33,772 nucleotides of DNA, from positions 1-33,772 of the forward strand of contig CALVZA010000023.1 in the NCBI GenBank assembly GCA_944372415.1. The letters run 5' to 3'. This stretch comes from an uncultured Bacilli bacterium. Lineage in GTDB: Bacteria; Bacillota_I; Bacilli_A; RF39; UBA660. Of this stretch, positions 1 through 33,772 are shown in pieces. Position 1 is the stretch's first letter. Each line of letters begins with the position of its first letter. The position numbers and the translations under genes were made by a program. The notes under the pieces are model-generated. The model saw nothing but the letters and a program-made list of their open reading frames with translations. It made no database searches and was not told the origin of the DNA.

Positions 1-2
1 GC

Positions 3-80
3 CCGTCAGTTTCTCTTGCCGCTGGTGCAGAAATTTCAAGCGGAGATGGGACAGTTGGAAATGCGTACATAATAAAATAA
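3..80 (+). CDS. 3' end of a secreted or cell-surface protein gene (5' end outside window)
   Basis: Frame 3 is open from the window edge and encodes about 25 residues ending SGDGTVGNAYIIK before TAA at 78-80. A tail of the form P-x-(V/I)-S-L ... SGDGT ... N-x-Y is common at the C-termini of surface or prepilin-like proteins of gut Bacilli; that link is from memory of the family. The other two plus frames give arginine- and tryptophan-rich strings that look less protein-like. The stretch is about half G+C, far above the rest of the window, which suggests constrained repetitive surface-protein sequence or transfer. Too little is present to name the protein. Confidence 0.45.
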   Translation, partial: PSVSLAAGAEISSGDGTVGNAYIIK

Positions 81-89
81 GGAGAATAA

Positions 90-154
90 GTAGACGTAGT
101 CTACGACCGTAATCTGTTAATCTAAAAGAGTCCATCGAAAACCCTTTCGATGGA
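90..154. repeat. Two perfect hairpins after the partial gene
   Basis: GTAGAC (90-95) pairs with GTCTAC (99-104) over a 3-nt loop. TCCATCGAAA (131-140) pairs with TTTCGATGGA (145-154) over the loop ACCC. Neither is followed by a T-run on the plus strand, so they are poor intrinsic terminators in that direction. On the minus strand the larger hairpin is followed by CTCTTTT, a weak tract. They may form a 3' end for the partial gene or a small interspersed palindrome. Confidence 0.5.
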
Positions 155-300
155 CGAACAAAAAAATCAGTAATAATAAAATTTTTCAAAATCTTAATGT
201 TTTTCTTAAAATTTGTAAAAAAATAATAAATTTTTGTACGATAAAAAGAGTTAAATTTTAATTTAACAAAATTTTTAATAAAAATCATAAAAATTTTAGA

Positions 301-308
301 GATAAAGT
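301..308. repeat. Left target-site duplication of the IS (GATAAAGT)
   Basis: The 8-bp sequence GATAAAGT lies directly outside the left inverted repeat and is repeated exactly at 2883-2890. An 8-9 bp duplication is usual for the IS256 family. Confidence 0.85.
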
Positions 309-351
309 GGCCTCGTTAACCTAACTGTGTCTTTTGATAAAAAGTTACTAG
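309..351 (+). repeat. Left terminal inverted repeat of the IS
   Basis: It runs inward from GGCCTCGTT through TAACTGTGTCTT to TTACTAG at 345-351. The mate is 2841-2882 on the other strand. 19 of the outer 25 bases match, with a one-base gap further in. Confidence 0.85.
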
Positions 352-354
352 AAA

Positions 355-379
355 ATTCTATATAAATTATATATAGAAT
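355..379. repeat. Hairpin just inside the left IS end
   Basis: ATTCTATATA (355-364) pairs perfectly with TATATAGAAT (370-379) across a 5-nt loop. It sits a few bases inside the left inverted repeat. Confidence 0.55.
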
Positions 380-450
380 CTCAATAAATGTAATATTATT
401 TAAACATAGTAAGTTAGAGATGTCAATAAAATATTTTTAAACATGCAAAA

Positions 451-480
451 TAGTAAGAAGTTTAATTCTTACTGTTTTTT
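451..480 (+). terminator. Intrinsic terminator inside the IS left arm
   Basis: AGTAAGAA (452-459) pairs with TTCTTACT (466-473), followed by GTTTTTT on the plus strand. An A-rich tract on the 5' side gives a weaker U-tract on the minus strand, so it may work in both directions. On the plus strand it would stop host transcription entering the element antisense to the transposase. On the minus strand it could end the transposase mRNA. Confidence 0.65.
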
Positions 481-514
481 GTATAAATTAGTATTTAATT
501 TTATGCCGAGAAAA

Positions 515-622
515 TCTATTTGTAATGGGCAGTTAGATTTCATAATACTTAATTAGTAATTTAACTCAAAAGTTAATTGCAATTAAGTAATGAAAGATAA
601 TTGGGGTCCTATTACAAATAGA
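515..622. repeat. Long multi-segment hairpin in the non-coding IS arm
   Basis: Three nested helices pair in register. 515-529 pairs with 608-622 (15 pairs, one G-U). TTTCAT 538-543 pairs with ATGAAA 590-595. 548-566 pairs with 571-587, closing on the loop CAAA, with small bulges. It lies 30 bp beyond the transposase stop codon, in the 3' untranslated region of the transposase mRNA or the matching antisense transcript. No protein is encoded here. Confidence 0.7.
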
Positions 623-651
623 GGAATTGGAATAAATTTAAATATGGTATA

Positions 652-1995
652 TTACATATATTTTTCTAATATATCTTTATGTACTATTTGTATTTCATTA
701 AATATATTATTCCAATTAGATACTTTTGTTTTTTTCCATTTCTTTTCTAAATCTAATAAATTTACATATATTATATTTATTGCAGAGTCTGCATTTGGTA
801 ATGCACCTCTACCATAAAATCCTCTTTGTACTTTTGAATTTACTGATTCTACTATATTATTTGTATAAATATATTTACGTATATTTATAGGTAAATCAAA
901 CAATGGCATTATTTCTTCTATATATTTAGTTGCATGTTTCATTACTAATTTATTTTCTTGATATTTTTCTTTAAATTCATTCCAATATAATTCTGCAGTA
1001 TTTTTATCAGTAGATGTGTATATTTTTTTGAAATCACTTATAATATATGAATCTTTTTTATTTACATATTTTTTTAGATTTCTTACAATATGAACTACAC
1101 ATCTTTGATAAAAACTATTTGGAAATTCTGATTTTATTGCATCTTTTATTCCAGTAACACCATCACTAATAATATATAATATTTCTTTTACACCACGATC
1201 TTTTAAATCATTAAATATTTCTAACCAAAAAGTTTTAGATTCTGATATATCGGTTTCATATAAAGAATCAATTATATTCTTTTTAGCATCTTCATTTCCT
1301 AAATACATTCCAACTATTTCTTTGTGTCCACTTAAAGTAGTTCCAACAGCAATATATACAGGAACATTATGAGATGAAAGATTTTTATTATCACGTATTG
1401 TAATATACATACAATCAATATTTAAAGCAAAATAACAAGCATTTAAATCTCTATTTCTCCAAGCTAAAACTTGATCCTGTATAGAACTAGTAATGTTACT
1501 AATAAAACCAGTAGATATATCAATATTAAACATAGAAGATAAAATATCTTTTATGTCATTAACAGAATTATTTTTAGAATATAAAAGTATTATATTATTG
1601 GTTAAATCATCTAAAACTCTAGTTCTTTTAGGAATAAGCATAGAATCAAAATTAGATTCTTTTCTAAGTCTAGGACGATTAAAATTTAATATTTTATTAG
1701 AAGTGGTAATAGTAATGTTTTTTGTACTTCCATTTCTTTTGTTATAAATATTATTCTTCTTACATTCATTTAAATATAAATCTAATTCTAAAGATAAAAT
1801 AGATTCGATAAATCTTGAATCAAAATCAAATATAAGATCAGATAAAGAATAATTTTTAAGAAATTCTATATCAGATTTCATATTATTAAAAATTTCTTTT
1901 TGATAAGAACTCATATTATCATAAAGAAAATTTAAATCATTATTAGAAGAATCTAATAATATATTTTGTAAAGCATTAATAAAATCATTATTCAT
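652..1995 (-). CDS. IS256-family (MULE/DDE) transposase
   Basis: This 447-residue protein catalyses cut-and-paste or copy-out transposition of its own element. The family hallmarks are present in order. The first catalytic Asp is D194 in LNIDCMY, the second is D278 in IISDGVTG, C299 and H302 lie in QRCVVH, and the Glu is E383 in TNNIVES. The first ~185 residues are the DNA-binding N-terminus. I chose the ATG at 1993-1995 because AAAGGGGT lies 8 nt upstream. An upstream in-frame ATG at 2041-2043 would add 16 residues but has no ribosome-binding site. The gene starts 35 nt after the stop of the accessory gene, so it is probably co-transcribed and may be coupled. Length and motifs are intact, so it should be active. 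Confidence 0.9.
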   Translation of the reverse strand: MNNDFINALQNILLDSSNNDLNFLYDNMSSYQKEIFNNMKSDIEFLKNYSLSDLIFDFDSRFIESILSLELDLYLNECKKNNIYNKRNGSTKNITITTSNKILNFNRPRLRKESNFDSMLIPKRTRVLDDLTNNIILLYSKNNSVNDIKDILSSMFNIDISTGFISNITSSIQDQVLAWRNRDLNACYFALNIDCMYITIRDNKNLSSHNVPVYIAVGTTLSGHKEIVGMYLGNEDAKKNIIDSLYETDISESKTFWLEIFNDLKDRGVKEILYIISDGVTGIKDAIKSEFPNSFYQRCVVHIVRNLKKYVNKKDSYIISDFKKIYTSTDKNTAELYWNEFKEKYQENKLVMKHATKYIEEIMPLFDLPINIRKYIYTNNIVESVNSKVQRGFYGRGALPNADSAINIIYVNLLDLEKKWKKTKVSNWNNIFNEIQIVHKDILEKYM

Positions 1996-2030
1996 AACCC
2001 AAACCCCTTTAAGTTGAGGATTATTATAAC

Positions 2031-2816
2031 CTAAAGTACGCATAAAAGCAAATCCTTGTGTTCTTTATATAAATAAGAAATAATAGAGTTCCATTCTTTT
2101 TTAGGAGAATACATTTTTAATTCAAAAGATTTAATAGTGGGGATAAGTTGTTCTTCAAATTCAGTTATATTATAAAAATAAGGTTTAGAATGAGATATAA
2201 CATTTAAATTTTTATTGATTTCTCTAATAAAATAGAAAGAAATAATATGTTTTCTTAAAAACAAAGGATAATTAAGAAAAGAAGAAAAATAATTAAATTC
2301 TTTGTTAAGAATATCAATAATAAAAGGTGAATCTTGATATAAAAGAAATAATTCATTTTTTCTAAATTCAAACTCATTAATATCATAAGAAAAATAAATA
2401 AGTTTTAAATGATTAAAAATGTTATTTGAGTAAGAACAAGACATGTAGTGAGATAACTTGTTAATAATATTAGAACAAGAATAAAAATAAGAAATGTTAG
2501 GGAAAGCTAAATCAAAAGCATTTTTAATTAGTGGATTGTTAGGCATAGATACAAAGAATATGTGTTCTAAACCTCTTTTTTTAAGAGATAGAAGAAAATT
2601 ATACCAATCAGAAGATTTGGAATATTCATCTTCAAAAATAGAAGCAATATACTTTCTAACACCATTAATATTACAACCAATAATAGTGTAAATAGTTCTT
2701 TTTTTAATATAGTCATTACCAAAGTTGAAAAAGACATCTTGAGAGAGAATAGAGAAAGAAAAGAAAACTTTATCTAAATCTCTTTTATAAATTTCATTTA
2801 TTGTTTGATTATTCAT
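2031..2816 (-). CDS. Degenerate, catalytically defective transposase paralogue carried by the IS
   Basis: This 261-residue protein aligns with residues ~185-445 of the neighbouring transposase and lacks its N-terminal DNA-binding part. Matching segments include SLKKRGLEHIFFVS against DLKDRGVKEILYIIS, IKNAFDLAFPN against IKDAIKSEFPN, YPLFLRKHI against LPINIRKYI, and EWNSII...HKDLL against NWNNIF...HKDIL. The SDG motif carrying the second catalytic Asp is S-M-P (residues 90-92). The RCVVH histidine is lost, and the TNxxxE motif is not kept, although a glutamate (E199) is one residue away. The first Asp cannot be aligned with certainty. The start is ATG 2814-2816, with GGAGG 10 nt upstream. The frame is intact and has a good RBS, so this does not look like a dead gene. 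Likely roles are a regulatory or structural partner of the transposase, such as a dominant-negative inhibitor or dimer partner; that is inference. Confidence 0.75.
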   Translation of the reverse strand: MNNQTINEIYKRDLDKVFFSFSILSQDVFFNFGNDYIKKRTIYTIIGCNINGVRKYIASIFEDEYSKSSDWYNFLLSLKKRGLEHIFFVSMPNNPLIKNAFDLAFPNISYFYSCSNIINKLSHYMSCSYSNNIFNHLKLIYFSYDINEFEFRKNELFLLYQDSPFIIDILNKEFNYFSSFLNYPLFLRKHIISFYFIREINKNLNVISHSKPYFYNITEFEEQLIPTIKSFELKMYSPKKEWNSIISYLYKEHKDLLLCVL

Positions 2817-2840
2817 AAAATAAAAACCTCCTTCAATCAA

Positions 2841-2882
2841 CTAGTAAAATCTTATCTAAGACACAGTTAATTGAAAAAGGTC
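2841..2882 (-). repeat. Right terminal inverted repeat of the IS
   Basis: Read on the minus strand from 2882 it begins GACCTTTTTCAA, then TTAACTGTGTCTT, ending TTTTACTAG at 2841. It pairs with 309-351 and lies just upstream of the accessory gene's RBS, so the IS promoter is likely within or next to it. Confidence 0.85.
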
Positions 2883-2890
2883 GATAAAGT
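2883..2890. repeat. Right target-site duplication of the IS (GATAAAGT)
   Basis: Exact copy of 301-308, directly outside the right inverted repeat. Confidence 0.85.
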
Positions 2891-3171
2891 TGCATATTAC
2901 ATTTTATTTTATAATTTATATATGAATTGTAACATCGTTTAAATATTGTTAAACCTAAATTAAATAGAGATAGTATTCGTATTGGTTTATTATTTTTATC
3001 ATATTTAACATATCTTATATTTAAATTCTTTTTTACATCAATATAATTTTTTGAATAATCAATACCGATAATACTTAACCATAAACTTGCAAAGCAAACT
3101 AGACTATATAAATTTTCATAAGCGTGCAAATTTCTAGTTTTATTTTTTTCTAAATTAAATCCGTCTTGCAA
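2883..3171 (-). pseudogene. C-terminal fragment of an IS4-like transposase, interrupted by the IS
   Basis: About 96 residues beginning QDGFNLEKNKTRNLHAYENL and followed by a hydrophobic helix resemble the C-terminal end of IS4-like DDE transposases, where a K-x-x-(G)FNLE segment precedes a helix of leucines and alanines. An in-frame TGA lies two codons upstream of the only start-like codon (TTG 3169-3171), and no N-terminal or catalytic part is present, so the gene is broken. The open frame now runs 50 bases into the IS. If the IS and one GATAAAGT copy are removed, the frame would end ...MQLYL-stop at 296-298, so the IS landed one codon before the old stop codon. Confidence 0.6.
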
Positions 3172-3329
3172 TATTCACTTTTTCAAACGGTTAAATTTAT
3201 TTATTATTTTAATATAAAAAAGTGGTTTTAAGATTTTGATATTCAAACATACTCTGATTTTAACTGCTTTTTTCCTCTTTAAAAAAGTAAAATAATAATA
3301 TATTTTTAAAGTATTTTGTGAGTGGACTG

Positions 3330-3354
3330 AGTATTAAATAACAAATTTAATACT
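3330..3354. terminator. Hairpin directly after the FkbM gene
   Basis: AGTATTAAAT (3330-3339) pairs perfectly with ATTTAATACT (3345-3354), starting 3 bp beyond the stop codon of the minus-strand gene. The T-run is on the plus-strand side, so for the minus-strand gene it is a stem without a good U-tract. It may protect the mRNA 3' end or act mainly against plus-strand readthrough. Nothing else is recognisable in 3172-3329 apart from the inverted repeat at 3228-3238. Confidence 0.4.
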
Positions 3355-3356
3355 TT

Positions 3357-4283
3357 TTATAATGCAATTAAAGTAATTTCTGTGGGGTAAATACCTCCAC
3401 CATGATATCTTAAATAAAATTTATAAGTATTATCAATTTCTTTAATCATTTTAGAAATTTTCCATAAATCTTCATTATTATGGTATACAGAAATTAGTAA
3501 TTTAGGATGGTCTTCTTTAATATGATTTTTGGTGCCTAACAATGCTTTTTGTTCAAAACCTTCAATATCAGCTTTGATGATGGTTATTTTTTCTTTTATA
3601 TCATCATCTAACGTAACCATTGGAATATTACCAAACTCATTTTCTCTTAAAGTATTAGCTGAAGCATCAATTGGACTATTTATAACAGATATATTACTGT
3701 TAACATTACCAACTCCTTTTAATTGACATAATACATTAGGATATTTTTTTGTATTTTCTAATAAAGTTTGATATGTATTTGGAGTAATTTCATAAGCATA
3801 TATTTTTTTATAACTATCAATGCCATAATTATTAATAAATGATAATATAGAGTCTCCTGTATATGCTCCTAAGTCAACTAGTATTTCATTTTTACAGTAG
3901 GGTATTAAATCTAGATCAAAATAATCTTCATAACATTTTTCTTGTACTTCTGTTAATGTTTTAAAATCATATGTATACCAATTATTTAATATTGCATATA
4001 AAACTTTCTTTGAACGATAATCTTCTAAATTATTATATAAATCTTCAAAATCAGTTAAATGTTCATTTAATTCTTTGGCTTTTAATTCTATTTCTTCATA
4101 ACAATTATTTTGTAAATCTATTTTTCCCCAATATAAGAATTGATTAAAAAATTTAATCATATTATCTCTTGTTTGTGAGTTTATTTTGTTAAAAGAATTT
4201 AATATATTTTCATAAAGTTCTTTTTGAGATAGTTCTTTAATATCTTCAATTAATTTTTTAAATTTAATATCTATATTATTCAT
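3357..4283 (-). CDS. FkbM-family SAM-dependent methyltransferase
   Basis: This 308-residue cytoplasmic protein has a helical N-terminal part (1-130) and a C-terminal Rossmann methyltransferase domain. The SAM-binding motif is VDLGAYTGDS (136-145), followed by YAYEITPN (162-169), VTLDD (223-227), IKADIEGFE (236-244) and KLLISVYH (261-268). These match the FkbM/Methyltransf_21 family, which O-methylates sugars or small acceptors and is often found with surface polysaccharide genes. The acceptor here is unknown because the gene stands alone. The start ATG has GGAG 8 nt upstream. Codon use matches the host genes, although the IS is next door. Confidence 0.8.
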   Translation of the reverse strand: MNNIDIKFKKLIEDIKELSQKELYENILNSFNKINSQTRDNMIKFFNQFLYWGKIDLQNNCYEEIELKAKELNEHLTDFEDLYNNLEDYRSKKVLYAILNNWYTYDFKTLTEVQEKCYEDYFDLDLIPYCKNEILVDLGAYTGDSILSFINNYGIDSYKKIYAYEITPNTYQTLLENTKKYPNVLCQLKGVGNVNSNISVINSPIDASANTLRENEFGNIPMVTLDDDIKEKITIIKADIEGFEQKALLGTKNHIKEDHPKLLISVYHNNEDLWKISKMIKEIDNTYKFYLRYHGGGIYPTEITLIAL

Positions 4284-4420
4284 ATACTCGCTCCTTAATT
4301 AAAATATATGAGTATAAAGTTATAAATTATGCTTAATAAAATAAAAAAAACAATAAATGTAAATAATAGTGTAAACGCAATATAAAATAATTGATAAGTT
4401 TAATGTAAAGTAATATATTT

Positions 4421-4506
4421 ATAGTAGCAAGAATAGATTATTGCTAAAGGGTTGGATTAGATTAGCACTAATTCGCAAGAATAACATTTTGTTATTCTTT
4501 TTTTTT
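4421..4506 (+). terminator. Strong intrinsic terminator with preceding small hairpins
   Basis: AAGAATAACA (4477-4486) pairs with TGTTATTCTT (4490-4499) over a TTT loop, followed by a T-run to 4506. Upstream lie TAGCAA...TTGCTA and a small hairpin ATTC-GCAA-GAAT (4471-4482) that shares bases with the terminator stem and so could compete with it. No plus-strand gene precedes it, so it ends either a short RNA started in 4300-4420 or readthrough. The murB promoter follows immediately. Confidence 0.6.
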
Positions 4507-4517
4507 AATTAAATTGG

Positions 4518-4523
4518 TATAAT
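4518..4523 (+). promoter_or_regulatory. murB -10 element
   Basis: TATAAT lies 23 nt upstream of the murB start codon and just after the terminator. No good -35 hexamer is visible in the T/A-rich spacer. Confidence 0.5.
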
Positions 4524-4546
4524 AAATTATATAAGATGGTGATAGA

Positions 4547-5419
4547 ATGAATGAGTTTGGAGAAGTTTTAGAAAATGTAGATTTAAAAGATTATAATACT
4601 TATAAAATTGGTGGAAAATCAAAATATATTGTTAAACCTTATAATGTAGAAAAATTAATTAACTTAATTAATTATTGTAAAGAAAATAAAATTAAATATT
4701 TTATATTAGGTAAAGGGAGTAATGTAATACTTCCTGATGAAGATTATAATGGAGTAGTAATATTATTAGTAAATTTAAAAAAATATAATATAAAAGATAA
4801 TATAGTTACTGTAGAATCTGGTATAAGTTTAAATAATTTTATAATTAATTTAATTAATAATAATTTGGGAGGTTTAGAAAATTTAATTGGTATACCAGGT
4901 ACTTTAGGTGGTGCTATTGTACAAAATGCAGGTTGTTATGGGACAAACATTAGTGATTATTTAGAAAGTGTTACTTATTTAGAAAATAATGAAATTAAAA
5001 CTATAAATAAGTTAGAATGTAAATTTGGTTATAGAGATAGTATTTTTAAAAGTAATAAAGAAAAAATAATATTAAGTGCAACTTTTAAATTAAATTATAA
5101 AGATAAAAGTGACATGTTAAATATTGTTAAGGAGAATAATTTAAAAAGAAAAAATAGTCAACCTTTGGAATATCCTAATGCTGGTAGTGTATTTAGAAAT
5201 CCTGAATATATGGCTGCTGGTAAGTTAATAGATGATTTAGGGTTAAAAAATTATCATGTAAATGATGCTTATGTTTCAAATAAACACGCTAATTTTATTG
5301 TTAATAAAGGAAACGCTAGTAGTAAAGATATAATAGATTTAATAAATTATATAAAGTTAGAAATTAAAAAAAAATATAATATAGAATTAATACTTGAACA
5401 AGAAATTATAAAGTATTAA
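4547..5419 (+). CDS. murB: UDP-N-acetylenolpyruvoylglucosamine reductase
   Basis: MurB reduces UDP-GlcNAc-enolpyruvate to UDP-MurNAc with NADPH and FAD, the second committed step of peptidoglycan synthesis. The 290-residue protein has the FAD-binding segments FILGKGSNVILPD and GLENLIGIPGTLGGAIVQNAG, the Tyr-containing YRDS, and the C-terminal substrate segment NAGSVFRNP with the usual Ser of the Firmicutes type IIb enzymes. Length is normal. The start follows GGTGAT, a form of RBS used repeatedly in this window. The bacteriocin exporter begins 66 bp later with no clear terminator between, so some readthrough is possible. Confidence 0.95.
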   Translation: MNEFGEVLENVDLKDYNTYKIGGKSKYIVKPYNVEKLINLINYCKENKIKYFILGKGSNVILPDEDYNGVVILLVNLKKYNIKDNIVTVESGISLNNFIINLINNNLGGLENLIGIPGTLGGAIVQNAGCYGTNISDYLESVTYLENNEIKTINKLECKFGYRDSIFKSNKEKIILSATFKLNYKDKSDMLNIVKENNLKRKNSQPLEYPNAGSVFRNPEYMAAGKLIDDLGLKNYHVNDAYVSNKHANFIVNKGNASSKDIIDLINYIKLEIKKKYNIELILEQEIIKY

Positions 5420-5485
5420 TTTTTTTTATTATAAAAAAGGAAATGCAAAAAAATACTTAATAATTATTATGAAGGAAGTAAAAGT

Positions 5486-7471
5486 ATGAAGAAAAAATAT
5501 TATGAAGTTATACAAGAAGAAAATGGTGACTGTGGCATTACTTGTTTATCATCAATTATTAAGTATTATGGTGGTTATGTGCCATTAGAAACTTTAAGAA
5601 TGTATACTAATACTAATGAGCTTGGTACAAATGCTTATGAAATAGTTAATTGTGCTAAAAAATTAGGCTTTAATTCTTGTGGGAAAGTAGTTGATACATT
5701 AGATAAAGTTAGTTTACCTCTTATTGCTCATTTAAAATTAGAAAATGAATTTTATCATTTTGTAGTTGTATATGAAATAAAACGAGATAGTATTATTGTT
5801 ATGGATCCGGCTATGGGACTAAAAAGAATGGAATATAGTGAATTTTATAAATTGTTCACAGGAAATATTTTGTTGTTTAATCCGATAAATGTTATACCTA
5901 GATTAGACAGTAATAAATATTTAAAAGATAAAATTATAAATTATATACGAGATAATAAAAGATTTTTCTTAATTGTATTTCTAATTAATATGTTCATTTT
6001 ATTAATATCTCTATTAGAAAATTTTGAAATTAAGATATTGCAACATAATATTAATTATATTTATATATTAATTTTTGTTTTAGTCTTTGAACAAGTTTTA
6101 ATATATTTAAAAAATAAAATAATGTTAAATGGTAGTATAAATTTTAATAATGAAATTATAGAATGCTTAATAGTTCATATTTTTAAACTTCCTTTAAATT
6201 ATTTAAAATTAAAACAGAAAGGAGAAATAACAACAAGATTTACAGAATTAAATGAATTAACTAATAATATATTAAATTACATTATGGAAATAATATTTAA
6301 TTTTATGTTAGTAATAATTGTTTATTTAATTATATTAAAATTAACTATAAAACTCTCTTTAGTACTTTTATTGTTAACATTATTTTATATATTATTAAAT
6401 TTAAAAATATATAAGAAATTAGTTAATATGATAACTTATTCTATGAATATGGAAGAATCTTATAATTCTAATATTATAGATTATATAACTAAGTTTGAAA
6501 CTATAAAACATTTAAATAATTATAAATATTTTATAAAAAATATTAAAAATAATTTAAAAAGAAGAAATGATATTACTAAGAATATTAATAATAAAGTATA
6601 TTTTGTAAATATGTTAAATTCTATTATTTTTAATTTATTTATATTATTTGTTTTAGCATTTTTGTTAAAAAATAATTTTAATTTAATTAATAGTTTATTA
6701 ATATTTATGCTTGTTAATTTTTATATAGATAATATAAAAAAAATTATGGATTATTACCCTTCATTTATATTATTTAATAAAATTATTAGAAAGAATAATG
6801 ATTTTTTATCAGTAGAAATAATTAATCGAGAAAAAACTTTAGAAAGTAATTTTGATATATCTATTAAAAACTTATTTTATAGTTTAAATAATAAAGTTAT
6901 TTTATCTAATTTAAATTATGATATATTCTATAGAGATAAAGTTTTTATAAAAGGCCCATCAGGTATAGGAAAAAGTACTTTATTAAAGATTTTAAATAAT
7001 GAAATAGTCAATTATCAAGGTATAGTTAGATTAAATAATAAAGATTTAAAAGTATTAGAAGTAACTGATTTTATTACATATACGTCTCAAGATGAAGAGT
7101 TATTTAATGATACTATATTAAATAATTTAACTATAGGATTAGATGTTGATGAAAAATTATTGAATGATGTTATTAGAATTTGCAAGATAAATGATATTAA
7201 TGTAGTAAAGAATGTTGGATTAGATAGTTTTATTGTTAATAACAATTCTTTTAGTGGAGGAGAAAAGAATAGAATTATTTTAGCAAGAAGTCTAATTCAT
7301 TCTAAAGAGATAATTATTTTAGATGAAGTTTTAAAAGAAGTTGATTATAATTTAGAAATTGATATTGTTAAGAATATTTTAAGTTATTTTAGTGATAGAA
7401 CTGTAATTTATGTAAGTCATAAAAATATTGATTATTTATTTCCTAAAGTTTTAGTTTTTAGAAAGGAGTAA
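5486..7471 (+). CDS. C39-peptidase ABC exporter for double-glycine peptides
   Basis: This 661-residue membrane transporter should cut leader peptides after Gly-Gly and export the mature bacteriocins. Residues 1-130 are a C39 peptidase with Q10 (oxyanion), C16 in GDCGITC, H91 and D107, a complete catalytic set. Residues ~155-435 hold the membrane segments of an ABC exporter. The nucleotide-binding domain has Walker A GPSGIGKST (490-498), Q-loop Q535, signature FSGGE (589-593), Walker B IIILDE and H-loop H645. No HlyD-type accessory protein is encoded nearby. The RBS is GGAAG before the ATG. Its stop codon is 2 nt from the first precursor's start, and the RBS of that precursor lies at the end of this gene. 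Confidence 0.92.
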   Translation: MKKKYYEVIQEENGDCGITCLSSIIKYYGGYVPLETLRMYTNTNELGTNAYEIVNCAKKLGFNSCGKVVDTLDKVSLPLIAHLKLENEFYHFVVVYEIKRDSIIVMDPAMGLKRMEYSEFYKLFTGNILLFNPINVIPRLDSNKYLKDKIINYIRDNKRFFLIVFLINMFILLISLLENFEIKILQHNINYIYILIFVLVFEQVLIYLKNKIMLNGSINFNNEIIECLIVHIFKLPLNYLKLKQKGEITTRFTELNELTNNILNYIMEIIFNFMLVIIVYLIILKLTIKLSLVLLLLTLFYILLNLKIYKKLVNMITYSMNMEESYNSNIIDYITKFETIKHLNNYKYFIKNIKNNLKRRNDITKNINNKVYFVNMLNSIIFNLFILFVLAFLLKNNFNLINSLLIFMLVNFYIDNIKKIMDYYPSFILFNKIIRKNNDFLSVEIINREKTLESNFDISIKNLFYSLNNKVILSNLNYDIFYRDKVFIKGPSGIGKSTLLKILNNEIVNYQGIVRLNNKDLKVLEVTDFITYTSQDEELFNDTILNNLTIGLDVDEKLLNDVIRICKINDINVVKNVGLDSFIVNNNSFSGGEKNRIILARSLIHSKEIIILDEVLKEVDYNLEIDIVKNILSYFSDRTVIYVSHKNIDYLFPKVLVFRKE

Positions 7472-7473
7472 TT

Positions 7474-7620
7474 ATGGTATTAAAAAATGATGATTTAACT
7501 TTAATAATTGGCGGGTCTTCTGCAAAGAATGTTGGCATAGGAATAATTATAGCAGCTATAGGTAGTTTTATAGTTGGATTAATAGATGGTTTTTTAAGAC
7601 CATTAAAATGTAATAGTTAA
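7474..7620 (+). CDS. Double-glycine bacteriocin precursor, peptide 1
   Basis: The 48-residue peptide begins MVLKNDDLTLIIGG, a short leader ending in Gly-Gly at 13-14. The predicted mature peptide is 34 residues, very hydrophobic and glycine-rich, with a GxxxG motif (GLIDG, 35-39) and one Cys near the end. GxxxG motifs are typical of two-peptide class IIb bacteriocins, where they mediate helix-helix contact. The RBS GGAG lies in the end of the exporter gene. It has the same spacing and strand as the exporter and the next peptide, so they form one operon. The target cell is unknown. Confidence 0.8.
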   Translation: MVLKNDDLTLIIGGSSAKNVGIGIIIAAIGSFIVGLIDGFLRPLKCNS

Positions 7621-7778
7621 TGAATGAAATGGAATTAAGAAACGTAATTGGTGGTGCTACAAGTTATACTTCTGGATCTTTTTTAAATAGTTTAGTTAGG
7701 ATAATTAGTGTGTTTTTAGATCTTGGGAGAAATATTGGTAGTGCACTAAATTATGCTAAAAATAAAAGAACTTGCTAG
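7620..7778 (+). CDS. Double-glycine bacteriocin precursor, peptide 2
   Basis: The 52-residue peptide begins MNEMELRNVIGG, with Gly-Gly at 11-12. The predicted mature peptide has 40 residues with an amphipathic helix, a GxxxG motif (GRNIG, 36-40) and a basic tail ending in Cys. The start ATG shares its A with the stop codon of peptide 1 (TAATG), so translation is coupled and a fixed ratio of the two peptides is likely. This pairing and the GxxxG motif in each point to a two-component bacteriocin. A later ATG at 7629 would shorten the leader by three residues. No separate immunity gene is obvious before the terminator. Confidence 0.78.
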   Translation: MNEMELRNVIGGATSYTSGSFLNSLVRIISVFLDLGRNIGSALNYAKNKRTC

Positions 7779-7790
7779 CCCCTAAAAAAT

Positions 7791-7813
7791 CAACTTTATA
7801 AGTTGTTTTTTTT
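7791..7813 (+). terminator. Terminator of the bacteriocin operon
   Basis: CAACTT (7791-7796) pairs with AAGTTG (7800-7805), followed by eight T residues. TATAAT at 7818-7823 just after it is the likely -10 of the next gene. Confidence 0.8.
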
Positions 7814-7841
7814 ATAGTATAATACTTTTTAAGGTGAACTT

Positions 7842-8351
7842 ATGAAAGAAATAGAAAATTTTTTTAATTTGATAAAAAAAGTAAAATATGGTTGGCATGA
7901 TAAAACTGGTAATGTTCATAAAAGTCTACGAAACGGTAATTTTAAAAGAAATTATAAAATGCAAAAAATAAGCGACATACTTTTATCTAACTATGCTATA
8001 TGTTGGGAAATGTGTGAACTTGAAAGGAAATTTTTTAGAAAAAATAAAATAAATCATAAGACAATATTTGCATTATTAAAAAATAGTAGAGGAGAATGTC
8101 ATACATTTACTGTATTTGAACTTAATAATAAATGGTATTGGTTTGAAGCGTCTTGGGAAAATCAAAAAGGAATTCACAGATATAATAGTATAGAAGAAAT
8201 ATTAGATTTTTATAGAAATAATTTTGATGATTTTGCTAAAAAGGGTTATAAAAAAGAAGGTTTAGTTTTTTATGAATATAAAAAGCCTTTATTTAGATAT
8301 TCTTGTAATATGTTTTATATACATTGTTCATTAGGTAAAAAGATAAAATAA
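7842..8351 (+). CDS. Transglutaminase-like (papain-fold) protein of unknown function
   Basis: The 169-residue protein has a likely Cys-His-acidic triad in the pattern of small transglutaminase-like domains: NYAICWEMCELER (a Cys at the start of a helix), then ECHTFTVFELNNKWYWFEASW (His, then the acidic E in WFEASW) and GIHRYNSIEEIL. No signal peptide or membrane segment is seen. It has its own -10 (7818-7823) and an AAGGTG RBS. It follows the bacteriocin operon but is separated from it by a terminator, so a role in immunity or maturation is possible but unsupported. Substrate is unknown. Confidence 0.55.
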   Translation: MKEIENFFNLIKKVKYGWHDKTGNVHKSLRNGNFKRNYKMQKISDILLSNYAICWEMCELERKFFRKNKINHKTIFALLKNSRGECHTFTVFELNNKWYWFEASWENQKGIHRYNSIEEILDFYRNNFDDFAKKGYKKEGLVFYEYKKPLFRYSCNMFYIHCSLGKKIK

Positions 8352-8362
8352 ATATCTTTTTT
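8338..8362 (+). terminator. Probable terminator overlapping the end of the transglutaminase-like gene
   Basis: AAAAGATA (8338-8345) pairs with TATCTTTT (8353-8360), followed by further T residues. The stop codon lies in the loop. Confidence 0.55.
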
Positions 8363-8411
8363 ATTATGTAAACACATTAAAAATATAGTATTTATAAAAT
8401 ATAAAAAATGC

Positions 8412-8417
8412 TATAAT
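8412..8417 (+). promoter_or_regulatory. -10 element for the CmpB-like gene
   Basis: TATAAT lies 16 nt upstream of the ATG at 8434. No convincing -35 is visible. Confidence 0.4.
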
Positions 8418-8433
8418 ATATGTGGTGTAGTTT

Positions 8434-8952
8434 ATGTTAGAAAAATCTTTAAATGATAAAGTATATTATTGGGTATTAATATTTTTAATATCATCTTTTA
8501 TAGGTTGGGTTTATGAAGAAATATTTTATTTTATTTTTGAAAATATTGTAACTAATAGAGGATTTTTATATGGACCATATTTACCTGTATATGGTTGGGG
8601 TTCTGTTATATTGATGTTTATATTAAAAAAGTATAAAAACCGACCAATAGTAGTATTTTTATTATCTATTTTAATAACTAGTATTGTTGAATATGTTACT
8701 GGGTATGCAATGTTTAAAATATATAATAGAACTTGGTGGGATTATACAGGATTATTTTTAAATATTAATGGGTATGTATGTTTAAGATCAGTTATAACTT
8801 TTGCTATTGGTACAATGATTTTAATGTATATTTTAGAACCAATGATAGTTAAATTTATAAGTAATAGTAAATATATAAAAAAATATGTTTGTTATATATT
8901 TATAATAATATTTATTATAGATAATATATTAACTTACATATTTAGATATTAG
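8434..8952 (+). CDS. CmpB-type putative ABC-transporter membrane protein (PF06541-like)
   Basis: The 172-residue integral membrane protein has about five hydrophobic segments. It shows the family pattern SSFIGWVYEEIFY near the N-terminus, NRGFLYGPYLPVYGWG in the first loop, SIVEYVTGYAMFKIYNRTWWDYT in the centre and NGYVCLRS before the fourth segment. These match the widespread Firmicutes family annotated as putative ABC-transporter type IV, whose biochemical role is not settled. A weak GGTG precedes the start. Ten bases separate it from the CCA-adding enzyme gene, so the two are likely co-transcribed. Confidence 0.75.
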   Translation: MLEKSLNDKVYYWVLIFLISSFIGWVYEEIFYFIFENIVTNRGFLYGPYLPVYGWGSVILMFILKKYKNRPIVVFLLSILITSIVEYVTGYAMFKIYNRTWWDYTGLFLNINGYVCLRSVITFAIGTMILMYILEPMIVKFISNSKYIKKYVCYIFIIIFIIDNILTYIFRY

Positions 8953-8961
8953 GAAGGTAGA

Positions 8962-10035
8962 ATGGATAAAACAATTGTAAATTTATTAAAAAAAATAGAA
9001 AAAAATGGGTATAAAGCATATATAGTTGGTGGTTTTGTTAGAGATAAATTATTAGGAATAGAATCTAGTGATGTTGATATTTGTACAAATGCTTTACCAA
9101 AAGATATTATTAAAATTTTTAAATTAGATAAAGTTACTAAAGATAATTATGGGTGTGTTAATATAAAAACTAAAAAATATAATATTGACATTACTACTTT
9201 TAGAAAAGAAAGTGAATATGAAAATCATATTCCAAAGAGTACTGAATATGTAATGGATTTAAAAACAGATTTAAAAAGAAGAGATTTTACGTGCAATAGT
9301 TTAATTATGGATTATAATGAGTATATAATAGATTATTATAATGGAGTTAAAGATATAAATGATAAAATTATTAAATGTATTGGTAGTGTTAAAAATAAAC
9401 TTACTGAAGATCCATTAAGAATATTAAGAGCAATAAGATTATCTATAGTATATGATTTTGAAATAGATGATGAAATAAAAAAGTTTATTTTTGACAATAG
9501 AAAATTAATAGATAGTATAAGTTTTTATAGAAAAAAAGAGGAATTAGATAAGATATTTTCATGTTCTAATAAATTAAAGGGGTTAAAATTAATTAAAGAA
9601 TTAAATTTATGTACTACTTTTGGTTTAGAATATGATAAAGTAATTTATTGTAAAGATGTTTTGGGAATATATGCTCAGATTAAGTTTAGTGAAAAGTATT
9701 CGTTAACTAAATCAGAAAAAGATATTATAACCAAAGTTAGAGATATTTTAAATAGTGGTACTATTAGTAATATTTCATTATATAAATATGGTCTTTATAT
9801 TAATAGTATAGCAGGAGAAATACTTAATATTGATTATTTAAAAATTAGTAAAATGTATAAGACTTTACCTATAAAGTCTAGAAAAGATATAAAAATTTCT
9901 TTAGAAAGTATAGTTAAATTAAATGATAATTGCTATAATGGTGTTAACGAGATTTATAGTAAGTTAGAAAGTAGTATTCTTAGTGGAAAATTAAAGAATA
10001 AAAATAGAGATATAGTAAAATTTATTAGAAAGTAG
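8962..10035 (+). CDS. cca: CCA-adding tRNA nucleotidyltransferase
   Basis: The enzyme adds or repairs the 3' CCA of tRNAs. The 357-residue protein is a class II nucleotidyltransferase: GGFVRDKLLG (23-32), catalytic D37 and D39 in SSDVDI, the RRDFTCNSL motif that helps select bases, and EDPLRILRAIR. The C-terminal part is helical and divergent. The start is preceded by AGGAAGG. It heads a run of closely spaced genes (cca, dnaD, nth) with gaps of about 10 bp or overlaps. Whether it also adds the C residues or only A cannot be told here. Confidence 0.92.
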   Translation: MDKTIVNLLKKIEKNGYKAYIVGGFVRDKLLGIESSDVDICTNALPKDIIKIFKLDKVTKDNYGCVNIKTKKYNIDITTFRKESEYENHIPKSTEYVMDLKTDLKRRDFTCNSLIMDYNEYIIDYYNGVKDINDKIIKCIGSVKNKLTEDPLRILRAIRLSIVYDFEIDDEIKKFIFDNRKLIDSISFYRKKEELDKIFSCSNKLKGLKLIKELNLCTTFGLEYDKVIYCKDVLGIYAQIKFSEKYSLTKSEKDIITKVRDILNSGTISNISLYKYGLYINSIAGEILNIDYLKISKMYKTLPIKSRKDIKISLESIVKLNDNCYNGVNEIYSKLESSILSGKLKNKNRDIVKFIRK

Positions 10036-10045
10036 GTCTTATATT

Positions 10046-10687
10046 ATGAGCAATGAAGTAATTTATAATATTATTAAAAATAAAGATTATATAATTAGAC
10101 CATTTTTATTTAAAATAATAAAAGAAAATAATTTAAATATAAATGAAACATTGCTTTTAATATATTTGACTAATCAAGAACATCCAGAGTTAGATCTTAG
10201 TTTAATTAATGAGATTACTAGTTTAAATAATAATGAAATTATTAGTGCATTTTCTTCTTTAACAAGTAAAAATTTAATTAACACTAATATTATTAAAGAT
10301 GGAGATAGAGTTATTGAAGAAATTTCTTTAGACGGTATTTATAAACAAGCAGCAACAAATATAAATAAGAAAGTAAAAAATATTAGTGAAGAAAATATTT
10401 TTGAATTATTTGAACGTGAATTTGGAAGACCTTTAACTCCTATGGAATATGAATTTATTAACCAGTGGATTAATAGTGGTATGAATGAGGAATTAATTAA
10501 GGAGGCTTTAAAGGAAGCAACATACAATGGTGTTAGCAATTTAAGATATATTGATAAGATAATATATGAATGGAATAAGAAGGGGTATAAAACAGTTGAT
10601 GATGTTGTAAAAAACAGATATAAAAAGGAAGAAAAAAAGAATTTAAATGTTGAATTCTTTGAATATAATTGGTTAGATGAAAATTAA
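10046..10687 (+). CDS. dnaD: DnaD-like primosomal replication protein
   Basis: The 213-residue protein has an N-terminal winged-helix region (about 1-105, with LLLIYLTNQ and NEIISAFSSLTSKNLI) and a C-terminal DnaD/DnaB_2 domain (about 118-190) containing FEREFGRPLTPMEYEFINQW and NLRYIDKIIYEWNKKG, the family's diagnostic helix. DnaD helps DnaA open origins and recruits the helicase loader in Firmicutes. It overlaps the nth start by 11 bp, the usual dnaD-nth order in Bacilli. Confidence 0.88.
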   Translation: MSNEVIYNIIKNKDYIIRPFLFKIIKENNLNINETLLLIYLTNQEHPELDLSLINEITSLNNNEIISAFSSLTSKNLINTNIIKDGDRVIEEISLDGIYKQAATNINKKVKNISEENIFELFEREFGRPLTPMEYEFINQWINSGMNEELIKEALKEATYNGVSNLRYIDKIIYEWNKKGYKTVDDVVKNRYKKEEKKNLNVEFFEYNWLDEN

Positions 10688-11309
10688 TGAATTATTAAAT
10701 AAATTAGATATAATGATACCTGATGCTAGGTGTGAATTAAATTATAATAAAGATTATGAATTATTAATTGCAACTGTTTTATCTGCCCAATGTACTGATG
10801 CTAGAGTTAATAAAGTTACTAAAGTACTTTTTAGTAAGTATAATATTAATGATTTAGCAACTGCTAATCAATTAGATATTGAAAAAATAATTTATAGTTG
10901 TGGAAATTATAAGAAAAAAAGTTCTTATATTATTAGTATTGCCAAGTCTTTAATTAATGATTTTAATGGCAAAGTTCCTAATGATAGAGAATATTTAGAA
11001 AGTTTGCCTGGTGTAGGAAGAAAAACAACTAATGTAGTTTTATCAAATATTTATGATGTTCCTGCTATCGCAGTTGATACTCATGTAAATAGAGTTTCTA
11101 AAAGATTAAATCTTGCTAAAAATAGTGATACTGTGTTAGATGTAGAAAAAAAGTTAATGAAAAAAATTCCAAAAGAAAAATGGTCTAGAGTTCATCATCA
11201 ATTAGTATTATTTGGAAGATATATTTGTAAAAGTCAAAATCCTGAATGTGATAAGTGTTTATTAAAAGAAAATTGTGCATATTATAAAAAATATATTAAA
11301 AACAAATAA
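10677..11309 (+). CDS. nth: Endonuclease III, DNA glycosylase/AP lyase
   Basis: Nth removes oxidised pyrimidines in base excision repair. The 210-residue protein has LSAQCTDARVN, the helix-hairpin-helix LPGVGRKTTNV (110-120) with the lysine nucleophile K116, the catalytic D134 in VDTHV, and a complete 4Fe-4S cluster of C184-x6-C191-x2-C194-x5-C200. It starts within the 3' end of dnaD, so translation is coupled. All active-site residues are present. Confidence 0.95.
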   Translation: MKINELLNKLDIMIPDARCELNYNKDYELLIATVLSAQCTDARVNKVTKVLFSKYNINDLATANQLDIEKIIYSCGNYKKKSSYIISIAKSLINDFNGKVPNDREYLESLPGVGRKTTNVVLSNIYDVPAIAVDTHVNRVSKRLNLAKNSDTVLDVEKKLMKKIPKEKWSRVHHQLVLFGRYICKSQNPECDKCLLKENCAYYKKYIKNK

Positions 11310-11342
11310 ATTTATATGATATAATCTATGGAGGTGATGTAT

Positions 11343-11738
11343 ATGTCAGTTAGTAGAAGTGAACTTAGAGAGAAAATAATGATTATTTTGTATCAAGTAG
11401 ATATGTATGAAAAAAATAAATATCAATATGTAGTAGAAGATGTTATAAAAGAAAATGTAGAGATTTCTAATGAATTTGTTACAGAAATTGTAAATGGAGT
11501 AATATCAAAAAAAGATATAATAGATGAGTATGCAAATAAATATTTATCTAATTGGACTATTGATAGATTAGATAATCTTGGTTCAAATATATTAAGAATG
11601 GCTATTTATGAAATTTTATATACAAATACTCCTAAAATTGTTGTAATAAATGAAGCAATTGAACTTGCTAAGAAATATAGTGATGAAAATGTTCGAAAAA
11701 TGATAAATGCTGTATTAGATAAGATAGTTAATGAATAA
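11343..11738 (+). CDS. nusB: Transcription antitermination factor NusB
   Basis: The 131-residue all-helical protein matches NusB: SRSELREKIMIILYQVDM at the start and DRLDNLGSNILRMAIYEILY, PKIVVINEAIELAKKYSDEN and INAVLDKI near the end. NusB with NusE binds boxA RNA in rRNA antitermination. The start ATG 11343 follows an unusually strong GGAGGTGAT (11331-11339). An ATG 15 nt upstream precedes that site and is not the start. Confidence 0.93.
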   Translation: MSVSRSELREKIMIILYQVDMYEKNKYQYVVEDVIKENVEISNEFVTEIVNGVISKKDIIDEYANKYLSNWTIDRLDNLGSNILRMAIYEILYTNTPKIVVINEAIELAKKYSDENVRKMINAVLDKIVNE

Positions 11739-11773
11739 TATATTTTTTTATATTTTTTTAATTGGGTGATATT

Positions 11774-13039
11774 ATGGAAAGAAGATATATAACTGTTACA
11801 ACTTTAAATAAGTATTTAAAAAATAAGTTTGATACTGACCCTAATATTCAAACACTTTGTTTAAAAGGAGAAATATCTAATTTTAAAGGTCATACTAGAG
11901 GACATTTATATTTTACTTTAAAAGATGAAGGAAGTAGAATTAATGCTGTTATGTTTTCAAGTAGTGCTAGCAAATTAAGTTTTGTTCCAAAAGATGGAAT
12001 GAAAGTTTTAGTTGTTGGAAGAGTTAGTATTTATGAACCTAATGGTGGTTATCAAATATATATCAATGAAATGCAAGAAGATGGTGTAGGTAATCTTTAT
12101 ATAAAGTTTGAAGAATTGAAGAAAAAACTTGCAAGTGAAGGTTTATTTGATACTAAATATAAAAAAAACATTCCTAAGTTTCCTGAAAAAATTGGAATAG
12201 TTACTGCTCCAACAGGAGCTGCTATAAGAGATATATTGAGTACTATTAAAAGAAGATTTCCAAATACTGAAACTATACTTTTTCCATCACTCGTACAAGG
12301 AGAAATAGCGGCTAATGATATAGTAAAACAAATAAAAAATGCAGATAATTATGGATTAGATGTTTTAATTGTAGGCAGAGGTGGAGGCTCAATAGAGGAT
12401 TTATGGAGTTTTAACGAAGAAATAGTTGCTCGTGCAATATTTGAAGCAAAAACTCCAATAATTTCTGCTGTTGGACACGAAATAGATTTTACAATAAGTG
12501 ATTTTGTTGCAGATTTAAGAGCGCCAACTCCAACAGGGGCTGCTGAGATGGCTGTTCCAAATATAACAGATGTAAAAAAATTTATTAATCAACTTAATAT
12601 GAGATTAAATAATAATATAGAAAATATAATAGAATTTAATAAAAAAAGAATAGATAATTTAAAAGGTACTTATGTTCTTTCAAATCCTATAGCAACATTT
12701 GAAATAAGAGAACAGAAATTAGATACTTTATTAAATAAAATTAACAATAGAATAAATTATATTATAGAATTTAAACAAAAAAGATTAGATAATATAAAAA
12801 GTAATTATACATTAAATAATCCAGATAGTTTTATAAATGTTTTTAATAACAACTATGAACTATTATTAAATAAATTAAATTTATTAAATCCATTAAATGT
12901 ATTAAGTAAAGGTTATAGTGTATCTATTAAAAATGGTAAATCTATAAAAAGTATTAAAGAAGTAAATGTAAAAGATGTTATTAATATTAAATTATATGAA
13001 GGAAATATTGATGCTGTTGTAGAAAGGATAAATGAATAA
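11774..13039 (+). CDS. xseA: Exonuclease VII large subunit
   Basis: XseA is the catalytic subunit of the single-strand-specific exonuclease VII. The 421-residue protein has an N-terminal OB fold (LCLKGEISNFKGHTRGHLYFTLKD), the catalytic core with GIVTAPTGAAIRDI, VGRGGGSIEDLWSFNEE, SAVGHEIDFTISDFVADLRAPTPTGAAE, then a coiled region and a C-terminal end LNVLSKGYSV. The start ATG follows GGGTGAT. A TTG 12 nt upstream lies before that site. Its stop codon overlaps the xseB start by one base (TAATG). Confidence 0.95.
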   Translation: MERRYITVTTLNKYLKNKFDTDPNIQTLCLKGEISNFKGHTRGHLYFTLKDEGSRINAVMFSSSASKLSFVPKDGMKVLVVGRVSIYEPNGGYQIYINEMQEDGVGNLYIKFEELKKKLASEGLFDTKYKKNIPKFPEKIGIVTAPTGAAIRDILSTIKRRFPNTETILFPSLVQGEIAANDIVKQIKNADNYGLDVLIVGRGGGSIEDLWSFNEEIVARAIFEAKTPIISAVGHEIDFTISDFVADLRAPTPTGAAEMAVPNITDVKKFINQLNMRLNNNIENIIEFNKKRIDNLKGTYVLSNPIATFEIREQKLDTLLNKINNRINYIIEFKQKRLDNIKSNYTLNNPDSFINVFNNNYELLLNKLNLLNPLNVLSKGYSVSIKNGKSIKSIKEVNVKDVINIKLYEGNIDAVVERINE

Positions 13040-13257
13040 TGGAAGAAAAAAAGTTTGATGAATTATTAGTTGATATTGAAAAAATTGTTAAAGATTTAGA
13101 AAGTGGTAATATAGATTTAGAAACTAGTATAGAAAAATATAGTGAAGCTATGAAAATGATAAAAATATGTAGTGATAAATTAAATACTGCTACTGAGTCA
13201 GTTAATAAAATATTAGATGAAAATGGAAATTTAAGTGATTTTCAAGTTAGTGATTAA
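13039..13257 (+). CDS. xseB: Exonuclease VII small subunit
   Basis: The 72-residue helical protein begins EEKKFDELLVDIEKIVKDLESGNIDLETSIEKYSEAM, the standard XseB pattern. Several copies bind each XseA. Its ATG shares a base with the xseA stop, so the two are translated in a coupled manner. A terminator follows. Confidence 0.95.
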   Translation: MEEKKFDELLVDIEKIVKDLESGNIDLETSIEKYSEAMKMIKICSDKLNTATESVNKILDENGNLSDFQVSD

Positions 13258-13260
13258 ATT

Positions 13261-13285
13261 ATAACCATAAATTGGTTATTTTTAT
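13261..13285 (+). terminator. Terminator after xseB
   Basis: ATAACCA (13261-13267) pairs with TGGTTAT (13273-13279), followed by a T-rich tract. Confidence 0.7.
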
Positions 13286-13320
13286 TTTAAAAATTTATAC
13301 ATAATAATAATGGTGGTATT

Positions 13321-14289
13321 ATGAAAAAAAATATATTAATTATTTTTATATTATTATTATTTCCTCTAAATGCATTTGCGTATTCTAATTATATAATTCC
13401 TGGAGGTAATAATATTGGTATAGAAGTAAAAAATGATGGTATTATTGTAATTGGTTTTTATAAAGTTAATAATAGATATAATACTAACGAATTAAAAATA
13501 GGAGATGTTATAACAAAAATAAATAATAATAATGTTTATACTATTGATGAAATGGTAAGAGAAATTGAAAATTCTGTTAAAGATAACAAAGTAGATATTA
13601 CTGTAATACGTAATAAAAAAGAGAAGAGTTTTGAATTTAATTTAATAAAGCAAGACGGAATATATAAGACTGGATTATATGTAAAAGATTCTATAAGTGG
13701 TATTGGTACTTTAACTTATATAGATCCAATAAGTAAAATTTATGGAGCGCTTGGACATGAAATTATTGAAGGTACTAGTATGAAAAGTGTAGAAGTTAGA
13801 AGTGGTACTATATTTGAAAGCTTAGTAACAAGTATAGATAGATCTACTGTTGGTACTGCTGGTACTAAAAATGCTAAATTTTATTCTAATAATGTTTATG
13901 GTGATGTTAGTAAAAATACTATATCTGGTATATATGGAAAATATACTAAAGATATAAGTAATATGAAAACTATTGAAGTTGGTAAACCTAATGAATTAAA
14001 GGTAGGTAAAGCTTCTATTTATACGGTTATTAATGGAGAAAATGTTGAAGAATTTGAAATTAATATTACTAAAATTAATGACGGGTCTAAGATAAAGAAT
14101 ATTTCTTTTGAAGTAACTGATAGTAAGTTATTAGATAAAAGTGGTGGTATTGTCCAAGGAATGAGTGGTAGTCCTATAATACAAGATGGGAAGATATTTG
14201 GTGCTGTTACTCATGTTATAGTAAGTAATCCTACAACTGGTTATGGTATATTTATAACAACTATGTTAGAAGAAGGAGAAAGAAATTAA
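13321..14289 (+). CDS. spoIVB: SpoIVB-type signalling serine peptidase (S55)
   Basis: SpoIVB is secreted from the forespore into the intermembrane space, where it triggers pro-SigK processing by cutting SpoIVFA. The 322-residue protein has a hydrophobic N-terminal signal (1-20, ending FPLNAFA), a PDZ domain around 30-115 (LKIGDVITKINNNNVYTIDEM) and an S55 peptidase domain. H146 lies in YGALGHE and the likely nucleophile is S282 in GIVQGMSGSPII, followed by GAVTHV. It is shorter than the Bacillus protein, mainly at the N-terminal side. GGTGG precedes the start. This implies that a SigK-type mother-cell pathway exists in the organism. Confidence 0.9.
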   Translation: MKKNILIIFILLLFPLNAFAYSNYIIPGGNNIGIEVKNDGIIVIGFYKVNNRYNTNELKIGDVITKINNNNVYTIDEMVREIENSVKDNKVDITVIRNKKEKSFEFNLIKQDGIYKTGLYVKDSISGIGTLTYIDPISKIYGALGHEIIEGTSMKSVEVRSGTIFESLVTSIDRSTVGTAGTKNAKFYSNNVYGDVSKNTISGIYGKYTKDISNMKTIEVGKPNELKVGKASIYTVINGENVEEFEINITKINDGSKIKNISFEVTDSKLLDKSGGIVQGMSGSPIIQDGKIFGAVTHVIVSNPTTGYGIFITTMLEEGERN

Positions 14290-14303
14290 TTTTATTAATT
14301 GTA

Positions 14304-14339
14304 TATCTGATTATTTTTCTATAGATCAGGTATTTTTTT
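14304..14339 (+). terminator. Terminator after spoIVB
   Basis: TATCTGAT (14304-14311) pairs with ATCAGGTA (14325-14332, one wobble), followed by seven T residues. Confidence 0.7.
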
Positions 14340-14424
14340 GATTTAAAAATTATAAATTTGGGTTGGTATATGACTTTTAAATGAAAAATATTTAACTTTT
14401 ACTAGTATTTTTTCTATTTTGTGT

Positions 14425-14430
14425 TATAAT
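14425..14430 (+). promoter_or_regulatory. Extended -10 of the T-box operon
   Basis: TGTTATAAT (14422-14430) is an extended -10. Transcription should begin near 14437, at the start of the T-box leader. The -35 is weak. Confidence 0.6.
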
Positions 14431-14436
14431 ACTAAT

Positions 14437-14662
14437 ATATTTAAATTAATGAGATGGAGAAGTAGTGTAGAAAATATTCTTAAAGAGAGTCCTAGTTGGT
14501 GAGAATGGATAGATAAAACTATATGAATAACACCATTGAGATTCTTTCTGAAATTAGTAAGAAAGAACGGTATAAACCGTTAAAGTTAAGAGATATCAGT
14601 TAATGATAATTAGGGTGGTACCACGATTTATTAGTCGTCCCTTGTCATTAACTTTTTTTTAT
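14437..14662 (+). promoter_or_regulatory. T-box riboswitch leader of the gatCAB-aspS operon
   Basis: The conserved T-box AGGGTGGTACCACG lies at 14612-14625. It can form the antiterminator with CGTCCCT (14636-14642). The competing terminator pairs AGTTAATGA (14598-14606) with TCATTAACT (14645-14653), followed by a T-run. Upstream, a stem I with GGTG/CACC helices and an AGAGAG segment is visible. After CACC comes ATTGAGATTC. If read as in other T-boxes, the specifier would be GAT (14540-14542), an Asp codon, which fits the aspS and Gat genes; I could not fold stem I rigorously. Uncharged tRNA would turn the operon on. Confidence 0.9.
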
Positions 14663-14679
14663 TTTAAGGAGGATATTTT

Positions 14680-14970
14680 ATGGTAAATAAGGAAATGTTA
14701 GAAAAGTATGCTGAGAAGTTAATGTTTAGAATGAGTGATGAAGAATATGTTACTTTAGAAAATGAATTTGACATCATTTTAAAACAAATGGAATTAATAG
14801 GAAATATAAATGGTATTAGTGATGTTGAACCTATGATTTTTCCATTTGTAACATATGATGCTAGTTTAAGAGAAGATGTAGATAAAGAACCTTTAACAGT
14901 AGATGAAGTATTAAGTAATACAAAACATCAAGTTAGAGATCAAGTAAAAGTACCAAAGGTGGTGGAATAA
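14680..14970 (+). CDS. gatC: Asp/Glu-tRNA amidotransferase subunit C
   Basis: The 96-residue GatC stabilises GatA on GatB. It shows LEKYAEKLMFRMSDEEYVTLENEFDIIL at the N-terminus and the family's LREDVDK and HQVRDQVKVPKVVE towards the end. The RBS is AAGGAGG, directly after the T-box terminator. Its stop overlaps the gatA start by one base. First gene of the gatC-gatA-gatB-aspS operon. Confidence 0.93.
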   Translation: MVNKEMLEKYAEKLMFRMSDEEYVTLENEFDIILKQMELIGNINGISDVEPMIFPFVTYDASLREDVDKEPLTVDEVLSNTKHQVRDQVKVPKVVE

Positions 14971-16430
14971 TGGAATATAAAAAAATGTTAATTGATGATT
15001 TAAGAGAATCAATAGATACTAATAGTGTAAGTAGTGAAGATTTATTTAAAGAAGCTAATAAACTTGCACATGAATATCAAAGTGATATAAATCCTTTTGT
15101 AACAATAATAGATAAGTATTCTTGTAGAGCAAAAGAAAAAAATATTTTGACTGGTATTCCCTATGCTTTAAAAGACAATTTTTCTACTTCTGGTATATTA
15201 ACAACTGCATCAAGTAATATTTTAAAAAATTATGTTCCTGTATATGATGCCACTGTTTATAAAAAATTAAAAAATTCAGGAGCAGTATTAGTAGGAAAAA
15301 ATACATTAGATGAGCTTGCTATGGGTGGAACAGGGACTACATGTCATACTGGTGTAGTTAAAAATCCTTGGAATACTAGTAGATTAATTGGTGGATCTAG
15401 TGCTGGAGGTGCTGCTAGTGTAGCATTAGGTATAGTTCCTTTCGCTATAGGTAGTGATACTGGGGATAGCGTGAGAAAGCCTGCTGCATTTGGCGGAATT
15501 GTCGGATTTAAACCTACTTATGGAAGAATATCAAGATATGGTTTATTTGCTTTTGCATCAAGTTTAGATCATGTTGCATTATTTTCTCGTAGTGTTAAAG
15601 ATGCTGCAATAGTTACTAACGTTTTAAAAGGTCAAGATGATTTAGATATGACAAGTTTAAAAGATGATGGAAAAGATTATGTAGCAACTTTAAATAATGA
15701 TGTTAAAGGCAAAAAATTATTTTATATTAAAGAAGCATGTAATTTAGAAGCTTATGATAATCCTAGTGATATGTTAGTGAATACTATAGAAAATTTTAAT
15801 AAAGTTATTGAAAATTGTAAAAATATTGGTATTACAGTTGAAGAAGTATCAATTGATGTATCTATTTTGAATGCTTTGTATCCTAGTTATATGACTATTA
15901 GTTGTGCAGAAGCTACAAGCAATAATTCTAATTTAACTGGAATTCAATTTGGAAATAGAATTGACGGAGATACTTATGAGGATATTATGTTTAATACTAG
16001 AACAAATGGATTTTCTGAATTAATTAAAAGACGTTTTGTAATAGGCTCTTATGTTCTTCAAAAAGAAAATCAAGAAAAACTATTCTTAAATGCTTGTAGG
16101 GTAAGAAGAATGATAGTAGAAAAAATGCACGAATTATTTAAAACATATGATGGTATGATTATGCCGGCAAGTGGAGGTATTGCTCCAAAGTTTGGTGAAA
16201 GAAGTGATACTTTATCAAATGAATATTTAATATTAGAAAATCATTTAGTTATTGGAAATTTTGGCGGTTTTCCTAGTATTACTATTCCTAGTGGTTTTAT
16301 TGATAATATGCCTGTTGCTGTTAATATAACAGGAGATATTTTTAAAGATGATTTAGTATTAAATATTGCTAATAAGATAGAAGGTACTATGAATTATAAA
16401 GGACAAATAGTAGGTGATAAAAATGTATAA
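14970..16430 (+). CDS. gatA: Asp/Glu-tRNA amidotransferase subunit A
   Basis: GatA releases ammonia from glutamine for GatB. The 486-residue amidase has the Ser-cisSer-Lys set: K68 in PYALKDN, the cis-Ser in LIGGSSAGGAAS (about S143) and the nucleophile S167 in GSDTGDSVRKPAAFGG. In most GatA proteins the last motif is GSDTGGSIRQP. Here the Gly before the Ser is Asp and the Gln is Lys, a variant I believe occurs in mycoplasma-type GatA. The catalytic serine itself is intact. Overlaps gatB by 8 bp. Confidence 0.93.
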   Translation: MEYKKMLIDDLRESIDTNSVSSEDLFKEANKLAHEYQSDINPFVTIIDKYSCRAKEKNILTGIPYALKDNFSTSGILTTASSNILKNYVPVYDATVYKKLKNSGAVLVGKNTLDELAMGGTGTTCHTGVVKNPWNTSRLIGGSSAGGAASVALGIVPFAIGSDTGDSVRKPAAFGGIVGFKPTYGRISRYGLFAFASSLDHVALFSRSVKDAAIVTNVLKGQDDLDMTSLKDDGKDYVATLNNDVKGKKLFYIKEACNLEAYDNPSDMLVNTIENFNKVIENCKNIGITVEEVSIDVSILNALYPSYMTISCAEATSNNSNLTGIQFGNRIDGDTYEDIMFNTRTNGFSELIKRRFVIGSYVLQKENQEKLFLNACRVRRMIVEKMHELFKTYDGMIMPASGGIAPKFGERSDTLSNEYLILENHLVIGNFGGFPSITIPSGFIDNMPVAVNITGDIFKDDLVLNIANKIEGTMNYKGQIVGDKNV

Positions 16431-17844
16431 AGTAATTATTGGTTTAGAAGTACATTGTGAACTTAAAACTAATTCAAAGAATTTTTCTAGCGCAAAGAAC
16501 ACATATACTAATATGCCTAACGTTAATGTAATGCCAGTTGATTTAGGTTTACCTGGTATATTACCAGTTGTTAATAAAGAAGCGTGCAAAAAAGCATTAA
16601 AGACTGCAATGGCTCTAAATTGTGAAACTCCTGATGAAATAATATTTGATAGAAAAAATTATTATTATCCAGATTTACCTAAAGGTTATCAAATAACACA
16701 AGTTACAAAGCCTTTTGGTCGTAATGGTAGTGTATCATTTTTAGTAAATGGAGAAGAAAAAACTGTTTTAATTCATCAATTACATTTAGAAGAAGATACT
16801 GCTTCTTTGGAACATTGTTCTAATTATTCTTTGATAGATTATAATCGTAGTGGTATACCTTTAATGGAAATAGTTACAGAACCTTGTATATATAGTGCAG
16901 ATGAGGCAGTAAGATTTTTAGAAACTCTACGTAATATATTTTTATATTGTGAAGTAAGTGAGGCTAAAAGTGATAAAGGACAAATGAGATGTGACGTTAA
17001 TATATCTTTGATGAAAGATACTGATACTGAATTTGGTACTAAAGTTGAGATGAAAAATATAAATGCTTTTACTAGTGTTAAAGCAGCAATAGAATATGAG
17101 ATAAAAAGACAAAGTGAAATACTTGATAAAGGAGAAAAAGTAATTCAAGAAACTAGAAGAATTGATGAAGATGGTAAAACTTATTCTATGAGAGAAAAAG
17201 TTGATGCAGTTGACTATAAATATTATATTGAACCAAATTTGGCACCTGTAAAATTAACAGATGAAATTAAAAATAAAGTAAAAAGTGAAATACCTGAATT
17301 AGAATATTCTAGAATTAAAAGATATATAGATTTAGGTATAAGTGTTAGTGATGCTGAAACTATAGCAAGAGATAAAAATATTTCTAATTATTTTGATGAA
17401 TTAATAAAAAATACTAATGATTTAAATACGGCAACTAATTGGTTAACAATTATAATATTAGGTTCTTTAAATAAATTAAATATAAGTATTAATGAATTGT
17501 TTATTACACCAACTATGTTAGCAAATTTAATCGAAAAAGTTAGTAATAAAGAATTATCTAGTCAATTAGCAAAAAATATATTATATGAAGCAATGGAAAA
17601 AAATATTGATCCTATGGAAATCATTAAAAAATCCAATATTAAACAAATTAGTAATGAAGATGAATTAATTAGTATTATTAAAAATATATTTGATGAATGT
17701 CCAGAACAAGTTAATGAATATTTAAATGGTAATGGTAAAGTTGCAAACTTCTTAGTTGGTAAAGTTATGCAAAAAACTAATAAGCAAGCAAACCCAGGAA
17801 CTTCTTTAAAATTAATAAAAGAAGAGTTAGAAAGGATGAAATAA
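16423..17844 (+). CDS. gatB: Asp/Glu-tRNA amidotransferase subunit B
   Basis: GatB phosphorylates the Asp or Glu on misacylated tRNA and transfers ammonia to it. The 473-residue protein has IGLEVHCELKT, the substrate segment DRKNYYYPDLPKGYQITQ, HLEEDTASLEH, SLIDYNRSGIPLMEIVTEP and RCDVNISL, then the helical tail and YqeY-like domain. The ATG 16423 follows AGGTGAT inside gatA. A GTG 9 nt upstream falls within that RBS and is unlikely. Its stop overlaps the aspS start. Confidence 0.95.
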   Translation: MYKVIIGLEVHCELKTNSKNFSSAKNTYTNMPNVNVMPVDLGLPGILPVVNKEACKKALKTAMALNCETPDEIIFDRKNYYYPDLPKGYQITQVTKPFGRNGSVSFLVNGEEKTVLIHQLHLEEDTASLEHCSNYSLIDYNRSGIPLMEIVTEPCIYSADEAVRFLETLRNIFLYCEVSEAKSDKGQMRCDVNISLMKDTDTEFGTKVEMKNINAFTSVKAAIEYEIKRQSEILDKGEKVIQETRRIDEDGKTYSMREKVDAVDYKYYIEPNLAPVKLTDEIKNKVKSEIPELEYSRIKRYIDLGISVSDAETIARDKNISNYFDELIKNTNDLNTATNWLTIIILGSLNKLNISINELFITPTMLANLIEKVSNKELSSQLAKNILYEAMEKNIDPMEIIKKSNIKQISNEDELISIIKNIFDECPEQVNEYLNGNGKVANFLVGKVMQKTNKQANPGTSLKLIKEELERMK

Positions 17845-19589
17845 TGGAAAATATATATAGAAATTGTTATGCTGGTAAATTAAATGAAGATTATGTAGAA
17901 AAAAATGTTAGAATTTGTGGATGGGTTGAAAATATTAGAGATCATGGTGGAGTAATATTTGTTGATTTAAGAGATCAATTTGGTGTTATTCAACTTGTTA
18001 GTAATGATGATAAGATATTTGATTCAATTACTAAAGAATCTAGTATTAGTGTAACTGGTGTTGTTCGTAAAAGAGATGAAGAAGATTACAATGATAAAAT
18101 AAGTACGGGTACTATAGAAGTATTAGTTAGTGAGTTAACTGTATTAGGTGCTTCAGTTAATAATTTGCCTTTTGAAATAATGACTAGTACTAATGTGAAT
18201 GAAGAAGTAAGACTTAAATATAGATATTTAGATTTAAGAAATCCTAAAGTAAAAAAGAATATAATGTTTAGAACAAAAGTAATCAACTATTTAAGAAGTT
18301 TAATGACTGATGAAGATTTTACAGAAATACAGACTCCTATACTTACAGCATCAAGTCCCGAAGGGGCAAGAGATTTTATAGTTCCATCTAGAAAATATCA
18401 TGGTAAATTTTATGCTTTACCACAGGCACCTCAACAGTTTAAACAATTATTAATGGTCGCTGGATTTGATAAATATTTTCAAATAGCGCCTTGTTTTAGA
18501 GATGAAGATGCAAGAAGTGATAGAATTTATGGAGAATTTTATCAATTAGATATGGAAATGTCTTTTGCTACAGAAGAAGATGTTTATGAAGTTGGAGAAA
18601 AGATTTTTTATAATACTTTTATAAAATTTAGTGATAAAGAAATAAGTCCTCTGCCTTTTAGAAGAATATCATTTGAAGAAAGTATGTTAAAATATGGAAC
18701 TGATAAACCTGATTTAAGAAATCCATTAGAAATAATAGATTTAACAGAAGAATTTAGTGAAACTGAATTTAAACCATTTAGAAAAGTTACTGTAAGAGGT
18801 ATTAAAGTTAGTAATATAGGTGATAAACCTAATTCTTGGTTTAATGATTTAGTAGCTTACGCTAAAACTATTGGTATGCCTGGAATTGGTTATATTACTG
18901 TAATGGATGATTTATCATTTAAAGGTCCAATAGATAAATTTTTATCTGATTATGAAAGAGAAGATTTAATTAAGAAGGCTAATTTAGTAAGTAATGATGT
19001 ATTATTCTTTATTGCGGATAGAAAAAATGCTCCTAAACTTGCCGGCATGATAAGAGATGAGTTAGGTAAGAGATTAGATTTAATTGATAATAATAAGTTT
19101 GAATTTTGTATTGTAAATGATTTTCCAATGTATGAATGGAATGAAGAAGAAGAAAGATATGATTTTACACACAATCCATTTAGTATGCCAAAAGGTGGTA
19201 TGAAAGCTTTTGATGGTGACATAGAAAGTATTGTAGCTCATCAATTTGATTTTGTTTGTAATGGTGTTGAGTTAGCAAGTGGAGCTGTTAGAAATCATGA
19301 TTTAGAAATTATGAAAAAAGCATTTAGCGTTGCTGGTTATAGTGAAGAAGTTATAAAGGAAAGATTTAAAGGACTTTATACAGCATTCCAATTTGGTGCC
19401 CCTCCTCATGCAGGAATGGCTCCTGGAATTGATAGAATGATTATGCTTTTACTTGATGAAAGTAACATTCGTGAAACTATAGCATTTCCAATGAGTGCTA
19501 GTGGATCAGATTTAATGATGGGGGCTCCTGGTGATGTTAGTGAAATTCAACTTAGAGAGGTTCATATTAAAGTTAGAGACAAAAATTAA
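17844..19589 (+). CDS. aspS: Aspartyl-tRNA synthetase
   Basis: The 581-residue enzyme is a bacterial-type AspRS. It has the OB-fold anticodon domain (VRICGWVENIRDHGGVIFVDLRDQFG), motif 2 (PCFRDEDARSDR), the GAD insertion (about 280-420), and motif 3 (GAPPHAGMAPGIDRMIMLLL). Being in one T-box operon with gatCAB suggests that it also charges tRNA-Asn with Asp, which GatCAB then amidates, so the cell may lack AsnRS; that is inference. Last gene of the operon, followed by a terminator. Confidence 0.95.
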   Translation: MENIYRNCYAGKLNEDYVEKNVRICGWVENIRDHGGVIFVDLRDQFGVIQLVSNDDKIFDSITKESSISVTGVVRKRDEEDYNDKISTGTIEVLVSELTVLGASVNNLPFEIMTSTNVNEEVRLKYRYLDLRNPKVKKNIMFRTKVINYLRSLMTDEDFTEIQTPILTASSPEGARDFIVPSRKYHGKFYALPQAPQQFKQLLMVAGFDKYFQIAPCFRDEDARSDRIYGEFYQLDMEMSFATEEDVYEVGEKIFYNTFIKFSDKEISPLPFRRISFEESMLKYGTDKPDLRNPLEIIDLTEEFSETEFKPFRKVTVRGIKVSNIGDKPNSWFNDLVAYAKTIGMPGIGYITVMDDLSFKGPIDKFLSDYEREDLIKKANLVSNDVLFFIADRKNAPKLAGMIRDELGKRLDLIDNNKFEFCIVNDFPMYEWNEEEERYDFTHNPFSMPKGGMKAFDGDIESIVAHQFDFVCNGVELASGAVRNHDLEIMKKAFSVAGYSEEVIKERFKGLYTAFQFGAPPHAGMAPGIDRMIMLLLDESNIRETIAFPMSASGSDLMMGAPGDVSEIQLREVHIKVRDKN

Positions 19590-19617
19590 AAATGTATAAA
19601 AAAAAATACATTTTTTT
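19590..19617 (+). terminator. Terminator of the gatCAB-aspS operon
   Basis: AAATGTAT (19590-19597) pairs with ATACATTT (19606-19613) across a loop of A residues, followed by T residues. Confidence 0.75.
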
Positions 19618-19655
19618 ATTTTATATTAATATTATTAATTAGGAGCGTGAAAATA

Positions 19656-19919
19656 ATGGAAATTTTAAAAGTATCATCGAAATCAAATCCAAGTAAAGTT
19701 GCGGGTGCGATTGCAAATGTTTTTAGAGAACAAGGAAGTGTAGAAATACAAACTATTGGTGCAGGAAGTTTAAACCAGGCAGTAAAAGCAATATGTATTG
19801 CCAGAGGATTTCTAGCACCTTCAGGGCAAAATTTAGTTGTAATACCAGCATTTTCTGACATTATTATAGAAGGAGAGGAGAAAACAGCTATAAAACTGGT
19901 TGTTGAAGCAATGCAATGA
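19656..19919 (+). CDS. spoVS: Stage V sporulation protein S
   Basis: SpoVS is a small Alba-like protein that affects sporulation and septation. The 87-residue sequence is close to the strongly conserved family: EILKVSSKSNPSKVAGAIAN, the GAGSLNQAVKAICIARGF centre, and LVVIPAFSDIIIEGEEKTAIKLVVE at the end. The ATG 19656 follows AGGAG by 10 nt. A GTG at 19647 sits too close to the RBS. Its TGA overlaps the next start (ATGA), so the following small membrane gene is translationally coupled. Confidence 0.95.
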   Translation: MEILKVSSKSNPSKVAGAIANVFREQGSVEIQTIGAGSLNQAVKAICIARGFLAPSGQNLVVIPAFSDIIIEGEEKTAIKLVVEAMQ

Positions 19920-20083
19920 TAAATGTTCTTATAGGAATATTTTATATAGCTTTAATTGCTCTAATTTCATATTTATTATATTATATTATAAAAATAGCAA
20001 TAAAAGATGCTTATTATGAAATAGAGTTTAAAGAAGATGATGATGCAACTTATAAAAATACAAATTTAAATAGTGACGATTAA
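19916..20083 (+). CDS. Small membrane protein coupled to spoVS
   Basis: The 55-residue protein begins MINVLIGIFYIALIALISYL, forming one transmembrane segment (about 3-29), followed by an acidic, hydrophilic tail ending LNSDD. I do not recognise a family. Its ATG overlaps the spoVS stop codon (ATGA) and a terminator follows its stop closely, so the pair forms a two-gene unit. A role with SpoVS in sporulation is suggested by position only. Confidence 0.65.
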   Translation: MINVLIGIFYIALIALISYLLYYIIKIAIKDAYYEIEFKEDDDATYKNTNLNSDD

Positions 20084-20099
20084 CTAAAAAATACAGTTT

Positions 20100-20137
20100 A
20101 GATTATTGATAATATTTTTATTGATAGTCTTTTTTTT
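20100..20137 (+). terminator. Terminator of the spoVS unit
   Basis: AGATTATTGATA (20100-20111) pairs with TATTGATAGTCT (20119-20130), 12 pairs with three wobbles, followed by eight T residues. Confidence 0.75.
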
Positions 20138-20267
20138 ATTTTAATTGATTTAGAAAATTTACAATTTTAAAGTAAGTCATTTACATAAAAAAATTATATT
20201 TTTTATTAATATCTCTAAATAAAAAAGGAAATACAGAAAAAATTACTATAAGTATAGTGAGGTGTAA

Positions 20268-21641
20268 ATGATGAAGTTAAGAAAAGTACTATTTTTAATA
20301 ATAATTATTCTGTTATTTCAAAATAATATTAAAGCAAAAACTTTATATGGAGATTATTATGAAGTTTCTATTAAAGAAGAAAAATCCGATATATTTAAAA
20401 TAGAAGAACTAAAAAAATATAATACATTTGAATTTAATTATATTGATATGGGATATTTAAAAGATAATGATATTTATTTAAAAGATGAAAATGATTATAT
20501 ATTAGAAAAAATAAAAAATAGTATTTATAATGAAAATAATATACAAAATTTAGTAGTTAATACCAATATAAGTAAAATTAAATATTTTTATTTAAGATAT
20601 TTACCTAGCAGTTTAAAAATATATGAAATTGAATTATTTTATAAAGGCGAAAAAGTAAACTATAATATTGGAAATAAAAATTGTGAGAATATTTCTAATA
20701 TAAATGATAATAATTATGAAAGTTATTATCAACATAATAACTTAAATTCTTCTTTAATAATTAAATTAGAAGAAACATATAATTTAAATGATTTAGAAAT
20801 AGTAATTTATTGTGAAAGTAGTAATAAAGAAAATATAGGTATATATATAGGAGAAAATATTCCGTTACAAATAAAAAAGAATAATACTCATAAATATATT
20901 ATTAATTTTGACAAAACTATTCTTGGTGGTTATGTTGATTATTATTGTTTAGAATATGTAAAATTAAATAAATATTATAAAGAAGAAAAAATAATTAAAA
21001 ATCAATATGTTTTAGATGGAGAAAATTTAATTTTAGATGATTATATTTTAGATTATAAATATTTTAAAAGAGATAAATTAATTCTTAAAGATAATTTGTT
21101 AATAGATAATGAAGATTTAGGTATAGATGATTTTATATTACATAAAACAGATAATGTTAGCTATAAATGTGATATTGATTATAGTAAAAATGGAAAGTAT
21201 TTTTGTGAATTTAATGTTGGTAATAATAAGTTTAAAGAAGAGGTATTAGTTGATTTAAAAAGTAATATAGAACAAGAAAATAACGTAATTTATGATAATA
21301 ATATTATAGAAAAAAATAATAGTAAAGATATTGTTTTAAATGAAGAAAGTAAAATAGAAAAAATAAATAAAGAGAGTACTAATATAGTTAAAAATAATAA
21401 GAGTGATAAAACCAACTTTGTAAATGAATTAGTAGAAGAGAAAAATGATAATAATAGTTCTATTAGTAGCATAGAATTAAGTAATAAAGAAGTTTCTAAA
21501 GTTAACGATAAAGATAAAAAAGATAAAACTATAAATAAAAGTAAAATTTTTATTATTAAAATTATTATAGGATTTATATTAATATCTATAGAAATATATT
21601 TTATATTAAAAAGAAAAAGATATAATGTCGAAACTATTTAA
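20268..21641 (+). CDS. Uncharacterised membrane-anchored extracytoplasmic protein
   Basis: The 457-residue protein has a signal peptide (about 1-24), an extracytoplasmic region (about 25-345), a low-complexity Asn/Lys/Glu/Ser linker (about 346-425) and a C-terminal transmembrane segment followed by KRKR. There is no LPxTG motif. A stretch around 150-215 (DNNYESYYQHNNLNSSLIIKL, then NDLEIVIYCES) loosely resembles the galactose-binding fold of F5/8-type modules, but this is weak. I do not recognise the family. GAGGTG precedes the tandem ATG start. It lies 40 bp before the spoIIAA-like gene with no terminator between, so it is likely part of the sporulation operon. Confidence 0.6.
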   Translation: MMKLRKVLFLIIIILLFQNNIKAKTLYGDYYEVSIKEEKSDIFKIEELKKYNTFEFNYIDMGYLKDNDIYLKDENDYILEKIKNSIYNENNIQNLVVNTNISKIKYFYLRYLPSSLKIYEIELFYKGEKVNYNIGNKNCENISNINDNNYESYYQHNNLNSSLIIKLEETYNLNDLEIVIYCESSNKENIGIYIGENIPLQIKKNNTHKYIINFDKTILGGYVDYYCLEYVKLNKYYKEEKIIKNQYVLDGENLILDDYILDYKYFKRDKLILKDNLLIDNEDLGIDDFILHKTDNVSYKCDIDYSKNGKYFCEFNVGNNKFKEEVLVDLKSNIEQENNVIYDNNIIEKNNSKDIVLNEESKIEKINKESTNIVKNNKSDKTNFVNELVEEKNDNNSSISSIELSNKEVSKVNDKDKKDKTINKSKIFIIKIIIGFILISIEIYFILKRKRYNVETI

Positions 21642-21681
21642 AAATACTAATAAATAAATTATATTAAAGGTGATGGTGCTT

Positions 21682-21996
21682 ATGTTAAATTTGAATTTGG
21701 AATATGTAAATGGTATTTTGTTTGTCAGGTTAATAGGATCCTTAAATAAATTAACTTGTAATAAATTAATAAATACTATAATTCCTATGATATCTAATAA
21801 TGGTGTTAAAAATTTAGTTTATAATTTTGATGAACTTGATAGCATTGATAGATATGGTTTTAAAGCATTATTGTTAGGTTATAATAAAATATTAGATAAT
21901 AATGGAAATGTTTTAGTAGTAAATAATAAGTTTAAATTAGAATATTTTAAAGAAGTAAATAATGAATTAAGTGCACTTAAAATATTAAAAATTTAG
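21682..21996 (+). CDS. spoIIAA: SpoIIAA-like anti-sigma factor antagonist (STAS domain), serine site replaced
   Basis: The 104-residue STAS protein sits directly before a sporulation sigma factor, the place of SpoIIAA. In Bacillus, SpoIIAA frees SigF from SpoIIAB and is controlled by phosphorylation of Ser58 in the motif M-D-S-S-G. Here the matching segment is I-D-R-Y-G (55-59), so the residue aligned with Ser58 is tyrosine. The following L-L-x-G-Y-N-K matches the usual L-G-R-Y-K. ATG 21682 follows AAAGGTGAT by 7 nt; GTG and ATG codons 9-12 nt earlier overlap that site. The stop codon is part of the next gene's RBS. Either regulation works without this phosphosite, or the protein has another partner. 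Confidence 0.72.
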   Translation: MLNLNLEYVNGILFVRLIGSLNKLTCNKLINTIIPMISNNGVKNLVYNFDELDSIDRYGFKALLLGYNKILDNNGNVLVVNNKFKLEYFKEVNNELSALKILKI

Positions 21997-22007
21997 GTGA
22001 ATAATGA

Positions 22008-22664
22008 ATGGAAACAATAGACGAGATTTTAAATAGTCAGGATTTAAAAAATATAATGATGTCTATTGCTAAAAAATTCTATAATGTAGATAAAAAGGAT
22101 TTATACCAAGCTGGATATATTGGGGCAATTAAGGCGTATAAAAATTATAATTTAAATACTGATGTAAAGTTTACAACTTTTGCTTATAAATATATTTTTG
22201 GTGAAATGTATGAACTTGCTAAAAATAATAGAAATATTAAACTAAATAAAAATTATTTAAAAATATATAAACAAATAGAAAATGCTAAAATATTATTAGC
22301 TCAAAAATTTAACAGAGAACCATCAATTAATGAAATTAGTTTGTTTTTAGAAATTGACGCAAGTTTAATAAATGATGTTATTATTACTTGTAGTAGTATT
22401 ATTTCATTGGATGAGGAAAATGAAGTGTTAAATGATAGTAACCTTTATACTATTGTTGGTACTTCTTATGACTATGATACTAATATTCTAGTTAGAGACT
22501 CGCTAGAAGTATTAAGTGACTATGAAAGACAAGTAATTGATTATAGATATTTTCAAGATTATACACAACAAGAGGTTGCAGATATAATGGGAATTAATCA
22601 AGTTAAAGTATCTAGATTAGAAACAAGTTCTAAAAAGAAAATCAAAGAATATATTTGTGCATAA
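22008..22664 (+). CDS. sigF: Sporulation sigma factor, SigF/SigG type
   Basis: The 218-residue sigma-70 family protein has region 2 (DLYQAGYIGAIKAYKNY then VKFTTFAYKYIFGEMYELAK), region 3 (AKILLAQKFNREPSINEISLFL) and region 4 (LSDYERQVIDYRYFQDYTQQEVADIMG, then GINQVKVSRLE). The short length, the antagonist just upstream and spoVA genes downstream argue for SigF. SigG cannot be excluded because the two are close paralogues. There is no gene for the anti-sigma kinase SpoIIAB between it and the antagonist, 11 bp away. It overlaps no neighbour; spoVAC follows at 22705. Confidence 0.82.
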   Translation: METIDEILNSQDLKNIMMSIAKKFYNVDKKDLYQAGYIGAIKAYKNYNLNTDVKFTTFAYKYIFGEMYELAKNNRNIKLNKNYLKIYKQIENAKILLAQKFNREPSINEISLFLEIDASLINDVIITCSSIISLDEENEVLNDSNLYTIVGTSYDYDTNILVRDSLEVLSDYERQVIDYRYFQDYTQQEVADIMGINQVKVSRLETSSKKKIKEYICA

Positions 22665-22704
22665 TTCGAAGAAAAACTTTCATAATAAAAATGGAGGTTT
22701 TTTT

Positions 22705-23142
22705 ATGGAAAAGCGTGAGTATCAAGAGTTAGTTAAAAGTACTACTCCAAAGCCAAAAAGAATGTGTAATACAGTTATTGCCTTTTTGGTTGGTGGATTA
22801 TTAGGAGCATTATGTGAAATTATAAGAGCATTATTAATAAATTATTATAATTTTAAACCAAGTGAATCTGCTTCAATAGTATGCTTTTTACTTATTATAG
22901 TTACTTGTTTTTTAACGGCGTTTTTTGATTTTGATAAGTGGGTAATTAAGTTTAAGGCTGGTTTAATTGTTCCTACAACAGGTTTTGCTCATTCTATTCA
23001 AAGTTGTGCAATGGATTATAAAAAAGATGGTTTAATAACAGGTATAGGATCTAATTTTTTTAAACTAGCAGGTAGTGTAATATTGTATGGAATTGTAAGT
23101 GCTTTTATATTTTGCATTTTAAGGGTGGTATTTTATGGTTAG
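22705..23142 (+). CDS. spoVAC: Stage V sporulation protein AC
   Basis: SpoVAC is an inner-membrane channel subunit for dipicolinic acid movement into and out of spores. The 145-residue protein has KSTTPKPKRMCNTVIAFLVGGLLGALCE at the start and VPTTGFAHSIQSCAMDYKKDGLITGIGSNFFKLAGSVI near the end, which is characteristic. Four hydrophobic segments are seen. The ATG 22705 follows GGAGG. An upstream in-frame ATG at 22657 lacks an RBS and overlaps the sigma gene. Overlaps spoVAD by 8 bp. Confidence 0.93.
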   Translation: MEKREYQELVKSTTPKPKRMCNTVIAFLVGGLLGALCEIIRALLINYYNFKPSESASIVCFLLIIVTCFLTAFFDFDKWVIKFKAGLIVPTTGFAHSIQSCAMDYKKDGLITGIGSNFFKLAGSVILYGIVSAFIFCILRVVFYG

Positions 23143-24091
23143 TTTTAAATATAAAGATGTTTATATTAATGAATTTTATAGTGTTGCGGGTATATATGAA
23201 AATAATGGAATATTAAAAAATGTAAATAGATATTTAAATGATTTTTATGATAAAGAGAAAACTATAGAAGATTGTGAAATAAAAATGCAAAAAGAGGTTT
23301 TAAATAATTTAGTTAATAAAAAGACAGAGTTAATAGTTGGTGGAGATTTGATGAATCAAATGACTGCTACTAATTCTAGTGTATCTAATAATGATATTTC
23401 TTTTTTGGGAGTTTATAGTGCGTGTGCTACATTTTCTGAAAGTATAATTTCATTAGCAAATTTAATACAGTCTAAAGGTGTAAAAGAAGGTATTTGTATT
23501 ACTAGTAGTCATAATTTATCAAGTGAAAAACAATTTAGATTTCCAATTGAATATGGAGCACAAAAACCAAGTTATTCTACATTTACTTGTACTGGTAGTG
23601 TTGGTGCTATTTTATCAAGGTATCCTTCTAATATTAAAGTAATTGCTTCTACTTTAGGTAGTGTAGTTGATATGGGGATAAAAGATGCTAATAATATGGG
23701 AGCAGTTATGACTCCAGCTGCTTTAAAAACTTTAATAGAACATTTGGATTATACAAATACTACTGTTAAAGATTATGACTTAATATTAACAGGAGATTTA
23801 GGTAAATATGGTGAAGAGTTATTTAAAGCATTATTAAAAAAAGAATATGGTATAAATATTAAAAATTATTTTGATGCGGGTGCTATGATATATAAGGAAG
23901 AGCAAGAAAAATTTAGCGGAGGTAGTGGCCCGGTATGTTTACCATTAGTGTTATTTAATTATGTTTTACAATATAAAAAGTATAAAAAGATTTTAGTGAT
24001 AGCGACAGGCTCTTTACATAGTCCTATGCTAGTTAATCAAAAACATTCAATTCCTAGTATAGCACATTTAGTAAGTTTGGAGGTTGTATAA
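23135..24091 (+). CDS. spoVAD: Stage V sporulation protein AD
   Basis: SpoVAD is the soluble, thiolase-like SpoVA protein that binds dipicolinic acid. The 318-residue sequence contains VGGDLMNQMTATN, GVYSACATFSES, TSSHNLSSEKQFRFPIEYGAQKP, LTGDLGKYG and GGSGPVCLP, matching the family through its length. It overlaps spoVAC and shares a base with the spoVAE start, so the three are coupled. In Bacillus, spoVA is transcribed by SigG in the forespore. Confidence 0.93.
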   Translation: MVSFKYKDVYINEFYSVAGIYENNGILKNVNRYLNDFYDKEKTIEDCEIKMQKEVLNNLVNKKTELIVGGDLMNQMTATNSSVSNNDISFLGVYSACATFSESIISLANLIQSKGVKEGICITSSHNLSSEKQFRFPIEYGAQKPSYSTFTCTGSVGAILSRYPSNIKVIASTLGSVVDMGIKDANNMGAVMTPAALKTLIEHLDYTNTTVKDYDLILTGDLGKYGEELFKALLKKEYGINIKNYFDAGAMIYKEEQEKFSGGSGPVCLPLVLFNYVLQYKKYKKILVIATGSLHSPMLVNQKHSIPSIAHLVSLEVV

Positions 24092-24441
24092 TGACAATAT
24101 TTTATTCGTTCATTTTTTGTGGATTAACTTGTGTAATAGGCCAAATAATATTAGATAATACTAAATTAACTCCTGGACATGTAACGAGTATATTAGTAGT
24201 AGTGGGTGCATTTTTAGGAATGATAGGAGTATATGATAAAATTATAGAATTTGTAGGGGCTGGAGCAACTATACCAATAACATCTTTTGGAAATAATTTA
24301 TTTAATGGAGCATATATAGGTTTTAAATCTAATGGGTTTATTGGTTTATTTGAAAATATGTTAACTAATGGTAGTTTAGGAATAACGACTGCTATAATAT
24401 TTTCTTTTATATTCTCTTTAATAACTAAAGTTAAAGATTAG
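24091..24441 (+). CDS. spoVAE: Stage V sporulation protein AE
   Basis: The 116-residue integral membrane protein has the SpoVAEb pattern: LTCVIGQIILDNTKLTPGHVTSILVVVGAFLG, then GAGATIPITSFGNNLFNGAYIG and an ending hydrophobic segment. It completes the AC-AD-AE core of the DPA channel. It starts on the last base of the spoVAD stop region and is followed by a terminator. Other SpoVA genes (AA, AB, AF) are absent from this locus. Confidence 0.92.
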   Translation: MTIFYSFIFCGLTCVIGQIILDNTKLTPGHVTSILVVVGAFLGMIGVYDKIIEFVGAGATIPITSFGNNLFNGAYIGFKSNGFIGLFENMLTNGSLGITTAIIFSFIFSLITKVKD

Positions 24442-24447
24442 TTTTTA

Positions 24448-24472
24448 AATAAAGTTCTTCTTTATTTTTTTT
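24448..24472 (+). terminator. Terminator of the spoIIA-spoVA operon
   Basis: AATAAAG (24448-24454) pairs with CTTTATT (24460-24466), followed by T residues to 24472. Confidence 0.75.
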
Positions 24473-24538
24473 ATTAAATAATGTTATAAAAAAAATTATT
24501 TATTACATATTTTTGAAATAATTAAAAAATATGTAAAC

Positions 24539-24582
24539 TGTTGCAATTACAACAAGCAATAGTTTTTTATGTATACTATAAT
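24539..24582 (+). promoter_or_regulatory. Probable pflBA promoter with a near-palindromic site
   Basis: TATAAT lies at 24577-24582, 31 nt before the pflB start. TGTTGCAATTACAACA is a 16-bp near-palindrome with one mismatched pair just upstream, close to the -35 region. Such a site could bind a redox or carbon regulator (Rex and Fnr sites have similar TTG...CAA arms), but no factor can be assigned. Confidence 0.4.
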
Positions 24583-24612
24583 TTAATAGCATGTTAGAGG
24601 AGGTAAATATTT

Positions 24613-26841
24613 ATGAATGAATGGAAAAATTTTAAAGAGGGTATTTGGACTACATCAATAAATGTTGATGATTTTATAAAAAATAATTATAAAGAATATA
24701 CAGGAGATGAAAAGTTTTTAGTACCTCCAACAGATAAGACAAATGCTGTTTGGAGTAAATGTTTAAACTTATTAAAAGAGGAGTTAAAAAAAGGAGTATT
24801 AGATATAGATGTTGATAATATGTCAGGAGTTAATTCCTTTAAGCCTGGATATATTGACAAAGAAAATGAAGTTATTTTTGGTCTTCAAACTGATGCTCCA
24901 TTAAAACGTATGGTAAATCCTTATGGTGGAATTAGAATGGTTTATTCTGAACTAGATGCTTATGGTTATAAATTGAATCCTAGTGTAGATAAATATTTTA
25001 ATGAATTTAGAAAAACTCATAATCAAGGAGTATTTGATGCTTATGATAAAGATATTAGAAAAGCAAGACACGCAGGACTTTTAACTGGTTTACCCGATGC
25101 TTATGGTAGAGGAAGAATTATTGGAGACTTTAGAAGAGTTGCTCTTTATGGAATAGATAAATTAAAAGAACAAAAGATGAATGAATTGAACAATGTTTAT
25201 GTAGGAGTAATGGATGATAATTTAATTCGTTTAAGAGAAGAAATTTCTATGCAATGTAAAGCCTTAGAAGAAATGAAGAAAATGGCTTTAAGTTATGGAT
25301 TTGATATTTCTAAACCTGCTAGTAATTCTTTTGAAGCAGTTGAATGGACTTATTTAGCATATTTATCTGGAGTTAAAGAAAATAATGGTGCTGCTATGTC
25401 TTTAGGTAGAGTAGATGCATTCTTTGATATATATTTTGAAAGAGACTTAGAAAGTGGAAAAATTACTGAAAGTGAAATTCAAGAGTTAATTGATCAATTT
25501 GTTATTAAATTAAGATTAGTAAGACATTTACGTACTCCAGAATATGATGAGTTATTTTCGGGAGATCCTACTTGGGTTACTTGTTCAATAGGCGGTATGA
25601 ATGATAATGGACATTCATTAGTGTCAAAAACTTCATATAGAATATTACATACTTTAGAAAATTTAGATACTTCTCCAGAACCTAATATGACAGTTTTATG
25701 GAGTGAAAATTTACCTATGAATTTTAAAAAGTATTGTGCTAAGGTAAGTATTAATACAGATGCTGTTCAATATGAAAATGATGATATTATGAGACCTATT
25801 TATGGTAGCGATTATGCAATAGCATGTTGTGTATCTGCAATGCGTTTGGGACGTGATATGCAATTTTTTGGGGCTCGTTGTAATTTAGCAAAATCATTAT
25901 TATATTCTTTAAATGGTGGAGTTGACGAAATTAAAAAAGAATTAGTTATAGATGGAATAGAAAAAAATACTGATGAAGTACTGGATTATGAAAAAGTAAA
26001 AAAAGGTTACTTTAAAGTACTAAGCAAGGTTGCTCAAATATATAGCAATGCTATGAATATTATTCATTATATGCATGATAAATATGCTTATGAAGCAGTC
26101 CTTATGTCTCTTCATAACACAGATGTTCATAGATATATGGCATATGGAGTTGCAGGATTGTCCGTTGCAACTGACTCTTTGTCAGCGATTAAATATGCAA
26201 AGGTAAAACCTGTTAGAGATGAAGATGGTATAACTACTGATTTCATAATAGAAGGTGATTACCCTAAATATGGAAATGATGATGATAGAGTAGATAGTAT
26301 TGCTAAAGAAATTACTCAATATTTCTTTAATGAATTAAAGAGTCATAAATGTTATAGAGATGCAGAACCTACTATGTCAGTATTAACAATTACTTCAAAT
26401 GTAGTATACGGTTCTAAAACTGGTGCTACTCCAGATGGCCGTAAGGCTGGTGTGGCTTTTGCACCTGGAGCAAATCCAATGCATGGAAGGGATGAAAATG
26501 GTGCGGTTGCATCTTTAAATTCAGTAGCAAAGTTAGATTATAAAAATTGTTGTAAAGACGGTATATCTAACACTTTCTCTATAGTTCCAGATTCTTTGGG
26601 AAGTGATTTAGAAACTAGAATAAATAATTTAGTAAGTTTATTAACTGGTTATTTTAAAAAAGGAGCACATCATTTAAATGTAAATGTGTTATCTCGTGAA
26701 ACTTTAATTGATGCTATGAATAATCCTGAAAAATATCCATTACTTACTATTAGAGTATCTGGTTATAGTGTAAGATTTAATAGACTTACTAGAAAACAAC
26801 AAGAGGAAGTTATTTCAAGGACTTTCCATACTAAGTTATGA
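24613..26841 (+). CDS. pflB: Formate C-acetyltransferase (pyruvate formate-lyase)
   Basis: PflB splits pyruvate and CoA into acetyl-CoA and formate under anoxia using a glycyl radical. The 742-residue protein has the catalytic pair C405-C406 in [10 protein letters not shown], and the radical Gly is G717 in [10 protein letters not shown] near the C-terminus. Length fits the family. The strong RBS GAGGAGG precedes the start. Its TGA overlaps the pflA start (ATGA). Presence implies mixed-acid fermentation. Confidence 0.96.
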
Positions 26842-27551
26842 CAGGTAGCATAGCAAGTATAGAAACATTTGGCACAGTAGATGGTCCTGGAATTAGAACA
26901 GTAGTATTTTTAAATGGCTGTAATTTAAGATGTATTTATTGTCATAATCCGGAAATGTGGTATAAATCAAAAAATAACACCACAGTAGATGAATTAGTAG
27001 AAAAAATATTAAAAAATAAAGAATATTTTGGACTAAATGGTGGAGTTACTTTTTCAGGAGGAGAACCATTAATACAAAAAGATTTTGTTTTAAATGTTTC
27101 TAAAAAATTGAAAGAATATGGAATTCATATTGCAATAGACACAGCTGGTGTAGGTGACGGAGATTATGAGGAGTTACTTAAATATATAGATTTAATTATA
27201 TTTGATGTAAAGCATACTACTGAAAAAGGTTATAAATTAATAACTCAAAAAAACTCTAAAGAGTCACAACATTTTATTGAAGTATGTAATAAATTAAATA
27301 AAAATTTTTGGATAAGACAAGTTATAGTTCCTGGGATTATGGATAATGATAATTATTTATACTCCCTAAAAGATTATATTTCTAAAATAAAAAATATAGA
27401 AAAAATAGAATTTTTACCATATCATAAATTAGGACGAGAAAAATATATAAAACTTGGGTATGATTATCCTTGTGAAAATATTTTAGAAATGGACAAAAAT
27501 AAATGTCAAGAATTATATAATAAATTTATTAATATACTTGATGAAAAATAA
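26838..27551 (+). CDS. pflA: Pyruvate formate-lyase activating enzyme (radical SAM)
   Basis: PflA makes the glycyl radical on PflB with SAM and a 4Fe-4S cluster. The 237-residue protein has the cluster motif C28-x3-C32-x2-C35 in [14 protein letters not shown], the [11 protein letters not shown] segment for SAM binding, and [11 protein letters not shown] and [12 protein letters not shown] in the core. It overlaps pflB by 4 bp, so the pair is co-translated. A terminator follows. Confidence 0.96.
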
Positions 27552-27563
27552 TATGTATTTTGG

Positions 27564-27593
27564 AAGGAAGAATTGTTGTTCTTTCTTTTTTTT
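27564..27593 (+). terminator. Terminator of pflBA
   Basis: AAGGAAGAA (27564-27572) pairs with TTCTTTCTT (27579-27587, one wobble), followed by T residues to 27593. Confidence 0.75.
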
Positions 27594-27657
27594 CTATTAA
27601 AAAAATGGTGATTAAATGTTAGTTATTGAGTACTTTTGAGGGTTATATGGTAAAAAG

Positions 27658-27812
27658 TTGTTGATAGTTTGACCTTTTTGTATAAAATCTTATTTCCACA
27701 ACTTTGGAAAAATCGTTAGTAGTGGAAAACATTTTCAAAACTAATATTAAATTAAAAAAATTAAAAAACATAATGTTAAATATGCATAATTGGAAGTTTT
27801 TTCCAATTTTTT
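27658..27812 (+). ncRNA. Possible small RNA between pflA and the lipoprotein gene
   Basis: The gap 27552-27883 has no credible gene. TTGTTG (27658-27663) is 17 nt from TATAAA (27681-27686). About 120 nt later a clear terminator pairs AATTGGAA (27788-27795) with TTCCAATT (27801-27808), followed by T residues. Between them TTTCCAC can pair with GTGGAAA. The lipoprotein gene's own leader follows, with a GAGGAGG RBS. A short non-coding transcript or an attenuated leader is possible. Confidence 0.35.
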
Positions 27813-27883
27813 AAAATATTACTTAATTAATTTATTGTATAAAACAATATTTTCTGTACATAGTAATATTGAGGAGGAATGTC

Positions 27884-28423
27884 ATGAGAAAAAAAATTCT
27901 TTTATCTATTATCTGTTTTATAATGTTATTTACTACTGCATGTAGTTTAGGAAATACTCCAACTAGTGCTGTTGAAAGATTATTATCAAAGTATAATACT
28001 AATGATGAAGAAATATTAGTAGAATTGGATGATTATATTAATGAATCAGATTTAACAGAAGAACAGTCTAAAAAATATAAAGATGTATATTTAAAACAAT
28101 TTAAAGATATGAAATATGAAATAAAAGAAGAAAAAATTGATGGTGATACTGCTACAGTAACAGCACAAATAACAGTATATGATTATTATAATGCAGAAAA
28201 AGATGCAAATAATTATTTATCAGAAAATCCTGATAAATTTAAAACTGATGGTGTTTATGATAAATCATTATTTACTGATTATAAGTTAGGTAAATTAGAG
28301 AATGTTACTAATACAGTAGATTATACAATTGATTTTACTTTAACTAAAGTAGATAATAAATGGGAAGTTAATGATTTAAATAATGAACAATTAGAAAAAA
28401 TTCATGGAGTTTATGAGTATTAA
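27884..28423 (+). CDS. Putative lipoprotein of unknown function
   Basis: The 179-residue protein has a lipoprotein signal: MRKK, a hydrophobic stretch and a lipobox FTTAC with the lipidated Cys at 20. The mature part is acidic and soluble, with a repeated Asp/Glu-rich region and a C-terminal TKVDNKWEVNDL pattern seen in DUF-type lipoproteins with a cystatin or NTF2-like fold. Function is unknown. The ATG 27884 follows GAGGAGG. A TTG 15 nt earlier precedes that RBS. Confidence 0.75.
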   Translation: MRKKILLSIICFIMLFTTACSLGNTPTSAVERLLSKYNTNDEEILVELDDYINESDLTEEQSKKYKDVYLKQFKDMKYEIKEEKIDGDTATVTAQITVYDYYNAEKDANNYLSENPDKFKTDGVYDKSLFTDYKLGKLENVTNTVDYTIDFTLTKVDNKWEVNDLNNEQLEKIHGVYEY

Positions 28424-28441
28424 GACCTAGAGGTCTTTTTT
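28422..28441 (+). terminator. Terminator after the lipoprotein gene
   Basis: AAGACC (28422-28427) pairs with GGTCTT (28432-28437) over the loop TAGA, followed by T residues. The stem overlaps the stop codon. Confidence 0.8.
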
Positions 28442-28504
28442 CTTTATTTTAAATAGTATTTATTTTTGTTTTATGATAAGATGTTATTATAAGGAAGTGA
28501 ATAT

Positions 28505-29743
28505 ATGACAACAATAGGTGTTATTGGTGCTATGCAAAATGAAATAGATAAATTAATTGAATTTTATGATTTAAAAAAAGATAAAATTAATAAAGATATA
28601 TATGTAAATACTTTTAATGATAAAAGAATAGTAGTTACTATGAGTGGCGTTGGTAAAGTTAATAGTGCTGCTATGACACAATATATAATAGATAAATATA
28701 ATGTTGATGCAATTATAAATTCAGGTGTTGCAGGAGGAATTAATAATAAATTAAAAGTAATGGATATGGTAATATCTAATTATGTAACGTATCACGATTT
28801 TAATCCTACAAGTATAATGGAGTCTTATGTTCCTGATAAAGGTAAAATAAAGGCAAGTAGTGTTTTATTAAATATAGCAAAAAAAGTTATAAATGAAATG
28901 AATATAACTAATTATTATTTTGCACCTATTTGTAGTGGAGATAGTTTTATTCAAAATGAAGAACTAAAAATAAAAATATTACTTAAAACTGGTGCGTGTT
29001 GTGTCGATATGGAAAGCGCTTCTGTTGCGCACGTATGTAGTTTAAATAATATACCTTTTTTGGCGGTTAGAACAATATCTGATATGGCAAATGGTGGAGA
29101 ATATTTTGAAGATATTGCTGCATATAAATCAAGTGAATTTGTTAGTAAATTAGTCCAAGAAATATTTATATATTTAAAGAGAAATTCTAAAAATGAATCT
29201 AAAGTATTTTTATATGTACCTAATTTTGATGAATTAGATTATTATGAATATATATTGAGAGATCCTTATACTATGAACTATAATGCTGGATATGATTTAA
29301 ATTTAAAAGGTTATGAAAAAGATACTGGTTGTATTAATAGTTTTGATAATTTAAAATGGTACAAAAGACAAATAAATGATAAGAATAGATATTTTGCTTA
29401 TGTTGTTAGTAAAGAAGATAATATTCCTATTGGTTATGTAAACTTTCATTTTGATGAAGAAAAATTAAAACATAGTTGTGGTGTTATAATTGAATATAAA
29501 TATAGAAATAAAGGGTATGGAAAAGATGCTTTAAAAGAATTATTAAAAATTGCGTTTGATGAATATAATTTAAATTCTTTAGTTAATACTATTTCTTATA
29601 ATAGAACATTTGCTTTAAAATTATTTATGGGTGTTGGATTTAAAGATATTAAAGAAGATTTTCATATAAAGAAGTTTGATAATAATGAAAGAGTTATAAC
29701 ATTAGAAATAACTAAAGATAGTTATAATAAAAAAGTGATTTAA
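28505..29743 (+). CDS. MTA/SAH nucleosidase fused to a GNAT acetyltransferase
   Basis: The N-terminal part (1-225) is a methylthioadenosine/S-adenosylhomocysteine nucleosidase: IGAMQNEIDKL with E13, SGVGKVNSA, SGVAGG, CSGDSFI, DMESAS with E170 and the catalytic D193 in ISDMANG. The C-terminal part (about 235-405) is a GNAT-type N-acetyltransferase with YRNKGYGKDALKELL (acetyl-CoA loop) and NRTFALKLFMGVGFK. The frame is continuous through the join, and the usual nucleosidase alone is about 230 residues. Why the two are fused is unknown; acetyl-CoA and SAM recycling do not share an obvious pathway. AAGGAAGTGA precedes the start. Confidence 0.85.
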   Translation: MTTIGVIGAMQNEIDKLIEFYDLKKDKINKDIYVNTFNDKRIVVTMSGVGKVNSAAMTQYIIDKYNVDAIINSGVAGGINNKLKVMDMVISNYVTYHDFNPTSIMESYVPDKGKIKASSVLLNIAKKVINEMNITNYYFAPICSGDSFIQNEELKIKILLKTGACCVDMESASVAHVCSLNNIPFLAVRTISDMANGGEYFEDIAAYKSSEFVSKLVQEIFIYLKRNSKNESKVFLYVPNFDELDYYEYILRDPYTMNYNAGYDLNLKGYEKDTGCINSFDNLKWYKRQINDKNRYFAYVVSKEDNIPIGYVNFHFDEEKLKHSCGVIIEYKYRNKGYGKDALKELLKIAFDEYNLNSLVNTISYNRTFALKLFMGVGFKDIKEDFHIKKFDNNERVITLEITKDSYNKKVI

Positions 29744-29758
29744 GTTTTTTGAAGTTTT

Positions 29759-30325
29759 TTATATTATACTATCAATCAAGCCATAATTTAATGCTTCATC
29801 ACTACTAAGAAATTTATCTCTTTCTGTATCTTTTTCTATTTTTTTAATTGGTTGATGTGTTAAATTAGAAAGCATTTGATTTAACATTTTCTTTTTCTTT
29901 AATATCCTTTTTGCTTGTATTTCTATGTCAGTTGCTTGTCCACTTGTATTACCTAATGGCTGATGTATCATTATTTCTGAATTTTTTAAAGACATTCTTT
30001 TCCCTTTTGTACCACTTGCAAGTATTAAAGAAGCCATACTGGCAGCCATACCTGTTACTATAGTACGAATGTCACTTTTAATAAAATTCATAGTATCTAT
30101 AATAGCAAGGCCACTAGTTACACTTCCTCCTGGAGAATTAATATATATTTCTATATCACTATTATTTAAAGAATCTAAATAAAGTAATTCAGATATAACT
30201 AAATTAGATAATGAATCATTTATTTCTCCGTTAATAAATATAATTCTATTTTCTAATAGTTTTGAAAATATATCAGATATTCTTTCTCCATTATTTGTAG
30301 TTTCTTGTATTGTTGGAATAAACAT
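29759..30325 (-). CDS. clpP: ATP-dependent Clp protease proteolytic subunit
   Basis: ClpP is the serine-peptidase chamber of the Clp protease. The 188-residue protein has S96 in TGMAASMAS, H121 in IMIHQPLG and D170 in TERD, a complete triad at normal positions, plus YINSPGGSVTSG. Length is slightly below the usual 194-200. The start has AGGTGAT upstream. It is convergent with the nucleosidase gene, 15 bp away, and divergent from the kinase gene. Confidence 0.95.
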   Translation of the reverse strand: MFIPTIQETTNNGERISDIFSKLLENRIIFINGEINDSLSNLVISELLYLDSLNNSDIEIYINSPGGSVTSGLAIIDTMNFIKSDIRTIVTGMAASMASLILASGTKGKRMSLKNSEIMIHQPLGNTSGQATDIEIQAKRILKKKKMLNQMLSNLTHQPIKKIEKDTERDKFLSSDEALNYGLIDSII

Positions 30326-30436
30326 ATTATCACCTACTAATATTGTATATTTAATTTCAAATATAATACTAAAAAAAATATGACAAAATATTTATAATTA
30401 TGATAGAATATACTTATAATAGTAAAGAGGGAGAAT

Positions 30437-31873
30437 ATGAAAGAAGAAAAAGCTGGTTTAAAATTTTTATTAATTATAGTTACTAAAGAAATTTTAAATT
30501 GTGATGTTAGATTTTGTCATAGTTTAGATACTGGTATTAGAGGTAAATTTTTAACTAAACATAATGTAACAAATAATGATATAAAAAATATTACTAATAA
30601 AATGAATGAATATATTAGTGATGGTTATCCTATATTAAAAATAAATGTAAGTAATAAAGATGCTGTTAGTTATTATAATAGATATGACGAAGAAGAAAAA
30701 GCAAGAAGTTTAAATGATATTATAAACGAAACTATTATTTTTAACGAATTATTAGGTAGATATAGTTATTTTTATTCTAATATAGTAAATAATACTAACG
30801 AAATAAATAATTTTAAAATAGTTAATTTAAGTAATAATGATTTTGTTTTAATAGATAATATAGATAGTAAAAGAGAATATGTACACAAAAAAAATATATT
30901 AATTGAATTTAATAAATATAATGAGTGGTTAAATAAACAAGATATTAATTATGTATGTGATTTAAATAAAATTATATCAGATGGAAAAATAGAAGATTTT
31001 ATTAAGAAAAATGATATTATGGTTGATAATTCTATAATGAATATTGCTCAAAATATAGTAAAGTTAAAGAAAAAAATTATATTTTTAGGAGGACCTTCTA
31101 GTAGTGGTAAAACTACCAGTTCTAGGAAGTTAGCATTATTTTTAAATGCACTAGGTAAAAAAACTATTAAAATTAGTTTAGATAATTATTATAAAGAATT
31201 AGAAGAAATAGCTATTGATGAAAGTGGTAAAAGAGATTTTGAAAGTTTAAATGCAATAGATTTATCATTGTTTAGAAAACAGCTAATAGATTTATTAAAT
31301 GGTAAAAGTGTTGTATTACCTAAATATACATTTAGTACTGCTTCAAAAGACTTTAATAGTGATCCAGTAACATTAAATAATAATGATATTTTAATAGTAG
31401 AAGGATTACATTGTTTAAATGAAATAGTAAGTAAAAATATAGATAAAAAATATAAATATAAAATCTATGTTAGTCCTTTTACACCGCTTACATTAGATAG
31501 ACATAATTATATATCTACAACAGAAAATAGACTTATTAGAAGAATAGTAAGAGATAATAGGACAAGAGGAGTTAGTGTAGAGAAAACTTTAGCAACATGG
31601 GCTAGTGTTAGAGAAGGGGAAGAAAAATATATATTTCCATTTACAGATGAAGCAGATATAATATTAAATACTAGTTATATATATGAATTAGGTGTATTAA
31701 AAGTATATGTAGAACCACTTTTATATACTGTTAAAATGGATAGTCCATACTATGAAATGGCAAGAAGATTATTAGATAGTTTAAAAATATTCTTTCCAAT
31801 TAGTAGTGAATATTTAGCAAGTGATAACGTATTAAGAGAATTTATTGGAAAATCAGAATTTAATGAAGGGTAG
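30437..31873 (+). CDS. Uridine-kinase-like nucleoside kinase with N-terminal ThrRS-type domain
   Basis: The 478-residue protein has a C-terminal phosphoribulokinase/uridine-kinase domain: P-loop GGPSSSGKTT (218-227), SLDNYYKE with D249, LPKYTFSTASK, and IVEGLHCLN. The N-terminal half (1-200) resembles the second additional domain of threonyl-tRNA synthetase, with HSLDTG (28-33). Family members often also carry an N-terminal TGS domain, which is not visible here. It probably phosphorylates uridine, cytidine or another nucleoside, but the substrate is not settled for this family. RBS AGAGGGAGA. Its last 13 bp lie just before the gap start. Confidence 0.8.
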   Translation: MKEEKAGLKFLLIIVTKEILNCDVRFCHSLDTGIRGKFLTKHNVTNNDIKNITNKMNEYISDGYPILKINVSNKDAVSYYNRYDEEEKARSLNDIINETIIFNELLGRYSYFYSNIVNNTNEINNFKIVNLSNNDFVLIDNIDSKREYVHKKNILIEFNKYNEWLNKQDINYVCDLNKIISDGKIEDFIKKNDIMVDNSIMNIAQNIVKLKKKIIFLGGPSSSGKTTSSRKLALFLNALGKKTIKISLDNYYKELEEIAIDESGKRDFESLNAIDLSLFRKQLIDLLNGKSVVLPKYTFSTASKDFNSDPVTLNNNDILIVEGLHCLNEIVSKNIDKKYKYKIYVSPFTPLTLDRHNYISTTENRLIRRIVRDNRTRGVSVEKTLATWASVREGEEKYIFPFTDEADIILNTSYIYELGVLKVYVEPLLYTVKMDSPYYEMARRLLDSLKIFFPISSEYLASDNVLREFIGKSEFNEG

Positions 31874-31880
31874 AGATTAT

Positions 31881-32885
31881 ATGAAAAAAATAGCAATAAA
31901 TGGATTTGGAAGAATTGGTAGATTAGCATTTAGATTGATTAGTGAAATTGAAGATTATGAAGTAGTTGCAATAAATGACTTAACAAGTGCAGAAGAACTA
32001 GCTTATTATTTAAAATATGATACTAATCATAGAACATTTTTTAAGTATGATATTTCTTTTAAAGATGATTATATAATTTTTAAAAATAAAAAAATAAAGG
32101 TTTACAGCGAAAAAGATCCTAGTTTACTTCCTTGGAGAGAAGAAGATATAGATGTAGTATTAGAATGTACTGGTTTATTTACTAAGTTAGAAAGTGCGTA
32201 TAAACATATTGTAGCAGGTGCTAAACATGTTATTATTTCTGCGCCAGCAAAAGGGAATATGAAAACAATAGTTTATGGAGTAAATGATAATATATTAGAT
32301 GGAAGTGAAACTGTAATAAGTGCTGCAAGTTGTACAACTAACTGTTTAGCACCTGTGGTAAACTTAATAAATAAAGAATTTGGTATAGAAAAAGGATATA
32401 TGACAACAGTTCATGCAATAACTAATGATCAATCTACTCTTGATGTTCCTCATAAAAAAGGAATAAATTCAAGACGTGGTAGAGCAGCTAGCTTAAATAT
32501 AATTCCTGCAAGTACAGGAGCAGCTTTGGCGATAGGCAAAGTAATTCCTGAATTAAACGGAAAATTAGATGGAGGAGCATTTAGAGTCCCTGTTGGAGAT
32601 GGATCAGTTATAGATTTAACTTTAGAATTAAATAAAAATACATCATCAGATGAAATAAACAAATTATTTTCTGATAATCAAACTGACTATATTAAATTCA
32701 CAATGGATCCTATAGTATCAAGTGATATTCTAGGAGCAAAATGTGGTGCATTAGTAGACGGATTATCTACAAAAGTTTTAGAAGTTAATAATAAACAACT
32801 AGTAAAAATAGTTGCTTGGTACGATAACGAAATGAGCTATACATCACAAATGATAAAAACGATGCAAGTATTACTAAATAAGTGA
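31881..32885 (+). CDS. gap: Glyceraldehyde-3-phosphate dehydrogenase
   Basis: The 334-residue glycolytic enzyme has the NAD-binding start KIAINGFGRIGRLAFRL, D33 in VAINDLT favouring NAD, the nucleophile C151 in SAASCTTNCLAPV, and H178 in VHAI. The C-terminal WYDNEMSY is intact. The ATG 31881 follows GGGTAGAGA. An in-frame ATG 36 nt upstream lies within the kinase gene and has no RBS. The 7-bp gap from the kinase suggests co-transcription. Confidence 0.95.
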   Translation: MKKIAINGFGRIGRLAFRLISEIEDYEVVAINDLTSAEELAYYLKYDTNHRTFFKYDISFKDDYIIFKNKKIKVYSEKDPSLLPWREEDIDVVLECTGLFTKLESAYKHIVAGAKHVIISAPAKGNMKTIVYGVNDNILDGSETVISAASCTTNCLAPVVNLINKEFGIEKGYMTTVHAITNDQSTLDVPHKKGINSRRGRAASLNIIPASTGAALAIGKVIPELNGKLDGGAFRVPVGDGSVIDLTLELNKNTSSDEINKLFSDNQTDYIKFTMDPIVSSDILGAKCGALVDGLSTKVLEVNNKQLVKIVAWYDNEMSYTSQMIKTMQVLLNK

Positions 32886-32921
32886 TACTTTTTTGTTTCC
32901 TTGTAATTTTTTTATTGGTAA

Positions 32922-32946
32922 ACAAATAAAGGTAAACTTTATTTGT
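32922..32946 (+). terminator. Probable terminator after gap
   Basis: ACAAATAAAG (32922-32931) pairs perfectly with CTTTATTTGT (32937-32946) over GTAAA. The following tract is T/A-rich rather than pure T. The rest of 32947-33098 is very AT-rich with no gene visible. Confidence 0.6.
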
Positions 32947-33098
32947 GTTAATATTTTAATTTTTTTATATTTAACAATTCCTTTGATATAAGAAAACATA
33001 GTTATTATAAAATATAAATAGATTTATTTAAGTTTTTTAATATAAAACTGACTTTCAAATGAAAATTCACATTTTAATTAACATTTGTAAAAAAAATG

Positions 33099-33127
33099 TT
33101 GACATTTAAAATTTATTAGAATATAAT
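33099..33127 (+). promoter_or_regulatory. Perfect consensus SigA promoter
   Basis: TTGACA (33099-33104) and TATAAT (33122-33127) are both exact consensus with the ideal 17-bp spacer. Just upstream, AACATTT and AAATGTT form a small inverted repeat that could be an operator. Expected transcription start is about 33134. Confidence 0.85.
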
Positions 33128-33133
33128 AATATT

Positions 33134-33504
33134 AACCTAGAGATAATAAATATAAATTTTATATTAATTTAAAGTTGATTTCTTAATTTTAAATTATAGA
33201 AAGTCGTTTGTATTTTTGTTAAGTTTATATTTATAATTTTAGTTTTTAAAATTGAGCATAAGGTTGGTATTAATTATTAATGTTATGATTGATTTTAAGA
33301 AAACTGTTTTTATAGAAAATTTATTTATGTAAAGGATAAATAAAATCTTATCAAATCTAGGTATTGCAATTGTAATTGAGAAAGAAAACTCATAATGATG
33401 AGATGTTGTGCTAAATACTGATAATATTTAGTTGTTAGATGATATCTAATTTTACAATTTTTCTTAAACTCGAACCAATAGTATTATCAGTGCTATTGGT
33501 TTTT
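33134..33504 (+). ncRNA. Candidate structured non-coding RNA of about 370 nt
   Basis: The transcript would run from the perfect promoter to the terminator at 33475-33504. I see no reading frame of useful length with an RBS. Several local hairpins lie in series: GATTTCT...AGAAAGTC with an inner TAATT/AATTA, CTCAT-AATG-ATGAG (about 33390-33403), CTAAATA...TATTTAG (about 33412-33430) and TTAGAT-GAT-ATCTAA (about 33435-33450). The sequence does not match RNase P RNA, tmRNA or SRP RNA motifs that I know. A 5' leader for cotD is unlikely because of the terminator between them. Confidence 0.5.
33475..33504 (+). terminator. Terminator of the candidate RNA
   Basis: CCAATAG (33475-33481) pairs with CTATTGG (33493-33499), followed by five T residues. 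Confidence 0.7.
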
Positions 33505-33516
33505 GTATGTCATAAT

Positions 33517-33532
33517 TAGTATAATTATACTA
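33517..33532. promoter_or_regulatory. Perfect 16-bp palindrome, possible operator
   Basis: TAGTATAATTATACTA is an exact palindrome placed directly upstream of the SigK-like promoter of the coat gene. It could bind a dimeric regulator such as a GerE- or SpoIIID-type factor, but no specific match is claimed. Confidence 0.45.
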
Positions 33533-33534
33533 GT

Positions 33535-33561
33535 ACATTTATTAATTATATTCATAAAATA
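33535..33561 (+). promoter_or_regulatory. SigK-like promoter of the coat gene
   Basis: AC at 33535-33536 and CATAAAATA at 33553-33561 are 16 nt apart, matching the SigK pattern AC-N16/17-CATAnnnTA. The predicted start is close to the RBS, so the leader would be very short; this is a caution. Confidence 0.45.
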
Positions 33562-33585
33562 TTTTAGAAAGGATAGTGTACTTAT

Positions 33586-33738
33586 ATGTATAATTTTAGA
33601 TGTGTAGATAATCAAGATAGAGGTATGATATACAATGGTAATGTTACAATGCCTGGTATGGAGTGCCCAGTAGTTTATGAATGTCCAATAGAAAGAGTAT
33701 GCCATAGAGAAATACATCATCATGTTCCACAAGTGTGA
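33586..33738 (+). CDS. CotD-like spore coat protein
   Basis: The 50-residue protein is rich in Cys, His and Tyr: MYNFRCVDNQDRG at the start and CPVVYECPIERVCHREIHHH near the end. Pairs of Cys and a cluster of His residues are typical of CotD-family coat proteins, which are cross-linked in the mother-cell layer. AAAGGA lies upstream, about 12 nt from the ATG. The SigK-like promoter supports late mother-cell expression. It is short compared with Bacillus CotD. Confidence 0.75.
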   Translation: MYNFRCVDNQDRGMIYNGNVTMPGMECPVVYECPIERVCHREIHHHVPQV

Positions 33739-33772
33739 TAATTTATGATAGACTGAAATATTTAAGAGAAAA

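Follow-up and report, generated by a model that had tools for sequence, protein, structure and literature searches.

A two-gene IS256-family insertion sequence encoding a catalytically dead transposase paralogue, a putative co-subunit of the transposition complex

We describe an IS256-family insertion sequence from the genome of an uncultured Bacilli bacterium that carries, between its terminal repeats, a second gene encoding a catalytically dead paralogue of its own transposase. Relatives of this gene, here termed the accessory gene, were found throughout the corresponding transposase clade; the persistence of an intact dead copy in at least ten genera suggests that it does a job in or on transposition. 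We infer that the accessory protein serves the transposition complex as a non-catalytic co-subunit, a reading to which we assign a probability of about one half. The window is the whole stretch of DNA that was analysed (33,772 nucleotides), and coordinates without another locus name refer to it.

Results

The mobile unit

The element spans positions 309-2882 (2574 bp), with both genes lying between imperfect inverted repeats and with an exact 8-bp repeat of the target sequence at the outer edges (Table 1). IS256-type elements are known to generate target duplications of 8-9 bp (PMC3942029). By our own arithmetic, an 8-bp match is expected by chance with a probability of about 1e-4 at the local base composition; the duplication is thus unlikely to be accidental, and it indicates that the accessory gene moved together with the transposase gene. 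For the same element, the possibility of an unrelated gene lying beside an insertion sequence was rejected, because the accessory gene is inside both the terminal repeats and the target duplication.

Table 1. Features of the two-gene element in the window
Feature	Position	Strand	Basis
Target-site duplication, copy 1, GATAAAGT	301..308	.	Exact 8-bp match to 2883-2890, at the outer repeat edges
Right terminal inverted repeat GGCCTCGTTAACCTAACTGTGTC, downstream of the transposase gene	309..331	+	17/23 positions match the left repeat
IS256-family transposase, 447 aa	652..1995	-	D194, D278, C299/H302 and E383 all present
Accessory gene, 261 aa, catalytically dead paralogue of the catalytic and insertion domains	2031..2816	-	Homology, motifs, predicted fold
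Left-end leader hairpin (predicted); start of the left repeat pairs with the Shine-Dalgarno region	2825..2882	-	MFE -23.6 kcal/mol, z -6.5
Shine-Dalgarno sequence AAGGAGG of the accessory gene	2826..2832	-	Sequence
Left terminal inverted repeat GACCTTTTTCAATTAACTGTGTC, upstream of the accessory gene	2860..2882	-	17/23 positions match the right repeat
Target-site duplication, copy 2, GATAAAGT	2883..2890	.	Exact 8-bp match to 301-308

The terminal repeat motif recurs at the ends of seven relatives. Perfect 8-bp duplications were found in five elements, i.e., the one in the window and four relatives (TAAAAACC in G373, AAAAGATT in G203, CGTATTCT in G282 and TTTATATA in G327). The elements of G463 and G163 have the repeats and no matching 8-bp duplication; in G296 the contig stops at the left repeat, and duplications were assessed only where contigs extend past the element ends. 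The sequence GTGTAA, to be compared with the IS256 subterminal TGTAAA, is present in six of the eight mapped elements, and the remaining two (window and G373) read CTGTGTC there. Two-gene elements are 2.16-2.57 kb long, versus 1.34-1.52 kb for 17 single-gene IS256 elements mapped by the same criterion, and the difference is approximately the size of the accessory gene.

Two observations concern the insertion sites. A 112-aa frame without a Pfam match (window 2833-3171) ends within the left end of the element, and the gene that was there before the insertion appears to have been severed just short of its last codons. GC-rich patches of 80 bp (53-61% GC, in otherwise AT-rich DNA) are found no more than about 700 bp from several two-gene copies (L035, i.e., G000:C35, 720-850; L039, left flank; L041, right flank; L103, both flanks; window 1-75); the patches are at the 3' ends of genes that resemble the targets of diversity-generating retroelements, and the G463 copy is flanked on its left by the terminal part of a reverse transcriptase gene (Pfam E 2e-10). 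A patch of at least 50% GC was detected at 4 of 12 two-gene versus 0 of 24 single-gene sites, with flank windows that differ slightly between the two groups.

A paralogue of the catalytic half of the transposase

The accessory gene is the first of the two, starts with ATG about 10 nt downstream of its Shine-Dalgarno sequence and is separated by 35 nt from the transposase gene, in agreement with a preliminary description of this DNA that had reported an intact frame, a good ribosome-binding site and the same spacing. That description had also aligned the encoded protein with the catalytic half of the transposase, and this was borne out: BLASTP gave 24% identity over 232 columns (E 1e-12), and the Pfam Transposase_mut model matched the transposase (E 2e-76) and, over profile positions 147-357, the accessory protein (E 1e-12). 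A profile built from the accessory protein and its relatives matches the solved ISCth4 transposase at residues 159-406 only (E 2e-36), a stretch that, by alignment, is the catalytic plus insertion domain; the accessory protein lacks the N-terminal dimerisation and DNA-binding domains, the latter absence having been recognised in the preliminary description. The losses listed there (the SDG motif, the histidine of RCVVH and the TNxxxE motif) were correct, and, beyond these, the first catalytic Asp is also gone from the window accessory and the Cys of CxxH is replaced by Ser.

With the NCBIfam transpos_IS256 equivalog model, the transposase scores 286.8 bits (cut-off 150), whereas the accessory proteins score 57-88 bits; annotation pipelines can be expected to miss them, because these scores fall under the curated IS256 cut-off. 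Apart from the RNase H-like and insertion domains, no DNA-binding module was revealed in the accessory protein by Pfam or by the predicted structure. The pI is predicted to be 8.4-9.4.

Two other explanations for the upstream frame were discarded. A single transposase that has been frameshifted or split is excluded, because both parts hold the same catalytic half and are thus paralogues rather than halves. Programmed frameshifting, as reported for ISMich2 (PMC3942029), is excluded because the upstream protein is self-contained and begins at a start codon of its own.

Relatives and association of the two genes

Whole-genome searches recovered ten further accessory genes, all from the same bacterial family and from nine further genera. 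Eight of them are complete and are followed by a transposase gene on the same strand (G373, G327, G203, G104, G282, G296, G463 and G477), one of these transposases being cut by a contig end; in G510, the contig end falls inside the accessory gene. The G104 accessory has a shortened N-terminus, and a recognisable left repeat is absent from this element. In G163, an accessory gene stands alone between terminal repeats in an 885-bp element (L037, 4718-5602); its frame is open and encodes 221 aa with a shortened C-terminus, and no IS256 transposase was detected in this assembly, which is 94% complete. This accessory-only element may be a relic, a non-autonomous passenger or a kept repressor.

All eight full-length transposases of the two-gene clade have the accessory gene upstream. 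When the profile of these transposases was compared to a draw of 356 genomes, there were five matches at 655-680 bits, all of them two-gene, and the next match, at 450 bits, belongs to the single-gene group, with none in between; hence a transposase of the two-gene clade without the accessory gene was found neither among the eight full-length sequences nor in this draw. Conversely, an accessory-like upstream ORF was absent from all 38 full-length single-gene transposases that were compared.

The accessory gene was not found outside this bacterial family in 395 genomes drawn from the class, nor in any of 80 IS256 loci on viral contigs. Pattern-based searches of genome and viral contigs with the window accessory or transposase, and of viral contigs with the accessory of a relative, returned no match, the relatives being too diverged for such searches. 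Phage and plasmid protein searches yielded only 19-26% identity among the matches listed, the level expected of ordinary transposases; for example, the best phage match to the accessory of a relative (MT835651) lies within a 413-aa transposase ORF that groups with single-gene elements, and was rejected.

In every assembly searched, one two-gene copy was detected per genome. Contig 35 of the window genome holds a transposase fragment (83% identical, 69 residues), which is a remnant and is left aside in the comparison of two-gene and single-gene elements. G296 contains both a two-gene element and a single-gene IS256 relative (contigs C24 and C83); this co-occurrence is a natural setting for asking whether the accessory protein acts across elements.

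Loss of the active site, phylogeny and selection

Five catalytic positions were scored (ISCth4 D175, D241, C262, H265 and E348). All five residues are kept in the 38 single-gene transposases and in every two-gene transposase that covers the site. In the accessory proteins (11/11), the first Asp is replaced by a hydrophobic residue, the Cys of CxxH by an invariant Ser, and the catalytic His and Glu are lost; an Asp is aligned at the second catalytic position in only 3 of the 11. There are also conserved positions, including Tyr and Lys positions, that are found only in accessory proteins.

Maximum-likelihood analysis placed the 11 accessory proteins in a single clade (100/99) and the single-gene transposases in a second one (98/100), with the two-gene transposases between them; the branching order of the accessory proteins mirrors that of the two-gene transposases. 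It should be noted that some branches of this tree are long and that the program warns about joins between them. On this phylogeny, the accessory gene is shown to have a single origin: an IS256-type transposase gene was duplicated, and the copy was truncated at its N-terminus and lost the active site. The accessory and transposase genes have been passed on together as a unit. A recent tandem duplication is excluded, as the accessory proteins form one old clade.

The dN/dS values (NG86) of four close accessory pairs are 0.16, 0.13, 0.15 and 0.18, and those of the transposases of the same pairs are 0.21, 0.21, 0.15 and 0.09; third-position differences in the close pairs are about threefold those at the second position. 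Judged by these substitution patterns, the accessory gene is under purifying selection in the close pairs. For the window accessory compared to G510 and G373, dN/dS is 0.6-0.8 (NG86), with synonymous sites saturated, so that the value is uninformative either way and the evidence in this sub-lineage is the retained open frame. According to our calculation, neutral drift at 0.2-0.5 substitutions per site would place 9-19 stops in frame. The accessory gene evolves fast in the window's own sub-lineage, with 28% identity between accessory proteins where the transposases share 56%.

Predicted structure and a shared change in the insertion domain

The window accessory was modelled with AlphaFold2, using an alignment of window proteins and viral-contig homologues (mean pLDDT 86.8, pTM 0.82). 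The model has the RNase H-like order of strands and helices followed by insertion-domain helices; since the alignment consists mostly of active transposases, this predicted fold is not independent of the homology. The best PDB matches in Foldseek are ISCth4 complexes (E as low as 1e-15; TM 0.79-0.83, normalised by query length), followed by the Hermes and P-element transposases.

Towards the end of the insertion domain, ordinary IS256 transposases carry a near-invariant series of residues: a Trp, followed by Tyr-Pro and finally by Trp and Asn. The first Trp is present in 38 of 38 single-gene transposases and is kept in none of eight two-gene transposases, in all of which the Tyr column is deleted; the accessory proteins are also without these Trp, Tyr, Trp and Asn residues. 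According to our alignment to ISCth4, this segment comprises the end of helix 10, the loop between helices 10 and 11, and helix 11. In ISCth4, the interface of the two insertion domains after strand transfer is made by two loops, one between helices 8 and 9 and one between helices 10 and 11 (PMC7780238). The change shared by the two proteins is suggestive of a place for the accessory protein in the transposition complex and is not proof of it; the loss of Trp and Tyr could reflect relaxation or ancestry rather than a shared interface.

Expression and the leader

The accessory stop codon overlaps the transposase start in G104, G463, G477 and G203 and precedes it by 9-35 nt in other elements, an arrangement that resembles that of a coupled pair. 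In five relatives, TATAAT occupies bp 8-13 of the left repeat, and TTGACA (TTGAAA in G463) is read outward from the right repeat at bp 6-11. The junction promoter of ISCth4 and IS256 has its hexamers at those same repeat positions (PMC7780238). IS256-family elements move by copy-out/paste-in through a circular intermediate; a circle with the predicted junction promoter would transcribe the accessory gene first. The candidate hexamers are degenerate in the window (TTAACG/TTCAAT), G373 and G163.

The leader hairpin predicted in the window has the same design in G373 and G510 (z -7.8 and -8.1). In the window, the computed probability that the AGGAG core is unpaired is 0.0 for RNA that starts at the element end or outside, and 0.78-0.82 for RNA that starts inside the left repeat; for the ribosome sites of the window, G373 and G510 together, the corresponding values are 0.0 for read-through RNA and 0.55-0.82 for RNA that starts 19-22 nt inside. 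Thus, in the window's sub-lineage, the leader is predicted to hide the accessory ribosome site in read-through RNA, and would silence both genes there until the element's own transcript is made. The other relatives have a shorter hairpin with a T run, and their ribosome site is mostly open. At the left ends of L039, L103, L041, L038 and L042, the left repeat is followed by a short hairpin and then by a run of T immediately ahead of the accessory ribosome site. This terminator-like structure could stop read-through RNA from outside. Other insertion sequences are known to block read-through expression.

Discussion

The preliminary description had proposed that a dead paralogue is retained as a built-in part of the element, and this is supported by the association of the two genes, by dN/dS and by the predicted fold. 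The observations that it had named as grounds for rejection were not made: relatives of this transposase clade do not lack the gene in the genomes searched, and the predicted protein has the RNase H-like fold, together with an insertion domain. The selection test that it had suggested indicates purifying selection in the four close pairs, and is saturated in the window's sub-lineage.

If the accessory protein is a co-subunit, it would join the complex via its catalytic and insertion domains, since it has no domains with which to dimerise or to read the terminal repeat in the way that the ISCth4 transposase does. The most likely contact would be the insertion-domain surface that, once the first strand has been transferred, closes over the junction DNA; there, the accessory protein would assist in holding or positioning the second end, the spacer or the target. 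The gene order, with the accessory gene first and the transposase start near or overlapping the accessory stop, would provide for joint production of the two proteins.

Several lines of evidence favour the co-subunit: (i) both genes lie inside one pair of repeats, with perfect duplications in five elements; (ii) the accessory proteins form one clade, the branching of which mirrors that of the transposases; (iii) the gene shows low dN/dS in close pairs, no stops, conserved Ser, Tyr and Lys residues and a retained predicted fold; and (iv) by analogy, dead paralogues position the PiggyMac transposase in Paramecium. The placement within the transposition complex follows mainly from the change of the insertion-domain segment in both proteins, and it is this change, together with a gene that was never found lost, that makes us lean to a structural partner rather than a regulator, the other role suggested in the preliminary description, although a regulator is also conceivable. 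Against the co-subunit stand the accessory-only element of G163, which fits better with a repressor acting in trans, and the fast evolution of the accessory gene in the window's sub-lineage, where dN/dS is saturated. A stronger version, which we put forward tentatively, is an obligatorily heteromeric machine composed of an active transposase and an element-encoded dead paralogue, with the insertion-domain interface changed in both and the dead subunit taking the non-cleaving side of the asymmetric IS256 reaction.

The G163 element is also the best argument for a dedicated inhibitor, which would act at the catalytic/insertion-domain interface or at the DNA tip and lower transposition, like the Tn5/IS50 inhibitor or KP: an open-frame accessory gene persists there in an assembly where no transposase was detected. 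By its sequence, the accessory protein is inactive and lacks the end-recognition domains, and, as the product of the first gene, it should be at least as abundant as the transposase. The detection of a single two-gene copy per genome points in the same direction, although weakly, because draft assemblies collapse repeats. However, more active derivatives should sometimes shed an inhibitor gene, and none were found in the draw of 356 genomes; moreover, truncated-transposase inhibitors usually poison the complex through dimerisation and HTH domains, which the accessory protein does not have. We consider an inhibitor a serious but rather unlikely alternative.

An action outside the complex, as a regulator of the element's promoter or leader or as a binder of a host protein, appears improbable. 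The predicted pI is compatible with nucleic-acid binding, and a strong, lineage-specific leader structure lies directly before the gene; however, no DNA-binding module was found besides the RNase H-like and insertion domains, and the shared change of the insertion-domain segment points to the complex itself. That the ORF is a decaying or chance remnant, e.g., half of an older transposase gene overrun by the element, is hardly credible despite the 24% identity to the transposase and the unresolvable dN/dS in the window's sub-lineage, and is refuted for the accessory family as a whole by eleven intact frames in one clade where neutral drift would give 9-19 stops, by dN/dS of 0.13-0.18 in close pairs, by the confident predicted fold and by the identical position of the gene in every element.

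The co-subunit reading bears on a question of mechanism. In asymmetric IS256 transposition, two identical subunits must act differently at the two ends. Since the ISCth4 structures appeared, what imposes this asymmetry has been a live question (PMC7780238). If the roles are split between an active and a dead subunit, the present elements would be a natural test of this asymmetry; if the accessory protein is an inhibitor, they would be insertion sequences, minimal in other respects, with a built-in brake that is encoded by a gene of its own.

Searches of the literature (open-licence papers only) yielded no published two-gene IS256 element with a dead paralogue. The transposase family, the catalytic residues, the 8-bp target duplications and terminal repeats that begin with GA/GG and have a TGTG core are as in ISCth4 and IS256, and the candidate -35/-10 hexamers of five relatives sit at the positions reported for the ISCth4 junction promoter (PMC7780238). 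Unlike IS256 and ISCth4, the latter of which has a single ORF (PMC7780238), the present element carries, between its left repeat and its transposase gene, a second gene for the dead paralogue of the catalytic plus insertion domain. A plain organisation was reported for all 109 IS256-type elements surveyed (PMC3942029); the single-ORF organisation, which is not found here, is customary and is not the basis of family assignment.

Maize MuDR, an element of the Mutator superfamily with a transposase gene (mudrA) and a second gene (mudrB), bears a likeness to the present element; to our knowledge, mudrB is not a transposase paralogue, unlike the accessory gene. The PgmL proteins of Paramecium are dead paralogues that bind and position the PiggyMac transposase and are required for accurate excision (PMC6143343). 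Like the accessory proteins, they are faster-evolving than the active transposase and kept by selection (PMC6143343); however, they are encoded by PiggyBac-type genes that a eukaryotic host has domesticated, whereas the accessory gene is element-borne, bacterial and of the IS256/Mutator superfamily. The inhibitor of Tn5/IS50 and the KP protein of the P element share with the accessory protein that they are element-encoded, transposase-derived and non-catalytic, and possibly also an action in trans. They are truncated products of the transposase gene or deletion derivatives, whereas the accessory proteins, which lack the N-terminal DNA-binding region and form their own clade apart from all transposases, are neither a product nor a deletion derivative of the same transposase gene and are encoded by a separate, ancient paralogous gene.
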